From contig JAHBXT010000005.1 of the NCBI GenBank assembly GCA_019636385.1, positions 1-64,000 of the forward strand: a stretch of DNA of 64,000 nt, given 5' to 3'. Position 1 is the first letter of the stretch. The number at the start of each line of letters is the position of its first letter. Both the position numbers and the translations under genes were made by a program. Positions 1-64,000 of this stretch are shown piece after piece. Origin of the DNA: Pirellulaceae bacterium. Its GTDB lineage: Bacteria; Planctomycetota; Planctomycetia; Pirellulales; Pirellulaceae. Below the pieces are notes generated by a model. That model searched no databases. It was not told the DNA's origin and worked only from the letters and a program-made list of their open reading frames with translations.

Positions 1-144
1 TACAGCCGCTACAACTACTTGAGGTCTGCTCTAAGTTTTCAAAATAGACGGCGGCCAGTGTTTCCATTTGAGCATGAATGATTCAGCGCGGCGCTGCTGA
101 AAGGCTAGGTCACGTAGAGACTTGGCAATTGAATGGTTCGTCAC

Positions 145-1620
145 TCAACGGATCAATTCGTGCAGAACGCGCGCAGGTTCCACGCCGGTCAGTCGCATGT
201 CCAGTCCTTGATGGCGGACCGAAAATCGTCGATCGTCGATTCCCAGCAAATACAGCATGGTGGCGTGAAGGTCGCGAACGTGAACGATCTGCTGGACAGC
301 GTTGTATCCCAATTCATCGGTGGCGCCAAAGGACGTGCCAGGGCGAATACCACCACCGGCCAGCCACATCGTAAACCCCTTGATATGATGATCACGCCCG
401 GGACCGCCTTTGCCTTGGAACATCGGTGTGCGACCAAATTCACCACCCCAGATGACTAAGGTATCCTCCAAGAGTCCACGTTGTTTCAGGTCCAATAACA
501 GCGCTGTCGTCGGCTGGTCGGTTAGACGTCCGCAGACTTCCATGTATTTTTGCAAGTCACCGTGATGATCCCAACCGCGATGGTACAACTGAACAAAGCG
601 CACGTCACGTTCCAAGAGTCGTCGAGCCAATAGGCAGTTCGAGGCATACGAGCCGTCGCCGGGCGTAGCCCCGTAGGCGTCGAGTGTCTGCTGGCTCTCG
701 CCGCTCATATCCACCAGCGCAGGCACCGACGTTTGCATTTGAAACGCCATCTCATAAGCGGCGATTCGAGCTTCAATATCGCCGCCCAATGGGCTGGCAT
801 GACGTAATTGGTCCAATCGAGAAATCGAGTCCACCAGTTCACGCTGTTGTTGCAGGCCGATGCCCGGAGGATTGCTGAGATAGTGGACCGGCGCGCCCAC
901 AGAATTAAATTCCACACCTTGATACTGGGCAGGCAAAAAACCAGACGACCATTGCCGCGATGCAATGGGCTGTGGATTGCGACCGCCCACACTGGTCATG
1001 ACGACGAAACTGGGCAGGTCGCGGGACAGGCTACCAAGTCCGTACGCAATCCAGGCTCCCATCGACGGCCGGCCACTGAGCGCTGTTCCCGTGTTCATAA
1101 ACGCATGCGCAGGGTCATGATTAATCTGCTCGGTGACCATCGAGCGGATAATGCACAGTTCGTCAACGATCGAAGCCTGATGGGGAAGATAATCGCTGAC
1201 CCACTGTCCGCTGGCACCATACTGTTGAAACCGAGTCAAATGTCCTTGGATCTTCAGGTCTTGACCTTGTAATTGCGCCAGCGGCTGTCCCGCAGTGAAC
1301 GATTCCGGCATGGGGCGGCCGTCCAGCCGATTCAGCTCAGGTTTGTAATCGAAGGTTTCCAACTGCGATGGCCCGCCAGACATGTACAAAAACAGCACGC
1401 GTTTGGCTCGGGGTAGATGATGTGGCAGATCCGGTAGCCCTGCAGTTGCAGAGATGTTCTCGCTCCCGTGTGCCTGTTCGATCTGTAGGCTGCTCAGCGC
1501 GGCCAATCCAACGCCAAGGCCGGCAGATTGCAAGAAAGCTCGGCGCCGAAGTTGCTGTCCCAGTGCAATTTGGACTGCAGCATGTCCAGCTGCTGTCCAA
1601 CATGATTCGCGCTTTTTCAT
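145..1620 (-). CDS. DUF1501 family exported protein
   Basis: The 491-residue product fits the DUF1501 family, sulfatase-like proteins abundant in Planctomycetes whose substrate is unknown. A twin-arginine-like signal (RRRAFLQSAG, about residues 25-34, followed by a small hydrophobic stretch) suggests Tat export. Family-like motifs include YMSGGPSQLETFDYK near residue 78, MGAWIAYGLGS, WGGEFGRTP and GRDHHIKGFTMWLAGGG near the C-terminus. The gene begins two bases after the stop codon of the upstream DUF1549/DUF1553 gene, so the two are almost certainly co-transcribed and translationally coupled. This pairing is a hallmark of planctomycete genomes and is thought to act in degradation of complex polysaccharides or other extracellular polymers, but that role is inference. 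Family call is firm; function is not known. Confidence 0.9.
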   Translation of the reverse strand: MKKRESCWTAAGHAAVQIALGQQLRRRAFLQSAGLGVGLAALSSLQIEQAHGSENISATAGLPDLPHHLPRAKRVLFLYMSGGPSQLETFDYKPELNRLDGRPMPESFTAGQPLAQLQGQDLKIQGHLTRFQQYGASGQWVSDYLPHQASIVDELCIIRSMVTEQINHDPAHAFMNTGTALSGRPSMGAWIAYGLGSLSRDLPSFVVMTSVGGRNPQPIASRQWSSGFLPAQYQGVEFNSVGAPVHYLSNPPGIGLQQQRELVDSISRLDQLRHASPLGGDIEARIAAYEMAFQMQTSVPALVDMSGESQQTLDAYGATPGDGSYASNCLLARRLLERDVRFVQLYHRGWDHHGDLQKYMEVCGRLTDQPTTALLLDLKQRGLLEDTLVIWGGEFGRTPMFQGKGGPGRDHHIKGFTMWLAGGGIRPGTSFGATDELGYNAVQQIVHVRDLHATMLYLLGIDDRRFSVRHQGLDMRLTGVEPARVLHELIR

Positions 1621-1622
1621 AG

Positions 1623-4037
1623 TCAGAGTCTCATGTTCAGCTCAGACAGGTTCAGCAGCGCTCGACATACCTGGGTCCACGCAGCCAGTTCATCAGCAAC
1701 ACAATCGGTCCACCGCGGGTGAATGCCTACGCCCAACAACGCTGTTGCCTGTTCAGGTTGATCCTGAAAGTAATTACGACTTGTATCTAGCAGCAACGTG
1801 AGTTCTGCCAGCTCCGGCTGGCTGATTTCACGGTTCGTGACGGTTCGGAACAACCACTTCAATCGTTGAGCGTTGGCATGGTCCGCATCGGAAAAGTTTG
1901 TATTCGAGACGGCAAGCCAGCCTCGCTCGGCCAACCCGCGAGCCGCTTCGACGAACGTTGGATCGTTCAACAGCGTCAGCGCCGCCAGTGGTGTGTTGGA
2001 CTGTTGGCGCAGGGCCGTACACTCTTCACGACCAGTGGCATCCAACGCCCGCAACATGGGATGGAGGAATTGTCGCTGCCAGTGCATGTACACACCTCGA
2101 CGCCACTGATTCTCAGTTGAATCAGCCTGATATTCGCGTTGCGGAAAATTCAGGTGACGATAGTAACCTTCTGGTTGGTAGGGACGCGAACTTGGACCGC
2201 CAAACTGGTTGACCAGTAGGCCGCTAACGGCCAGCGCGTTATCGCGAATCATCTCAGCCGGCAATCGAAAGGCAGACTGTCGCGCCAGCCAGCGATTCCC
2301 TAGGTCACGCTCCAAGGACTGTTGATCTGCTGAAGATGCTTGACGATAAGTCTGACTAGTCACGATCAGACGAATCGTGCTGCGAACATCCCAGTGGTGG
2401 TCCACCAAGTCATGCGCCAAATTATCTAACAACTCTGGATGCGATGGCGGCTGCCCCTGACCACCAAGGTCGCCCAGATCCGAGGCCAGACCTTGTCCAA
2501 ACAACAAATGCCAGATGCGATTGACCAGGACGCGCGCTGTCAACAGTCCAATTCCGTCCTCAGAATCCACCAGCCAATTGGCTAAATCCAATCGTGTCAG
2601 CCTTGGTAACTGTTCAGAGCCTAATGGTCTGGGCGTCGAAAGAAACTTCGGAAAGCTCGGCTCGACGATTGGACCACTTTCGTCCATCCAGTTGCCACGC
2701 GGCAGGACGCGCGTTACTCGTGGCTCAGCCAACGCCTGGGTAATCATCGAGCTGCGGACTTGTCTATTCAATTCGCTGATGAGTTTCTCTGTATGCTTGA
2801 TTTGTGCCTGCGTTGCCTTGCGCTGCTGCGGGTCTGCGATGTTCAATTCATCTTGCAAACGCTGCAGTTCATGGGCGAGTTCCGCTCCTCGTTGCCGTTG
2901 CCACACGGTAGGCAATTCGATTTCGGGGTCGCGTCGAGTTGGCGATTCATTTGAGCCAGCCGTGAAGTGTTTTTCATCGTCAATATCAGCGAAGAAGGCC
3001 GCCAGCGAATAGAAATCGTGCATGGTATATGGGTCAAACTTGTGGTCGTGACACTGCGCACAACCTACCGTGGCACCCAGCCAGACCGCCGACAGATTGC
3101 GTACGCGATCCGCTGCGTAGATGGCGCGATATTCGCCTGGTTGTAATCCGCCTTCGTGTGTGGTTTGAAGTACCCGGTTATAACCAGTGGCAATGCGCTG
3201 CTCTAGCGTTGGGTTGGGCAGCAGATCGCCAGCCAATTGGTGGCGAGTCATCTCGTCAAACGTCAAACCATCGTTAAAAGCGCCAATCACCCAGTCGCGA
3301 TAGGCGGAGATGTTGTGCTCTTGGTCGCCGTGGTAGCCGACCGAATCCGCATAGCGGACTAAATCCAACCAATAGATAGCCAGTCGCTCGCCAAAACCCG
3401 GACTGAAAAGCAGTTCGTCTACGGCTGTTTCATAGGTCAACGGATCCAACGGGGGGGCCTGCCACTGTTCTAGTTGCTGCTGAGTTGGCGGCAGACCCGT
3501 CAAATCAAACGTCAACCGTCGCAGCAGCGTGACCGCCTCGGCCACCGGCGCGGGTGACAAACCGTAATCGCTCAATTTTGCACCGATGAAGGCATCGATC
3601 CAATTGGTCGACCAGCGCGACGGGCCTGCCTCGGGAATGGGCCAGCGTTGAGGAACTTGATAAGCCCAATGCCCTGACCAGGCGGCACCATTCTGAATCC
3701 AAGCCCTCAGCCGATCGACTTCTGATCTGCTCAGTGGCTTGTTGATTTCTGGCGGAGGCATGACGGTCGAGGCATCATGGCTGAGCACTCGCCGCAACAG
3801 CTCGCTCTCCTGCGGCTTGCCGGGCGCGACGACTCGCGCCAGGGAAGTTGGATCGTCGAGTCTCAAATCGGCTTGTCGCGTAGCAGCATCCGGTCCATGA
3901 CACTGGAAACAGCGATCCGACAGCAGCGGTCGAACGTGGCGATGAAAGTCTACAGTCGCCGAATCATCGGCAACGCAGCTAGATGCCGTCAACCACAGTC
4001 CCGCCGCCCCTACGACGGCTACCCAACTTGCTCTCAT
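1623..4037 (-). CDS. PSD1/DUF1549/DUF1553 exported c-type cytochrome-like protein
   Basis: Exported protein of 804 residues with the planctomycete PSD1-DUF1549-DUF1553 layout. The chosen start (ATG at 4037) opens directly with a signal peptide (MRASWVAVVGAAGLWLTASS); the frame stays open upstream to 4148 but that extension is not signal-like. An N-terminal CFQCHGPDA motif is a CxxCH haem c site, typical of the Planctomycete cytochrome C domain. The DUF1549 part holds FDLTGLPPT and a second CxxCH (CAQCHDHKFDPY). The C-terminal DUF1553 part holds LVNRIWHLLFGQGL and SDLGDLGGQGQPPSHPELLD. It is the first gene of a pair with the DUF1501 protein. Electron transfer or oxidation of a periplasmic substrate is plausible from the haem motifs, but the reaction is unknown. 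Confidence 0.92.
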   Translation of the reverse strand: MRASWVAVVGAAGLWLTASSCVADDSATVDFHRHVRPLLSDRCFQCHGPDAATRQADLRLDDPTSLARVVAPGKPQESELLRRVLSHDASTVMPPPEINKPLSRSEVDRLRAWIQNGAAWSGHWAYQVPQRWPIPEAGPSRWSTNWIDAFIGAKLSDYGLSPAPVAEAVTLLRRLTFDLTGLPPTQQQLEQWQAPPLDPLTYETAVDELLFSPGFGERLAIYWLDLVRYADSVGYHGDQEHNISAYRDWVIGAFNDGLTFDEMTRHQLAGDLLPNPTLEQRIATGYNRVLQTTHEGGLQPGEYRAIYAADRVRNLSAVWLGATVGCAQCHDHKFDPYTMHDFYSLAAFFADIDDEKHFTAGSNESPTRRDPEIELPTVWQRQRGAELAHELQRLQDELNIADPQQRKATQAQIKHTEKLISELNRQVRSSMITQALAEPRVTRVLPRGNWMDESGPIVEPSFPKFLSTPRPLGSEQLPRLTRLDLANWLVDSEDGIGLLTARVLVNRIWHLLFGQGLASDLGDLGGQGQPPSHPELLDNLAHDLVDHHWDVRSTIRLIVTSQTYRQASSADQQSLERDLGNRWLARQSAFRLPAEMIRDNALAVSGLLVNQFGGPSSRPYQPEGYYRHLNFPQREYQADSTENQWRRGVYMHWQRQFLHPMLRALDATGREECTALRQQSNTPLAALTLLNDPTFVEAARGLAERGWLAVSNTNFSDADHANAQRLKWLFRTVTNREISQPELAELTLLLDTSRNYFQDQPEQATALLGVGIHPRWTDCVADELAAWTQVCRALLNLSELNMRL

Positions 4038-4271
4038 GAAAACTCTGCCGAGTCGAATCACGCTTACAGCCCAGCTGTTGAGTATACCACGAATGCCGGT
4101 AGCGTTGTCTGGGCCGGTAGTTAGGCCGGTTGTTGAAAGCCTACCCACCAGCCAATAATGTTTGAATCTCGCAAAATGTCAGAATCCTGGGATGTTAGGG
4201 TGCCCGCGCGTCAATCGCCAATTTGATTCTGATGATACCTTGAAGATACTAGCGCAGGCGTTGCCAAATTT

Positions 4272-5090
4272 TCACTCTGAATTGGAAATCAGCGATCGGC
4301 AGCAGTCCAGGGCGCGTTGGTGGACGATGGCGTTACTACCGATGCCGTTGCCACCAAAGGCGGTAGCGTTTCCTTGCCAATCGGTAAAGCGACCACCGGC
4401 TTGGTCGATGATGATTTGTGGAGCAGCCAGATCCCATGGATTGGCGATCGGATCAACCATCAGTTCAGCGCGTCCAGTTGCCACTAACAGATACCCGTAG
4501 CCGTCTCCCCAAGTGCGCGTCACATAGGCTTCTCGTTCAAGAGCTTGATAAGCTGCCAGTGCATTTTGCCGCGCAAAGAGGTCGGCTTGGGACATCAAAA
4601 ATGCGCCTTTGTCCAACGTGCGCTGTGATACCTGACAACGTGCGGGTGGTTTGCCAGCCAAGCAATGCCAAGCGCCATGGCCATCCGCTGCGAATACCAG
4701 CTCATCTAAAGCTGGAATGAAAATCACGCCCATGACGGTTTGTCCTCGGTGCTGTACAGCCAGCAGCGTCGAATACAGCGGCACTCCCGTGATAAAGCTC
4801 TTGGTTCCATCAATGGGATCGACAATCCATTGGTAATCGGAGCTACCGGCCTGCATGCCAAACTCTTCGCCTAAGATGGCATCGTTGGGAAAACGCTGCG
4901 ACAAGTGCTGGCGAATGAGCTGTTCGGCTCCGCGATCAGCGATGGTGACAGGTGAGTTATCGTCTTTGCGGTCAACATCAATGGGACGCCCGAAATGTTC
5001 GAGCGTCGCTCTGCCGGCCAGCCGCGTTAACTCGATGGCGGCTGCAAGTCGCCCATCACGAAAGGTCTTGATTGTCTGGTTGATCGACAC
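4272..5090 (-). CDS. Inositol-monophosphatase-family phosphatase (HisN-like)
   Basis: The 272-residue protein belongs to the Mg2+-dependent inositol monophosphatase superfamily. Visible metal-binding motifs are GEEFG (about residue 94), DPIDGTKSFITG (about 111-122) and WDLAAPQIIIDQAGG (about 219-233), which match the three family motifs. The fuller similarity, including the spacing and the TKSF version of motif A, is closest to histidinol-phosphatases of the HisN type, but inositol-1-phosphate or PAP phosphatases cannot be excluded without a tree. The start is GTG at 5090, with an AGAGG ribosome-binding site about eight bases upstream. It lies 44 bp downstream of lspA on the same strand and may be its operon partner. 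No histidine biosynthesis genes are visible nearby. Confidence 0.85.
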   Translation of the reverse strand: MSINQTIKTFRDGRLAAAIELTRLAGRATLEHFGRPIDVDRKDDNSPVTIADRGAEQLIRQHLSQRFPNDAILGEEFGMQAGSSDYQWIVDPIDGTKSFITGVPLYSTLLAVQHRGQTVMGVIFIPALDELVFAADGHGAWHCLAGKPPARCQVSQRTLDKGAFLMSQADLFARQNALAAYQALEREAYVTRTWGDGYGYLLVATGRAELMVDPIANPWDLAAPQIIIDQAGGRFTDWQGNATAFGGNGIGSNAIVHQRALDCCRSLISNSE

Positions 5091-5134
5091 CGGTGAGCCT
5101 CTAGGTCAGACGATTCACTCGAAAGTTGCTCGGT

Positions 5135-5680
5135 TCATGAACTGCCGAGCCTGCCATTACTTCGAATCTTGGCATCGCCGCTTGGCGCATACAGGAATGA
5201 GTGCACGGCCAATAAAATGGCTCCACAGACCAATAGGCTGTCGGCGATGTTGAAATTTGGCCAGGTGAACTCGCCATATCGCAGAAGTATCCAATCCCGG
5301 ACACCGCTGGCCCATTCGGGCCGATCCAGGGGTGGATTCCACAGTCCCAGCCGATCATGCAGATTACCAACGATCCCGCCGAGCACCATCGCCAGCGAAA
5401 CGGTTAGCCACCAACTCTCAATGGCCCGATACTTCACCATCCAAACCAGAATTACGACGCAAGCCAGACAGGCCATCAGGGCGAACACCGAACCCCAGCC
5501 GGCCCCCATACCAAACAACGCGCCCGGATTGACCGTAGTCTCCAACCCGGCATACGGCTCAAGCAGCCAATAGGGCGGACTCTCGCCAGGCAAACCCAAC
5601 CACTCGAAGATTCGCTGTTTCGTCCACAAATCGCTGATCGCTCCTGCGACAGCGATTGCCGCAAAAAAACACCATCGCAT
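5135..5680 (-). CDS. lspA: Lipoprotein signal peptidase (signal peptidase II)
   Basis: Inner-membrane aspartic peptidase that removes signal peptides from prolipoproteins after lipidation. The 181-residue sequence shows four hydrophobic segments. It has the family regions TTVNPGALFGMG (the NxGAAFG-like block), GGIVGNLHDRL (the GNxxDR motif with the first catalytic Asp) and FNIADS (FNxAD motif with the second catalytic Asp). The start at ATG 5680 is preferred over TTG at 5716 because an AGGAG ribosome-binding site sits eight bases before it. The DksA-like gene ends only 32 bp upstream, a gene order that suggests one transcript. The enzyme's clients would include the small lipoprotein-like protein at 40.8-41.1 kb. 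Confidence 0.95.
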   Translation of the reverse strand: MRWCFFAAIAVAGAISDLWTKQRIFEWLGLPGESPPYWLLEPYAGLETTVNPGALFGMGAGWGSVFALMACLACVVILVWMVKYRAIESWWLTVSLAMVLGGIVGNLHDRLGLWNPPLDRPEWASGVRDWILLRYGEFTWPNFNIADSLLVCGAILLAVHSFLYAPSGDAKIRSNGRLGSS

Positions 5681-5712
5681 GCTTGGAACTCCTGTCTCCG
5701 TTGGGCGGTGTT

Positions 5713-6492
5713 TCAATATCCTGAACTCTCAAGCCGGCCGGCACACTTCACGCAGAAGATCGACTCCGGCAACATCTCCAGACGACCTTTGGGTATCCTG
5801 GCCCCGCATTCGTCGCATAGTCCGTACGTGCCCTCTGCTATTTTCTCAAGGGCCATGTCAACCAGCCGAATTTTGTCACCATCCCGCGACAGCAACCCCA
5901 AGGTGAATTCCTGTTCAAAGCTGTGCGAGCCAACTTCAGCTGGATGGATGGGAGCGTGATTGTCCACCGCCGCGTCGTCGGACCCCAGTGCCTCCTGAGA
6001 CATCATGGCCACATCGCCGTACAACCGGCGACGCTTCTCTAGCAAAATCGTCTTGAATTGGGAATAGTCTTTTTTGGCTGGGGCCGCCACCGACTTCGCG
6101 CCTCTGGAACCAGTCGAATGGCCTGCCGTTTTACCGCTCAGCTTCTTCGAGATGACCTTTGCCGGTGTCTTGGCCGTCCTACCGGCCTTACTGGCAAACT
6201 TGCCTTTGGAAGCTACAACTTTTTGCGCTGCCTTTCCACTTGCCGCGCGTCTGGTCTTGCTAGCGGCTGCCTTGCCATTAGAACTCTTGTTGCTCACCTT
6301 AGATTTTGACGCCTTAACCGCCGATTTAGACACTACGGTAGCACGTTTTGCGGTAGTCTTCGCCTTGCCGATGGACTTGGCCTTGGAAGAACCCTTCAAC
6401 TTCGAAGTCAGTGACCCATTGGCGGATTGTGACTTGCTTTTGGAGCCACCTTTAGCGGTCGGCTTCTTGACTTTTGTCGGCTTTTTGGCCAT
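5713..6492 (-). CDS. DksA/TraR zinc-finger protein with histone-H1-like N-terminal tail
   Basis: The 259-residue protein has two unlike halves. Residues 1 to about 145 are very rich in Lys, Ala, Ser and Thr with repeated AK, KS and KA steps, like bacterial histone-H1-like DNA-binding tails. The C-terminal ~110 residues form a DksA/TraR module: a helical stretch (FKTILLEKRRRLYGDV) followed by a four-cysteine zinc finger (CDECGARIPKGRLEMLP, then CVKC). DksA proteins bind RNA polymerase's secondary channel and modulate stringent control; here the basic tail could hold the protein on DNA, which is inference. ATG 6492 is preferred, with GGGAG seven bases upstream. It is followed by lspA 32 bp downstream and is divergent from thrC. 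Confidence 0.85.
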   Translation of the reverse strand: MAKKPTKVKKPTAKGGSKSKSQSANGSLTSKLKGSSKAKSIGKAKTTAKRATVVSKSAVKASKSKVSNKSSNGKAAASKTRRAASGKAAQKVVASKGKFASKAGRTAKTPAKVISKKLSGKTAGHSTGSRGAKSVAAPAKKDYSQFKTILLEKRRRLYGDVAMMSQEALGSDDAAVDNHAPIHPAEVGSHSFEQEFTLGLLSRDGDKIRLVDMALEKIAEGTYGLCDECGARIPKGRLEMLPESIFCVKCAGRLESSGY

Positions 6493-6681
6493 CAATGAAC
6501 TCCCTGCCCGTTTGGGGTGTATCTGACTGTTCTCTGGAGGGGCATCGTTGAGTGAATCTAAGAATTTCCTACTTTAGGTAGTTGGGCAATAGCATGATAG
6601 GGTCTTGCTAGGATATAACCACAACTTCAACGATATTTACTGCCCTGGACACCTGGAAAACCGTAATTTTGGGGTATTTCA

Positions 6682-8118
6682 ATGGCCGACCCATCCGTGG
6701 CCACTAGTCGCAGCAGCCCACTCACTAGTGGGGTGGCCTGCCAACGCTGTATTAATTCTGGCTGTCGAGCGACCTTTGACATCAGCCAGACCCGGACAGC
6801 TTGCGACCATTGCGGTGACCTACTTGACATTGAGTACGATTGGTCGCAGATCGCAGTTCCCAAGCAACTGCGCGATTTTGAGAAGATGTGGTCGCAGCGC
6901 CATGATCCGGTTCGGTTCAGCGGCGTTTGGAGATTCCATGAACTGCTGCCATTTGCACCCACCAATTTCTTAGTGACGGTGGGTGAAGGTCAAACACTGC
7001 TACAGCGTGCCGATCGTGTGGCCAGCTACGTTGGGCAGTCCGAAGGTAATCTGTACCTACAGTATGAGGGCATGAACCCCAGCGGCTCGTTCAAAGACAA
7101 CGGCATGTGCGCCGCATTTACACATGCTCATCTGACTGGCGCTCGCCGCGCCGCCTGCGCTTCGACTGGCAACACCAGTGCTTCGCTGGCGATGTACAGT
7201 TCGGTCACGAACCTGATGAAGGCGGTGATTTTCGTGGGCAGTGGCAAAATCGCCTACGGTAAGTTATCTCAAGCGCTGGAATACGGTGCCTTAACTGTAC
7301 AAATCGCTGGAGATTTTGACGACGCCATGGTGCGCGTACGCGAAGTCTCCAAAGACCTCGGCATCTATCTGGTTAACAGTGTCAATCCGTTCCGGCTGGA
7401 AGGTCAAAAGACCATCATGTTCCGCGTGCTCGAAGCGTTGCGCTGGCAAGTACCCGACTGGATCGTGGTTCCCGGGGGCAACTTGGGTAACTCAAGCGCA
7501 TTTGGCAAGGCTTTTAAAGAGTTACATGAGTTGGGATTGATCGACCGCGTGCCTCGATTGGCCGTCATCAACGCCGCCGGTGCCGATACGCTGTATCAAT
7601 TGTACGAGCGTCGTGGTCTGCGCTGGAATAACGGACAACCCGATCAGCGCATCGTCAGCGATTACTACCAAGAACTGGATAGTCGCAATTGCAAAGCGGA
7701 CACAATCGCCAGTGCCATTGAGATCAATCGCCCCGTAAACTTGAAGAAGTGCCTGCGAGCCCTGGATTTTTGTGATGGCGTGGTTCGTAAGGTCAGCGAC
7801 CAGGAAATGCTGGACGCCAAAGCACAAGTTGGTGCGGGCGGAATCGGCTGTGAACCGGCCAGCGCCGCCAGCGTGGCTGGGGCAAAGCTGCTGAGAGAGG
7901 AGGGCGTTATTGCCCCCTCAGAGCGCGTGGTTTGTATTTTGACTGGCCATCAGCTCAAAGATCCAACTGCGACCGTGGCCTATCATACGACGGACCAAGA
8001 TAAATTCAACGAAGTGTTGGGCAGCCGTGGAGTGGCCCGTGCCTCGTTCGCAAATCGGGCGGTGGCCGTGCCCAACGAACTGGATGCGATCATCCGAGCC
8101 ATTCACTTGTACAGTTGA
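6682..8118 (+). CDS. thrC: Threonine synthase
   Basis: PLP-dependent enzyme converting O-phospho-L-homoserine to L-threonine. The 478-residue sequence has an N-terminal zinc-ribbon-like segment (CQRC at 20-23, CDHC at 41-44) followed by a fold-type II PLP domain. The Schiff-base lysine is probably K138 in [18 protein letters not shown] matches the phosphate-binding loop region and [13 protein letters not shown] is another conserved block. The zinc ribbon is seen in one branch of the threonine synthase family. dapB begins 15 bp downstream in the same direction, so the two genes form an aspartate-family amino-acid operon (threonine and lysine/diaminopimelate branches). The upstream 189 bp is shared with the divergent DksA-like gene and must hold both promoters. 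Confidence 0.94.
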
Positions 8119-8133
8119 CAGGAGTTATCATCG

Positions 8134-8931
8134 GTGAGCATTCAGCTTGTAATCCATGGCGCTGCCGGGCGGATGGGAAGGCGCTTGATCGCACTGGGGC
8201 ATGCAGATTCTCAATTGCAGATTGTGGGCGCCGTCGACTCATCCAAGAACCCTTTGATAGGTTCCGATGCCGGTCAGGCGGCTGGAGTGGGCACCATCGG
8301 CTTGACGCTGACCGAACAGTGGCCTGACCGAGCCGATGTCGCCATTGACTTTTCGGTTCCCGCCGCCTGTTTGCAGGCTGTCCAGCTTTGTCAAGAACGA
8401 TCCATCGCCCTGGTTGCAGCCACAACCGGGTTAGAGCCGCATCAAGTGGACGTCATTCGAGCCGCTTCTAATTTCATCCCAATCTGCTGGGCCCCGAATA
8501 TGTCCCTGGCGGTGAATTTAACCATGCGTCTGGCTCAGCAGGCAGCCACGGCGCTCAAAGCCCAACAACCCGACGTGGAAATTCTGGAACGCCACCATCG
8601 TTTCAAGGAAGACTCGCCCAGCGGCACCGCCTTGAAATTCGGTGAGCTGATCGCCAACGCCATGGGTTTGACCAGCCACGTACACGGCCGCGAAGGACAG
8701 TGTGGCCCACGCACTCGCAACGAAATTGGATATCACGCAATTCGCACTGGTGACGATCCCGGGCAGCATACGATTATCTTTGGCATGTTAGGAGAAACGA
8801 TCGAGCTGCGTGTGGCTGCGTCCAATCGCGATTGTTACGCTCAAGGCGCACTGGCAGCTGCTAAGTTTCTAGTTGGCAAACCACCAGGGTTGTACTCGAT
8901 GTTCGATGTTCTCGGTTTGCCACCGCATTAG
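8134..8931 (+). CDS. dapB: 4-hydroxy-tetrahydrodipicolinate reductase
   Basis: NAD(P)H-dependent reductase of the lysine/diaminopimelate pathway. The N-terminal Rossmann motif is GAAGRMGRRL (about residues 9-18). The catalytic region ERHHRFKEDSPSGTAL (about 151-166) carries the conserved His pair, the Lys and the substrate-binding SGTA loop. VDFSVP-like (IDFSVPAA) and ATTG motifs are also present. Length (265) is normal. The start is GTG at 8134 with an AGGAG ribosome-binding site (about 8120-8124) ten bases upstream, which lies just after the thrC stop and supports coupled translation. Supplies diaminopimelate or lysine; whether this organism has peptidoglycan with DAP cannot be told from the window. 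Confidence 0.95.
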   Translation: MSIQLVIHGAAGRMGRRLIALGHADSQLQIVGAVDSSKNPLIGSDAGQAAGVGTIGLTLTEQWPDRADVAIDFSVPAACLQAVQLCQERSIALVAATTGLEPHQVDVIRAASNFIPICWAPNMSLAVNLTMRLAQQAATALKAQQPDVEILERHHRFKEDSPSGTALKFGELIANAMGLTSHVHGREGQCGPRTRNEIGYHAIRTGDDPGQHTIIFGMLGETIELRVAASNRDCYAQGALAAAKFLVGKPPGLYSMFDVLGLPPH

Positions 8932-9155
8932 CTGCCCACTGGGAACTGGGACTTTCAGGTACCGCGCGCCGGACTTCGTGGCTTCGCAGGGTGGGCCAAG
9001 CGCGGCCAGGGTAACTTGGTCCTCTCGCCCCACAGTCATTGTTTGCTGGCGAGCAGTTATGGTTGAAAAGTGCCTGGCCCCACGCCGGCCCACCACAGCC
9101 TGGCTAGCGTTGGAAATGTACTAGCGTTACATATCTGCATTTTGCAAGACAAACC

Positions 9156-10163
9156 CTACAGCGCTCGGCGACGATGCCGATATCCCAAGCCAGTCATGGC
9201 ACACAGTAGCAGCGCGAAACTAGAGGGCTCCGGTACCATATAAGGCGTAGCCACCGTGCGTGCTAAGAAGTCACGGAGGCGCTCCCGCAAATTGAGTCCC
9301 CCAAGATCGAGATCCCACTCAACGTTGTGATAGGTAGCATCGGTAGGCTGGTACCACATTTCCGTGTCGATGCCGACAGCCAGGAACCGGTTAAGCATTT
9401 GCGGTTCCCAAGGCACCACTAAGTCGGCCGTATTGTTCAGTAAGAAAACCGGAGGGCCGCCAGCCTGAATCTTGTTGTAGTTACCGTAGGTGGAACCCAC
9501 TAGTGAGATCACCGCTTGAGCCGCATAGCGCGAGTTGATCGGGTTATTGTTGTACTGCAGCATCAATAGATTAATCGCTCCGGCAGATCCGCCACCGGCA
9601 GCAATTCGGTCGGGATCGATTCCAAGCATGGCGGCGTTGGTGCGAGTCCAGTCGATCGCAACTGCAAAGTCCTCAATTCCAGCTCGTACGGCCTTCAGCC
9701 CCGGAAAAATACTATAGAGGAACGGAACCGTCAAACCCGCGTAGGGCTGCGTACCAAAGATGGTATTACCCACAGTCGCATTACTGTGGTCTGCTGCTGG
9801 TGCACCCTGCCGATAGTCTGTAATAACTACGGTGTAACCACGCTGAGCAAAATAGCGGGCAGGATCGGTGACCCGACCTGCAGTACGTCTGGCCGATGAC
9901 CAAGCGCCACCATCCTGGAGCACGATGGCAGGACGATTCACGGGGATGGCACCCAAGCCAATATCCACGGGCTGATAAACATCTGCCAGCAAGGGAACCG
10001 ATCCAGAACTAGTGGTGCCCATCGTATACTGGTACGTGGTGACCGAATAACCATACAACTGGTCGACGTACACCAAGCCAGCGTTTAAGCTGATCGAGGT
10101 AGAATGGACGAAGGAAACAGACAGGACCAAAAGCCAGAAACGATTCACTGCGCTCATCAACAT
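9156..10163 (-). CDS. Secreted alpha/beta hydrolase with PEP-CTERM sorting signal
   Basis: Esterase/lipase-like alpha/beta hydrolase of 335 residues. A signal peptide (RFWLLVLSVSFVHSTSISLN) is followed by the hydrolase core. The nucleophile elbow is GGGSAG (about residues 190-195), and a later Asp in NTADLVVPWE and His in TYHNVEW are candidates for the rest of the triad. PAIVLQDGGAW is the likely oxyanion-loop region, resembling the BD-FAE/carboxylesterase families. The C-terminus is a typical PEP-CTERM signal: VPEPSSFALLLCAMTG, a hydrophobic stretch, then YRHRRR. This predicts sorting by an exosortase system. No exosortase is in the window. Substrate unknown; the gene stands alone between dapB (convergent) and a small plus-strand gene. 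Confidence 0.85.
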   Translation of the reverse strand: MLMSAVNRFWLLVLSVSFVHSTSISLNAGLVYVDQLYGYSVTTYQYTMGTTSSGSVPLLADVYQPVDIGLGAIPVNRPAIVLQDGGAWSSARRTAGRVTDPARYFAQRGYTVVITDYRQGAPAADHSNATVGNTIFGTQPYAGLTVPFLYSIFPGLKAVRAGIEDFAVAIDWTRTNAAMLGIDPDRIAAGGGSAGAINLLMLQYNNNPINSRYAAQAVISLVGSTYGNYNKIQAGGPPVFLLNNTADLVVPWEPQMLNRFLAVGIDTEMWYQPTDATYHNVEWDLDLGGLNLRERLRDFLARTVATPYMVPEPSSFALLLCAMTGLGYRHRRRAL

Positions 10164-10335
10164 CGTCGTCCCCCGATTCTGTTAGCTGGAATGTGTGTTT
10201 GTCAGTTAATTGCCATCCGTTAAAATCGAGTCGTAGCCAAGTACACTGCGGCGACACCACGCTCGCCGTGCGGCAAAATACCCCACCAGAAAAGTCGAGT
10301 CAATCTTTCCCCCCAGACTAGCTGTTTCACTAGCG

Positions 10336-10698
10336 ATGCCGGAGACTTTAAACGTGGCCCGATGCGATGAAGGTTATCTGTGTGCGGTGTGTGGCCAAGA
10401 GGTCAAACGGCTTGTCGATAGCTCCTTATATTTGCAGTATATCGTTGGCTGGATTTCTGCTGACCAGCTCAATCGAACACGCGACATACACCTCCGCTGC
10501 AATCCTCACTTGGCTCAGTTCATCGACTCGCCAGAATTCAAGCCGCCGGTCGAAGTGTCGGGCCAGTTCGATCGCCGACTATTGGATCGCCAGTTCGACT
10601 CGCAGCGGTCTCAGTTGATCACCCGAGGTTACGACCGGCTGCGGTTCCTGCAACGCCATCGCGACACAACGATTCAGGACTATCCGCTGAACCTGTAG
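10336..10698 (+). CDS. Small conserved-looking protein with CxxC motif
   Basis: A 120-residue protein I do not recognise. It begins at ATG 10336 and has a CAVCGQEVKRL motif near residue 16, which could be half of a zinc site. LRCNPHLAQF near residue 53 supplies another Cys and a His. The remainder is polar with DRRLLDRQFDSQRSQL and a predicted helical end. No signal peptide or membrane segment is visible. The codon usage and hydrophobic pattern look like a true protein rather than a shadow, and no competing gene overlaps it. It stands between the PEP-CTERM hydrolase (divergent) and alaS (convergent). Confidence 0.6.
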   Translation: MPETLNVARCDEGYLCAVCGQEVKRLVDSSLYLQYIVGWISADQLNRTRDIHLRCNPHLAQFIDSPEFKPPVEVSGQFDRRLLDRQFDSQRSQLITRGYDRLRFLQRHRDTTIQDYPLNL

Positions 10699-10823
10699 CT
10701 CAGAAACCAACCAACCGGGCAGGACTAGCCTGCGGTGTTGGTATCAGCGGCACGCTGACCAAGCGTCATGTCAGGTCTTACCAAGAGGTATGCCCACTTC
10801 CATGGGATGGCAATCTGCGGTCC

Positions 10824-13640
10824 TCAGATGCCCTTTAACAACTTACCGATGGCTTGCCGTGCGGCTTCGAGGGCTTGAGGTAGTTTGTCAGGTTGTTTGC
10901 CGCCAGCTTGCGCAAAGTCTGGCTTGCCACCACCCCCACCGCCAACAATCGGTGCGACCTGTCCAATCCAGTCGTTGGCGCTCACGCCTTTGCCGACCAG
11001 CGATTTGCTCAATCCCGCGACTAGCATCACTTTGTCATCACCCGATTTGGCGGCCAGCAAGACGGCAGCCGGTTGGGCGCTCTGCGTGCGAATCTGGTCG
11101 ATCCAACGGCGCATCAAATTTGGATTGGCTCCGACCGTCTCAGTAACTAAAACTAGCGTGTCACCAACCATCTGGCCTCTGTCCAACAGACTGGCTACCG
11201 ACAATTCGCCTTCGCTGGCCAACTCGGCAATCTGTGATTGCAGTTTCTGTTGATCGGCCCTGAGGGATTGCACGCGGGCCAGTAGTTTGTCGGAGGCGAC
11301 ATTGAGCATTCGCGATGCATCGCGCAGTAGCCTGCGCTGCTGCGGGTAGTCACTGGCCGATCCGGCCGAGCTGGAAAGCGATTGTAGTTGGCATTCGGCA
11401 CCCCCGTCCAACTGCTTTTTTAGCCCGCGGACGTTGAGCGACAAGCACTTGATGGCTTCCACCACATCACCTGTAGCGCAGCTCAATTCATCGGCGATGC
11501 GCTGTAGGACTTGCTGAACCTCTGAACGACGAGCTGCGGCTTTCTCGCCGGTCAACGCTTCGATGCGCCGCGTGCCGGCCGCGATGCCTTCCTCGCTCAT
11601 GACCTCAAAATTCTGCACCTGTTGAGTATTCTGCAAATGCGTACCGCCGCATAGTTCCTTAGAAAAATCGCCCATCGAGACCATCCGTACCGGATCGGGA
11701 TATTTTTCACCGAACAGCATCATGGCTCCCGCTTGACGGGCTTCGGTCAGCGGCACCGTCTTCCATGAAATCGGCTCGGCAGCGCGCACGCGATCGGTCA
11801 CTATCGATTCAATCTGTTGTACTTGCTGATCGGTCAGTGCAACCAGATTAGTAAAGTCGAATCGCAGCCAATCGTCATCGACCTTGCTGCCCTGTTGCTG
11901 AGCGTGCCCGCCTAACACCGACTGTAGAGCGTGATGCAAAATGTGCGTCGCCGAGTGTGCGCGTTGAATACCGCTGCGCCGCGCGTCGTCAACCTGAGCT
12001 GACAACTGCTGACCCGTCGACAGCCGACCCTTTGTTAAGCGGCCCAAGTGAACAATCAACTCGCCAGAGCGCTGTGTGTCTGTCACTAAGAACTCGACGC
12101 CATCGGCCTGGAGGCGCCCCCGGTCGCCCACCTGTCCACCGCCTTCCGCGTAGAACGGAGTGCGATCAACGACTACTTGCAAGCGCTGGTCTGTGCACTG
12201 GCTGGCATCAATCTGGCTAGCCAACCGCTCGTCAGCTCCGTCTCCCACGATGATGCCTTGAACGACCACCGGGCTGGAATTAGTTTCGTAGCCCACGAAT
12301 TCCGTGCGATGCAAAGCTGCCTTGAGCGTTTCCAAAGGACCGGTTTGAAATAGTTCGCGTTGGCCACCGCCGCTGATTTCTTCGTGCTTCTTCATGGCCT
12401 GGCGAAATCCGCTCCAATCGAATGTAAAACTGCGATCGGCAGCCATTGTTTGAAACAGTTCGGGCGGAACGCCGTAGGTTTGATAGAGCGTGGCTGCTTC
12501 GTCGCCATCGACCATCAACATTCGCGATTGTTCCATGTGAGAAAACACTTTGGCGATCCGATCCAATCCGGCATCAATCGTGGAGAAAAAGTCCCCTTCC
12601 TCTTTGCGAATCACTTCGGCCACTCGCTGAACGGTAGTCTTCAGTTCCGGATACGCGCCGCCCATTGCTTGGGCGACGGCGGGAACCAATTGATACAGAA
12701 AAGGCTGGCGCATGCCCATCTGATGGCCGTCCAATACAGCCCGTCGCAATAGCCGCTTGATAACGTACCGCGCCTTCTTGGGACCCGGCAGAATATTCTC
12801 ATGAACGGAAAATACACAGGCGCGGATATGGTCAGTGATTCGCCGTAGCCGTCGGCCATCTTCGCTGTCGTAAACATAGGATCGCGAGCAAACTTCGGCT
12901 GCCGCCTTGACGATGGGAAACAATATGTCGATATGAAAATTGGTGGGTACGTTCTGCATAACGCTGGCCGTTCGCTCAAGTCCCATACCGGTGTCAATAT
13001 TCTTGCTGGGCAGTGGCCGCAAATTGTTGGGGGGCTCACCCACGCGATTGAACTGCGTGAACACCAAGTTCCAAATCTCAACGTCCTTGCCATTATCCAA
13101 TTGGTAGTAGATTTCGCTGCATGGCCCGCATACCCCGTCGGGGCCTTGGCTGGGGGCGCTGGCGGGCCAGAAATTTTCATCTTCGTCCATGCGAGAAATG
13201 CGACTAGCTGGTAGTCCGATCTTTTCATGCCAAATCCCAGCGGCTTCATCATCATCCTTGTAAACCGTGACGGTGAGGCGCGCAGGATCGATGCCCAGCC
13301 ACTTCTTGTCGGTTAAGAATTGCCAGGCCCACAGGATGGCTTCGGCCTTGAAATAATCACCAAAACTAAAATTGCCCAGCATCTCGAAAAAAGTGTGGTG
13401 ATAGGCGGTGCGACCAACATTGTCGATGTCGCCGGTACGCAAGCATTTCTGGCATGTAGTGGCGCGCGTAAAGTCCAGCTTGACCTTGCCCAAAAAGTGA
13501 TCTTTGAATTGGTTCATGCCCGCAGGTGTAAACAGAACAGATGGATCCCAAGTGGGCACCAGCACATCACTGGGCTGCCTGGAGTGCCCCTGCTGCACGA
13601 AGAATTCCAAATATTTTTCACGTAGTTCGTCGGTTTTCAT
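10824..13640 (-). CDS. alaS: Alanine-tRNA ligase
   Basis: Cytoplasmic class II synthetase, 938 residues. The N-terminal catalytic domain starts with the family-typical YLEFFVQQGHSRQPS (GH-S motif) and includes FTPAGMNQFKDHFLG, DIDNVGRTAYHHTFFEMLG (motif 2 region) and DTGMGLERTASVMQ (motif 3). The editing domain has the metal-binding HILHHAL (HxxxH) and CGGTHLQNTQQ motifs. A C-Ala tail ends with VGGGGGGKPDFAQAGG, the conserved Gly-rich motif. The domain set is complete, so it should both charge tRNA-Ala and edit mischarged Ser or Gly. The gene is 150 bp downstream of the protease gene on the same strand. Confidence 0.97.
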   Translation of the reverse strand: MKTDELREKYLEFFVQQGHSRQPSDVLVPTWDPSVLFTPAGMNQFKDHFLGKVKLDFTRATTCQKCLRTGDIDNVGRTAYHHTFFEMLGNFSFGDYFKAEAILWAWQFLTDKKWLGIDPARLTVTVYKDDDEAAGIWHEKIGLPASRISRMDEDENFWPASAPSQGPDGVCGPCSEIYYQLDNGKDVEIWNLVFTQFNRVGEPPNNLRPLPSKNIDTGMGLERTASVMQNVPTNFHIDILFPIVKAAAEVCSRSYVYDSEDGRRLRRITDHIRACVFSVHENILPGPKKARYVIKRLLRRAVLDGHQMGMRQPFLYQLVPAVAQAMGGAYPELKTTVQRVAEVIRKEEGDFFSTIDAGLDRIAKVFSHMEQSRMLMVDGDEAATLYQTYGVPPELFQTMAADRSFTFDWSGFRQAMKKHEEISGGGQRELFQTGPLETLKAALHRTEFVGYETNSSPVVVQGIIVGDGADERLASQIDASQCTDQRLQVVVDRTPFYAEGGGQVGDRGRLQADGVEFLVTDTQRSGELIVHLGRLTKGRLSTGQQLSAQVDDARRSGIQRAHSATHILHHALQSVLGGHAQQQGSKVDDDWLRFDFTNLVALTDQQVQQIESIVTDRVRAAEPISWKTVPLTEARQAGAMMLFGEKYPDPVRMVSMGDFSKELCGGTHLQNTQQVQNFEVMSEEGIAAGTRRIEALTGEKAAARRSEVQQVLQRIADELSCATGDVVEAIKCLSLNVRGLKKQLDGGAECQLQSLSSSAGSASDYPQQRRLLRDASRMLNVASDKLLARVQSLRADQQKLQSQIAELASEGELSVASLLDRGQMVGDTLVLVTETVGANPNLMRRWIDQIRTQSAQPAAVLLAAKSGDDKVMLVAGLSKSLVGKGVSANDWIGQVAPIVGGGGGGKPDFAQAGGKQPDKLPQALEAARQAIGKLLKGI

Positions 13641-13790
13641 ATTCTGCCACTAAAAGAAGAAGTGTACCCCAGCCATATGTTCGGTGATGCAATGAGCCGC
13701 TGCAATTTTACCGGGCAATTGAGGTGACCCAATATATGCTGGCTCGCCTGTTCCAGCCATCGCAGTTGGTGGCTGGATTGTGGCCTCGAC

Positions 13791-15407
13791 CTACGGTTGA
13801 ACGACGGCCTTGGTAGGCTGCCCGTCGCTAGTGATGGCGACCACCGTAACTTGACCGCTAAGATTCTGGACCAGTTGGTGAAACTGATCTGGCGTCTGGA
13901 CCGCTTGTCCGTTGACGCTAGCCACCCCATACCCAGCTCGCAGTCCGGCCTTCCAAGCTGGCGAATCAGGCGCCACGGACAGCAGGGCCACGCGCGGGCT
14001 ACCACGTGCGACGGCAATCTGCTCGACCTGCCCGTCGATCGCGGTCAAGAATTCTATTTGCGCTCCGCGCCAAATTGGTGGGCCATGCAAGCTAAACGAC
14101 GGTCGGCTGGTTGCCAAAAACTTCTTGGATAGTTCGGCTTCTAGGCTTAGAGTCTGCTCGGAAGCGCCCGGCCGAATGCGCTGCACGACCAGCGATACCT
14201 TGCGCCCCGTTGGCACTTTGCTCAATTCACGAAACAGATCATTGCGACTATGGATCGGGTTGTCGTCGACCTGAACGACCAAGTCACCTTCACGTAAGCC
14301 GGCCAGGCTGCCGGGTAGTCCAGGCAGAACCATACTAATTCTCGCTCCGCGCAACCCGCGATCCAGTTCGCTTTGCTGCAGGTCCTCGGGTTGGATTCCC
14401 AGGAATCCGTACTCTGGTAAACGGCCCTGTTTGAGGCTCTCCACGACACGCTTAAAAAAATCATCGGTGGCGACAGCGAGTCCCGCCGACTGCTCGTTGC
14501 CGCGTTGTGCCAACAGCGACGTCGAGATTCCTACCAACTGCCCGCGCAGATTGATCAGCGCTCCACCACTACTGCCGATCGGCTGTCGCGAGTCAGTTTG
14601 AAGCAGGGTCCCCAGATAATGAATGCTCTCACTAGGCGAACTGTCTCCATCGCGTGGGGCATATCGATTGACGTTAGCGATCATCGCCCAAGCCGCGCTG
14701 GCTTGGCCGTCGCGGGCGATGGAGTATGGATTGCCCAACGCCACCACAAACTGACCTTTGCGAGCCGGCTGATCGCTGACGGGTATCAGCGGCAGATCGT
14801 GAGCTTCGATCTTGAGCATGGCTAAATCGGAGAATGGATCAGCGGCGAGGGGTTGAGCCAATTTGCCCACGACTTCCGCTGGATAACAACGACGATCCAT
14901 CCAAACGTAGTAGCTGTTATGTCTCGGATCATCCAGAACGTGAGCGCAGGTTACAATGTGACCATCGCTGCCGACGATCACACCGCTGCCGAAGAATTGA
15001 GGCACAAAGTCGGGGTTGGCTGGATCGTTGGTCAGGCGCAGTGAAGGCACCGGGTGCAGCACATCGAGTGGGCTTCGCGCGGCACGATCTTTGGGAACGC
15101 GCGCGATAGCAACCACTGAGCGCTCGCAGCGCTCGATTACCGAAACCAGCGTGGTTTCGATGGCTACCAGCACGGCCATTGCGCTTTCGTCAGATCCGGT
15201 CGCCTGCTGCGTTTCAGACTCCAATGATTGAATGTCGGCTGGCAGATCATTCGTCTTGGCTGCCTGACTATCCGGCCGCTGACCGGGTTGCGCACACAGA
15301 GTGCCAGCTAGTCCAAGCGCAACCACCGTACTCATGGCCACCCGCAAGACTGGCTGCGGGACGGCTATCGATAAGCGGCTCGAAAGCCAAAGCGGTAGGT
15401 CACACAT
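13791..15407 (-). CDS. Trypsin-like serine protease with two PDZ domains (HtrA/Deg-like)
   Basis: Exported protease of 538 residues. The N-terminus has a hydrophobic signal (VAMSTVVALGLAGTLCAQ). The S1C protease domain shows a full triad: His in HIVTCAHVLDD (about residue 156), Asp in PFSDLAMLKIE (about 193) and Ser in GSSGGALIN (about 280). A first PDZ domain follows (GFLGIQPEDL to SLVVQRI), and a second sits at the C-terminus (SVAPDSPAWKAGLRAGYGV). This is a Deg/HtrA-like envelope quality-control protease, although the spacing between PDZ domains is longer than in DegP. An Asp/Gln-rich linker precedes the protease domain. It is read in the same direction as alaS (150 bp) and recA. Confidence 0.9.
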   Translation of the reverse strand: MCDLPLWLSSRLSIAVPQPVLRVAMSTVVALGLAGTLCAQPGQRPDSQAAKTNDLPADIQSLESETQQATGSDESAMAVLVAIETTLVSVIERCERSVVAIARVPKDRAARSPLDVLHPVPSLRLTNDPANPDFVPQFFGSGVIVGSDGHIVTCAHVLDDPRHNSYYVWMDRRCYPAEVVGKLAQPLAADPFSDLAMLKIEAHDLPLIPVSDQPARKGQFVVALGNPYSIARDGQASAAWAMIANVNRYAPRDGDSSPSESIHYLGTLLQTDSRQPIGSSGGALINLRGQLVGISTSLLAQRGNEQSAGLAVATDDFFKRVVESLKQGRLPEYGFLGIQPEDLQQSELDRGLRGARISMVLPGLPGSLAGLREGDLVVQVDDNPIHSRNDLFRELSKVPTGRKVSLVVQRIRPGASEQTLSLEAELSKKFLATSRPSFSLHGPPIWRGAQIEFLTAIDGQVEQIAVARGSPRVALLSVAPDSPAWKAGLRAGYGVASVNGQAVQTPDQFHQLVQNLSGQVTVVAITSDGQPTKAVVQP

Positions 15408-15492
15408 CGGATGGGCTGCTGGCTTAGGTCATTCGAACCGAGTCCAAGTTGAACTAACGCGCTGCACACGCCAGTCTCTAGCTGTCAAAATT

Positions 15493-16635
<1,143 letters not shown>

Positions 16636-17043
16636 TTTCGAGAATACTCCTGACTGGATGACGGGAACTTTCGAGATTGATTTTTGCAGAACCGCTCACT
16701 CGCTCGACCGCCAACTTCATCAGGCTGGAAGTTGTACACCGATGATCCTAACGAATCCCAACCGGTCTCACAACTAAACCAAACGACAATTCGGCTAACA
16801 GCCGCCAAGCGAGATGCCCCAAATTCCTGCGGTGGCTGTCTGCCCCCTGACACTCTGAAATCAGTTGCCAAGCAAGCGTTCTATCCCAAAGTATCGCAAT
16901 CAGGCCGACACCTTTGGTCAGCGCTCGCGGACACTTTGAAATAATGTCCAGAGCTGAGGGGCCGCGGTCGCAATCTATCCAGTTAGTCGCTCGAAGAGCC
17001 CAGTTCGTTGAGCAAGCGACCAAGAAATTTGTGGATTTTTTTT
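16636..17043. other. Intergenic stretch upstream of recA
   Basis: About 400 bp between recA and rpsP, both read leftwards. It should hold the recA promoter and the end of the ffh-rpsP transcript. An imperfect inverted repeat (GTCGCT at 16986-16991 with AGCGAC at 17016-17021) close after the rpsP stop may act as its terminator. No convincing coding sequence or RNA gene is visible. Confidence 0.4.
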
Positions 17044-17376
17044 CTAGGTCTGAGCCGGCTTGGATGACCTGCGTTTTCGCGAAGCTTGCAGGGCCGCTTG
17101 AGCCGTCTCTTGCTGCGATAAATGCGTCCCCGAAGTACCATATTTCTTAATAAGTACAGCCGTCTTTTCCGATGGCTGCGCCCCAACGCCTAGCCAGTAA
17201 TCAACCCGCTCACGTTTCAGGATCACCCGCGCATCTGTATCGCCAATCATAGGATCGTATTGGCCAACCTCTTCAATTACCTTTCCGTCACGCGGTGTTC
17301 GAACGTCCACGACAACGATTCGGTAAAAAGGACGAGCTTTCTTGCCCATCTTCTTCATGCGGATACGGACTGCCAC
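17044..17376 (-). CDS. rpsP: 30S ribosomal protein S16
   Basis: Small-subunit ribosomal protein of 110 residues. The N-terminus VRIRMKKMGKKARPFYRIVV is diagnostic of S16, followed by GQYDPM and KRERVDYWLGVGAQPSEKT. The C-terminal 25 residues are a Gln/Ala/Lys/Arg-rich tail, common variation in this family. The start is GTG at 17376 with an AGGAGAG ribosome-binding site. The usual downstream partners rimM, trmD and rplS are absent: recA follows instead. ffh lies 367 bp upstream on the same strand, the classical ffh-rpsP neighbourhood. Confidence 0.96.
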   Translation of the reverse strand: MAVRIRMKKMGKKARPFYRIVVVDVRTPRDGKVIEEVGQYDPMIGDTDARVILKRERVDYWLGVGAQPSEKTAVLIKKYGTSGTHLSQQETAQAALQASRKRRSSKPAQT

Positions 17377-17743
17377 TCAATTCTCTCCTGATTTTTTTTT
17401 GCACGGGACGGTTAACCACCCAGGTTTCGCCGGGCAGGTCTGATGCGACATATGGAGCTGACCACGTTCTGGTGAGCATAGGCACCCAAAACCACATTCT
17501 CTCCGTAAAGCTGACTCATGCAACGGCAATTGTCAGGATATTTGACACTTCAGGCCGATAGGCACCCTGCCAACAGCTCTTCTGAAGATTCAGTTTAGTT
17601 GGCGGAAATCGTTCCAGCTTTGGAAAAACAGGCACAGCCTGCAAAACCACGGGCTACCGGCGGCGCCCAATAACCAGATGCAAGTCCTGAGCTTAAGCAC
17701 TAGACGGCGGGGTTCAGCCAATACTCGATCCGTCTATTCAGCA
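17377..17743. other. Intergenic stretch between ffh and rpsP
   Basis: About 370 bp between two minus-strand genes. A T-rich run (17393-17400) lies just before the rpsP start region. I see no ORF with protein-like composition and no recognisable RNA gene. It most likely holds the rpsP promoter. Confidence 0.35.
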
Positions 17744-19210
17744 CTAATTGCCTCGTTTTTTCTTTCTGAGCAGCCGCTCACGCTCTTTTTGCAATTTGAG
17801 CCTTTCTTTGGGAGTCAGCCGCTTTCCGGTGCTCTGTTTTGTGTTGACACCACCCATATTGGGGTCTAGCATGCTGCCCTGCAACTGCCGCATCATTTCC
17901 ATGCGGTTCTTGATCCCGCCGGATGCCATCATCTGCATCATCGGAGCCATCATGTTGAACTGTTTGATGAGCCCCGATACCGCATGGGCAGGAACTCCCG
18001 CCCCTCGGGAAATTCGATTGCGGCGTGGAGTGTCAATGTTCTTTGGGTTGCGGCGCTCTGCGGGCGTCATCGAGTCGATAATGCCCACCAGCTTGCGCAT
18101 TTCGCCCTCGGTGTCTTCGCCAGCCAGCATCTTATTTAGCTCGCCCATGCCCGGCATCAACCCCATCATCTTTTGCATCAAGCCGGGTTTGGCGATCTTT
18201 TCCAGCACGCCGCGAAAGTCTTCCAGCGAAAATTGCCCGGAGAGCATCCGCTCTTCCAGTTTTTCTCGTTCGCGGTCGTCGATAATGCGGTGAGCCTGTT
18301 GAGCGGCAGCTACGATGTCGCCCATTTGCAGAATGCGGCTGGCCATGCCCTCGGGGCGAAACGGCTCGAGCGCATCCAAGTGTTCGCCGGTCCCGATGAA
18401 CTTGATGGGCACCTTAGTCACATGCTTGACGCTCAGCAAGGCTCCGCCACGCGCGTCGCCATCCAGCTTGGTCATGATGACCCCATCCAGCTCGATGGCT
18501 TCGTTGAATGCGGCGGCACTGCGCACAGCATCTTGACCGGTCATGCCGTCTACTACCAAGTAGACTTGGTGCGGTTGAATTTGCTTGTCGATCTGAGTCA
18601 ACTGCGCCATTAACTCTTGGTCGATCGAAAGTCGCCCGGCGGTATCCAGAATGACGATGTTTGCACCAGACTCCTTGGCTCGCTTTACGCCTTCGCGGCA
18701 TACGATAACCGGGTCTTTTTGCTGCAAATCGCTGTAGACCGTGACACCCAATTGGCGCCCGATGGTGTGCAATTGCTCGATAGCGGCAGGTCGCTGAAGG
18801 TCTGCGGCCACTAGGTAGGGCGTTACCTTTTGCTCTTTCAGCAACTGCGAAAGCTTGCCGCAGGTCGTGGTCTTTCCTGAACCCTGCAAGCCGCACAACA
18901 TCAATATGGTTACTTCACCCTGCTTGACCGGGATGCTCAAATCTACCGGCCCCAGGATTTCCACCAGTTGCTCGTAGACGATGCGCACCAGCTCTTCGTG
19001 TGGCTTGAGCGACAGCAAAACTCGCTGCCCCAGCGCCTTGTCGGACACTTGCTGCATGAAGTCTTGGACAACTTCATAGCTCACGTCGGCTTCCAGCATG
19101 GCCTGTTGGACCATCTGCAATCCGTCACGCATGTTGGATTCGGTCAGTCGTCCTTTGCCCGTCAACGACTTGAACGCCGACTGCAGACCCTCGGATAATG
19201 AATCAAACAT
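17744..19210 (-). CDS. ffh: Signal recognition particle protein Ffh
   Basis: GTPase that binds 4.5S RNA and signal sequences of nascent membrane proteins, 488 residues. The N domain is followed by the G domain with Walker A GLQGSGKTTTCGKL (from residue 107), DTAGRLS, and TKLDGDARGGA. The C-terminal M domain is methionine-rich (KMMGLMPGMGELNKM, FNMMAPMMQMMASGG) and has the RNA-binding RRNRISRGAGV motif. Length and domain order are normal. The tail is basic (RLLRKKKRGN). No 4.5S RNA gene was recognised nearby. Confidence 0.96.
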   Translation of the reverse strand: MFDSLSEGLQSAFKSLTGKGRLTESNMRDGLQMVQQAMLEADVSYEVVQDFMQQVSDKALGQRVLLSLKPHEELVRIVYEQLVEILGPVDLSIPVKQGEVTILMLCGLQGSGKTTTCGKLSQLLKEQKVTPYLVAADLQRPAAIEQLHTIGRQLGVTVYSDLQQKDPVIVCREGVKRAKESGANIVILDTAGRLSIDQELMAQLTQIDKQIQPHQVYLVVDGMTGQDAVRSAAAFNEAIELDGVIMTKLDGDARGGALLSVKHVTKVPIKFIGTGEHLDALEPFRPEGMASRILQMGDIVAAAQQAHRIIDDREREKLEERMLSGQFSLEDFRGVLEKIAKPGLMQKMMGLMPGMGELNKMLAGEDTEGEMRKLVGIIDSMTPAERRNPKNIDTPRRNRISRGAGVPAHAVSGLIKQFNMMAPMMQMMASGGIKNRMEMMRQLQGSMLDPNMGGVNTKQSTGKRLTPKERLKLQKERERLLRKKKRGN

Positions 19211-19459
19211 TTTTCATCTAGCTCAAATCTTTTAACTGCAAACTATCACAAACCGCTGGATCAGGTCGCGCCTCAGCCAGGTATCGCCGGCCTGGCACCT
19301 GGACTCGTTGGAGAACTGCATTTCTGCCGGGTAGTACGATACCACAAAGCCCAAGCATCGACTAACCCAACTGCCCCAGCCGCCTCGGTAGCAACACTCG
19401 ATGGAGCCCGGCGGCGACCTGCGTCAAAACGCGGTCGATGGTGAAATCTCTGCCGATCG

Positions 19460-20524
19460 TCAATTGCCCAATTTGCAGCGCTGAGCGATTGCTGGCCGCA
19501 GCCGGCTTGATAACAGCCCAGCCGCAACCAGCGGATCATTGGCCTGCCAAATTGCACCGCTGACGGCGATGCGGCTAACACCAGTTGCCAAAACTTCTTC
19601 GATATTGGCTGCGTTAATCCCGCCGATCGCATAGACGGGGACATGGATTTCTTCCACAACCTGCCGAAGAAATCCTAGTCCAGCCAACTCGGCAAACCGC
19701 TTCGTCGAAGACGGACAGGTCGGACCACAGCCAAGATAGTCAGCACCGGCAGCTTGCGCCTGCTGGGCTTGTTGTAAATTATGAGTCGACACGCCGATCC
19801 ATAGACTACCTCGCGCCAGCCGCTGCACTTGCTGAATCGGTAAATCCTCTTGACCTACATGCACCCCTGCGGCACCGCTGGCCAGTGCGATATCCACCCG
19901 GTCATTGACGATCACGCGCTGGGCACCGACCGCCTTCACTGCTGCGCAGGCGTATTGCAAAACGGTTGCCCCCTCGGCGGACTTGTCGCGAATCTGAAAC
20001 AGATCCGCGCCGGCCTCGACCAACTGCACTAGTCGTTGGACGAAATCGTCCAGTTGCAATTGGCAGTCAACCAGTACATACAGCGGCTGACCGGGAAATT
20101 TCCTGGACGGCTGATCCATCCGCAGTTCGACCTGCGCCAAACGGTCATAGGCGCGGTAGCGTAGCGACTTGGCTGCCAGTGAAAGTTCTGGATATAGGCC
20201 TTTGGCAGATTCTTCGACGACTCTCAGCGACTGCGTCGTCCGTTCGTTGGCCGCCACGACCACATCGCGCCACTGCCCACGCTTGAGTTCCGCCGCATGG
20301 GTAAGCTGTGTTCCCACGTCGGCCTCAACACAGCGCGTCGCCAGCCGCTCTCCGCGCGGCACTCGAGCGGCCAGTTCCGCCAGTTCGTGCCTAAGCGATT
20401 TCAACCACGCAGCGCTGCACGCATCCTCGAACACTACTCGCGCTACATCTTCAACCGTCCGCAACCCCTCGGCGGCGCGATTGAAATTGACATCCAATAT
20501 TCGCAAAACGCTCGAACTGTCCAT
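19460..20524 (-). CDS. thiE: Thiamine-phosphate synthase with N-terminal ThiE-associated domain
   Basis: Two-part protein of 354 residues from ATG 20524; an in-frame TTG at 20530 is less likely. Residues 1 to about 140 form a helical domain (LRILDVNFNRAAEGLRTVED) known from ThiE homologues of Planctomycetes and Cyanobacteria. The C-terminal TIM barrel joins HMP-PP and THZ-P to thiamine monophosphate. It has DLFQIRDKSAEG (pyrophosphate/Mg region), VIVNDRVDIALASGAAGVHVG, GVSTHN, YLGCGPTCPSSTK and the phosphate-binding AIGGINAANI. The barrel motifs are intact, so activity is likely. The start lies about 84 bp from the divergent tRNA-Arg gene; I see no TPP riboswitch. Confidence 0.93.
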   Translation of the reverse strand: MDSSSVLRILDVNFNRAAEGLRTVEDVARVVFEDACSAAWLKSLRHELAELAARVPRGERLATRCVEADVGTQLTHAAELKRGQWRDVVVAANERTTQSLRVVEESAKGLYPELSLAAKSLRYRAYDRLAQVELRMDQPSRKFPGQPLYVLVDCQLQLDDFVQRLVQLVEAGADLFQIRDKSAEGATVLQYACAAVKAVGAQRVIVNDRVDIALASGAAGVHVGQEDLPIQQVQRLARGSLWIGVSTHNLQQAQQAQAAGADYLGCGPTCPSSTKRFAELAGLGFLRQVVEEIHVPVYAIGGINAANIEEVLATGVSRIAVSGAIWQANDPLVAAGLLSSRLRPAIAQRCKLGN

Positions 20525-20607
20525 CTGCAACTCACACTCTCAACACACTGGCTGACTGAACTTGACAACACGGTTATACTCATCTGCCAGCCGTTCTCAA
20601 ACCAACT

Positions 20608-20679
20608 GCCCCCATAGTTAAGTGGATATAACAAGGCTTTCCTAAAGCTTAGTCACAGGTTCGAGTCCTGTTGGGGGTA
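20608..20679 (+). tRNA. tRNA-Arg (anticodon CCT)
   Basis: The 72-nt cloverleaf folds by eye. Acceptor GCCCCCA (20608-20614) pairs with TGGGGGT (20672-20678) with one G-T pair at the end. The D stem is GTTA/TAAC, the anticodon stem AGGCT/AGCTT with loop TTCCTAA giving CCT at 20641-20643, and the T arm is ACAGG-TTCGAGT-CCTGT. The discriminator is A20679 and CCA is not encoded. It reads the AGG codon. Its 3' part from 20660 is the left attachment core of the integrative element, and the integrase gene ends antisense inside its anticodon loop. The integration keeps the tRNA intact. Confidence 0.93.
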
Positions 20680-21925
20680 TCCCGCGTGCCATCACAAACC
20701 CTTGGGAAGCATCACTAGCAATGTTTTCCAAGGGTTTGTGCGTTGCGTGATTTTTAGTGATGGTTGCTGCACCGCTAGTGACAAGGGAACCAGTAAGGGG
20801 ACGGCGCTGTAGTGCGTTTTTCCAGTCGGCGTCGGTGACCTGTAGGTAGTGCTTTTGGGCCACGGCGGTGGAGTGTCCCAGCCACGAATCGCAGACGTGG
20901 GACCGGATGCCTTCGTTCTCTAACTCGGTCCTGCACGACGATCTAAGATTCACAAAGGGCTTGGCCCAAGGAACGATACCAGCTCGCTCTAGGATGCGTA
21001 GGAACTGAGTCCGCAGATTCTGCCCGTTGCGATATCGACGAACTATGTGTACAGCTCCGTCTGGTGCCAGCTCAAATGCAGCGGCTAACTCGGTGCGAAC
21101 CTCCGGGAACAACGGGCAGAATCGCAAGCCGGTTTTGGGCGAGTCGATGCGAATGCGGCCAGCGGCCCAGTCGATGTCGGTCCACTTCAAAGTTAAAACC
21201 TCGGACGGGCACCGCATTCCGCAGAATCTTGCCAAGGCGAATATGCAACGCCAATCCGCATCTGGACACGCTTCAAGAATTTGCTGGGCCATGGTGCTAT
21301 CAATGAAACGCTGCCGATCCGGGTTGGCCTCGGAACCACCTTTCAGATTCTCGAACGGACTGTCGACTAGCAAACGGTCCCGCACAGCTTCGGCCAAGAG
21401 CGTCTTGGCCCGCTTGCAATGCTTGCTGACGGTCGCAACGGCTAAACCCTTGTCTAAAACCATCCACCTCCGCCACTTATCTGCGTCGGCTGGCGAGATA
21501 CGGTTCATGGGGTGTCGCTCGCCGAAGTATTCGCACAGCAACCGTCGAACCTGCCGATAGTTGCTAATGGTGTTCGGTTTGCAATCGGTACGGCTGCTAA
21601 TGTAAGCATCGACGAATGGCCCCAACAGTCGGCCATCATCTTGGAGCAATCGCGGATTGGTCGGCTCGGCCAGTCCCCAGGCGACTAACGATTCTCGCAA
21701 ACGGCCTGTAGTGCCAGATGCCCATTTCGCAGACTCGGCTGCTGGTGGAATGTTGTTTAGTTTGGACGACGCAAGCTCATCAACGTGCCAACAAATGATC
21801 TCGGCTTGCCGCTCGGCTTTCTTGCTCTTGCCAGGAATGTAGATTTCCCGCTGGCGATTTTCGCAATAGAACCGGATGCGGAATCCGTTGCGACCGTTGC
21901 TAGAGAGGCGGCTGATGCTGGCCAT
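20642..21925 (-). CDS. int: Tyrosine-recombinase integrase of the tRNA-Arg element
   Basis: Site-specific integrase of 427 residues in the present, integrated state. An N-terminal arm/core-binding part (from FVDAYISSRTDCKPNTISNY) precedes the catalytic domain with Arg in ARFCGMRCPSEVL, Lys in DSPKTGL, a VNLRSSCRTEL box, His in SWLGHST and the nucleophile Tyr in QKHYLQV. The usual first His of the HxxR box is Val here. The C-terminus GIPPTGLEPVTKL is written by antisense tRNA sequence: IPPTGLE is the attachment core and the stop codon (20642-20644) lies in the tRNA anticodon loop. In an excised circle the same frame would continue into the tail at 27968-28149 instead. Start ATG 21925. Confidence 0.92.
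   Translation of the reverse strand: MASISRLSSNGRNGFRIRFYCENRQREIYIPGKSKKAERQAEIICWHVDELASSKLNNIPPAAESAKWASGTTGRLRESLVAWGLAEPTNPRLLQDDGRLLGPFVDAYISSRTDCKPNTISNYRQVRRLLCEYFGERHPMNRISPADADKWRRWMVLDKGLAVATVSKHCKRAKTLLAEAVRDRLLVDSPFENLKGGSEANPDRQRFIDSTMAQQILEACPDADWRCIFALARFCGMRCPSEVLTLKWTDIDWAAGRIRIDSPKTGLRFCPLFPEVRTELAAAFELAPDGAVHIVRRYRNGQNLRTQFLRILERAGIVPWAKPFVNLRSSCRTELENEGIRSHVCDSWLGHSTAVAQKHYLQVTDADWKNALQRRPLTGSLVTSGAATITKNHATHKPLENIASDASQGFVMARGIPPTGLEPVTKL
20660..20680 (+). repeat. Left attachment core (attL), 21-bp direct repeat
   Basis: The 21 bases beginning TTCGAGTCCTG recur exactly at 28150-28170. They cover the T loop, T stem and 3' acceptor of tRNA-Arg(CCT). The two copies bound the element that carries the integrase, so they are its attachment sites. 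The flanking base differs on both sides (G versus T before; C versus T after), which fixes the core at 21 bp. Confidence 0.93.
20693..20740. repeat. Perfect 13-bp inverted repeat next to attL
   Basis: CACAAACCCTTGG at 20693-20705 is mirrored by CCAAGGGTTTGTG at 20728-20740, with a 22-nt loop. It lies 13 bp from the attachment core and inside the 3' end of the integrase gene. A degraded copy (AAACCTTG ... CCAGGGTTT, about 28187-28227) stands at the same distance from the right core, in the second integrase remnant. This suggests a conserved function such as recombination-protein binding or a hairpin limiting transcription. Confidence 0.7.
20782..20800 (+). promoter_or_regulatory. Candidate integrase arm-type site, left copy
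   Basis: CAAGGGAACCAGTAAGGGG lies 102 bp inside the element from the left core. A near-identical word, CAAGGGAACCGGTAAGGGA (28088-28106), lies 44 bp inside from the right core in the same orientation. In an excised circle the two would flank the core, as arm-type integrase sites do. The assignment is inference from position and similarity. Confidence 0.45.
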
Positions 21926-22050
21926 GAGCGAATACTCCTATCGCTGACTCAAAAGAAAACACGGCAACAAGTGAGTAGCTCGCTTTCGGCTGCGCTGCCT
22001 AGCCGTGCAGGTCTCAATGTATCGGGTGGTGGTCATGGTGCTAAGCGCGA

Positions 22051-22344
22051 TTACCAATATCGGGTGTACTTGGGCGTAGCAGTTGGCGTAGCAGTTGGCG
22101 TAGCACTCAGCCGGTAGACATCGGTATCACGCCCGCAGCGTCTCACTTGAGTGTGAGATACTTGCCCGGCTCGCATTGCCCGACCAATAGCTTTGGCGAT
22201 TCGCTGGGGTCCCATGCCTGTCCTGCGTACCAACTGGAATTCCGATAGCCACTTGCCACCACAGCGGTCACGTTTTCGGGGTGTAGGCGAGCTGGTAGTT
22301 TCATTTTGGCTTGATCTTCCCTGCCTGCCGGTAGTGCTCTTCCC
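22051..22344 (-). pseudogene. Winged-helix-like reading frame without a clear start
   Basis: This open stretch encodes a winged-helix-like sequence (LVRRTGMGPQRIAKAIGRAM, then VYRLSATPTATP) but has no ATG before the helix-turn-helix and no ribosome-binding site. It is in the same frame as the RepA-like ATPase gene just upstream, from which it is separated by stop codons at 22387-22389 and 22345-22347 inside the CGGTA repeat cluster. The ATPase itself ends in a similar winged-helix segment. It may be a detached remnant of a longer C-terminus or a small gene with a rare start codon. The end codes for a threefold Ala-Thr-Pro repeat from a 12-bp tandem repeat at 22076-22104. Confidence 0.35.
22076..22104 (+). 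repeat. 12-bp tandem repeat (2.4 copies)
   Basis: GTAGCAGTTGGC is repeated at 22076-22087 and 22088-22099, followed by five more bases of the unit. It lies in the end of the winged-helix-like frame, where the minus strand reads Ala-Thr-Pro-Thr repeats. Confidence 0.8.
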
Positions 22345-22427
22345 TTACCGGTATTAAATAACCGGTAGGGGTAGACCCCATACCGGCTAAAAATGATTCG
22401 GTATGGATTCGGTATGGCTTTCCGGTA
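22329..22427. repeat. Iteron-like cluster of CGGTA/TACCG motifs
   Basis: Seven CGGTA words (six on plus at 22329, 22349, 22363, 22399, 22410, 22423 and one inverted at 22381) fall in 99 bp, most flanked as CCGGTAG or TCGGTAT. Two more occur at 22112 and 22122. The cluster straddles the end of the RepA-like ATPase gene. Short spaced repeats beside a replication-type gene are the hallmark of iteron origins or of binding sites for the element's own regulator. Confidence 0.5.
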
Positions 22428-23484
22428 GGGCTTTGGTCCAAACGACAAACTTTTGTTTCCCTCCACGCCATCTTTTCCGTTGTGAACTGACCTGCTTGTT
22501 TCGACTGAGAATGCCAAGTAGCCGCATACAACGGTTTTGGCCGAACCCGCTTTTGGTAATTAGCGAATTTTGGACAATGCCCCGCTCAGGGATAATTGAG
22601 AGTAGGTGGTCACAATAAACCTGATCCTGTTTTGATTGTTCCTCCGTGTTGCGCCTGGTTTGCTTCTTAACCAATGGTTCCGCAGTAGTCGCACTCCAGA
22701 GCGGCCAATTGAAGCGGATAGATACTGGCTCAGGCGACTGCCACGACCTGCAAACTGCCTCCAGTACGCATTGCTCGCTGTCCTCGTGCGGCCTGATGAC
22801 TAAGTGTGTATCGGCTGCACGGCTGATTGCGCCCGCACCAGCTCCAACGTCGGTGATGAATTTATCGCCCTGCTGGCCTTTGGAGCTGTGATTGACCACC
22901 ACAATCGCGGCCTGCCATTTAGCGGCTATGGCGTCCAGGTGGTTGTAGACGCTCATCATTGCCGAATTGTCGTTCTCACTAGTACCCGGTGGCAAAGTGC
23001 GATAGAGGGCATCCAACACCACTAGCCGATACCGATCTGGCGGCACGTCTAGCAGTGTCAATGTCTCAACGCTCATGGCTCGACCACGCAACGATATGAC
23101 GTCCAGTAGGCCACGCTGGCTATGGTCGATCTTCATTGCGTCCGCAATTTGATCCAAGAGGCTGGCTAGCGTTTCTGCGTGTAACTCGTTGTCGATAACC
23201 AACACTCGGCCCGGTTCAACGTCATGACTGAGCCACGGTCTGCCAGTCGCTATGCACCAGGCTAGATTGCCAGCGAGAAACGACTTGCCAACTTTTGGCG
23301 CTGCGATGACATTGGCTACCTCGCCCAGTCGCAATAAGCCGTGTACGACTGGCTGTCGTAGCTCAGTATGCTGCTTGGCCAGTTCGACAAACGATACTGG
23401 CTTGGCTAGCGATACTGCGTCCGTCGTAGTCCTGATGATATCGCTGGCAGGCGTATTTCGGGGGTCGTGGTGCTCAGGCATCAT
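22387..23484 (-). CDS. RepA-like AAA ATPase (RecA-fold, replication-type)
   Basis: A 365-residue protein of the AAA_25/RepA-like RecA-fold ATPase group common in mobile elements, which often act as replicative helicase or helicase loader. Walker A is APKVGKS (residues 62-68), with VIAAPKVGKSFLAGNLAW typical of the family; RLVVLDAL is the likely Walker B strand and IVVVNHSSKG a sensor-like strand. The C-terminal part (residues about 290-350) looks like a winged helix (GIVQNSLITKSGFGQNRCMR). The start at ATG 23484 overlaps the end of the upstream helix-turn-helix gene, implying translational coupling; in-frame ATGs at 23493 and 23481 are alternatives. The iteron-like cluster overlaps its 3' end, which fits a replication role. 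Function beyond the fold is inference. Confidence 0.82.
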   Translation of the reverse strand: MMPEHHDPRNTPASDIIRTTTDAVSLAKPVSFVELAKQHTELRQPVVHGLLRLGEVANVIAAPKVGKSFLAGNLAWCIATGRPWLSHDVEPGRVLVIDNELHAETLASLLDQIADAMKIDHSQRGLLDVISLRGRAMSVETLTLLDVPPDRYRLVVLDALYRTLPPGTSENDNSAMMSVYNHLDAIAAKWQAAIVVVNHSSKGQQGDKFITDVGAGAGAISRAADTHLVIRPHEDSEQCVLEAVCRSWQSPEPVSIRFNWPLWSATTAEPLVKKQTRRNTEEQSKQDQVYCDHLLSIIPERGIVQNSLITKSGFGQNRCMRLLGILSRNKQVSSQRKRWRGGKQKFVVWTKALPESHTESIPNHF

Positions 23485-23713
23485 GGCCCCCATTCTTATT
23501 GGCGAGCAGGTCACTGCGTCGATACCGTCGCAGCCGACCGAACTTGCGCGACGGGATGAGTCCCGCACGAGTCCAACGTTCGACCGTCGGCACGCTACAG
23601 CCCAGTAGTCGGGCGGCACCGTGCGAATCGAGTAGGCCATCGCTATCAGGCTGGCCACTGAGTCGAGTGGCCACGGCGTCGGCAATGGCGGAGATATCAG
23701 CGGGGGTCAGCAT
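23474..23713 (-). CDS. Helix-turn-helix excisionase-type protein
   Basis: Small DNA-binding protein of 79 residues. The core LLDSHGAARLLGCSVPTVER followed by WTRAGLIPSRKFGRLRRYRR is the MerR/AlpA-type helix-turn-helix of excisionases and small element regulators. The N-terminal 25 residues (LTPADISAIADAVATRL) look like a short helix. It overlaps the preceding helix-turn-helix gene by 17 bp and the following ATPase gene by 11 bp, so the three form one tightly packed operon. Candidate roles are excision control or regulation of the replication module. Confidence 0.8.
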   Translation of the reverse strand: MLTPADISAIADAVATRLSGQPDSDGLLDSHGAARLLGCSVPTVERWTRAGLIPSRKFGRLRRYRRSDLLANKNGGHDA

Positions 23714-23918
23714 CGGTGGTGCCCTCCGTGCTAGTAGTCTTGGTTTGGCGATTCGCCGCCAGCCACTGCTCGACGGCGGACGGGTCGTACATCGCTCGCC
23801 GACGCAACCTGATGAACGGCAACCGCTTGTGGTCCCGCCAATACCTGAGAGTCACCACCGATACGCCTACACGCCTAGCCATATCGCGGCAGTTGTATAG
23901 TTGCTTTTCTTGAGTCAT
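23697..23918 (-). CDS. Helix-turn-helix excisionase/regulator-type protein
   Basis: A 73-residue protein with the layout of a helix_turn_helix-17 excisionase: YNCRDMARRVGVSVVTLRYW then RDHKRLPFIRLRRRAMYDPS and AVEQWLAANR. It begins the operon that continues into the second helix-turn-helix gene (17-bp overlap) and the RepA-like ATPase. Two such small regulators in a row often divide the tasks of excisionase and repressor; which is which cannot be told here. Start ATG 23918; the 23919-23999 gap upstream should contain the operon promoter. Confidence 0.78.
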   Translation of the reverse strand: MTQEKQLYNCRDMARRVGVSVVTLRYWRDHKRLPFIRLRRRAMYDPSAVEQWLAANRQTKTTSTEGTTDADPR

Positions 23919-23999
23919 ACCTAACCTCCATTGGTCGAAAATCGAAACAACGGGGCTAGATTTGCTCAGTAGTGATACAACTGCAAACTCGCAGAGTGT

Positions 24000-24287
24000 C
24001 TATTTCTGAATTTTTTTCGGTCCCCGAATCTGCCGATAAGCCGCGTTGACCGACGTTTGGCCGGACTCGACCTTGGCGATTAGCTCAGTGTCCTCTGATG
24101 CGAGCACCCGCAAAGCGGACCATGCTATACCTCGCCCGACCCGCATCTCCTTGGCCCGCGATTCCAGCTCTGACCGGTAGTTTGGCGAGCGCTCTGATAT
24201 CAGAGCGCTTTCCTTGGTGACGGCCTCTCTGGCAATTTTTGCGACCATGATTGCCCGCTGGCTGGTTGTTAGGTACTGACGATTCAT
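24000..24287 (-). CDS. Small ParB-like protein
   Basis: A 95-residue protein. Residues 1-20 (MNRQYLTTSQRAIMVAKIAR) match the helix found after the nuclease-like fold of ParB-family proteins. Then SRAKEMRVGRG-like and LIAKVESGQTSVNAAYRQIR segments match the ParB helix-turn-helix region (family pattern: ...VLASEDTELIAKVESG). The N-terminal ParB/Srx domain itself is absent, so this is a stand-alone helical piece. ATG 24287 is preceded by AAGGAAA, a fair ribosome-binding site. It overlaps the upstream helix-turn-helix gene by about 200 bp in another frame. A perfect 22-bp palindrome (24188-24209) lies within its coding sequence. Role in segregation or regulation is guesswork. Confidence 0.6.
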   Translation of the reverse strand: MNRQYLTTSQRAIMVAKIAREAVTKESALISERSPNYRSELESRAKEMRVGRGIAWSALRVLASEDTELIAKVESGQTSVNAAYRQIRGPKKIQK

Positions 24288-24483
24288 CGTTGGTTTTCCT
24301 TGCTTCGGTATTTTCCTTTCGAATTTCCAACCACTGTTGCACGTCTGTCCAGCGGCACATGTGCCTCCGGCATGGCCGTATAGACGGCAAGCCGCGATAT
24401 AGCCGCCATTGGCGTATGCTTTCATGGCTGACGCTTAGTCGCCGTGCTACTTCTGAAGCACAAATCAATCGTTCCTCATTCAT
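24085..24483 (-). CDS. Helix-turn-helix protein with 3' end overlapping the ParB-like gene
   Basis: The first 60 residues are a clear MerR/AlpA-type helix-turn-helix: MNEERLICASEVARRLSVSH, then RQWRLYRGLPSIRPCRRHM and WTDVQQWLEIRKE. From about residue 65 on, the same DNA also encodes the ParB-like protein in another frame, and this frame loses family likeness (Arg/Gly-rich). Either the gene truly overlaps its neighbour by 200 bp, or an indel has removed a stop shortly after residue 65. The N-terminal domain is confident; the C-terminal half is doubtful. Confidence 0.55.
   Translation of the reverse strand: MNEERLICASEVARRLSVSHESIRQWRLYRGLPSIRPCRRHMCRWTDVQQWLEIRKENTEARKTNDESSVPNNQPAGNHGRKNCQRGRHQGKRSDIRALAKLPVRAGIAGQGDAGRARYSMVRFAGARIRGH
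24188..24209. repeat. Perfect 22-bp palindrome, copy 1
   Basis: AGCGCTCTGAT followed by its exact reverse complement, centred on GATATC. It lies inside the ParB-like coding sequence, where it encodes the residues ESALISER. The same 20-bp core plus two bases recurs at 27850-27871 at the other side of the element, and a related palindrome stands at 26075-26096. Confidence 0.9.
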
Positions 24484-24694
24484 ACGATTGCCTTTCGTAT
24501 TGCAACTTTTCCAACAGAGTTACAGGTGTTCGCCGTGACCCGCAACAACGGCGACGCCTCCACCACATATAGACTGTTTCCCCGACGGAATCTGTCGCGG
24601 ATACTGCGGCTTTCCGGAAATGCGTTTCCGATGCGAAGTGACGTTGTGCATCGCCCCTAGCAAACAGGTCCTATCTCATAGGGAGGGCCATGCC

Positions 24695-24802
24695 ATGACC
24701 AAAGAAGTGACATACACAATCAAGTTGATCGACGATCCAGGCAATCGCGCGTTGCTGGACGTTCAGGGCAGTCGCTGGCAGATCGAGAGTTGGGCGGATT
24801 GA
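24695..24802 (+). CDS. Small unknown plus-strand gene
   Basis: A 35-residue frame starting at ATG 24695 with a GGGAGG ribosome-binding site about eight bases upstream. The peptide TYTIKLIDDPGNRALLDVQG is beta-strand-like and not low-complexity. It overlaps the following frame at 24790, which has no ATG. The two may be one gene split by a frameshift (the first would lead into LTRAIRAEVDVRN) or two coupled genes. I do not recognise the family. Confidence 0.4.
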   Translation: MTKEVTYTIKLIDDPGNRALLDVQGSRWQIESWAD

Positions 24803-25023
24803 CCAGAGCGATTCGGGCAGAGGTCGACGTCCGCAACCAATTAAAAGTGCAGACCCGTATCGACACAGAAGCATTGAGCCGTCAGATATCTGAGGCGATC
24901 GACGCGCAAATCAAGAAGCAGGTCGGCCAGCTTGGACAGTTGATCGAGCAGCGGCAGGACAAAGAAAAGGCACAGCGAATTGGAGAGTTCCAGCAGAGCC
25001 AGCAGGCCAAGAGGAGCAGCTAG
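24790..25023 (+). CDS. Small unknown coiled-coil-like protein
   Basis: A 77-residue frame with TTG 24790 as first possible start, overlapping the preceding small gene by 13 bp. The sequence ISEAIDAQIKKQVGQLGQLI followed by EQRQDKEKAQR is strongly amphipathic and Gln/Lys/Glu-rich, as in a coiled coil. It ends 11 bp before the convergent antitoxin gene. No family recognised; could be the second half of one frameshifted gene with 24695-24802. Confidence 0.4.
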   Translation: MGGLTRAIRAEVDVRNQLKVQTRIDTEALSRQISEAIDAQIKKQVGQLGQLIEQRQDKEKAQRIGEFQQSQQAKRSS

Positions 25024-25034
25024 TTAGCTACAAC

Positions 25035-25397
25035 TCATTTCGCACTGGCATTGACTTGCTTCATTTCAAGCGAATCGCTGACTCTTCTTCGGAAGTAATC
25101 GGGGTTTCTCTGGATTTCATCCATGAAACGGCAAGCTGCATCGGGTGGCGACTTCTTTCCCTGCTCCCAGGCACATACACTATTGCGCGAAAAACCCAGG
25201 AACTCTGCAAACAGAGCTTGGCTCAATTGCAAAATCTTACGTGTCGCTTTGACCTGCTCCGGAGTGTACTCTTGAGGTTCGAGATTCAGGACCAATCGAC
25301 GGCACGTAAACGGCTTGTCTTGCTTTAGCTTGTCAACAAGCCATTCCATACCCTCCAACAGGTCTCGTTCAATAGAATTCAGTTCTTTGTTTGTCAT
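25035..25397 (-). CDS. HigA/NadS-like helix-turn-helix antitoxin
   Basis: A 120-residue protein with a C-terminal Xre-type helix-turn-helix: EYTPEQVKATRKILQLSQAL, then FAEFLGFSRNSVCAWEQGKK and SPPDAACRFMDEI. This is the arrangement in HigA/NadS antitoxins, where the DNA-binding domain also autoregulates the operon. It lies 37 bp downstream of the RelE/HigB-like toxin gene on the same strand, i.e. toxin-first order, as in higBA modules. Expected to bind the toxin with its N-terminal helix (residues 1-40) and stabilise the element by post-segregational killing or buffer a stress response. Confidence 0.8.
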   Translation of the reverse strand: MTNKELNSIERDLLEGMEWLVDKLKQDKPFTCRRLVLNLEPQEYTPEQVKATRKILQLSQALFAEFLGFSRNSVCAWEQGKKSPPDAACRFMDEIQRNPDYFRRRVSDSLEMKQVNASAK

Positions 25398-25434
25398 GTT
25401 AATTTGTTCGTCGTAATGTGTTGTGGAGATGGCT

Positions 25435-25890
25435 TCAATTCAGTCTGAGTGGCCATCTCCTACGAAGTTCCCTACCAGCCTCTATCACCAATTTGTTCAA
25501 CTGTCTCTTGACTCCTTCTGAAATGTCTTCGATTTCACTCTTGCTGTACACCAGCAGAAAATGGACGAATCCGTACCCCTCAAAATACACGTACAGCACC
25601 CGATATCCGCCGCTTTTACCAACATTCCGCCCCGGAGGCACGAAACGTCCTTTTCGTATCCCATCAGTGCCAGGTATCACTGGCGCAAACTTCGGGTCAA
25701 CGCAAATAGCGATTTGCAAAGCAAACAAATCTCTCTCAACATCCAAACCCAGTTGTCCCCAACGTCTAATGAAAGCTGGCGATTCTTCAAAGTTCAACAG
25801 GTCTTCAGGCCGCAGCCAATGCTTGGGATACTTTAGCGTCGCTTGCTGCCTCTTGTATTGCCTCATGCCAAACCCTTCTCGATCTTCCAT
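25435..25890 (-). CDS. RelE/HigB-like toxin
   Basis: A 151-residue protein of the RelE/ParE superfamily. ATG 25890 has AAGGAG seven bases before it and is preferred over ATG 25908. The end shows the family strands SGGYRVLYVYFEGYGFVHFL and LVYSKSEIEDISEGVKRQLN, and IRKGRFVPPGRNVGKSGG is the loop where RelE-type toxins place basic residues. The protein is longer than RelE (95 aa) and fits HigB-like or phage Gp49-like toxins. It precedes a helix-turn-helix antitoxin gene. An mRNA-cleaving activity is the family expectation. Confidence 0.8.
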   Translation of the reverse strand: MEDREGFGMRQYKRQQATLKYPKHWLRPEDLLNFEESPAFIRRWGQLGLDVERDLFALQIAICVDPKFAPVIPGTDGIRKGRFVPPGRNVGKSGGYRVLYVYFEGYGFVHFLLVYSKSEIEDISEGVKRQLNKLVIEAGRELRRRWPLRLN

Positions 25891-26074
25891 ACTACACTCC
25901 TTATCCATCGGTCTGCCCCTTCCGTGGAATCAACGAATTGTACTCCGGTGGAGCATAGTTAGCAATCATGGAGCGGCTGATTTTGCCGATTTCGTTGATG
26001 CTATCGCTTGCGTAAACGCTAGCAACCGCAAGTCCGGAATCCAGATATTCCCAGCGAATTAGCGACCTTCAATA

Positions 26075-26096
26075 AGCGCCCCGATATCGGGGCGCT
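26075..26096. terminator. GATATC-centred perfect palindrome, probable terminator
   Basis: AGCGCCCCGAT with its exact reverse complement follows directly on the stop of the minus-strand zinc-ribbon gene at 26100. On the minus strand it is followed by TTATT, so it can work as an intrinsic terminator. It differs from the 24188 and 27850 palindromes in only two positions per arm and shares the AGCGC ends and the GATATC centre. Confidence 0.6.
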
Positions 26097-26099
26097 CAA

Positions 26100-26285
26100 T
26101 CAATCCCACCATGTAGACTCGGCCAACCGCTGGCAACACTCCGGCGAATGCTGGACTTCAGCCACGATTTCAGGATCGTCAAACGACGCGGCCAGCTCGC
26201 AGTCGGCACAGCAATAGCCGTCGTCACCGGCTACAGGGCGACCGCATCCAGGCGACTTGCACTTGCCACTAGACAGCCCGGCCAT
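26100..26285 (-). CDS. Small zinc-ribbon-like protein
   Basis: A Cys-rich protein of 61 residues when started at ATG 26285; a GTG or other start up to 26366 is possible but would overlap the terminase fragment. CKSPGCGRPVAGDDGYCCADC contains CxxxxC and CCxxC pairs suited to zinc binding, followed by CELAASFDDPE and a later CC. No family recognised. It follows the truncated terminase on the same strand and ends at the 26075-26096 palindrome. Phage genes with such small zinc ribbons often sit beside terminase genes. Confidence 0.5.
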   Translation of the reverse strand: MAGLSSGKCKSPGCGRPVAGDDGYCCADCELAASFDDPEIVAEVQHSPECCQRLAESTWWD

Positions 26286-26314
26286 AACGACCCACTTCTT
26301 CGGCTTCGGCTTGC

Positions 26315-26764
26315 CTAACGTGCCCTCCAAGACAAGATGAGCACCGGCGACAGCACTTTGAACCAATCCGATTCCATCAACGCCCGCGAATCGGACGAAT
26401 CACGTATTAACAGCCCGTTATCGTAGGCTACAGACAGCACGCCAAACCGCTGGTCAATCGTCCACACCCACGCCGGAAACACCACGCTAAACAGCACAGA
26501 CTTGAGGCATTCCGGTGGTAGATTGAACACCAGACGATCCAGTTTCACGCCGTCGGCCCGTCGCTTGCCCTCGATTGCTGCTTGCAGGTAATTGCAAAGG
26601 ACTGGAATGTACTTGGCAAGATTCAGCTTGCCGTCGGCTCTAGGAACGTGCGGCCAAGCGTACCACAGAAAGTTGCACAAGTTCCGACACGCTGCCCGCA
26701 TCGGTGCTCGCCATGCCGGATCGGCTGCTAGCTCACTGTAGTCAGGTCGTAGGAGCTTGTCCAT
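26315..26764 (-). pseudogene. Truncated phage terminase large subunit (N-terminal part)
   Basis: The 149-residue product matches the N-terminal ATPase part of phage terminase large subunits: an NFLWYAWPHV helix, a membrane-free hydrophobic block with LVFNLPPECLKS as Walker-A-like loop (PP..xKS, residues 81-89), VVFPAWVWT, RFGVLSVAYDNGLLIRDSSD and LMESDWFK. Intact enzymes run to 450-600 residues and hold a Walker B and a nuclease domain; here translation stops soon after SDWFK. The remaining two-thirds are not found downstream. So the protein is probably inactive, and the element may once have been packageable. Confidence 0.75.
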
Positions 26765-26787
26765 CTCACGCCCTAGCCGCTGCCGAG

Positions 26788-26865
26788 TCAGTCAACCGGT
26801 TCCGCGTCTGTCCAGGGTTCGACGATATCTTCGTACTTCCATCGCCAGGCCAGAACATACCGCAT
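26788..26865 (-). CDS. Possible 25-residue small protein
   Basis: A very short frame starting at ATG 26865 reads MRYVLAWRWKYEDIVEPW and ends TDAEPVD. It lies just upstream of the terminase fragment on the same strand, and the sequence is not low-complexity. It is in the same frame as the preceding 26890-27135 gene, separated from it only by the stop at 26890-26892 and eight codons. It could be a true small protein or the cut-off end of that gene. Confidence 0.25.
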   Translation of the reverse strand: MRYVLAWRWKYEDIVEPWTDAEPVD

Positions 26866-26889
26866 CAGACGGCAGGACAGAGCTGACAA

Positions 26890-27135
26890 CTAATCGTCGG
26901 GCAGCAGTACGGCCCTGCTACGCCTTATCGTGATACTCGGCTCGCCAGCGGGCTTAGCATCGATTGGATCAATGAGCACACTGAGTCGGGGACGTTGCCG
27001 CACATCATCGACCATGGCATCCCACGCTACCACGTCCCAGCAGTTGAGCGGGTCGTAAAGGAAATGGCAGCGCCATCGTTTGACGTACTGATGCGTCTTA
27101 CGATGGGCGAAACCTTGCAAACGCCACCGCGCCAT
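26890..27135 (-). CDS. Small unknown basic protein
   Basis: An 81-residue frame from ATG 27135. It is rich in Arg, Trp and aromatic residues (MARWRLQGFAHRKTHQYVKR, then FLYDPLNCWDVV). No family recognised, and the ribosome-binding site is weak. It is divergent from the plus-strand gene at 27180 and leads into the terminase region. An in-frame TAG separates it from the small frame 26788-26865. Confidence 0.4.
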   Translation of the reverse strand: MARWRLQGFAHRKTHQYVKRWRCHFLYDPLNCWDVVAWDAMVDDVRQRPRLSVLIDPIDAKPAGEPSITIRRSRAVLLPDD

Positions 27136-27179
27136 GGCAAGCTGCGTATTTGCCAGGGGGAATAGGGGGATTTTCTGTC

Positions 27180-27575
27180 GTGATTAGTAGATTCAATGTC
27201 GAACGACCGCGTGAAGATCTGCGGATGCTCAACGAATCCGTCCGCAACGGCTGGCCAGTCTCGCCGGAGATGAAGCAGGAGGCTGTAGAATTCTGCCATT
27301 CGGTGATGTCCGACGGTCGCTGCGTCCGCAACCAGCTCGCCGCTATCAAGTTGTTGTTGTGTATGGATTCGCTCAATCTTCGTGCTCATGCCCAAGCGGG
27401 AGGCACAGACGATATCGCACCCCGGACGACCGAAGATGTATTGATAGAGAAGTACGTTGACGGGATGACCCCAGACGAAGCAACAGAGCTACTTGCCGAG
27501 ATGGGGCAAGCTGTCATAGCGGGCCAATACGACAAAAACTGGATATTGAAACATGCTGCAAGGTCGAAAACGTAG
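27180..27575 (+). CDS. Unknown element protein, possible small-terminase-like
   Basis: A 131-residue protein starting at GTG 27180, where an AGGGGGA ribosome-binding site (27164-27169) gives good spacing. Sequence such as LRMLNESVRNGWPVSPEMKQ, then EFCHSVMSDGRCVRNQLAAI and TPDEATELLAEMG is helical and acidic. The N-terminal 70 residues resemble the DNA-binding part of small terminase subunits or recombination-type proteins, but this is weak. Its stop overlaps the next gene by 23 bp, so the two are coupled. Divergent from the small minus-strand gene at 27135. Confidence 0.6.
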   Translation: MISRFNVERPREDLRMLNESVRNGWPVSPEMKQEAVEFCHSVMSDGRCVRNQLAAIKLLLCMDSLNLRAHAQAGGTDDIAPRTTEDVLIEKYVDGMTPDEATELLAEMGQAVIAGQYDKNWILKHAARSKT

Positions 27576-27846
27576 TCGGCCAGAGCCTGACAAGCCCGCC
27601 GAACCGATCGAGCGTATCGCTGCGGTCAGTGTGTTCAAGTTGGAGCAGTTGGAGCGGGCTGCCCAAGTTGCTGAGCATGTTCGCTTAACCGCTAAAGAAG
27701 TTGAGCAAGCAGAGTTCGAGCTGTGTCTCTGGAAGAAAAATGTCCGGATGGCTCAAGAGCAGATTCGCACCCTGAAAGACCAGATCGTCGATTTATTGAA
27801 CGACGGACCAAAAACAGAAAACCCCCAGCAAACGCCAGGGGTTTAG
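27553..27846 (+). CDS. Coiled-coil-like unknown element protein
   Basis: A 97-residue protein. After a basic, Pro-rich start (GRKRSRPEPDKPAEPIERI), residues 28-85 form a long amphipathic helix (VFKLEQLERAAQVAEHVRLT, then AKEVEQAEFELCLWKKN and VRMAQEQIRTLKDQIVDLL), i.e. a likely coiled coil. The start ATG 27553 overlaps the upstream gene by 23 bp. The intrinsic terminator at 27819-27844 overlaps the last codons, so the two-gene operon ends here. Function unknown; scaffold or adaptor roles are only guesses. Confidence 0.6.
   Translation: MLQGRKRSRPEPDKPAEPIERIAAVSVFKLEQLERAAQVAEHVRLTAKEVEQAEFELCLWKKNVRMAQEQIRTLKDQIVDLLNDGPKTENPQQTPGV
27819..27844 (+). terminator. Stem-loop terminator of the 27.2-27.8 kb operon
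   Basis: AAACCCC (27819-27825) pairs with GGGGTTT (27838-27844) around a 12-base loop. It overlaps the last codons of the coiled-coil-like gene. A palindrome (27850-27869) follows within six bases and may act as a backup. Confidence 0.6.
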
Positions 27847-27849
27847 TGG

Positions 27850-27869
27850 GCGCTCTGATATCAGAGCGC
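27850..27869. repeat. Perfect 20-bp palindrome, copy 2
   Basis: GCGCTCTGAT and its mirror, centred on GATATC, six bases after the operon terminator. The 22 bases from 27850 are identical to 24189-24210. It lies between the last plus-strand gene and the right end of the element. Confidence 0.9.
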
Positions 27870-27967
27870 TTAATCGCTTTGATCGGCTAGCGGCTATCCG
27901 ACGTCGAACATGATATTAATACTATGCGGAATGCTCGAGAGGGCAGCGGCCACCGTCGCATTGTGGG

Positions 27968-28213
27968 TCAGGTGGTCGGCTGCTGTGCCAGCTTTCGGGC
28001 GAAGTCTAGTAGCTGCTGGCGGTCGGATTCAGACAGAGATTCCCAGAGGGTCTTGAGGGCGTCCAGTTGGTCGGTTTTTGACGCGAGCAAGGGAACCGGT
28101 AAGGGAACCGAATCGGGAATTTGCGTAGAACCTTGGGATTGTTGAGTTCTTTCGAGTCCTGTTGGGGGTATTAAGCCAGCCATCGCTAAACCTTGCAAAG
28201 CATCAATACCCAC
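27968..28213 (-). CDS. Integrase C-terminal tail, joined to int only in the excised circle
   Basis: The frame runs across the right attachment core. Codons inside the element (27968-28149) encode a 60-residue tail: RTQQSQGSTQIPDSVPLPVP, then LLASKTDQLDALKTLWESLS and ESDRQQLLDFARKLAQQPTT. The core codes IPPTGLE in exactly the frame used by the integrase at the left end. Excision would therefore place this tail after the integrase's IPPTGLE, giving a 482-residue protein instead of 427. In the present chromosome the frame upstream of the core belongs to the decayed neighbouring integrase, so this is not an independent gene. The GTG at 28213 is the only start-like codon and is probably not used. 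The LWESLSESDRQQLL helix looks like a real, folded C-terminal module. Confidence 0.7.
   Translation of the reverse strand: MGIDALQGLAMAGLIPPTGLERTQQSQGSTQIPDSVPLPVPLLASKTDQLDALKTLWESLSESDRQQLLDFARKLAQQPTT
28088..28106 (+). promoter_or_regulatory. Candidate integrase arm-type site, right copy
   Basis: CAAGGGAACCGGTAAGGGA matches the left candidate at 20782-20800 with two differences and lies 44 bp from the right core. A further partial copy, GGGAACCGAATC, follows at 28103. Same orientation as the left copy, as expected for sites flanking attP in a circle. Confidence 0.45.
28150..28170 (+). repeat. Right attachment core (attR), 21-bp direct repeat
   Basis: Exact copy of 20660-20680, i.e. the T-loop to acceptor end of tRNA-Arg(CCT), without the 5' part of a tRNA. 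It marks the right end of the element. Sequence beyond it continues with the remnant of a second integrase. Confidence 0.93.
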
Positions 28214-28330
28214 GTTTTCCAGGGTTTCTTGAGACCCCAGATTTTAGTGAGGGATACGGAACCGTTAGCAATGGCGGGACGGATGGGGGGACGAGATTGG
28301 GGTCGCTCTACCAACGGGTTTTAATCAAAA
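28171..28330 (-). pseudogene. Remnant of a second, related integrase (C-terminal end)
   Basis: Reading the minus strand towards attR gives LENVGIDALQGLAMAGLIPPTGLE, which aligns with LENIASDASQGFVMARGIPPTGLE of the intact integrase at the left end. An in-frame TAA at 28244-28246 and a frame change break it. Further upstream a second frame (VPPSVPPLLTVPYPSLK) still resembles the intact protein's RRPLTGSLVTSGAAT. It is therefore the decayed left end of another element that used the same tRNA site before the present element entered. Confidence 0.7.
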
Positions 28331-28380
28331 CGGTTGCATTAAAGAAAGGGGGGTGAAAATTTTAATGACGGTTATGGGCG

Positions 28381-28844
28381 TTAAAATCTGGGCCGCCAAG
28401 ACGCCAGCTCTAACAGTTTGGCAACATTGCCTGCAATCCGTTCTTCCAACTCACGGGCTTCGCTGTTGAGAACTTCCAGTTCTTCGTTGAATTCTTCCAG
28501 CCGATTGGCAAAATTGAAATTGTCTTCCCCCTTGTCCGCTACGCCGACGTAGCGACCAGGATTGAGACTTTGAACTTGGGCATCCCCAGCCGAAAGCAGG
28601 GATCGTCCTTGATTCTACTCTAGCGACTTAATCCACGTTGAACGGCAGATTGGCCATCACGAAGTCGAACTTGCCTACGCATTCGTGCAAATCTTCGTAG
28701 TAGTTGTTCCCCCTGCCGAATGGCGTCAGAGAGTGCCCTTCGGCATGGGCAGGGAGCATTCCGACGACTTGAGCTTGCTGTTGGCCGGTAACTCATCGGC
28801 CGACGCCCAGAGGCGTTTTCGATTTTGAAATGGTTGTTGGCCAT
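28381..28844 (-). pseudogene. Degraded type I restriction methylase hsdM
   Basis: Three pieces of an HsdM protein survive on the minus strand. First MANNHFKIEN (start 28844) with, after a one-base frameshift, [20 protein letters not shown], the HsdM N-terminus. Then [20 protein letters not shown] followed by LPFNVD and a stop (28629-28631), which is the DNA-methylase NPPFNV motif with Pro changed to Leu. Last [20 protein letters not shown] and the coiled end [20 protein letters not shown], stop at 28381. The central SAM-binding region is deleted. A full HsdM is about 500 residues; here under a third remains. Confidence 0.8.
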
Positions 28845-28869
28845 TTTTTGAGCATGTCGTGTGAGCAAT

Positions 28870-29207
28870 AAGTAAGTTGGTAAAGCGCGAAGCCCCAATC
28901 ATGGCCAATTGGCCGCCCACCGCAACGGAATGCAGAAGCATATCAGGGAATACTCGATACCCACCGTCAATCTGTACCTCATACCATGGACAGACGCGCC
29001 GCTGCCAACAGCTCTGGAATCGTCGTCAGCACTTCAGCAGTCGCGGCGTCGAGCGCGACGGTTTTGTCCATGATCTCTTGCAGATTACTGTGTGCACAGT
29101 CTCGCCGCCACTGGGGTTCTTCAGGGACAGGTTATAGATGGGCGGGTATATGGACTTGGCGTCCATAGTCCAGCTCTTGGGCGAGTCGGCGGAGGAATTT
29201 TGCAAGT
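28870..29207 (-). pseudogene. Further degraded restriction-modification remnant
   Basis: The stretch between the hsdM pieces and the glycosyltransferase gene has only broken frames. YPPIYNLSLKNPSGGE in one frame and LQEIMDKTVALDAATAEVLT in another are reminiscent of the C-terminal end of a different HsdM subgroup. The similarity is weak and the pieces are out of order relative to the neighbouring hsdM remnant, implying rearrangement. It may be cargo of the decayed second element. No intact gene here. Confidence 0.35.
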
Positions 29208-31208
29208 TCACAAACTTGGCAAGGTCGTCGTTGAGCGGATTGGTTTATTGGAATGATTAGCGGTTGATGGAGTTTGCGGGGGCGAACTGGTCACGTACCA
29301 CACTTTGCAAATGCTGCGCTGGGGGCCGGGGGTGAGCTGTTTACCGGGGGGCAGGAGGGCTTGAAGGTCGTCGTCAGTAAGAGTGGGTTCGGCGATGATC
29401 AGCGAGTTTGGCTGTTGTTGGATGGCGGCGGTTATGTCGGCGTTGTCGGCATCTGTAAAGTTCTGAATATCATTGCGGTTCAAGTAAAAAGGTACTTCGG
29501 GAAACTGGTGTCCGACCGTCAGAATGGGGGTCACTTGCAGGGTAGTTTCCCCATGCAAGGCGGCATTTTCTTGTAGGAGTTGAGCAGAACTAAGTTGTTG
29601 CGTTAGCGGGGAGCCTGCTCCCAACAGAGTGCGGCTAGCGCTGTATTTGGGCAATTGGACGTGCAGCGAAAAAAACAACAGCAGTGCCATTGTTATGGCA
29701 GACCAAGCCCACAATGCCTTAGCACCTGCAGCACGCTGCCACATTCCATAACTGATCGCTACCACTACCAGCAGCGCGATCGAGCATAATATCAACTCTG
29801 TTGGCGAAACGAACCCGATCGACAGCGAATGGCCAACTAGAACGACACCGCCAGCAACGGTGGCCGCAATCGACATCCAGGGCGACCAGATTCTCGGTAA
29901 TCGCCACTCGCCAGGCGGCAGAGGAACAAACAGCAACTGATCCAAAAAATGCGCAAACATAATCGCAGTCAGTGGTGCGCAGGGCAAAATGTAGGTGGGC
30001 AACTTGCCTCGCGAAGCAGAAAAAAACAAAAGACACCATAGGCTGGCCAGCAGCAAGAACCCCACCGCCGTCGGTCGCTGCAAGCCAGAATATTTCCGTG
30101 CACCACACAGAAACTGAATGTAGGGAATCGTCAAAAACGACCAGGGATGTCCAGCGATCAAAATCACCGGCACATAAAACCAAAACGGACGGGGGTGAAA
30201 CTCACCAGCGAAGCGTTGCAAATTGTGTGTTCCCAAGAATTCAAGCAAGTAATGGGGATCGGTCCACATGGCAGCCATAATCCAGGGAACACTGATCCCC
30301 AGCGAGATAACTGCTCCGAGAGCCCAATGCCACACGGTCGGTCGAGCGAATCCTCGCGTCAACAGCGCCATGACAAACAGGGGCGGTATCCACAACAGGC
30401 CTGCCACCGGCCCCTTGGCTAACACGGCTAAGCCACAACAGGCCGCCGACAGACACCACCAACTCAATCGAGGTCGAAAAACCCTGACACCTGTTTGCAG
30501 TGAATTGTTAGCGGAATCCGGAATCTCAGCTTTGGAGCTAGTCGATTCACAAGCATCGCGCAGGGTGTGTTGACGTATTGGTTTGATGGCTTCGTAGCCG
30601 AAAAAGAGTGACAAGGTGATCAGCGATGTAAATAGTCCATCTACCACCAGATAACGTGACATAAACGCGAAGCCAAGAGACAGCGCCAGTACGACCCCAC
30701 AGAGTACCGCTGTTCGCGAATTGAAATTTCTTCGAGCAAACCAGTAGACCGCCAAGATGGTTATGGCGGCGGCGAGCACCGGGACGAATCTGGCAGAATG
30801 CTCGTGGACACCAAACGCCAGAAAACTCAAGGCACACAGCCAATACAGTAGTGGCGGCTTGTCGTAGTAGTCCTGAAAATTAAGATGCAGCGTCGACCAT
30901 TCTCGAAGCACCAGCGTCTCTCTGGCAATCTCGGCCACGCGTGTTTCGCTGCGGTCCAGTAGCGGATAATTGAGGTTTCCAATTAGAAAAATGGGTACCA
31001 CCAACAACAATAGCAGCTGGAGCAGGCGGACATACCGCTGCGCGTCAGCGGACATGCCGAGCCAGGCGGAACGGCCTGCACTGTTTGCGGTTGAACTAGA
31101 GGGCAGAGTGTCCGGCGCGGAGTCAAAGAAACTAGCGTTCCATCGCTCGCGAACTCTTTCCAGAGTATGGACCAGGAACATAGGCCTCTTCCAGTGGAGT
31201 GTATTCAT
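29208..31208 (-). CDS. GT39/ArnT-like membrane glycosyltransferase
   Basis: A 666-residue polytopic protein of the dolichol-phosphate-mannose protein mannosyltransferase / ArnT group (GT39/GT83). About 60 polar residues precede the first membrane segment (LLQLLLLLVVPIFLIGNL). The first periplasmic loop has LLDRSETRVAEIARE, with the acidic motif typical of the catalytic loop, and DYYDKPPLLYWLCAL, a highly conserved family block. Ten or more further hydrophobic segments follow, then a soluble C-terminal domain. It would transfer a sugar from a polyprenyl-phosphate donor to lipid or protein on the outer side of the membrane. Acceptor unknown. Its 3' end directly abuts the decayed hsdM region. 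Confidence 0.88.
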   Translation of the reverse strand: MNTLHWKRPMFLVHTLERVRERWNASFFDSAPDTLPSSSTANSAGRSAWLGMSADAQRYVRLLQLLLLLVVPIFLIGNLNYPLLDRSETRVAEIARETLVLREWSTLHLNFQDYYDKPPLLYWLCALSFLAFGVHEHSARFVPVLAAAITILAVYWFARRNFNSRTAVLCGVVLALSLGFAFMSRYLVVDGLFTSLITLSLFFGYEAIKPIRQHTLRDACESTSSKAEIPDSANNSLQTGVRVFRPRLSWWCLSAACCGLAVLAKGPVAGLLWIPPLFVMALLTRGFARPTVWHWALGAVISLGISVPWIMAAMWTDPHYLLEFLGTHNLQRFAGEFHPRPFWFYVPVILIAGHPWSFLTIPYIQFLCGARKYSGLQRPTAVGFLLLASLWCLLFFSASRGKLPTYILPCAPLTAIMFAHFLDQLLFVPLPPGEWRLPRIWSPWMSIAATVAGGVVLVGHSLSIGFVSPTELILCSIALLVVVAISYGMWQRAAGAKALWAWSAITMALLLFFSLHVQLPKYSASRTLLGAGSPLTQQLSSAQLLQENAALHGETTLQVTPILTVGHQFPEVPFYLNRNDIQNFTDADNADITAAIQQQPNSLIIAEPTLTDDDLQALLPPGKQLTPGPQRSICKVWYVTSSPPQTPSTANHSNKPIRSTTTLPSL

Positions 31209-31356
31209 GTGAGTGGGAAAATCCGTTCTACTCCAAAATTAAGATCAGCGCCGATAAGATCACGGCCATCATAGCATTGGGCAACTAGCAAGTAGAGAGG
31301 AATGTGGCGAGGTTCGAGAGTCCGCTACGACTCCGACGACTGGATGTCTTAAGCCA

Positions 31357-32226
31357 TTACGTTAGCGATGAATGATCGCAGTCTCTCGCCAACGCGGGGG
31401 GCTGGAATTTTGCTAGCGTACGCAGATAGTCGGCGGTTTGGGCCGCAGACTGTGATGGCGTTTCGCCTTCGACAGCAGATTGGTGGACTGTTACATAGCC
31501 CGAGTAGCCAATCCGCTCTAAACTGGAAAAAATCGCCGGAAAGTCAAGGCTGCCAGGCGCGTGAACTGGCACAACTTGCAATTGCACCTCGCCACGACAC
31601 CAGGTCTGCAAACAAACGTCGCCTTCGCCCAGACGCTGGTTTTGCAGGTAGACGTTAAATATCCACGGCGCTAAACGGCTGATAGAATCGTGGGCATACT
31701 CTTGACCGCACAGTTGCATGTTGGCCGGTTCGTAGATCAATCCAAAATTTGGACGATTGATACTCTCCAATGTGTCTTCAATCGACTGGACTGTCTCAAA
31801 CAGACTTTGCGTATGACATTGATGAGCCAAGCGAATTCCATACTCGGCGGCCTGATCGGCAGCCCGCTGAGCCCAGGGTATATCCTCCGGTGACCTGAGG
31901 GCTACGCGAATCAGCGATGTTCCCAGTTGTCGCGCCAGTTCGAGATGCGACTGGATATTGCGCAGAACATTCGGGCCGCTATCGTTGTTGTAAACGATGT
32001 CCAAATTCCCAGTCACCATGCTGACAGCCATCCGAGTTGCTTCAAGAACTTGTACTGCCGACTGAATGTCCTTCGGTGACGAGTGGACGTTCAACTGTGA
32101 TGCTCTCATGCACAGCGCACAGTAGCCGGCCGCGCGAGCTAGTTGGGCAACTTGTGCTAGCGGCAGCACAGGCACTTCTTTGGATAAGAACCCTTCGGCG
32201 ATACGGACCGAAAGAGATAAGTGCAT
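31357..32226 (-). CDS. Sugar-phosphate isomerase/epimerase-like TIM-barrel protein
   Basis: A 289-residue protein of the AP-endonuclease-2/xylose-isomerase-like TIM barrel superfamily. Visible blocks are SKEVPVLPLAQVAQLARAAG, the strand GTSLIRVALRS, LAHQCHTQSLFETVQ with a candidate metal His, NFGLIYEPANMQLCGQ with candidate metal Glu, and SLERIGYSGYVTVHQS at the end. Members isomerise or epimerise sugars or act in inositol catabolism, so the substrate cannot be set. It starts 11 bp after the acid phosphatase gene, so they share an operon. The family is much expanded in Planctomycetes. Confidence 0.78.
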   Translation of the reverse strand: MHLSLSVRIAEGFLSKEVPVLPLAQVAQLARAAGYCALCMRASQLNVHSSPKDIQSAVQVLEATRMAVSMVTGNLDIVYNNDSGPNVLRNIQSHLELARQLGTSLIRVALRSPEDIPWAQRAADQAAEYGIRLAHQCHTQSLFETVQSIEDTLESINRPNFGLIYEPANMQLCGQEYAHDSISRLAPWIFNVYLQNQRLGEGDVCLQTWCRGEVQLQVVPVHAPGSLDFPAIFSSLERIGYSGYVTVHQSAVEGETPSQSAAQTADYLRTLAKFQPPALARDCDHSSLT

Positions 32227-32237
32227 GCAACCGATTC

Positions 32238-33092
32238 CTAGAGTTTCGGGTTCAGTGCTTGAGCGCCAGAAGGCAGCCCGCGCTGCCAGCCACCATAAAC
32301 CGGATTTGGCAGAATAATCCAGCGTGTGCCGTAGAGTTGCACTTTGTCGGCAGCCGTTTGATTGCGCACAGTGGCCGAAGCATCCATGCCAGAGCAGAGA
32401 TCGCTCATGCTGTCGCCGATGAGCAGGGCGATGCGATGACCTTGAGCAATGTTGGCTCGACGCGTCAGTTTGTCATCTCCCCGACCAGCTTCTGGATTGG
32501 ATGTTAATACGCTATCTTCGGTGGCAGGAAAGCCCAGTGCAATGAGATTCTGAATGGTAGCGGATTTTACTGCGTCTTCGCGATTGGTAAGATAAAACAC
32601 CGACACGCCCAAGCCTGTTGCAGTCCGCACAAAATCGAGCGCTCCGGGAATAGCTTCGGCCTTGGCCTCCTGGCACCAAGCGTTCCACGACTGTACGGTG
32701 AACTTTTCGCCGCGCAGAATATTGCGAGCGTTGTAGGCAGAATTGTCCAACACCGTTTCGTCCAAGTCTAAGACCACGGCTGGTGGCTTGGACTGAAATC
32801 CTCCCTGGGACAATTGAACTTCGTCGGCAGACCAGTGCGGATCACGCACGGCCTGAGTCAATTGGTTAGCAGCCCAGTGGTAAGCTTGCTGAGTCAACAT
32901 GCGGTACTCGGCGGACTGTTGCATCCATGTCAGCGCCCCATAACGCGAATCGGCCTCGGGTTGAATTGACTGAGCCTGACAAATTGTCCAAGCACCCAAC
33001 GCCATGTGCAGCCCAAAAATCAGCGCGTAGATCGGATTAGAGATTCGACAACAGTGACCGAGGTGAGCCGTCGTGAACTGAATTTGCCGCAT
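32238..33092 (-). CDS. Secreted HAD acid phosphatase / 5'-nucleotidase-like protein
   Basis: Exported HAD-superfamily phosphatase, 284 residues, of the acid phosphatase class B / lipoprotein e(P4) group. A signal segment (ALIFGLHMALGAWTICQAQ) precedes the domain. Motif I is VVLDLDETVLDN (nucleophile Asp and general-acid Asp), motif II is VFYLTNRE and the Mg-binding motif is LLIGDSMSDL. YNARNILRGEKF and WNAWCQEAKAEAIPGALDFV are the family cap region. Predicted to release phosphate from nucleotides or sugars outside the cytoplasm. It precedes the isomerase-like gene by 11 bp. No lipobox Cys is obvious, so it is probably soluble. Confidence 0.87.
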   Translation of the reverse strand: MRQIQFTTAHLGHCCRISNPIYALIFGLHMALGAWTICQAQSIQPEADSRYGALTWMQQSAEYRMLTQQAYHWAANQLTQAVRDPHWSADEVQLSQGGFQSKPPAVVLDLDETVLDNSAYNARNILRGEKFTVQSWNAWCQEAKAEAIPGALDFVRTATGLGVSVFYLTNREDAVKSATIQNLIALGFPATEDSVLTSNPEAGRGDDKLTRRANIAQGHRIALLIGDSMSDLCSGMDASATVRNQTAADKVQLYGTRWIILPNPVYGGWQRGLPSGAQALNPKL

Positions 33093-33383
33093 CTAAGTTT
33101 CCTTATCGTCTTTCAACTACTCTGGGTAACAACAGTCCCATTGCAAGTGCATGCCCAGGATCAATCGGCGCGGCTGCAATCCACATAACGAACTTCACGA
33201 TCTTGGTGGGCTGGCGCGGGGCCTGACTGATCGAGTTGGATGCTCCTCTGCGCCGCTTGTAAGTACCACTCGAAGGAATCCGCAGTATACTGGCTCCCGC
33301 TTGTCCCGCCCTCTTAGCCAGCTCGCAGCATTTCACATACAACCGCTGATCAATTTGACTTTGACCACAGGCTACCGATCAAG

Positions 33384-36300
33384 TCAATTCGTCACGCGAG
33401 AAACGACCAAGCCATGTAGTCGCAGCTTACCTGTCTGTGATTGAAACTCCAGCGTCAGACTATCTTTGACAGCTTGAGGCGCTAATGTGGCCTGGACAAT
33501 GTAGGGTGTCTCAGGCGGGCTGACGGGAATGGATTGTTGGCTGAGCAGCGACTGCCCGGCCGACGTCACATCGACCATGCAAACTTGAGAACCACTGCCG
33601 GGCGCAGGCTGATCATTATCGGCCGCGCTACTGAGCATCAGTGTTACCTGATACTCGGCAGGTGCGTCTTCAGGACCGAGCAGTGGCAGGGTCAACTGCT
33701 GCAAGCCTTCGACCCATGACGATGCAATCCACGGAACCACTTCCACAGCCGAGTTCGAGGGATTGCTCGCAGTAGTTGTCAGTTGTACCCTGGACTCCGA
33801 GAGGCTGCGGTAACCACCCGACTCGGTGATCATAGCCTGCAAGTCCACATCGACTGCCAACGAAGTCTCTTTGTACGCGTTGCGGCGCGGATAAGACAAC
33901 CATAATGTGCCATCTGCATCACGACGATCACCGGGTGAGCCGAAATTGACGGACATTGACTGAACTGGTGTCAGCGAGCCGACGGCGCTATGGATCGTCC
34001 AATGCATGGTGCGCGGCCGAGGCTCGAGCACGATCGTGGCAGCGATTGAAAACTGGCAAACGCAGCCCGCGCTGGCTTCGGGAATCATCACCAAGCCGTT
34101 GGCGGGAATTGCGTTAATCCAGCAACCAAGGCGATGGCCAGAAAAATGGTTCGTTCCAGCGTCGGCGTTGAGATCATAAAACGCGGTATCGCCAGACCGA
34201 AACATCAACAGCCCCGAATCACAGCCGGTCAAAATTCCACAATGATGCCCAGTTCTCATGAGACTCCAAGGTACCTGCTGGCCTGTGGTGGGATGTGCGC
34301 GTGTGATCTGATCGCCCGACTGTAGCTGAAACGCCCATGGCTCGGCCAATACTTGATTGCCGATGATGATTGGCCGCCCTTTGTAATTGGCATCTTTCTT
34401 CCAGCGGACATAACCCTCGTCTGCTGAAAGTGCGACCAGTCGGCGACGAGTAAACGCACCGCTGACAAATTGCTCCCAAAAGTGACCATTCGCGTTGGCG
34501 CCACCCAACAGCAGCGTACCGTTGTAATACATCAACGTCAGCTTGCCGCCGCCGATACCCAAGTCGCTGCAGTCGGTTACGTCCACTGGCTGAGCCCACA
34601 GCTGCTCGCCCGATTTCAAGTCCAGCGCAATCGCGCGGCGGATATCGGCTCGTTTGACGCGATCCTCGGCCAAATCGCGCTCAGCGCCAGTCAATGCAGC
34701 CAGGGCAGTTTTGTCCTGAGCGAGGATCTCTTCGCGTTGCTGGCTGGTGATCGAGCTGTCGATGAAGTAGACCCGGCCTGGTCCGACGGCGATCGTGTGG
34801 TGCGAGACGCTATTGCCTTGAAACTCCCAAGCTTGTAGGCCCGATTCAAGTTCGATGGCGAATAGCTTGTCGGTCGCGTCTTTAGTAACTTTGCCGCGCC
34901 GCTGAAATTTTTCTTCCACTTCGTCTCTTAGCGTGCACGTTCCCAGCAGATAGCCTTCGCTGACGGCAACGTAGCCCCATTGATGCTCGCCGTCATCCTG
35001 CGCCGCAGGCAAGCGATGAACTCGCAGTATCTTGCCGGTGGCAGCATCCAACTCAAAGCATTCATTGCGCACAAAGTGGAACAAGCGATCTTCGGTTGCC
35101 GCCAAATTGCCGGGATTATTATTCATATAAACACCGGTGCGAATGGCTTTCGGATTCTCATGTCGCCACAGGAATGTACCGTTGTAAGCGTCGTAGGCCG
35201 AGATGGTTGATTCCCCTTGCACAAACAGCCGGCCACCGGTCGCCAGCGGTCCGACAGCTCCTTCGTGGCGATTGACCATTTCGCCTGGCCCTGGGTCGCC
35301 ATACCACAGCACGCCCAATTCAGATTGAACCCGAGTTTCATTACTGATCGCGGTGTTAGCAGCGTTGCCGTACAGGTGCGACCAACTACCGGCACCGGGC
35401 AGCGGACCACGCTGGAGCAGGTTCGCGGTTGAGGTTTGTTTGAGTTGTGCTTGATCGCTGATTCCCAGCCCCAATAGCCACTGGGAGCTGCGTTGCAGCA
35501 TTGACTGGACACCAGTTGATTGATTCGACGCCGTTACTGGCAGAACGATCTGCCCACCCACGGGTTTCAGATGCCGCGATACCGCTGCGTAATCCGGCAG
35601 TTTTCCGCTGACGACATAAGCATCAGAAACGATCAAGTCGGCAAAGTAATTTGAGTAAGGCAATTGGTCATCCACGTGATGCACGGTGATTCGATGGCCG
35701 TAATAGCCAGCGTCATGCAGGCGACTGCGAGCCTGCTGAACCGCCTGAGCATCACGATCGACGGCATAGATCTTCAGTTGACTGCGTTTGGCAAGTGCCT
35801 GAGCCAAGAACCCCTGGCCATTGTCGAGCACCAAGCAGAAGCCACGCTGCTTGCCCGACAGATTGAGTATCTGTTCGGCGGCTTGCTCGTACAGTTCAGG
35901 TATAGCTTCGGAAGTCGAACCAGCATTGCTGGCCTGCTGCGATGGGGAGGTGACAGACAAGTCAACTCCGGCAAAAGTATAGACGTGACCTTGATCGGTG
36001 CTGACCAGCAGGTATCCGTCAACTGCGACCAGTCCCGTGGCATCACCTTCAACGGCTGCGCTCCACATCTGCCGGCCAGTTTCAGTGGAATACCCGGTCA
36101 CTTGTTCTGGACCACCGACAAACACCAGCTCTTTGGTGGCCAAGAGCGATGATCGCGCAGTGCATGGCGTTCGCCAAGGCACGCCGATATCGGCGATGCT
36201 ATCCAGTTCCTGCTGGATGGCCAGCAACTGTTCTTGTACTCGCTGCTTGGCTGCGTCGGAAATCGCGATGGCACCACGACTGACTTCCCGGTATTTCATT

Positions 36301-37376
36301 TTCAGCTGTTGGCGACGGCGGCTATTGATGGCGTACTGCTCCAGGTCCATCTTGATCAGTTCGGTACCGGTCACCGAATAGGCATTGGCGCCTTGAATAA
36401 TGAGTTCCTTGCCTTCAAACCAACCATATCCCACATTGCCCGTGGATTGATCCATGGCTAGCCAATGATGGTCACCACTGGCGATCAGCTGATTGTTGGC
36501 CAACAGCGCTCGATAGCCGCCGACGACCCCGCCAGCCTCATTGCGCCAAGAATGTTTGCGGGCGTGCTGAACCTGCCCATTCTTCTTGTCTAGAGCCACT
36601 GGCAGCGAGCGCCCCGAGGGAACAAACAGTTGATCGCTGGTGGCCATCAAATAACCTTGCGGCGATAGTCCGGTGCGGCCAGCATCCAGTTCGCTCAAGT
36701 GATCTTGTACCCAGACAATTTCACCGCTGTGTGCATTGACGCAGTACAACCACACTCGCTCGTGTGGAAAAATGCCAGCTCCAAAATAGGCCAGATCGCC
36801 ATCGATCAAGACGCCGGTGCGCACCGGCCAGCGCGAAATCATTTCACCGCGAGCCAACAGACGATCGTCGCTCGGGCCGGCTCTATGCTGCCACAGGATG
36901 TTGCCGTGGCTTGCGTCCAAGCAATACGCGCAGCCGTCGTCGGAACCAAAATAGATTTTGCCATGGGCATAGGTCGGTGACAGCCGTATAGGAGCGTCGG
37001 CCACCATGCTCCACAGTACTTGTCCGCTACGCAAGTCGCGACACTGGAGCTGGTGGTCTACGGACGAGCCCAAGTAGACCTTGCCGCCGGCCACCACCGG
37101 CTGAATCGCCAGATCGTAACCGATGCGATTATCCAGCAGCAGTTTCTCCATCACGCGACCGGCTTCGGTAGACCAAGTTGGCGTGATCGGTGCCGCAGAG
37201 CGATGCACCCAAGCGGCTGATTCAGCCGGATGAACCACCGCCAAAGTCGATCCATGCCGATCATTGTCCCCACGCCAGGTTGGCCATTGGTCCGTAGGAA
37301 CCGCTTGAGCACGAACCGTCGCGGACGCTGCGCAACAGGCAATCCATAGGCACAACAACAATCGAGCATATCGCAT
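33384..37376 (-). CDS. Large exported PQQ-propeller protein with embedded methyltransferase-like domain
   Basis: A 1330-residue protein starting at ATG 37376, where MRYARLLLCLWIACCAASAT gives a signal peptide; longer frames upstream lack one. Residues about 30-470 form a PQQ-like beta-propeller (WPTWRGDNDRHGST, GKVYLGSSVDHQLQCRDLRS, GKIYFGSDDGCAYCLDASHG). Residues about 500-640 look like a class I SAM-binding fold: FCLVLDNGQGFLAQALAK, LKIYAVDRDAQAVQQARSRL, YFADLIVSDAYV and a final strand GGQIVLPV. A second propeller follows (GRLFVQGESTISAYDAYNGT) and a beta-rich C-terminus. A SAM-dependent domain in an exported protein is unexpected because SAM is cytoplasmic. It may be a non-catalytic fold. 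Similar fusions occur in planctomycetes, but function is unknown. Confidence 0.82.
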   Translation of the reverse strand: MRYARLLLCLWIACCAASATVRAQAVPTDQWPTWRGDNDRHGSTLAVVHPAESAAWVHRSAAPITPTWSTEAGRVMEKLLLDNRIGYDLAIQPVVAGGKVYLGSSVDHQLQCRDLRSGQVLWSMVADAPIRLSPTYAHGKIYFGSDDGCAYCLDASHGNILWQHRAGPSDDRLLARGEMISRWPVRTGVLIDGDLAYFGAGIFPHERVWLYCVNAHSGEIVWVQDHLSELDAGRTGLSPQGYLMATSDQLFVPSGRSLPVALDKKNGQVQHARKHSWRNEAGGVVGGYRALLANNQLIASGDHHWLAMDQSTGNVGYGWFEGKELIIQGANAYSVTGTELIKMDLEQYAINSRRRQQLKMKYREVSRGAIAISDAAKQRVQEQLLAIQQELDSIADIGVPWRTPCTARSSLLATKELVFVGGPEQVTGYSTETGRQMWSAAVEGDATGLVAVDGYLLVSTDQGHVYTFAGVDLSVTSPSQQASNAGSTSEAIPELYEQAAEQILNLSGKQRGFCLVLDNGQGFLAQALAKRSQLKIYAVDRDAQAVQQARSRLHDAGYYGHRITVHHVDDQLPYSNYFADLIVSDAYVVSGKLPDYAAVSRHLKPVGGQIVLPVTASNQSTGVQSMLQRSSQWLLGLGISDQAQLKQTSTANLLQRGPLPGAGSWSHLYGNAANTAISNETRVQSELGVLWYGDPGPGEMVNRHEGAVGPLATGGRLFVQGESTISAYDAYNGTFLWRHENPKAIRTGVYMNNNPGNLAATEDRLFHFVRNECFELDAATGKILRVHRLPAAQDDGEHQWGYVAVSEGYLLGTCTLRDEVEEKFQRRGKVTKDATDKLFAIELESGLQAWEFQGNSVSHHTIAVGPGRVYFIDSSITSQQREEILAQDKTALAALTGAERDLAEDRVKRADIRRAIALDLKSGEQLWAQPVDVTDCSDLGIGGGKLTLMYYNGTLLLGGANANGHFWEQFVSGAFTRRRLVALSADEGYVRWKKDANYKGRPIIIGNQVLAEPWAFQLQSGDQITRAHPTTGQQVPWSLMRTGHHCGILTGCDSGLLMFRSGDTAFYDLNADAGTNHFSGHRLGCWINAIPANGLVMIPEASAGCVCQFSIAATIVLEPRPRTMHWTIHSAVGSLTPVQSMSVNFGSPGDRRDADGTLWLSYPRRNAYKETSLAVDVDLQAMITESGGYRSLSESRVQLTTTASNPSNSAVEVVPWIASSWVEGLQQLTLPLLGPEDAPAEYQVTLMLSSAADNDQPAPGSGSQVCMVDVTSAGQSLLSQQSIPVSPPETPYIVQATLAPQAVKDSLTLEFQSQTGKLRLHGLVVSRVTN

Positions 37377-37696
37377 ACTATCACCACCGTCTGAATGTTG
37401 GTTATACGAAGACGCTGGTCTGACCCGCATCAGAGCTAGTCGGGACCCGCTTAGAAGGAACATTATCTTAGCATGAATGCCAAGCAAATGTTCGATGTCC
37501 GCAGGGTATATTTGAGCCTTAAAAATGCGGGCTTGGGGCGTAGTCACCATCGTCAGTAGCCATGGTCGCCAGACGGTTAAGTCTTCCAACCCCTGACTGC
37601 GCGAAATCAATGATACCGGAATATGTCGTTGGTCAGGTGTTGAACGACGATGTCATGGTAAGTCGATTTTAGCAAGCAAGGTTTTGCCAACCAGAT
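37377..37696. other. Intergenic stretch
   Basis: About 320 bp between the start of the large propeller gene and the end of the decayed FG-GAP gene. The signal-less frame upstream of the propeller start crosses it. No RNA gene or other coding region recognised; it should contain the propeller gene's promoter. Confidence 0.35.
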
Positions 37697-39480
37697 TTAC
37701 AACCCGCCGCCTTCTCCCTCTCCTTCTTCCCCTTCACCTTCGCTGCCGCCGCTACCGCTGGCCGGTGGGATCGTGATGTTCGTCAACTGAAAGCTAACAT
37801 TATTGCGCATCGCAGTGATGTCAGCGAAAGATACTGTACCATTCTTATCGATGTCCAACGTACTGCCCGCATCGACGATGGTGCTTACCGCTGTGTTGAT
37901 AAGTGAGATATCTGCGAATGATTCAGTGTACACACCGCCAACAGGATCAAGGCCCGTTGTCTCGCCCAACAAGTGGCCTATGTAATAGACCTGTGGTGCG
38001 GCCAGCCCTGTGTTAGCGTTGGCCTTAATCGTTACACGAAGCCATCGATTGGCAATTGCGTTATCTGCCTAGCTGATGACCACGCGAGCCGTTGCACCAG
38101 GCACCACCGATATTGAGGTTGGTGTTGGCGCAGTTGCCCAACTGGACACAGGATTCGCAGCTTCGCTACATACACCTTGTGGGCTCATTTGGAACTGAAA
38201 GTCTGTGACCTTCAGATTGCTAGGCAGGCCTGCAATGTCAAACCCCAATCCATTGATGCCACGAGAGCTGTTGATCAGATTGTTGGCACCAAGTACCTGA
38301 GAGGTCGTTCCTGCTTGGGCCAGCACTTTGACAGTATCGAGGGCGGATTGAACTCCACTTGCAGCAAACGATGAGCCGGCGTAGTAGACATATCTTCCAA
38401 CAACGGAGGCTGTTGCAGCAACTTTCTGCACCCGGAGTATGGCGGCACCTTGCACATAGGCACTGAAAACAAGGCCGGCTTCATTGTGATCGCTGACCTG
38501 GGTCCAGCCCGTGCCAATATCGACATCATCTCCAGCGTTTCTGAGGACATACAGCACGTTGCTGGTACTGGACAGGTTCAACACTTCCCTATAGTTGAGA
38601 ATCAGCGAATTGTTACCGTCGCCGTCCAGATTAATCGCCTCAATATCGACGATACGACTGTCAGCGATTGCCGGCAAATTCAGAACGTGCCCGGCGCCAA
38701 GCACAACCAGCGTGTCGAATCCGTTCCCGCCGTCAATGTGTCTGCGACCAGAAAAATCGGCATCCCGTATCACCAGGGCGTCATCGCCTTGTCCGCCTAT
38801 AAGTACATCGCTTCCGGCATCGCTATAGAGTTGATCGTTTCCTAGCCCACCGATCAACCGGTCGACTGCGGCTCCTCTGCTGGCAAACAATATCTTATTC
38901 GCACTGTTGCCTACCTGCGTGCCGACATCCGGCGTAAAGTTTCCTCCGAACACAACATAGCTCTTGCCAGCATTTAAGCGCGGCGGCGCGTCAGGGAAGG
39001 CCGGGGGTGGTTGATCCGCACCCCACGCTCCAATAATTAAATCGTCAAAACCATCGCCATTGACATCCCCAGCATGGGACACCGAATTGCCTGAGAAGTC
39101 TTTAGCAATCCGTCCATCGATACGGAAGCCGTTCGTGCCATCCAAACTGCTTGCTGGGATTACCGGCGCAAAGCCACTTGACTTGCCGAAAATTATGTAG
39201 CTCTCTCCGGAATCAGTAGTAGGAGGAGCATCGGTAGGCTCGGCCATGTGCGCACCCACAATTACGTCGTCAAAGTCATCGCCGTTGACGTCTCCTGCTC
39301 CGGAGACAGAAACGCCTAATGCATCAGCACCATCAATACCATCTACTTTGAATCCATTGGTACCGTTCAGGGCGCTCAGTGCGAGTACAGACGAAAACTT
39401 GGCTTTCCGAATACCACATAGGCTCCGAAACTCAGAAACAGATCGATGGAAATCAAGACCAAGCGTGCGTAGCCGTACAT
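37697..39480 (-). pseudogene. Decayed FG-GAP / calcium-repeat surface protein with dockerin-like end
   Basis: One long minus-strand frame, broken twice. The N-terminal frame from 39480 reaches YVVFGKPSF; a one-base frameshift near 39400 moves on to SSVLALSALNGTNGFKVDG. FG-GAP repeats follow (GDVNGDDFDDVIVGAHM, GDVNGDGFDDLIIGAWGAD) and then calcium-binding RTX-like repeats (LIGGLGNDQLYSDAGSDVLI). At 38069-38071 an in-frame TAG interrupts ...ARVVIS; the same frame resumes with ADNAIANRWLRVTIKANANT and runs to a dockerin-like DIDKNGTVSFADITAMRNN and an acidic Gly/Glu tail. Related planctomycete sequences usually have Trp where the stop stands, so TGG to TAG is likely. The protein was probably exported; the N-terminus looks truncated. 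Confidence 0.78.
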
Positions 39481-39912
39481 TGATGCTGCTCCCTGCTATT
39501 CTGATAACAAATTGGGTTGCCCAAGTTTTAGAGGCAAAAAATCAAATTAATTGACTATGGCTTTAGCCTTCATACAGTCAAGAGCAGTCAGGAAGTTGCG
39601 AAAGCGGCTGGGCACCCGCTCACGTTATCTACTAGCAATAGATTGCGTCGGGATTGAACTGCAGGAGCTAGCCGAAGTCGAATTGACGTGACTGAGGCTA
39701 GCGTCTGCGGTTCATGAATACCATTGCGCATCACGCGTTTCTGTTTTTCGCCCTTTGAACGGTTACTGTGGCTGGTCAATATTCAAAACCAAATGGCTAC
39801 ATCGCTCTGTCACTTTGGTGTGCCGGCGGTCGCGGTTGATCGGTAGTTCAGGGCTCGACAGTTCGATACGTGCTCAACCGCAGTCGTTGTCCTTCCGCGA
39901 CCTTGTCACACC
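39481..39912. other. Intergenic stretch
   Basis: About 430 bp between the decayed FG-GAP gene and the exonuclease gene. Only short frames with no protein-like pattern. May include the lost 5' part of the FG-GAP gene. I see no RNA gene or repeat. Confidence 0.35.
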
Positions 39913-40770
39913 CTACGAGGTGGTGACCGGATTGTCCCATGGATTTTCCCACTCGCCCCATTGGCTCAAGTATTGCTGATAGGCGGGGTGCTCGTCGGCT
40001 TGTGATTCTAACAACTGTCTGACCGCCGCAACGTGCTCGTGTTCCTGCTGCAAAGACAACCGCCCCGTTAAGACCCAGGTGCGCAGCAGCACGAAATAGG
40101 TGTCTAGCACGTCGCAACGACAGTACTCGTTGATCTCGGCGATTCGACCTTGGCAATAGTAATCGTAGACCATGTCGCCTTGGACATCCATTTTTCCAGG
40201 CTTGCCCAGCATCGCTGCGGCCAAGTTCAGTCCACCGCGATACCAAGTAGAACCGTAGTTGGTCAGAATCTCCTGGATATCCAAGTGCGATTTCATGTTG
40301 TACCGATTGCGGTTTTGATCGTAAGCCTTGGCTCCGATATTGAACCATTGAGGAATGGGTACTCCATAGCGGAAGGCCGCGTGTTCCATCAGTGGAATGT
40401 CAAAGGTGCGACCATTGAAGGTGACCCAGGTGGGGTGGTTGTACTTTTCCCACCCGGTCCAGAAATGTCGCGTCATTACGTGTGGGCGATGTTGTGGTTG
40501 ATCCAGCGATACGATTTCAACCAACGACAAATCTTCTCGAAGCTTAGCAATGACAATTGCGACTGGAAATTGATAGGTGTAAGGAATAAAATCGCGACCG
40601 GAACTGAGCACTAGCTCCTGGCGAAAGCGACGAACTGAGGCTGCAGGTGATAAGCCGCTGCCGGGGTAACGAGTCCGCGCGATCAGATCGCCGTCGGCAA
40701 CGCTTTCCACGTCAAACAGTAAATACTTAACTTCCTGGTCGGACTTCGTCATTCTCGCCTCTGCAGACAT
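39913..40770 (-). CDS. Predicted 3'-5' exonuclease (DNA polymerase B exonuclease-like)
   Basis: A 285-residue protein of the DNA_pol_B_exo2 / DEDD exonuclease group. The first acidic motif is YLLFDVESVADGDLI (Asp, Glu), the second is WVTFNGRTFDIPLMEHAA with Asp, and the third is EYCRCDVLDTYFVLLR with Asp. SHLDIQEILTNYG in the middle is another conserved block. The family acts on DNA or RNA 3' ends, and the biological role is unclear. Start ATG 40770; ATG 40752 is possible and has a purine-rich AGAGGCGAGA just before it. It stands alone between the pseudogene and a small lipoprotein gene. Confidence 0.85.
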   Translation of the reverse strand: MSAEARMTKSDQEVKYLLFDVESVADGDLIARTRYPGSGLSPAASVRRFRQELVLSSGRDFIPYTYQFPVAIVIAKLREDLSLVEIVSLDQPQHRPHVMTRHFWTGWEKYNHPTWVTFNGRTFDIPLMEHAAFRYGVPIPQWFNIGAKAYDQNRNRYNMKSHLDIQEILTNYGSTWYRGGLNLAAAMLGKPGKMDVQGDMVYDYYCQGRIAEINEYCRCDVLDTYFVLLRTWVLTGRLSLQQEHEHVAAVRQLLESQADEHPAYQQYLSQWGEWENPWDNPVTTS

Positions 40771-40841
40771 TCTGTGGGAGAAGCGAGCATGATAACAGAA
40801 TCAGATCGACTGCGATGCGACCAACGCGTCGGTCTGGCGAA

Positions 40842-41078
40842 CTATCGCGCCGAGCGGGCCGCTTTGGCGCGAGACTGCTCAAGAGCCGCCGTCTCGTTGG
40901 CCAATTTGTTCATGGGCCCGGCGGGAAAGTACTGAACGTCGTCCAGCAAATAGTAAGGACTAGGTAGCGTTTGTCCGGCAACTGAGACTTGGCAGCCAGA
41001 ATTCGTCGCGATTGCGGCACACAACAGCAGGCTGGCGGCAATCAGGACGATAGATTTGGATTGCTTGGGCTGGCTCAT
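40842..41078 (-). CDS. Small exported lipoprotein-like protein
   Basis: A 78-residue protein from ATG 41078 (AAGGAA ribosome-binding site). A hydrophobic signal (IVLIAASLLLCAAIATNSGC) ends at a Cys that fits a lipobox (NSGC), so LspA processing is plausible. The mature part LPSPYYLLDDVQYFPAGPMN then KLANETAALEQSRAKAARSA is a pattern I associate with small planctomycete envelope proteins of unknown role. It is divergent from the CHAT-like gene at 41396. Confidence 0.7.
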   Translation of the reverse strand: MSQPKQSKSIVLIAASLLLCAAIATNSGCQVSVAGQTLPSPYYLLDDVQYFPAGPMNKLANETAALEQSRAKAARSAR

Positions 41079-41395
41079 TTCGGGTTCCTTGCCGCCGGCA
41101 GATAGCTCCGGCGCAATAGTTGATAAAGTGTCCCAGATGCTGTGGTGCGTGTGAAACTCTGCTGGTTGTATCGGTCTTAGCGTTTGCCGCCAATCAGCGA
41201 AACCGTCGTAATAGCCGCGATTTGTCACGGAATGGCTCATTTTTTTTGCCTCGGAACCACAGGTAGAACTCACAGCCCCCACTTCTTCAGGGTGTCGTGC
41301 TCTGATTTTCTCGGAAACTGTCAACTTGCCGCCCCAAAACGCTAGCAAACTGGGCTGGAGCGTATCGCCCGGATATAGTGGAGGTGGAGTTTGTC
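41079..41395. other. Divergent promoter region
   Basis: About 320 bp between the minus-strand lipoprotein gene and the plus-strand CHAT-like gene. A GGAGGTGGAG ribosome-binding site for the latter lies at 41379-41388. A run of eight T bases sits near 41240. No further gene recognised. Confidence 0.4.
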
Positions 41396-44386
41396 ATGCA
41401 GTTACACAAGGCGAATAAGTTCGGCGAGCAGAAATGGTGGTGGCGCTGTGCGCTGTCGGCCGTGGTGTGCTTGACGATGACGCCGGTGGCCAACCTACTT
41501 GGGCAGTCGACCGTCGAACTTCCTCGGCCAGCCTACTATGCAGCCCGCGATCTGCTGCGCGCCGGAAACATTGCCGACGCAACCCACGGGTTTAGGACGG
41601 TCTTGGAGAACGCTCAACGAACATCAACCGGCGGTTGGGTCGACAGCATCCCACCACTGGTCATGCTGGGCGAGTGCCTGTATCTGCAGGGTAATCTGAC
41701 TCAAGCGCTCAGGCAATTCGACCTGGCACTGCAGACAACTTTGCAATACCCCGGTTGGCTGGAGCGATTTAATCTGGGCGAAGTGGCACAGACAGGTTCG
41801 CTCGGAAACTCCTCGCGCGGGATTAATTGGTTCCAGCTTTCACGCCCATCGGTTTCGGTGAATATTCCTGGCAGCGTCCAGTTGCATATCGATGCGACCC
41901 GTGCGCTGGTTGATGCGCAAGGCAACGTCATCGCGCCGGTACTGCTGATGTCGCGTCTGGATGTCGGCGAGGTTCTACGCTGTCTAGGGCATGCGCTCTA
42001 CCGGCGCTGGCAAATCTTAGGACCGTTGGCCGCGCAGGCGTCGTTGACGACATCTACCGTGGAGTATTTTTCGTATCAACTGCGTAGTGCACCTCCCTGG
42101 GCACACACATCCTGGGTGATGCTGCGCGGATTGGCCCAGTTGTCACGCGATCCAGCGCAAGCTGTGAGGCTAATTCGGCAATCGAGCTGGATCGAGGATC
42201 GCTTCGATTATTTCTTCACGCCATTGGGGCAGTTGATCCTTGGGCGCCAGGCGGCTATGCAAGGACAATATCAGGCCGCGCTCGTTCACTTACAAGACGC
42301 TAGCCTGTTTTCGGCACTGCACGAGCAGCATGAAACGCTGGCTGAGATCATGCAGTGGCTAGGTAATACGGCCTGTGCCAATCAACGCATCGATTTGCTG
42401 GACGCTCTGCGATCGGCTGGCAACTGGTGTAGCAAGCGAAGTGTCTACAGTCAGGCGGCTTGTGTTGTATCAGCCATGGAGTTGAGTTTGATCGCAGGCA
42501 ATACGTCTCTGGCCAAGAAGCTGGCGTCCCGCGAGTTGTTGCTGCAGCTCCGCGAGCAACCGCTGCCAAGAATTCATAGTCGTCTGGCCTATGTGGATGC
42601 CATCGCAGCGTTTGCCGACGGACAACCGGCGATTGGCTGGAACCGCTTGTCTCAGGCGCTGAGCCTCATGCGTGGCAAGGCAGCCACCGGTCCCATTCCA
42701 GAGCGAGTTTTCCAGCAGCAGCAGACTTTGGATTTATTGAGTGAAGGGCAGTTGACTCAGAAAGATGGCGACCAGATTCTGTCGGAGTTGCTGTCTGAAC
42801 CGCAACGCGTGCTGTGGCAGCTCCAGCCCGTGGAGACTTTAGCTGCACTGACTACATCGTCCGCGCCAGCCTATGCTCGCTGGCTTAAGCTGGCCGATTC
42901 AAGCGATGCCGAAAGCGTGGCGGTGCGTATGGATCATTGCCAGCGCCGGCACTTGTACGAAGCATTGCCGCTGGCTGGGCGAGTCCTAGCCTGGAGGCAG
43001 GCACTGTCGCAACCTGTGGACGAACTGCCTGCTGAGGTCCGTCCCATCGTTCAAGACGCAATTGGTCGTCAGCCTGTTGTGCGCGAGCTGTTCGAACAGT
43101 TGTCCTTGGCAGTCCAACAATTGCGGCAAGCTCCAATCCCGCTGGATGACTCGAAGATTAAGCCCGATGCTCGACAAACATTCGAGCGCGTAGCCAATCT
43201 CTCCGAGCAGTTCGAGGCTCAACTGACGATCCTTGCCGCCAGCCGCCAGCCGCTGCGTAGATTCGCACCGGCCGAGTTCCATCGCGGACTCATTCAGCAG
43301 GAGCTAACGCCAGGAGACGTGTTGACCGGGTGGGTGGTTGCTGGAGAGCAGATGTATGGCCTGGCCATCAATCAACAGCAGATGCATGTCTGGCAAGTGA
43401 CTGATGGCGCTGCGGTACAAAAGCGATTAATGGCACTGTATCTTTCGATTGGTTTGCATCGCAAAGTGGGCGACAAACTGCCAGCAGATGCGGCTCTACC
43501 CAGCGCACAATGGCGTACTCTGGCCAACGAGCTGTTCACGCAACTGTTCTCGCCCGACAGCCGGACAATGATTGGGTCCGCTCAGCGACTGATCGTTGCC
43601 CCACACGGCTGGACATGGTATGTACCGGTGGAGTTGTTGTGTGATGCTCAACGAGTACCGCTGCAGATGCAAACTTCGGTGTGCTATATCCCGACGCTGG
43701 GCAGCGTGAAATTAGCGCTCGGCTCTCGACCGCAACCAACCGACAGTTTGTTGATGGCCGGCAATCTATTCTCGCTCGATAAGTCTGTCAGCGAACGCGA
43801 AGCCAAAATTCTTGCAGACGCTTCGCGAGGAACAACTTTAATTTTCTTGAATCAAAAGAACGCCACAGTCCCAGCCCTGTGGCAGCGAGTGCGATTCGAT
43901 GAATTACTATTGGTGGATGGGGTTAGCAGTGACAGTGATGGATGGCAGTTGCGAGCTTTACCACTGGATAATCGTCCCGCCGGACAATTGCAGGATTGGC
44001 TTCATAGTTCTGCAGCCGGAAACCATTTGTTGTGGCTGCCCGGCAACGATAGCTCAGTGCGTAACGGTCAGCTTGGGAATGGTGACGACTTGTTTCTGCC
44101 GGCCTGTGCGATGCTATTGAGTGGCAGTCAAGGCGTCTTGTCGCGTTGGTCGTCCGGTGGTACCAGCGGCGCCCGCTACTTGCAGCGCGCCCGGCTGGAA
44201 CTTGCTCGATCACAGCCACTATCAATCGCGCTGCGCCGTGCCAGCTTGGCATTGTGGAGCGAACAGTTTGCAATGGCCGAACAGCCTATCTTCAAGCCTT
44301 TGAGTAGCGATAGTGGAACACTGGCCAGTGGTGAGCATCCGCTGTTATGGGGTGGTTACATGGCGATTGGTGACAATCGTCCGTAG
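41396..44386 (+). CDS. Exported TPR-like protein with C-terminal CHAT-like domain
   Basis: A 996-residue protein. ATG 41396 is chosen over GTG 41378 because GGAGGTGGAG lies just upstream and a signal peptide (ALSAVVCLTMTPVANLLGQ) follows. The N-terminal two-thirds are helical repeats of TPR type (YAARDLLRAGNIADATHGFR, LGECLYLQGNLTQALRQFDL, LILGRQAAMQGQYQAALVHL). The C-terminal ~300 residues resemble a CHAT (caspase-like) domain: GDVLTGWVVAGEQMYGLAIN, RLIVAPHGWTWYVPVELL, SVCYIPTLGSVKL and LFLPACAMLLSGSQGVLSRW. The catalytic His and Cys expected in SHG and SAC motifs are changed (LLWLPGND, LPAC), so it may be an inactive pseudo-protease. Role unknown. Confidence 0.75.
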   Translation: MQLHKANKFGEQKWWWRCALSAVVCLTMTPVANLLGQSTVELPRPAYYAARDLLRAGNIADATHGFRTVLENAQRTSTGGWVDSIPPLVMLGECLYLQGNLTQALRQFDLALQTTLQYPGWLERFNLGEVAQTGSLGNSSRGINWFQLSRPSVSVNIPGSVQLHIDATRALVDAQGNVIAPVLLMSRLDVGEVLRCLGHALYRRWQILGPLAAQASLTTSTVEYFSYQLRSAPPWAHTSWVMLRGLAQLSRDPAQAVRLIRQSSWIEDRFDYFFTPLGQLILGRQAAMQGQYQAALVHLQDASLFSALHEQHETLAEIMQWLGNTACANQRIDLLDALRSAGNWCSKRSVYSQAACVVSAMELSLIAGNTSLAKKLASRELLLQLREQPLPRIHSRLAYVDAIAAFADGQPAIGWNRLSQALSLMRGKAATGPIPERVFQQQQTLDLLSEGQLTQKDGDQILSELLSEPQRVLWQLQPVETLAALTTSSAPAYARWLKLADSSDAESVAVRMDHCQRRHLYEALPLAGRVLAWRQALSQPVDELPAEVRPIVQDAIGRQPVVRELFEQLSLAVQQLRQAPIPLDDSKIKPDARQTFERVANLSEQFEAQLTILAASRQPLRRFAPAEFHRGLIQQELTPGDVLTGWVVAGEQMYGLAINQQQMHVWQVTDGAAVQKRLMALYLSIGLHRKVGDKLPADAALPSAQWRTLANELFTQLFSPDSRTMIGSAQRLIVAPHGWTWYVPVELLCDAQRVPLQMQTSVCYIPTLGSVKLALGSRPQPTDSLLMAGNLFSLDKSVSEREAKILADASRGTTLIFLNQKNATVPALWQRVRFDELLLVDGVSSDSDGWQLRALPLDNRPAGQLQDWLHSSAAGNHLLWLPGNDSSVRNGQLGNGDDLFLPACAMLLSGSQGVLSRWSSGGTSGARYLQRARLELARSQPLSIALRRASLALWSEQFAMAEQPIFKPLSSDSGTLASGEHPLLWGGYMAIGDNRP

Positions 44387-44509
44387 CGGCAATCACCGTT
44401 GGTAGTTACGGGAGTGCGTCGTCGCCACGCTCTCCAGACCGTGGGATGCACCGACCACCACTCTCTGGCGAGAGTAGCTACCTGTTACGAGTTTTCATCT
44501 GCAGTGTAC

Positions 44510-47218
44510 TCAGCTTTGAGCCAGCTTTCGGAGCACGGTTGGCAGAATGCCTCCGTTGTCGTAGTAGTCCAATTCGACCGGCGTGTCGATGCGCACCAGT
44601 ACTGGAAACTCTTTCACCGAGCCGTCTGCTGCGGTGGCGCGTACGGTGGCTTGGCAGCGCGGTTGCAGATTGTCGGCGACCACATCGTAGCTCTCAAAAC
44701 CAGTTAGCCCCAGCGATTGCCACGATTGACCTTCCAGGAATTGCAACGGCAGAATGCCCATGCCGACCAAGTTGCTGCGGTGAATTCGTTCAAAACTCAT
44801 GGCAATGACTGCACGAACACCCAGCAACATGGTTCCCTTGGCAGCCCAGTCGCGACTGCTGCCCGTACCGTACTCGCTACCAGCCAAGATCACCAGATCG
44901 GTTCCTGCCTGACGATACTTCATGGCTGCATCATAGATCGCCAAGGACTCGCCACTGGGAACATGCACGGTCACACCGCCCTCGGTGCCAGGAGCCATTT
45001 GATTGCGAATACGAATGTTGGCAAACGTGCCACGAACCATCACGCGGTCATTGCCACGCCGCGAGCCATAGCTGTTGAAATCTCGAGGGTCGACGCCGTG
45101 CTGAATCAAAAATTGACCGGCCGGACTGGTTTTCGTGATGGAACCCGCTGGTGAGATGTGATCGGTGGTCACGGAATCGCCCAGCACCGCCAGACATCGC
45201 GCTCCGCGAATTGGTTTTGGCGCTTTGGCCTGCGTGCCGATGCCCTCCAAGAACGGCGGTCGCTGAATGTAGGTGCTGCCAGGCTGCCAGTTGTACAAAC
45301 TGCCTTCGGTAATCTGAATGGCATTCCACTTTTCGTTGGATGTGAAGGCACCTGAATACTGCTTCTCAAAAAGTTCGGGGACAACACACCGACTTTCGAC
45401 CGCCTGAATTTCTTCTGCCGTAGGCCAGATTTCTTTCAGGTAGACGGGCTTGCCTTGCGAATCTTGTCCTAATGGCTCGGTCACCAAGTCAATATCCACG
45501 GTACCGGCCAGGGCGTAAGCTACAACCAGCGGGGGGCTGGCCAAGTAGTTCGCTTTGCAGTGTGGATTGACTCGTCCCTCGAAGTTGCGATTGCCGCTGA
45601 GCACGGCAGCGGCTACCAAGTCACCTTCGGTAATCGCGTCAGCTACCGGTTCTGGCAGTGGGCCGCTGTTGCCAATGCAGGTGGTGCAACCATAGCCGAC
45701 CGTTTGAAATCCCAATTGATCCAGCGACTGCGTCAAGCCAGCGCGATCTAAATAATCTGTCACCACGCGCGATCCGGGTGCCAACGATGTTTTGACGTAC
45801 GGTTTGACTTTTAATCCGCGCGCCACCGCTTTCTGGGCCAGCAATCCAGCGCCGATCATTACCGATGGATTCGAAGTGTTGGTGCAACTGGTTATAGCGG
45901 CAATCACCACCGATCCATGGCCGATCTTTGCACCGCTGTCTTTGACCGTCGCCTGCGCGGACAGGGCTGGTGTTTCGAGTCCAAAGCCGCGCTGTGCAAC
46001 TGGAGCAACCAGAGCCGAACGGAAATTGGATTGCATCGACTTCAGCACAACGCGATCTTGTGGACGTTTCGGGCCAGCCAGTGCCGGTTCGACGTCGCTT
46101 AGATTCAACGTCAAAACTTTCGTGTACTGGCAAGCCGGCGATGTTGGTTCAGCAAACAAGCCTTGAGCCCGCATGTAGCTTTCCACCAACGCAACTTGCT
46201 GCGATGAACGTCCAGTACGTGCCAGAAAACGCAGCGTTTCTGCGTCGATGGGGAAGTAGCCCATAGTCGCACCATACTCGGGTGCCATGTTGGCGATCGT
46301 GGCGCGATCGGCCAGTGACATCTTGGCTACGCCTGGACCGAAGAATTCGACGAACTTGCCGACAACCTTTTCGGATCGCAAAATCTCCGTCACGCGCAGC
46401 ACCAAATCGGTAGCGGTGACACCTGGTGGCAAGTTGCCGGTGATTTCAAAACCAACCACTTCGGGCATCAGCATATACAGTGGTTGACCCAGCATACCCG
46501 CTTCCGCTTCGATGCCGCCCACACCCCAGCCGAGGACTCCCAGGCCATTGATCATTGTGGTATGTGAATCGGTACCGACCAGCGTATCGGGTAGTGCCAC
46601 CGGACCGGCGTGATCTTGGCGAACAAATACGCATTGCGCCAAGTACTCCAAGTTGACTTGGTGCACGATACCGGTGTTGGGTGGCACCACACGGAAGTTG
46701 TCGAAGGCTTGCTGTCCCCAACGCAGAAATTCATATCGTTCCTGATTGCGCTCAAATTCAATGTCTACGTTTCGGGACAGGGCGTCTGCCGAGCCGAAGA
46801 CGTCGACTTGCACTGAGTGGTCAATAACTAGATCCACTGGTATCAACGGATTAATGCGTCGCGGATCGCCACCCAGCGTTTTCATGCCATCGCGCATGGC
46901 AGCCAAGTCCACCACGCAGGGGACTCCGGTAAAGTCTTGCAGCACCACCCGCGCTGGCATAAACGGAATTTCAACTTCTGCCGGTCGTGTGGCCTGCCAC
47001 CCAGCCAGGTTGCGCACATCGTCCTGGCTGACCACGTAGCCATCGCAATGGCGCAATACCGCCTCCAACAAAATACGAATCGAGTAGGGCAGGGAATCGA
47101 TACCGCTAAAGCCTTGAGCTTGCAGTTTCTTCAGGCTATAGAAGCCCATCGGGCCATCGGGACCTTGGAAAGTGTCGCGAACTTGGAACGGGTCTAGCTT
47201 GAGTGTTTTTTGTGGCAT
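44510..47218 (-). CDS. acnA: Aconitate hydratase A
   Basis: TCA-cycle [4Fe-4S] enzyme interconverting citrate and isocitrate, 902 residues. The start is ATG 47218. Conserved blocks include [38 protein letters not shown] and [20 protein letters not shown] with the first cluster Cys, then [17 protein letters not shown] with the other two cluster cysteines. [16 protein letters not shown] opens domain 4, with [20 protein letters not shown] and [16 protein letters not shown] near the end. All motifs are intact and length matches AcnA/IRP1-type enzymes. It stands alone between the CHAT-like gene (convergent) and a terminated PqaA-like gene. Confidence 0.96.
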
Positions 47219-47336
47219 ACCTGGGCTGCTCTTCTAATTTTTCTCATCGCCGTGAAACAGTCGACCAAATTGAGGCGGCTATTGTAGCGAACCGGGGGGA
47301 TTATGTCTTGACGGAAACTGGCTGTTGGAATCGTGC

Positions 47337-47370
47337 AAAAAAAATCGGGGCACGGAATTCCGTGCCCCGA
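47337..47370 (-). terminator. Intrinsic terminator of the PqaA-like gene
   Basis: A perfect 26-bp palindrome (TCGGGGCACGGAA and its mirror, 47345-47370) is flanked by eight A bases (47337-47344). Read on the minus strand this is a strong GC-rich hairpin followed by eight T bases. It lies about 80 bp after the stop of the 47452-49137 gene, which it should terminate. Confidence 0.88.
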
Positions 47371-47451
47371 AGGCTGTTAAGAAATTTGGCGGCGGTCGTG
47401 GGCGGCTGGTTACTCAGACCACCGGCGAGCCATCCGCCCAGCAATTCATTA

Positions 47452-49137
47452 CTATTCCACAGGCGGCAGCGTAATCAGATCGCCAGATTCGACCTGGAAA
47501 TTCATGGTGTTGCAGCCCTGTCCACGTAGGATAAGCGCTAATCTGCCGAGTTCGGTCGGCAATTTGTGAGGATTGCCAGTCCAATTGATGTAACAGCGAC
47601 TACCTTTGACGAGAACTTTGACATTTTCCGGATTGGGGAGTTGGCCAGCCGCTTTCATGGACTCGATCGCAGCCTGAATGCCTTCCGCAGAAATCTTCTC
47701 GGAGGCCTCAGCCACAACCGTTACGGTCGGAGGCAAAGCCGGGTCTTTGTCGGCAAACGGTAGTAGGTCTGGAATCACCTGAACTCCCGAAGTTAGCTTC
47801 AGTGGCGTCGGTGCTCCGACATCGTAGGTAGCCTCGACAAAGTAAGCGGTCCAGCCCTTTTCTGGGGTTGGTACGACGGCCAGTCCAGCGCCATTGGTGT
47901 CCAGCTCCAGGCTCTGGCTGGTAAACTTTTTGCCTAGAGTTTCCATGCGGAAGTCGCGGGCCTCAGGATTGGTGGCCTGCCAAATTTTCAAGGCGACGGG
48001 ACGGTCATTGGCCTGCACGCGAATCCCCGCCTTGGTTAGATTCCACTGAAAGTCGGGCAGCGGGCGCTGATTGACGATCAGCCAATGGAAGGCCAGCAGC
48101 GATTCGCCGACGTCGGTACCACCCAGTCCGTGATCGGCATTGGGAATGTACCGCACCGCCTTCGGTCCTTTCAGCTCGTCCCAATAGAATTGAGAGGAGT
48201 CCGGCAGGAAGAATTGATCGCCAGCCGCATTGATGACAAACTTGGGCATCGTCAATCTTTCGCGGTAACTGAAGGGGTCTTCCATGTCATATAGTTCCTT
48301 GAGCCGTGGATGCCCCATTCGCTGCATGACGTTGTGCTGAACGTAATTGCCAACGGCGGGTGCCCAAAATCCATAGGCCGCAAAGTGATGTCTCATCGAC
48401 TTGTCCGCGTTGACCACGTCAATCACGATGGGCGCAATGCCTACTACACGCGAATCGACGGCTCCGGTCAGCCAAGTTGTCCACCCACGCTTTGAACCGC
48501 CAGACACCACGAACTGATCAACTTTTTGCCGACCGCCTTCTTCTGACGCCATAAACTCAGAAACGGCATCCATGGCGCGAACAGCACCTTTGACCATCGC
48601 ATTACGGGCGGTCCATTCTGATCGCCCGCCTTTGATGAATTGATCCCAGGTGTAACCGATCAAGTCGTCCTCGACACGAGACTGACCATCGTTGTGGAAT
48701 ACCAACGGCTGGTTGGGAATATTCTTTAGCTCGAACACCACCGAACCAGTGGCCTTGGCCAACGCGGAAACGCGGCCATCGCTGGAGGTGGGAGCTTTGT
48801 TGGTGTTGTTGCCGCCACCAATCATCATGAATCCGACATTCGATTTGACTTGGTCCGGATAGTTCATCACGATCCAGTGCTGCCACTCGGTGCGATTGAC
48901 TTCTTCCGACGTCAGCCAGTTTTGCGAAACCACATCCAGTACCACTTGGTTGACTCCATCCTCGGAGGTCTTGGACGCCACTTTCCAGCGAAAACTGGGG
49001 TCGGGTTTGTGAACATAACGATCCAAGTCGGTGAGCGCAGTTGCCTGTTGGGCAATGGCCAGGGTTGGCAATGCCAGTACCAAGCCAGCCATGGCCAAAT
49101 GTTTGATCAGGTCATTCAATCGCCATCGAATCTTCAT
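47452..49137 (-). CDS. PhoPQ-activated pathogenicity-related (PqaA-type) alpha/beta hydrolase
   Basis: A 561-residue exported protein starting at ATG 49137, where GGAGAG lies seven bases upstream and a signal (HLAMAGLVLALPTLAIAQQ) follows. It fits the PhoPQ_related family: LTDLDRYVHKPDPSFRW near the start, WQHWIVMNYPDQVKSNVGFM, VSGGSKRGWTTWLTGAVDSR with the GxSxG-like nucleophile elbow, and IAPIVIDVVNADKSMRHHF. NAAGDQFFLPDSSQFYWDEL and NADHGLGGTDVGESLL give candidate Asp and His of the triad. The family is named for a Salmonella gene, but the enzymatic role is unknown. Transcription stops at the 47337-47370 terminator. Confidence 0.9.
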   Translation of the reverse strand: MKIRWRLNDLIKHLAMAGLVLALPTLAIAQQATALTDLDRYVHKPDPSFRWKVASKTSEDGVNQVVLDVVSQNWLTSEEVNRTEWQHWIVMNYPDQVKSNVGFMMIGGGNNTNKAPTSSDGRVSALAKATGSVVFELKNIPNQPLVFHNDGQSRVEDDLIGYTWDQFIKGGRSEWTARNAMVKGAVRAMDAVSEFMASEEGGRQKVDQFVVSGGSKRGWTTWLTGAVDSRVVGIAPIVIDVVNADKSMRHHFAAYGFWAPAVGNYVQHNVMQRMGHPRLKELYDMEDPFSYRERLTMPKFVINAAGDQFFLPDSSQFYWDELKGPKAVRYIPNADHGLGGTDVGESLLAFHWLIVNQRPLPDFQWNLTKAGIRVQANDRPVALKIWQATNPEARDFRMETLGKKFTSQSLELDTNGAGLAVVPTPEKGWTAYFVEATYDVGAPTPLKLTSGVQVIPDLLPFADKDPALPPTVTVVAEASEKISAEGIQAAIESMKAAGQLPNPENVKVLVKGSRCYINWTGNPHKLPTELGRLALILRGQGCNTMNFQVESGDLITLPPVE

Positions 49138-49613
49138 TGCTTTACTCTCCCCAAACATTACTGAATTTCACTAACTACCCACGCAGGGGCCAACGGCAGA
49201 CTTCCCACGCTTCGGACATATCCATGATCTGATGTGCAGCTGACAGATCGGCGATCTGAAGCGCAATTCTTCCGATGCGTCATGCTGCTCGACAAACCGA
49301 CTAGGGTAATCTATTTTCTTCAAACTCCATAGAGCCTGGAGAAAATATCTTCCTTAGTGCTCGATTTATGGGCCGTCAGCTCGCCCCCAAGGCTGGGTCT
49401 GCCCCCAGCGAATGGAATTTTCGGATCAGTCCCTCCCGGTGAATCTGATCAACCCACAAGGAAGCAATGACTAGCAAAACTTAGTAGTTTGTGGCGCTAA
49501 TTCGGAAAGTTCTAAGCATTCCGGTCCAAACGATTCGATCAATTGATCCATCACACGGCCTAGGCTGCGGTGATTCCAAGTTCGGTGGATTCAAGACGGA
49601 GTGAACATTTGCC
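49138..49613. other. Intergenic stretch
   Basis: About 475 bp between the divergent PqaA-like gene and the secreted unknown at 49614. It should hold both promoters. I see no RNA gene, repeat or ORF of protein-like character. Confidence 0.4.
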
Positions 49614-50420
49614 ATGAAACGAACCAGCCTACTACTGACCCTGTGGGCATCGGCGGTGTCACCAAGCCTCTTGCTGGGTGCGGATTGCGACCAACCGCTG
49701 CCAACCGGCTGCTCAAGCGGGCGCTGCATGCCAGCCGAGGATGGCGGATTGCTAGACGTTGTCGATCAATTTGCCGGCCGGATACACGCGGATATTCGCA
49801 GGCTACTGCATCCCGTCCAAGCCGGCTTGAAACAACAATTCGCTAGTAACTGCGACGCGGGCTGCGACACATGGACTGAAGTGGATTCTCATGAGTCACA
49901 TCCGTCCACCGCCGCCCGACCGGCTCAACGTCACACAGGCGGTGCGGGCTCTAGCCGCAGTGTGACTTTTGGTGAAACACCCGATTGGGGACACTCTTGG
50001 ACAACACAATCTGGCGAATCGAATGGCAACTCTCGACCAACGCAGTTGAGGCAGACTCCCGCTACACCATCGAATTCGGATTCGCAGGTCAATCCGTTTG
50101 CCGACGAGCCGCAAACCAGCCAGCGCCCCGTCCGCGGACGCACCATTCAGTATCAGCGCACACCTTCCAAGCCTGCCTACGGCCAACGCTACAATTCCCA
50201 AGCTAGCAACACTACTTCGACCGCAGATTACTGGACCCCTAAAAACATCGATCCTTCCGGTCGGCCGATCTTGGTAACCACAGTGGCTGACGAGTTTGAA
50301 TCAAGGGATCACTTGCCCGCTGCCGGCCAGCCGATCTCGCTAGTTCGATTACAACCGCAACGGCTGAGCCAAGCACCCACTTATGACAATCCACTACGGC
50401 CCAACGGGGCTACGCGATAG
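49614..50420 (+). CDS. Secreted unknown, Cys-containing, Gln/Pro/Ser-rich
   Basis: A 268-residue protein with a GGAG ribosome-binding site ten bases before ATG 49614 and a clear signal (KRTSLLLTLWASAVSPSLLL). The mature N-terminus is Cys-rich (CDQPLPTGCSSGRCMPAEDG, later NCDAGCDTW), and the rest is Ser/Thr/Gln/Pro-rich and probably disordered (VNPFADEPQTSQRPVRGR). The mid region ends with a small ordered-looking C-terminus (AGQPISLVRLQPQRL). I do not recognise a family. Such proteins are frequent in planctomycete envelopes. Confidence 0.55.
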   Translation: MKRTSLLLTLWASAVSPSLLLGADCDQPLPTGCSSGRCMPAEDGGLLDVVDQFAGRIHADIRRLLHPVQAGLKQQFASNCDAGCDTWTEVDSHESHPSTAARPAQRHTGGAGSSRSVTFGETPDWGHSWTTQSGESNGNSRPTQLRQTPATPSNSDSQVNPFADEPQTSQRPVRGRTIQYQRTPSKPAYGQRYNSQASNTTSTADYWTPKNIDPSGRPILVTTVADEFESRDHLPAAGQPISLVRLQPQRLSQAPTYDNPLRPNGATR

Positions 50421-50605
50421 ACCAGTTCCGTTGAAACCAACTATCCTGGTGCCCAACGAGCGTGGAGACATTGCATAATTTTGATCATTGATCGCTGACA
50501 GGTTACACGGAGCGCTTCCCGCGAGGTACCGGAAATTTATCTCCTTGATATTCGGTGCCATGATTAATGCTGCGTGCGTGATCCGAAGCATTGCACAACG
50601 CCCCT

Positions 50606-53215
50606 CTAACTCTCGGCTTCCTTCTGCCATTCGTGCAACAGGCGCAGCGCTTCCAGCGGAGTGGTGGCCTGAATATCCAACTGTCGCAGCTTTTCAATCA
50701 CTGGGTGCGTGCCGAATTCAAACAGGGTTAACTGCACCGGCGCGTTGGGTTTGCGTTGCGGCGGAGTGATCTTGGAGTCGCCTCGGTGGTTGACGTGATC
50801 GGTTTCCAGTTGACGCAGAATGTCTTGTGCACGCGCGTTGACCGCTGCAGGAATACCAGCCAGGCGAGCCACGTGAATGCCGTAACTGCGGTCAGCGCCT
50901 CCGGGCACGATGCGATGCAGGAAGACGATATGCTCGTCCCATTCCTTGACGGCGACATTCAGATTCTGCACACCCGGCAGCGATTTTTCTAACTGGGTCA
51001 ATTCGTGGTAGTGAGTGGCGAATAGAGTCCGTGCACCGATCTTGTCATGCAAGAATTCCACGATTGCCCACGCCAGGCTCAGGCCATCGTAAGTACTGGT
51101 TCCGCGACCGATTTCATCCAGAATGATCAGGCTGCGTGCAGTGGCAGTATTGAGTATTCGTGCGGTCTCTAGCATCTCGACCATAAACGTACTTTGGCCG
51201 CGCGACAACTCGTCGCTTGCACCGACTCGCGCGAAGATGCGATCTACCACACCCATCCGCGCGCGACGTGCAGGCACGAAACTGCCTAATTGGGCCATCA
51301 CAGCCAATAAGGCGACCTGTCGAATGTAAGTGCTTTTACCCGCCATGTTGGGGCCTGTGATCAGCGCCAGTGGCCGGTGGGTAGGGCCCAACGAGACGTC
51401 ATTGGGCACAAAAGTGCCTTGGGGCATTGTGGCGTCCAGCACCGGATGCCGACCTTCGGAAATTTCCAGCTCACAGGAGTCGTCCATCTCTGGCCGCACA
51501 TAGTCACGCTGGACCGCTAGTTCGGCCAATCCTGCCAGCACGTCGACCTCGGCCAGAACTTGTGCGGACTGCAAGAGTTGAGGCAAGAATTCGGCAGCAT
51601 AGGCTCGTAGCTCGCCAAATATCTCTTGCTCCAGTGCAAGCGCTTGCTCATCGGCGGTTAGCACTTTGCTTTCGTATTGCTTCAGTTCATCGGTAATGTA
51701 CCGTTCGGCGTTCTTCAAAGTCTGCTTGCGCATGAAGTAGTCGGGTACTTTGTCTTGATGTGTGTTGGTGACCTCTAGGTAATACCCGAAGACTTTGGTG
51801 TAGCCAACTTTCAAACTGGTGATGCCAGTCTGCTCGATCTGCTGAGCCTGATATTGAGCGATCCACTGCTTGCCGCCGCGTGCCAGCTGCCACAGCTCGT
51901 CCAATTGATCATTACAGCCCGGCTGAATGAAGCCGCCATCGCGAGTATGCAGCGGACAATCCTGCCGTAGCGTACTGAGCAGGCGCTGGCACAAGGATTC
52001 GCATAATTCCAGATTGGAACGCAGATCATACAGTCGCTGACTATTGCAATCGGTCAGCCGCTGCTCAATGGCGGGCAGTTGCTGGAGCGTCATGCCGACC
52101 TGGAGCAGGTCGCGCGGATTGGCGCGGCCCGTTGCCAAGCGTCCCAACAATCTTTGCAAATCGAATATGCCGCTCAGTGTTTGCCGTAGCGTGCCTCGCA
52201 ACTTGGTCTGATTTACCAGCTCTTGCACCGCCGCGTGTCGCGACTGGATGGCGGATAAATCCACCAGCGGATTGGCAATCCAGCCGGCCAGCAGTCGCGC
52301 GCCCATGGCTGTGCAAGTTTGATCCAGCACGCCCAATAGCGAACCGGCTCGTTTGCCATCGCGCAAAGTCTGAGTAATCTCTAGCGATCGCCGCGTGGCG
52401 GCGTCGATTTCCAAGGTATGCAGCGCGTGGCTCGGTAGTAGATTGCGCAGGTGGACCAGCGACGTTCTTTGTGTCTCCTGCAAATAGGCCAGTACAGCGC
52501 CAGCAGCGCCGATTGCCGGTCCGTCGCGTTGCGAGTCCCAGCCCATGCCCTCTAACGTCTGCGTGCCAAAGTGCTGGCACAGTTGCCGATGAGCTTCATC
52601 GCTGTTGAACTGCCAAGTTGGTCGCAACGTCACTGTCCAACCATACTCGTTTCCAGGCGATAAGGCCGTGTCGTCTTCCCGCAGGAGAACCTCAGAGGGT
52701 TCCAAGCGCGCCAGTTCATCCAGCAGTTGCGAGCGAGCGAAGACGCCGGCTTCAAAGCGCCCCGTGGATAATTCTGTCCAAGCTAAGCCGACAGGAGCTT
52801 GAGGGTCGGCGGTCCCGGGCTGTGTCGAGTAGATGGCGACCAGCCAGTTGGTGTGCAACGGGTCCAAAAGGGCTTCGTCAGTCAGCGTGCCGGCGGTAAC
52901 GATTCGCGTGATCTCGCGGCGGACGACACCTTTGGCCTCGCGCGCGTCTTCGACTTGATCGCAGACCGCTACCCGAAAGCCCAACCGAATCAACTTGCCC
53001 AGATAGCTTTCCAACTGGTGATGTGGAAATCCAGCCATGGGCGTGGGATTTTCCCCCTTGTCGCGGCTGGTTACCGTCATGCCCAACACACGGCCACAGG
53101 TGATGGCGTCTTCGTTGAACAGCTCGTAGAAGTCACCGACGCGAAACAGCAAAATTGCATCGCCGCAAGCCGCTTTGGCCTGGTCGTATTGGCGCTGCAT
53201 GGGCGGAACGGTCAT
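50606..53215 (-). CDS. mutS: DNA mismatch repair protein MutS
   Basis: Mismatch-recognition ATPase, 869 residues. The mismatch-binding N-terminus has RVGDFYELFNEDA (the family's G-x-F-Y-E-x-F motif) and PMAGFPHHQLESYLGKLIRL. Connector, lever and clamp regions follow, and the ATPase domain has Walker A GPNMAGKSTYIRQVALL, RIFARVGASDELSRGQSTFM, LIILDEIGRGTSTYDGLSLA and TLFATHYHELTQLEKSL. The C-terminus is short (about 30 residues past the helix-turn-helix) and lacks a clear beta-clamp motif. The ribosome-binding site is weak. It is followed by 170 bp and then the convergent secreted unknown. Confidence 0.96.
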   Translation of the reverse strand: MTVPPMQRQYDQAKAACGDAILLFRVGDFYELFNEDAITCGRVLGMTVTSRDKGENPTPMAGFPHHQLESYLGKLIRLGFRVAVCDQVEDAREAKGVVRREITRIVTAGTLTDEALLDPLHTNWLVAIYSTQPGTADPQAPVGLAWTELSTGRFEAGVFARSQLLDELARLEPSEVLLREDDTALSPGNEYGWTVTLRPTWQFNSDEAHRQLCQHFGTQTLEGMGWDSQRDGPAIGAAGAVLAYLQETQRTSLVHLRNLLPSHALHTLEIDAATRRSLEITQTLRDGKRAGSLLGVLDQTCTAMGARLLAGWIANPLVDLSAIQSRHAAVQELVNQTKLRGTLRQTLSGIFDLQRLLGRLATGRANPRDLLQVGMTLQQLPAIEQRLTDCNSQRLYDLRSNLELCESLCQRLLSTLRQDCPLHTRDGGFIQPGCNDQLDELWQLARGGKQWIAQYQAQQIEQTGITSLKVGYTKVFGYYLEVTNTHQDKVPDYFMRKQTLKNAERYITDELKQYESKVLTADEQALALEQEIFGELRAYAAEFLPQLLQSAQVLAEVDVLAGLAELAVQRDYVRPEMDDSCELEISEGRHPVLDATMPQGTFVPNDVSLGPTHRPLALITGPNMAGKSTYIRQVALLAVMAQLGSFVPARRARMGVVDRIFARVGASDELSRGQSTFMVEMLETARILNTATARSLIILDEIGRGTSTYDGLSLAWAIVEFLHDKIGARTLFATHYHELTQLEKSLPGVQNLNVAVKEWDEHIVFLHRIVPGGADRSYGIHVARLAGIPAAVNARAQDILRQLETDHVNHRGDSKITPPQRKPNAPVQLTLFEFGTHPVIEKLRQLDIQATTPLEALRLLHEWQKEAES

Positions 53216-53281
53216 GAACGGTTAGCTTTTGTTGGTGGACAGCTCGGAAAATTATGGCTAAGAAACAGAGTTGCTATCCGA

Positions 53282-54535
53282 TTAGCTTCGAATCTTCCAC
53301 AGCGCATCAACCGAACGCACATACATGCCCGTCGAATCCATGGCTGGCGAACCCAGCACTTCGGTACCTAGCTCACACTGGCTGACCAGCCGACCTTCGC
53401 TGTCGGTCAAATCGACCACAAAGCACTTGCCGTTGCTGGCCATGGCAACCAAGCGGCGACCGGCAACGACCGGAGTCGACCAGAACTGTCCTGCATCAGG
53501 CAGTCGCAGTTGCCACTTGAGTTCTCCAGCAAAGTCGCAGCACACCAGCACGCTGCGGTTCAGGCCCAGCAGTCCCAGGTCTTTAACCACCATCAACGAC
53601 GATGATGCAGGACTGATCCGACCGGCCCGCCACAGTGGCACAGGTGTCTCGCGCGGACCGGCTAGCTGATACGCGTGAACTCCATCGGCAGGTAGGAATA
53701 GCTTGTCTTCGGCGAAGACGGCGCTGGCAATGGTCGAACAGCGCAGCTCCAACTGCCAGGCAACTTGACCATCGCGCGGCACGATGCCCATGGCACCCTG
53801 TCCATTGTGAATCACGACCACTGGCGAACCGTCGGCACCATACGCCAAACGGGGTGACGACCAGTTGGCAACTTGAGGGCGCTTTATTTCCCAGCGAGTT
53901 TGTCCAGTGGCGGCCTCAATTCCGGCAGCAAAGGAGTCGCCTTGTCCCTCAACCACCACAACCACCACGCCATCCACGACAACTGGCGAGGAACTCATTC
54001 CCACATCGTTGCCGGCCAAGGGATGGGCATCGACCAGGCTACGAAACCATACCAGATTGCCTTCGAGATCGTAGCAGGCCAGATCATTGGAGCTGAAGAA
54101 GGCATAGATCTGTCGGCCATCGGTGCAGGGCGATGGTGCTGCGTTGGCGCTGGTCGGATGGCAGTGAGGCCGGCCGGTGCATCGCAGCGAACGATGCCAC
54201 AGCAACTTACCGGTTGCCGCATCAACCGCCGAGGTGTGTAGCCAACGACCTTCCATAGCCGAGCTGCCGGTTGTGATGACTTTGCCATCCACAACTACCG
54301 GACCACTGACACTGCGACCCGGCAGCGGCGTGCGCCACGCAATATTCTCCGCAGGCTGGTCATCACTGGCCACGGAGAACCGTTCCGGTAACACGGTAGA
54401 TGGCAACACCGGATTGCCACCTGGACCTAAGAAGCCATACCATTGTGCATGGACTCGATTCACGCCCCCTGGCAACGCGATCTGCAGCAATATCGTCAGT
54501 GAACTGAAAGCGAGTGTTCTGGGTATGCGGTTCAT
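53282..54535 (-). CDS. Exported PQQ-binding-like beta-propeller protein
   Basis: A 417-residue protein starting at ATG 54535, where MNRIPRTLAFSSLTILLQIA gives the signal peptide. Repeats of about 45 residues contain the PQQ-propeller pattern (AAGIEAATGQTRWEI, CDFAGELKWQLRLP, GRRLVAMASNGKCFVVDLTD). The VWFRSLVDAHPLAGNDVGMS region is similar to other planctomycete propellers. Such proteins may be dehydrogenase-like or binding scaffolds; no catalytic residues are evident. It lies 88 bp downstream of another exported gene on the same strand, so an operon is likely. A second such protein lies at 33.4-37.4 kb. Confidence 0.85.
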   Translation of the reverse strand: MNRIPRTLAFSSLTILLQIALPGGVNRVHAQWYGFLGPGGNPVLPSTVLPERFSVASDDQPAENIAWRTPLPGRSVSGPVVVDGKVITTGSSAMEGRWLHTSAVDAATGKLLWHRSLRCTGRPHCHPTSANAAPSPCTDGRQIYAFFSSNDLACYDLEGNLVWFRSLVDAHPLAGNDVGMSSSPVVVDGVVVVVVEGQGDSFAAGIEAATGQTRWEIKRPQVANWSSPRLAYGADGSPVVVIHNGQGAMGIVPRDGQVAWQLELRCSTIASAVFAEDKLFLPADGVHAYQLAGPRETPVPLWRAGRISPASSSLMVVKDLGLLGLNRSVLVCCDFAGELKWQLRLPDAGQFWSTPVVAGRRLVAMASNGKCFVVDLTDSEGRLVSQCELGTEVLGSPAMDSTGMYVRSVDALWKIRS

Positions 54536-54623
54536 AATCCATCGTCCTGCAAAAAAAATGTGATATGTGCGTGTATGCCGATCCATTGCACGTGCACCTC
54601 AGTCGTCAGATTCTTTCCGACTG

Positions 54624-55757
54624 TTACTTACGGTCTGTCGGACGCACGGCCCAACCTGTAGAGTCCGAGAATCGCAATTGAAAATACCAGTCCTGAGCCC
54701 AGCTCTCCGTCTGTTCGTTTTGACACACTTTGACGAGCAGGCTGTTGGCACCTGGCTGTAGTTTGACAGGTGCCGTGTATTGATCGACCTGAGCTCCGGC
54801 ATGGTAAACTTCGCGGCTGATGGCCAGTTGCCCGTTGACCCAGACCTTGATGGCATTCATGCTGCCTGCACGAACTTCGACGTCCATGTCACTTGGGCTG
54901 TGGAATTCAGCCAAGCCATATACCAACGCGCCCTTGGCTTTGTCGTATGCTGCGGCCAAGTCAACCTTGCCTTCTTGGTCCTCGGTGGAAACTTCTTTCC
55001 ACGTAGCCTGAGCGGCCGGGTCTTTGGCCGGATAGCTGCGGTTGTTGAGCGTCTGATCATCCAGTCGCAAACGTCCCGCTAAGTAATCTTGTTCTGGAGG
55101 ATAAACCACGTTAAAACCGCTTTGATTGCTGTTGTCAAACGGTCCAACGGTGTGCCAGGCTGAAATAAATCCAAAGTGCTCCAGCAAATTCACCGGAGCC
55201 CCAGACTCTTTTAACTGCTTGGCAATATCTTGAACTTGGCTTGGCAATCGTGCGGCAACCAACAGTTGTTTAAAGGCCGATTGCTTGGCGTCGATGGCTG
55301 GGGGAGGGTTCTTGATCAAGCGGTCCAGTTGCAGTTGAATCGCCTCGTAGCGCAAGTCTAGACTCGAATCGGCAGTCATCGTCTCCAGTAGCTGTTCGCG
55401 GCGCTCAGGATGCTGTTGGCATATGTAGCTGAACGCCCAGTAACGCGCAGTAGAGTCTTGACTGGGTCGTTGAAGAAACTGTTGACACTCCTGGACTGCC
55501 GACTGGGAATTGCGATCGGCGATGGTCTGCGCCAATGCCAAGTACCAGTTCTTGGCCACATCGCCTTGTGTTCTCATGGCCAATAACACAGCAGTCAGCT
55601 CCAGGTCGCGGCGTTGGCTGAGAGTATGCCACACGGCAGAGGTCTGCTGAACATCGCCAATGGCTGCTCCGAGCGTCTCCAGTTGCTGGTCAGCCTTCAG
55701 TAATCCGAGCTGACTGATCCCTATCAGCCCTCCGATAATCGCGCATCGCCAGTACAT
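54624..55757 (-). CDS. Exported helical-repeat protein with C-terminal jelly-roll-like domain
   Basis: A 377-residue protein with an N-terminal signal (YWRCAIIGGLIGISQLGLLK). Residues about 25-190 are alpha-helical repeats (LELTAVLLAMRTQGDVAKN, YWAFSYICQQHPERREQL) of HEAT/TPR type. Residues about 200-370 look like a carbohydrate-binding or galactose-binding-like beta-domain: FISAWHTVGPFDNSNQSGFN, YGLAEFHSPSDMDVEVRAGS, MNAIKVWVNGQLAISREVYH, GANSLLVKVCQNEQTESWAQ. It lies upstream of the PQQ propeller gene on the same strand. Domain calls are by eye only; a role in polymer handling at the cell surface is a guess. Confidence 0.65.
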   Translation of the reverse strand: MYWRCAIIGGLIGISQLGLLKADQQLETLGAAIGDVQQTSAVWHTLSQRRDLELTAVLLAMRTQGDVAKNWYLALAQTIADRNSQSAVQECQQFLQRPSQDSTARYWAFSYICQQHPERREQLLETMTADSSLDLRYEAIQLQLDRLIKNPPPAIDAKQSAFKQLLVAARLPSQVQDIAKQLKESGAPVNLLEHFGFISAWHTVGPFDNSNQSGFNVVYPPEQDYLAGRLRLDDQTLNNRSYPAKDPAAQATWKEVSTEDQEGKVDLAAAYDKAKGALVYGLAEFHSPSDMDVEVRAGSMNAIKVWVNGQLAISREVYHAGAQVDQYTAPVKLQPGANSLLVKVCQNEQTESWAQDWYFQLRFSDSTGWAVRPTDRK

Positions 55758-56113
55758 TCGCAGCTTTCCTATTTGAATGAACGTCTCAGGGATATCAGGA
55801 AAACCCTGAATCTTGCGGTCGACCTATTGTGCACTTGCCCGGCGGGCTTTCCAAGATGGTGTAAGCTCATGAGGTCCGGCTGGGCGAGCTCTCAACGGGT
55901 TGGGATTTGACAAATCGTTGGATCATACAGGAGCCGATCGCGCCGGCTTGCTTGTGCAGCCGGTTGTGATTGGACTCGAATGAGACTCTGAAAAATCCAG
56001 CTCAGGCACAAGGCTTCCGTCGTCCACATCCAGATCGACCAGAATTCGATATACTGGGTGTTCAGTAGACGCCAACCCATGTTTGCAATCGAAAGAATTA
56101 GCAGTTCGATTGG
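55758..56113. other. Divergent promoter region before recQ
   Basis: About 355 bp between the exported helical-repeat gene (minus) and recQ (plus). CAGGG at 55790-55794 can pair with CCCTG at 55804-55808, a short imperfect hairpin. Otherwise no feature recognised. Confidence 0.35.
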
Positions 56114-58729
56114 ATGAATCAGCCATTAGCCAGCTTAGATCAAGCCTTGCAGCGCTTCGGCCTGCGCGAATTTCGTCCGGGGCAGCGTGAAGCCATTCAG
56201 GCCATTGCAGCCGGTAAAGACTGTTTGTGCGTGATGCCGACCGGCGGCGGCAAAAGCCTGTGCTATCAGTTACCCAGTTTGATCCGTCCGGGACTAACCA
56301 TTGTAGTCTCGCCACTGATCGCGCTGATGAAGGATCAGGTGGATAGCTTGGCGCGCAACGGCATTCATGCCGCCCTGATCAATAGCACGCTTAGCCATTC
56401 GCAACAGCAACAGCGGTTGAGCGATGTGGCTGCTGGCAAATACAAGTTGGTCTATGTTGCGCCAGAACGACTGCGCAGTCCGCAGTTCATGGAAGCCATT
56501 CGGGCCACGCCGATTCAACTGCTGGCCGTGGACGAGGCGCACTGCATCAGTCAATGGGGACACGACTTTCGTCCCGACTACGCACGGTTGGGCCAGTTTC
56601 GCGAATGGTTAGGTGGAGTGCAAACGGTGGCGCTGACGGCTACAGCCACTCCCCGCGTGCGCCAGGATATCGTTCAGGTTCTGGGCCTGAAGCAAATGAG
56701 CCAATTCATGAGTGGCTTTGCTCGGCCTAATTTGCATTTCGGCGTGGTGACTTGTCAGTCCGATCGGGACAAAGAGCAGGAGCTAAAGGAATTCCTGCGG
56801 GCCGACGGCGAGTCGGGAATCATCTACGTGGCCACGCGAAAACGTTGCGAATCACTGGTCGAATGGATTGGGAAAGACTTGAAAATGTCTGTCGGCGGCT
56901 ATCATGCTGGCTTGCTGCCCGAACAGCGTCAAGCCATCCAAGAGCGGTTCATGAGCAACCAACTGCGGCTGATCGTGGCCACCAATGCATTCGGCATGGG
57001 CATCGATAAGCCAGACCTGCGATTTGTCCTTCACTACAACATGCCGGGATCGCTGGAGGCCTACTATCAAGAGGCCGGTCGTGCGGGCCGCGATGGTCGC
57101 GATTCCGCGTGCGTCCTGTTATACAGCTTCCAGGATCGCTACATTCAGGAATTCTTCATCGAGAACAATTATCCGCCGCGCCAGATGATTCAATCGGTCT
57201 ACGAATTTCTGATCGAGCGTGAGGAAGATCCGATCGAGTTAACTCTGGAGGAAATTCGGGACCAACTTGGGCTCAATACTTCGCCCGAGGCGGTCGGCAG
57301 TTGCCTGCAAATCCTGGCTCGTACTCAGGTAATCGAGCGTCTCGAGTCCGGTGCAGGTATGGCCATGGTGCGGATCAATAGCAACCTGCCGACGCTCGTG
57401 GATATGTTGCCCAGCGACGCCAAGGTTCGGCGAAGTGTCATGCGCCTATTGGAAAAAGTGGTCGATAAGCGGCGATTTGAAGAGGTCTTCTTTCATCCGC
57501 TGTGGCTGGTCCAGCAATCGGGCATGGATCGCGAAGCATTATCTCGCCAACTGAAGTTGCTCAATGAATTGCCTGACGTCGACTACGTGCCCCCGTTTCG
57601 CGGACGCGCTGTTCATTTTCGACGGCAGAATGTGCCGTTTGAAGAGTTAAATATTGACTTCGACAATCTGCGCAAGCGAAAAGAAGCTGAACTGGAAAGA
57701 CTCAACCGAGTGATTCAGTATGCTCAGTCCACGCAGTGCCGCCAGGCAAATATCCTTAACTATTTTGGCGATGCGCAGGCCGAAGATTGTCAGCAGTGTG
57801 ATCGCTGTCGAGGTCAACTCGGTCAGGCTGTTTCGCTGTACAAAATCGCCACCACCAGAGCCGCTGCGGCTGGTGCCATTGCAACGCAGGTCGATGCTGG
57901 TGAAGTCGGACTACCGCAGTCTCGAACTGCCAACAGCCAGGCAGCCAAGCCGCCTGGTAAGCCTGAGTCGAAAACCCCTTTGGCAGCGCGCTCGTCGCCC
58001 GCATCGCAGCCTGCACAAATGTCGCTGGAGCAGCAGGTCTTGATGCTCCAAAGAATCGTGGACGAAATCGGCAGACTGCAAGGACGCATGGGGCGACTTT
58101 TGATCGTCCAATATCTTTGCGGGTCAGAGAATTCAAAGGTTCAAAAGCTCAATCTGCATCGCCTTGGCGGATTTGGGATGCTGCGTGGCCTCAGGCAAGA
58201 GGAAGGTGTCAAACTGGTCGACTGCCTGTTGGGCTGTGGAGTGCTGCAGCAGCAGGAGGTTAGTCGCTACCGGCCAACTGTCTGTGTCGCTCCTGAAATG
58301 GCCGATTCGGCTCGCCGGCGTGAACTGCTGGTCCAGGTCCAGTTGCCTGCCGCCCTAGCCAGCAAACTTGCCCGATTGTTTGGTAAATCGAACACTCCTG
58401 CTGCTCAGGCCCCCAACGTACCGAGCCCCCCGGCTCAGCCCGTTGTTTCGCCTGCGCGGCCCACAGTGGCCACAGACGATAATCAACTCGGTAATACCCC
58501 TGATTGGCAGTGGACCGTCCAGCTTTTTCGAGCTGGATGGACATGGTCGGCTGTGCAGGCCATTCGCCGAATGAACGATGAACAGCTAGCGGCCAGCTTA
58601 TGCGATTCGATACGCGCTGGTCAGCGGCTGGAGCGCGGATGGGTGTCGGTTGCCGACAGCGATGTTCGAACGCCTGGTCAGCAGCGCGTGCTGCGAGAAA
58701 TGCAGCGACGAGCTTCAGCGGGTGTCTAA
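56114..58729 (+). CDS. recQ: ATP-dependent DNA helicase RecQ with extended C-terminus
   Basis: An 871-residue 3'-5' helicase. Helicase motifs: FRPGQREAI (motif 0), PTGGGKS (Walker A, residues 42-48), DEAHCISQWGHDFRPDY (DEAH at 140-143), ALTATATPRVRQD, ATNAFGMGIDKPDLRFVLH and YQEAGRAGRDGR. The zinc-binding region has CRQANILNYFGDAQAEDCQQ followed by CDRC. After a Pro/Ala/Gln-rich linker of about 70 residues comes a winged-helix segment (IVQYLCGSENSKVQKLNLHR, GMLRGLRQEEGVKLVDCLLG) typical of the RQC domain. A second linker leads to a helix-turn-helix-like end (WTVQLFRAGWTWSAVQAIRR). Involved in repair of broken or stalled forks. Longer than E. coli RecQ (about 610). Confidence 0.92.
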   Translation: MNQPLASLDQALQRFGLREFRPGQREAIQAIAAGKDCLCVMPTGGGKSLCYQLPSLIRPGLTIVVSPLIALMKDQVDSLARNGIHAALINSTLSHSQQQQRLSDVAAGKYKLVYVAPERLRSPQFMEAIRATPIQLLAVDEAHCISQWGHDFRPDYARLGQFREWLGGVQTVALTATATPRVRQDIVQVLGLKQMSQFMSGFARPNLHFGVVTCQSDRDKEQELKEFLRADGESGIIYVATRKRCESLVEWIGKDLKMSVGGYHAGLLPEQRQAIQERFMSNQLRLIVATNAFGMGIDKPDLRFVLHYNMPGSLEAYYQEAGRAGRDGRDSACVLLYSFQDRYIQEFFIENNYPPRQMIQSVYEFLIEREEDPIELTLEEIRDQLGLNTSPEAVGSCLQILARTQVIERLESGAGMAMVRINSNLPTLVDMLPSDAKVRRSVMRLLEKVVDKRRFEEVFFHPLWLVQQSGMDREALSRQLKLLNELPDVDYVPPFRGRAVHFRRQNVPFEELNIDFDNLRKRKEAELERLNRVIQYAQSTQCRQANILNYFGDAQAEDCQQCDRCRGQLGQAVSLYKIATTRAAAAGAIATQVDAGEVGLPQSRTANSQAAKPPGKPESKTPLAARSSPASQPAQMSLEQQVLMLQRIVDEIGRLQGRMGRLLIVQYLCGSENSKVQKLNLHRLGGFGMLRGLRQEEGVKLVDCLLGCGVLQQQEVSRYRPTVCVAPEMADSARRRELLVQVQLPAALASKLARLFGKSNTPAAQAPNVPSPPAQPVVSPARPTVATDDNQLGNTPDWQWTVQLFRAGWTWSAVQAIRRMNDEQLAASLCDSIRAGQRLERGWVSVADSDVRTPGQQRVLREMQRRASAGV

Positions 58730-58971
58730 AAGGCATGCGGCCAGTCAGAATATACCCGTAGCTACCGTCACCAGCCGCTGGAACCCCAGTTCGCCCACCG
58801 CAAGCGCAACGGCAACGCATTAATGCGGCTCGCCAAACAACAGAAAATCTCCGGCTGAACAACAAATTGACGCTCTAGGGGTGCCCAAGCGGTGGCATCG
58901 TGGCCTAGAATGGAGAGGTTCGCCAATTGTTATAGACGAAAATCAGCGATGATAACTTTGAAGGGCTAGGA

Positions 58972-61110
58972 ATGGACAACCAGCAACCGTCGGCTGGCAA
59001 TAAAAAGAGCGAAGAAGGTACGTCGCGGCGTGGTCAATTCTGGCCGATCCTGCTGTTGATCGTGGTCTTGTCCTTGCTGCTGTCCTCGTTTTGGTCCAGC
59101 TTCAGTGTGGATCGCATCAGCTACAGCTTCTTCGTGGACCAGCTTGAAGAAAGAAATATTCAAACTCTGGACGTCACTGGCAATTCGGCTCGAGGGACAT
59201 TTCGAGAGCCACCGCCAAAACCCATCGAATACACCGCTGCGGGCGAGCCTATTGCCCAAAAATTGACTGACGAAGTTGCTCGCTACCGCAAGCAGTTTTC
59301 GGTCACGCTCCCACCTGAGTCCGGCGAATGGTTACGAAATCAGATCGAAAAGCAGCGTCCAACCGCCGACGAGAAATCCAGCGATGCGACCCAGGGTGGC
59401 CCGATTGTGGCCACGTTTCACGATGGCGATACGATGAATTTTTTCTTTATGGCCATCTGGATACTGCTGCCGCTGGCGTTGTTAGCCTCGCTGTGGATTA
59501 TGTATCGGCGAACGCAGAGTCAAATGATGGGTGGAGGCGGCTTTTTTTCGGGTTTTTCCCGATCCACCGCCAAACGTTATGAAGCTAGCGACCAACAGAC
59601 GACATTCAACGATGTGGCTGGGTTGGAGGGCGTCAAAGCGGATTTGCAAGAGTTGGTCGAATTCCTGAAAAGCCCCGAGAAGTTTCATCGTCTGGGTGGG
59701 CGCATTCCCAAGGGCGTGTTGTTGAACGGTCCTCCGGGCACCGGCAAGACGCTGTTGGCTCGGGCTGTTGCCGGCGAGGCGGGGGTGCCCTTCTATTCGG
59801 TTAACGGCAGTGAATTCATTCAAATGTTTGTGGGTGTAGGTGCCAGCCGCGTGCGCGATCTGTTTCAGCAGGCCAAGGAGCATTCTCCGGCTATTATCTT
59901 CGTGGACGAAATTGACGCGGTCGGTCGCCAACGCGGTGCCGGTCTGGGCGGTGGCCACGATGAACGTGAGCAGACGTTGAATCAGATTCTGAGCGAAATG
60001 GATGGCTTTGCACCGTCCGAGTCGGTAATCGTGCTGGCTGCCACCAACCGCCCCGATGTGCTGGACCCGGCTCTCTTGCGTCCCGGGCGATTCGATCGGC
60101 ATGTCACCGTCGGCCGTCCGACGCAAAAGGGGCGCATGGAAATGTTCAAAGTGCACACGCGCGATGTGCCACTGGACAACGATGTCGATCTGGAGCGATT
60201 AGCCGCAGTGACGATCGGTCTGACAGGCGCTGATATTCGCAATCTGGTTAATGAAGCTGCGCTGTGGGCGGCCCGCAACAACAAGAACCGGGTCAGTTCC
60301 GGGGATTTCGACTACGCCCGCGACAAGGTGTTGATGGGTGCCAAACGCGAGGAAGTGCTTAATGAAGCTGAAAAGAAGAAGACCGCTTACCACGAGGCGG
60401 GTCATACCTTAGCCGCCTGGTTCCTGAAAGGCGCTCAGCGCGTGCACAAAGTCACCATTATTCCCCGCGGGCGCGCTCTGGGAGTTACTCAAATCGTTCC
60501 CACCGAGGATCGCGTTAGCGCCAGCGAGCATGAATTGCAGGATCAATTGGTGGTTTTGCTGGCGGGTAGGTCAGCAGAAAAAATGATCTATGATGAAACG
60601 ACCGTTGGTGCCGAAAATGATCTAGAACGGGCCACCGAGATGGCGCGGCGGATGATTACCCATTGGGGCATGAGTCCCAAACTGGGACCGGTCAGCTACA
60701 AGACCTCAGAAGAAGATCCGTTCCTGGGCCGCGAAATGCACCAGCAGCGTAAATTCAGCGAGCACACTCAAGAAATGATCGACGGTGAAGTCTCACGAGT
60801 ACTGCACTCGGCCAGCCTGCGTGCGACCGAACTCCTGAGCCAGCGCCGGGAGGAATTGGAAGCCATTACTCGCGGATTATTAGAGCGCGAAGAGCTGAGT
60901 GAAACTGAAATTGAAGAACTGATTGGTGTCTCTGTGCATGGCGCGGCGCGGCAGCACTTGTTAACTTCGTCCACAGACCATACAGATACGGATGCCAATG
61001 CCTCGCAAGCAGCCTTGACCGCATCCAGTAGCGATGCAGCTTCAGCGAACGATCCTGTGGCTGCCCAATCGCTGGCTTCGCAGGGAAGGTCGCCCGCACC
61101 GGAGCGCTAA
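58972..61110 (+). CDS. ftsH: ATP-dependent zinc metalloprotease FtsH
   Basis: Membrane AAA protease, 712 residues. Two membrane segments are at about residues 23-42 and 156-178, enclosing a periplasmic domain. Walker A is GPPGTGKT (253-260), Walker B IIFVDEID (308-315), second region of homology [18 protein letters not shown], and the zinc site HEAGH (474-478). The C-terminus ([19 protein letters not shown], then Thr/Ala/Ser-rich) is longer than usual. It degrades misfolded membrane proteins and regulatory proteins. rsgA begins seven bases after its stop, so they are one operon. Start ATG 58972 with a weak AGGGCTAGGA site. Confidence 0.97.
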
Positions 61111-61117
61111 ACGCAGT

Positions 61118-62254
61118 ATGGCGAAAAAACCTAAGCCATCTCGTAAGATTCGCACTCAGTTCAAAAAGAACCACCAGGAACGCCGTCGCCAAAGCGACCT
61201 GACTCGTCAATTCCATGACGGTTCCCTGGACGATCAGAATATCCTGTCGCATGAGCGCGTCAGCGGCAAAGGTGAATTGACGCGCTATCGAACTCTGATC
61301 GGCGAATTGGCTCAGTCCGATCGTGACGGGTTGCCCGTCGACTTGCAATTGAATGATCCCAGCCTCCGCACCGGCCGCGTACTGCGAGTGCACGGACTGG
61401 AGAGTATCGTGTTGGCCGACGATGGACAATTGGTGCGCTGTGCCGTGCGACAAGTACTGAAGTCGATCTCAACCGACGCGCGACATGTGGTTGTGGCCGG
61501 CGACTTTGTCTACTTTCGTCCCGAAGGCGAGCAGCAAGGTGTTGTCGTCTGGGTACAACCTCGACGAGGCGTATTGAGCCGTACCAGTAAAGGCAAGCGG
61601 CACATTTTGGTTAGTAATATTCAGCAGATTTTGATCGTCGCCAGCGCTGCTGAGCCAGGCTTGAAGCCACATTTGATCGACCGCTTCCTGGTCACCGCAG
61701 AACACGCGGGGCTGGAGGCTGTGATCGTCATTAACAAGGTTGATCTGATTGACCCCACAGTGCTGCAGCCGATCGTGGGTGTCTTTTCGCAATTGGGTTA
61801 TCGCGTGTTGTTGACCAGTGCAACGCAAGGTTGGTCGATTGATCGCTTACGAAGTATTGTGGCAGGGCGTCACAGCGTGGTGACTGGTCAAAGCGGTGTC
61901 GGTAAGAGTTCGTTGCTCAACATGCTGGAGGATGGACTGGCCTTGCGCGTTCAAGCGGTCAGCCAAGAAAACATGAAAGGCAAACACACCACGACGATTT
62001 CCGAACTCATTCCACTGGCCTCGGGGGGGTATCTGGTCGATACGCCTGGAATTCGCCAACTGGAATTGTGGGACGTCGAGCCCGCAGAGGTCGCCGGACT
62101 GTTTCGCGACATTCGTCCTTACGTTAACCATTGCCGCTTTCCAGACTGTCAGCACCTGCATGAGGTTGGCTGCGCCGTCCTAGAAGCCGTGGCCGACGGT
62201 CGCATCGACCCGCGGCGCTACGATAGTTACGTTCACTTGGTACAGCAGGATTAG
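61118..62254 (+). CDS. rsgA: Small ribosomal subunit biogenesis GTPase RsgA
   Basis: Circularly permuted GTPase assisting 30S maturation, 378 residues. ATG 61118 lies seven bases after the ftsH stop and gives the basic N-terminus AKKPKPSRKIRTQFKKNHQE, so it is preferred over longer frames. An OB-fold part (VRCAVRQVLKSI) precedes the GTPase with NKVDLIDPTV (G4), GVGKSSLLN (G1, in GQSGVGKSS), KGKHTTTIS (G2) and DTPGIRQL (G3). The order G4-G5-G1-G2-G3 shows the permutation. The zinc motif CRFPDCQHLHEVGCAV is intact. Operon with ftsH. Confidence 0.93.
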   Translation: MAKKPKPSRKIRTQFKKNHQERRRQSDLTRQFHDGSLDDQNILSHERVSGKGELTRYRTLIGELAQSDRDGLPVDLQLNDPSLRTGRVLRVHGLESIVLADDGQLVRCAVRQVLKSISTDARHVVVAGDFVYFRPEGEQQGVVVWVQPRRGVLSRTSKGKRHILVSNIQQILIVASAAEPGLKPHLIDRFLVTAEHAGLEAVIVINKVDLIDPTVLQPIVGVFSQLGYRVLLTSATQGWSIDRLRSIVAGRHSVVTGQSGVGKSSLLNMLEDGLALRVQAVSQENMKGKHTTTISELIPLASGGYLVDTPGIRQLELWDVEPAEVAGLFRDIRPYVNHCRFPDCQHLHEVGCAVLEAVADGRIDPRRYDSYVHLVQQD

Positions 62255-62350
62255 CTGAAACCTGACGAGCTGGTCGACGTGGCACTAGACTCCCACAAGC
62301 CGCACGGCAGTGCTATATTCTGCCTACCTGCTAATTGAAGATACCATGGC

Positions 62351-64000
62351 ATGAAGTCACTTGTCGTCTCGCTAAGCTTCATTCTCCAGCCCTCCAAAAG
62401 ACGCAACTTACTGGCATTAGGTAAGCTGCTGTTGGTGTTTGTGACCATGGTGGTGGTGTTCTCTACCATCTTCCAGATTCTTATGCAGCGCGAAGGGCAA
62501 TCGCACTCCATCGCCTCGACCATCTATTGGGTTCTGGTGACTATGTCTACCTTGGGATTTGGGGACATTACCTTCCGCTCCGACGCTGGCAGACTGTTTT
62601 CAGTCGCAGTGCTGTTGTCCGGATCGGTGTTCATGCTCGTGCTGCTGCCGTTCATGTTCATTCAGTTTTTTTACGTGCCGTGGATGGAGGCCCAAGCCGC
62701 CGCGCGCGCGCCGACAGAGTTGCCCGCCGATACTCGCCGTCATGTCATTCTGACATCTTTGGGGATTGTTGAACGAGCCCTGGTGCGATTGTTCAAACGG
62801 GCTCAAATACCCTATGTGATTCTGGTCGGCGAACTCTCTGAGGCGCTGCGACTGCACGACGAAGGTTTTTCTGTCATGTTGGGGGCGGTGGATGATCGCA
62901 GTAGCTACGAACGCGCTCGGGCCAACGCGGCAGCCATGGTTGTTGCCGCTCAGCGAGATACAACCAACACCAACGTGGCGTTTACTGTTCGCGAGTTTTC
63001 GCCGACGGTCAGTATCGTGGCTACCGCATCGTCACCAGCCTCAGTCGACATTTTGGAGCTGGCCGGCTGCAATCAAGTTCTGCAACTTGGCGAAATGTTG
63101 GGTCAGGCTTTGGCTCGACGTGTACTGGGACGCGATGCACGCACACATGTGGTGGGTGCGTTTGGTGAGCTGCTGATCGCAGAGGCATCGGCGGCTGGCA
63201 CCCCGCTGGTGGGTAGGACGCTACGCGATATTAAACTCTACGAACACACGCGCACCAACGTCGTGGGTATTTGGGATCGCGGAAGATTTACTTTGGCCGG
63301 GCCTGAGACGCGCGTGGAACCGTGGTCGGTATTGCTACTGTCTGGAACGCGCGCTGACTTGGATGAATACGACGCGCTGTTTTGTGTTTACGGCAAAGAA
63401 GAGTCGAGCGTAATCATCATCGGCGGAGGTCGAGTTGGCCGGGCGGCGGGTCGCGAGCTGCTCAATAAGGACATCGAGTATCATATCATCGATCACAATC
63501 CGCAGCGCATCCGCAACCCACAACACTATGTGCTGGGCGACGCTGCTGAGTTGGAAGTACTGGAGCGTGCAGGAATTCGCGATTGCTCGACAGTCATCAT
63601 CACCAGCCACGATGATGACGTGAACGTCTACCTGTCGATCTACTGTCGCAAACTCCGGCCTGATGCACAAATTCTGGTGCGCGCTAATCAGGATCGCAAT
63701 GTTTCCACGTTGCATCGCGCCGGAGCCGACTTCGTGATGTCGTACGCCTCGATGGGCAGCAGTAATATCTACAATCTGCTCAGGCGCGGCAATCTGCTGC
63801 TGTTGACCGATGGCCTGGATGCCTTCAAAGTTCCAGTACCAAGTTGGCTGGTTGGTAAATCGCTGGCCGAATCGCAATTCCGACAAGTGACCGGATGCAA
63901 CGTCGTAGGCATCGAAGAAAACGGGCTGTGCCAAGCCAATCCCAACCCGCATATGCGCCTGACCGCCGGCCTTAATCTAATCGTTGTCGGTGATGCTGAG
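62351..64000 (+). CDS. Potassium channel with tandem TrkA-N (RCK) domains, cut by the window end
   Basis: The frame is open for 550 codons to the window edge. The start ATG 62351 comes after MAxx-like short frames with no sites. A membrane segment (LLVFVTMVVVFSTIFQILM) is followed by the pore loop SIASTIYWVLVTMSTLGFGD, whose TLGFGD is the potassium selectivity filter, and a second membrane segment (VAVLLSGSVFMLVLLPFMF). Then come two TrkA-N/RCK-type Rossmann domains. The second has a proper nucleotide-binding VIIIGGGRVGRAAG; the first lacks the Gly motif (HVILTSLGIVERAL). TrkA-C-like parts follow each. This is a two-membrane-segment channel gated by NAD(H) or other ligand binding. Incomplete at the 3' end. 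Confidence 0.9.
   Translation, partial: MKSLVVSLSFILQPSKRRNLLALGKLLLVFVTMVVVFSTIFQILMQREGQSHSIASTIYWVLVTMSTLGFGDITFRSDAGRLFSVAVLLSGSVFMLVLLPFMFIQFFYVPWMEAQAAARAPTELPADTRRHVILTSLGIVERALVRLFKRAQIPYVILVGELSEALRLHDEGFSVMLGAVDDRSSYERARANAAAMVVAAQRDTTNTNVAFTVREFSPTVSIVATASSPASVDILELAGCNQVLQLGEMLGQALARRVLGRDARTHVVGAFGELLIAEASAAGTPLVGRTLRDIKLYEHTRTNVVGIWDRGRFTLAGPETRVEPWSVLLLSGTRADLDEYDALFCVYGKEESSVIIIGGGRVGRAAGRELLNKDIEYHIIDHNPQRIRNPQHYVLGDAAELEVLERAGIRDCSTVIITSHDDDVNVYLSIYCRKLRPDAQILVRANQDRNVSTLHRAGADFVMSYASMGSSNIYNLLRRGNLLLLTDGLDAFKVPVPSWLVGKSLAESQFRQVTGCNVVGIEENGLCQANPNPHMRLTAGLNLIVVGDAE

Follow-up and report, generated by a model that had tools for sequence, protein, structure and literature searches.

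Attachment sites embedded in the integrase genes of planctomycete tRNA-targeting elements, and a C-terminus that integration very probably swaps

We found that a 7.5-kb element integrated at tRNA-Arg(CCT) carries its attachment site inside its own tyrosine integrase gene (Table 1), and it is very probable that the C-terminus of the enzyme is swapped when the element integrates. The element lies in the window, the 64,000-nucleotide stretch of Pirellulaceae DNA analysed here. Its integrase is one of a large group of planctomycete tyrosine integrases that target tRNA genes, and in this family attP, consisting of the core and arm-like repeats, is embedded in the part of the gene that encodes a long, probably disordered linker. 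The circle would encode the full-length enzyme. Integration would split the gene at the core, leaving the catalytic part whole at attL, where it ends in a few antisense tRNA residues, and stranding the tail at attR as a silent frame. The sequences show that the gene is split in integrated elements, that the frame and motif of the tail are conserved, and that the gene is unsplit in free forms. The explanation as a whole, in which a gene split at an embedded attP is combined with a tail-dependent bias in the direction of recombination, is one that we consider probable; its functional part is what we infer from these observations.

Table 1. Features of the integrated element and of the sequence adjoining its right end (positions in the window)
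Feature	Position	Strand	Basis
tRNA-Arg(CCT), integration target	20607..20682	+	ARAGORN
attL core, 21 bp, minus-strand reading IPPTGLE	20660..20680	.	direct repeat with 28151-28171
attR core, 21 bp	28151..28171	.	repeat of attL core
Tyrosine integrase, integrated tail-less form, 427 aa	20642..21925	-	PF00589 (E 4e-11), PF13102; PHROG 1 integrase (E 8e-37)
Hairpin with 20-bp stem inside the integrase coding region, just 3' of the tRNA	20693..20740	+	MFE -36.7 kcal/mol, z -6.5
Putative P-arm site for the integrase, int-sense sequence CCCCTTACTGGTTCCCTTGTC, within the integrase coding sequence	20780..20800	-	direct repeat with P-prime arm
HTH_17 / excisionase-like protein, candidate directionality factor	23474..23713	-	domain and PHROG matches
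HTH_17 / excisionase-like protein, candidate directionality factor	23697..23918	-	domain and PHROG matches
Displaced integrase 3' end, 60-aa tail	27968..28150	-	integrase frame stays open; homologues of the tail at relatives' attR
Helical module of the tail, LDALKTLWESLSESDRQQLLDFARKLA	27983..28072	-	motif common to 28 tails; modelled as a helix hairpin in a full-length relative
Putative P-prime arm site, int-sense sequence GGTTCCCTTACCGGTTCCCTTGCTC, within the tail coding sequence	28085..28109	-	direct repeat with P arm
Probable remnant of an older second integrase (decayed C-terminal end), fused to the tail in the same frame	28172..28243	-	similarity to the integrase C-terminus

The left copy of the core (TTCGAGTCCTGTTGGGGGTAT) lies at the 3' end of tRNA-Arg(CCT), which is intact at attL, and the 21-bp core is repeated at attR, as in a tRNA-integrated element. 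In tRNA-targeted islands, the integrase adjoins the tRNA and integration rebuilds the 3' end of the tRNA. A preliminary description of this DNA had placed the attachment core within the integrase gene, and the integrase ORF does cross the left core copy; both copies read I-P-P-T-G-L-E on the minus strand, in the same frame, as stated there. Its coordinates were correct for the left copy of the core, and those for the right copy (28150-28170) were one base off. The integrated form of the integrase ends in PVTKL, which is tRNA antisense, and its stop codon overlaps the anticodon of tRNA-Arg(CCT); the ORF translation and the ARAGORN tRNA agree in this respect with the earlier account of a stop in the anticodon loop. 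The catalytic residues R238, K264, R328, and Y360 are invariant among 15 relatives; together with the PF00589 match and the fold match to Tn1549 Int and lambda Int, they identify the enzyme as a tyrosine recombinase. When both ends of the element are joined in silico, the circle-form integrase is 482 aa long, the length that had been anticipated for the excised circle.

At attR, the integrase frame stays open for 60 codons past the core, as first described, and ends in ...LWESLSESDRQQLLDFARKLAQQPTT with a stop at 27968. The accompanying claim that such a frame is improbable by chance does not stand for the window alone, where 60 open codons have a probability of ~0.11 (~11%) given the local composition, a value that leaves room for a fortuitous frame; the claim does stand once relatives are taken into account. 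Homologous tails occur at the attR of relatives (e.g., L031, 37% identity, E 8e-8), and a tail profile matches the window at 2e-19, the window sequence being one of the 23 rows from which the profile was built. We count the fortuitous frame as already refuted by these comparative data and give it practically no credence.

Related integrases were detected by protein search in 52 of 60 relatives and in 196 of 241 genomes of the family. A single relative, CA13, came from one scan of genome contigs, and no related integrase was found in the plasmid and phage collections searched. About 100 loci were fetched, and 106 integrase matches reach the catalytic tyrosine. A tRNA (Glu, Arg, Gln, Val, Ser, Met, Lys, Asn, Leu, Ile, or SeC) lies on the 3' side of 83 of these, and the ORF enters its tRNA in 78 of the 83. 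The core repeat was located for 44 of the tRNA-linked integrases and was not found in the fetched stretch for the other 39. The integrase frame enters the core in 40 of these 44 elements. Every one of the 40 keeps this frame open at attR, and the tails are similar, which bears out the expected conservation of the tail frame among related elements. Including the core, the tails are 26-114 codons long (median ~67, compared with a median of 10 in the other two frames of the 40 elements); three of them are short (26-40 codons). Frames were assigned from the read-out of the core and not from the position of the integrase frame relative to the tRNA end, which is noisy because the end given by ARAGORN shifts by a base. 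Three reading frames of the core (GLE-, DSN-, and RTR-type) are in use across ten tRNA isotypes, and the tail is in frame regardless.

In 32 of the 40 elements the core is flanked, within the coding sequence, by arm-like direct repeats, based on a score of >=12 between an element's own P and P-prime regions (reached by 80% of own pairs and 4% of mispaired ones). One copy precedes the core by ~90-135 bp and the other follows it by 37-65 bp, both on the same strand, and the repeats are private to each element. Usually they take the form of a double motif spaced by about one helical turn. Judged by their sequence, they look like integrase arm sites and are treated here as putative. The hairpin just 3' of the tRNA is probably an element-borne terminator of the tRNA transcript; its counterpart stretch outside attR folds poorly now.

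Given that both arm-like sites are in coding sequence, DNA constraints could explain part of the open frame. The tail might then be a functionless by-product, at the protein level, of a compact int-attP module in which the attachment site overlaps the end of the integrase because the arm sites have to lie nearby, and a few tails are indeed short or devoid of the conserved motif. This reading is unlikely in our judgement: the frame is open in 40 of 40 elements over three core frames, and a conserved helical module is placed beyond the P-prime arm, with conservation by codon position in the order 2 > 1 > 3 (in an alignment anchored on the motif).

The module (W-L-R-LL, with the consensus LLxxWxxLxxxxRxxLLxxAR) is carried by most tails, and the W motif is absent from several tails associated with Val and Met tRNAs. 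Similarity between tails (E<=1e-3) was detected for 113 of 780 pairs in frame, versus 27 and 28 in the other frames. Among pairs picked by BLAST similarity, pN is lower than pS in 113 of 115 in frame and in 24 of 32 and 33 of 35 in the control frames. The control frames lean the same way because of the BLAST selection, and selection on the tail is not cleanly separable from the control frames by pN/pS. Searches of Pfam and PDB with the tail returned no matching family. A QSxETxGKT-like stretch of ~10 residues, located just past the core and before the P-prime arm, recurs in many tails.

The tail profile matches 120 of 240 family genomes and 65 of 294 phylum genomes, and nearly all of these matches are short orphan frames, which is what attR ends should give. 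We also used held-out regions picked by the tail profile alone. Among the 15 that were usable, within 19 kb, two have the full layout of tail, integrase, and matching tRNA core (L213 with tRNA-Ala and L215 with tRNA-Met), three have a partial layout, and ten have none. Many of the profile-matched tails may be remnants or parts of larger elements.

Unsplit integrases that have tails and no tRNA were found by scanning viral contigs (L132, L134, and L141). The L132 integrase has 496 aa, with the core PPRGVEQ, and that of L134 has 504 aa. L141 has a 123-bp terminal repeat and, closed there, forms a putative circle of 7,314 bp with an integrase of 506 aa; the core and tail are contiguous in this contig, and their join to the catalytic part depends on the terminal repeat. 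All of these full-length examples are less than 50% identical to the enzyme of the window. The preliminary description had proposed the circle junction as a test, and in these natural unintegrated metagenomic forms the frames do join.

The AlphaFold2 model of the full-length L132 enzyme (pLDDT 75, pTM 0.44) comprises, in order, an N-terminal strand-strand-strand-helix domain, the core-binding and catalytic domains, a disordered linker (residues 374-461, pLDDT<50), and a C-terminal helix hairpin (residues 457-492). The core sits in the disordered linker ahead of the helix hairpin, so integration is predicted to detach the hairpin. The model suggests that attP is probably positioned within the disordered linker, between the catalytic domain and the C-terminal hairpin. 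Foldseek matches to this model include Tn1549 Int and lambda Int, which the family also resembles in the predicted N-terminal domain and in having arm-like repeats around the core; the two-sided, putative sites of the 32 elements are those expected of lambda-type arm sites. Unlike in lambda, where attP is outside int, attP with both arm-like repeats lies within the integrase coding sequence. In other tRNA-targeted elements, such as pSAM2 and phage P22, attP lies against the 3' end of int or overlaps it. To our knowledge, a removable C-terminal domain that is conserved throughout a family has not been reported for tRNA-targeted integrases.

The right-hand ORF of the window (27968-28213) passes beyond the core outward and continues in frame up to 28243. 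The 22 aa outside attR that adjoin the core resemble the C-terminus of this integrase (45%, E 0.001, a weak similarity in one frame); the whole match, tail included, is 85% over 91 aa. Because it resembles the integrase's own C-terminus, the stretch outside attR is, in the simplest reading of its sequence, probably what remains of the end of an older, decayed integrase in tandem rather than a coding region of the host. Positions 28172-28640 have the appearance of a decayed older element, in which the integrase 3' end is followed by minus-strand fragments resembling a type I restriction methylase (identified by eye). In L044, a congener with the same tRNA, the remnant outside attR enters the core in a frame other than that of the tail. 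At three other loci (L039, L068, and L094), a second integrase or remnant outside attR runs into the tail of its neighbour. These loci are tandem arrays; in each, the downstream integrase is joined to the upstream element's tail without a frame break, as a chimeric frame (L039:12028-12912, L094:11587-12642, and L068); the fused integrase is near full length in L094 and partial in L039 and L068. A different arrangement was seen at L034:7000-8280, where the core of an integrase gives way to a decayed tRNA-Lys, with a tail-like remnant beyond it.

The 7.5-kb element also encodes an AAA_25 primase/helicase-like protein and three excisionase-like HTH genes. An N-terminal fragment of a terminase large subunit (PHROG 38, E 3.6e-10) is located at 26315-26764 on the minus strand, and from its sequence the cargo looks satellite-like. 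An antitoxin-like HTH protein (MqsA/NadS-like) lies beside a small conserved PHROG 5869 protein (25035-25908, minus strand), possibly forming a toxin-antitoxin pair.

Direction control in tyrosine integrases is usually ascribed to separate excisionases. Translation of the tail, however it acts, requires the circle or a tandem array, so it is in these forms that selection on the tail must presumably act. A single integrated copy cannot translate the tail, yet the protein is conserved, which suggests that the full-length enzyme matters before integration. Excision starts from the integrated copy, where the tail-less form is the only one, so this form is probably competent for excision. Given a pre-integration role of the full-length enzyme and excision by the tail-less form, we prefer a bias in direction exerted by the tail, a proposal that we put forward with some reserve. 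The tail would most likely favour integration, or restrain excision, until insertion takes it away; the tail-less form should still excise, together with an excisionase, and in tandem arrays the downstream integrase would regain a tail from its neighbour.

The archaeal suicidal integrases (SSV1, pTN3, and pT26-2) also have the att site in their own gene, which is split on integration and intact in the free form (PMC8371274). This precedent, and the tandem arrays L039 and L094 that restore a tail to the downstream integrase, would fit a suicidal integration in which the tail-less enzyme is inactive and the elements are locked, excision being dependent on full-length enzyme supplied by a tandem neighbour or by a separate element. 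The archaeal split parts the catalytic from the N-terminal portion, whereas the planctomycete split takes only the C-terminal tail and leaves the catalytic domain whole. Tail-less integrases retain their catalytic residues and open frames throughout the family, and we doubt that they are inactive. In addition, the archaeal enzymes belong to Phage_integr_3 (PF16795), the window integrase matches PF00589 and PF13102 only, with no match to PF16795, and the hosts here are bacterial.

A second comparison is with the integration-dependent immunity of mycobacteriophage BPs, in which attP lies in the repressor gene, the prophage product is C-terminally shortened and stable, and the long form is degraded via an ssrA-like tag (PMC4557955). 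The planctomycete integrases follow the same genetic logic, with attP within a gene whose product is shortened at its C-terminus on integration, and the BPs integrase likewise has a C-terminal proteolysis signal (PMC4557955). The long form could accordingly be unstable here too, with integration yielding a stable short form, but the split gene is the integrase and not the repressor, and the tails are not tag-like. Their last residue is non-hydrophobic in 34 of 40 cases, most end in polar or charged residues, and a terminal pair of aliphatic residues, as in ssrA-type tags, is seen in none of the 40. What is conserved is an amphipathic module inside the tail. A degradation tag is thus very unlikely, and a tail that biases direction remains our preferred reading. 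The planctomycete family partly works like the archaeal suicidal integrases and like BPs, and is a member of neither.

Self-disrupting recombinases were described as exclusively archaeal in a 2021 review (PMC8371274), a statement that the planctomycete layout contradicts. A precedent for a bacterial integrase was not found in the open-access literature, and an earlier description in subscription papers is possible. In this family the enzyme is altered by the very reaction that it catalyses, and the layout recurs in numerous elements of planctomycetes, at ten or more tRNA isotypes. Orphan tails provide a sequence marker for the right ends of elements in planctomycete genomes, and the natural pairs of long and short enzymes allow a direct test of a C-terminal extension in site-specific recombination. 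More speculatively, the family might use a DNA-encoded isoform switch, with the full-length enzyme dedicated to integration and the tail-less one to excision, so that, in a bacterial family that is widespread, recombination would in one and the same step reset the direction in which its own enzyme works.
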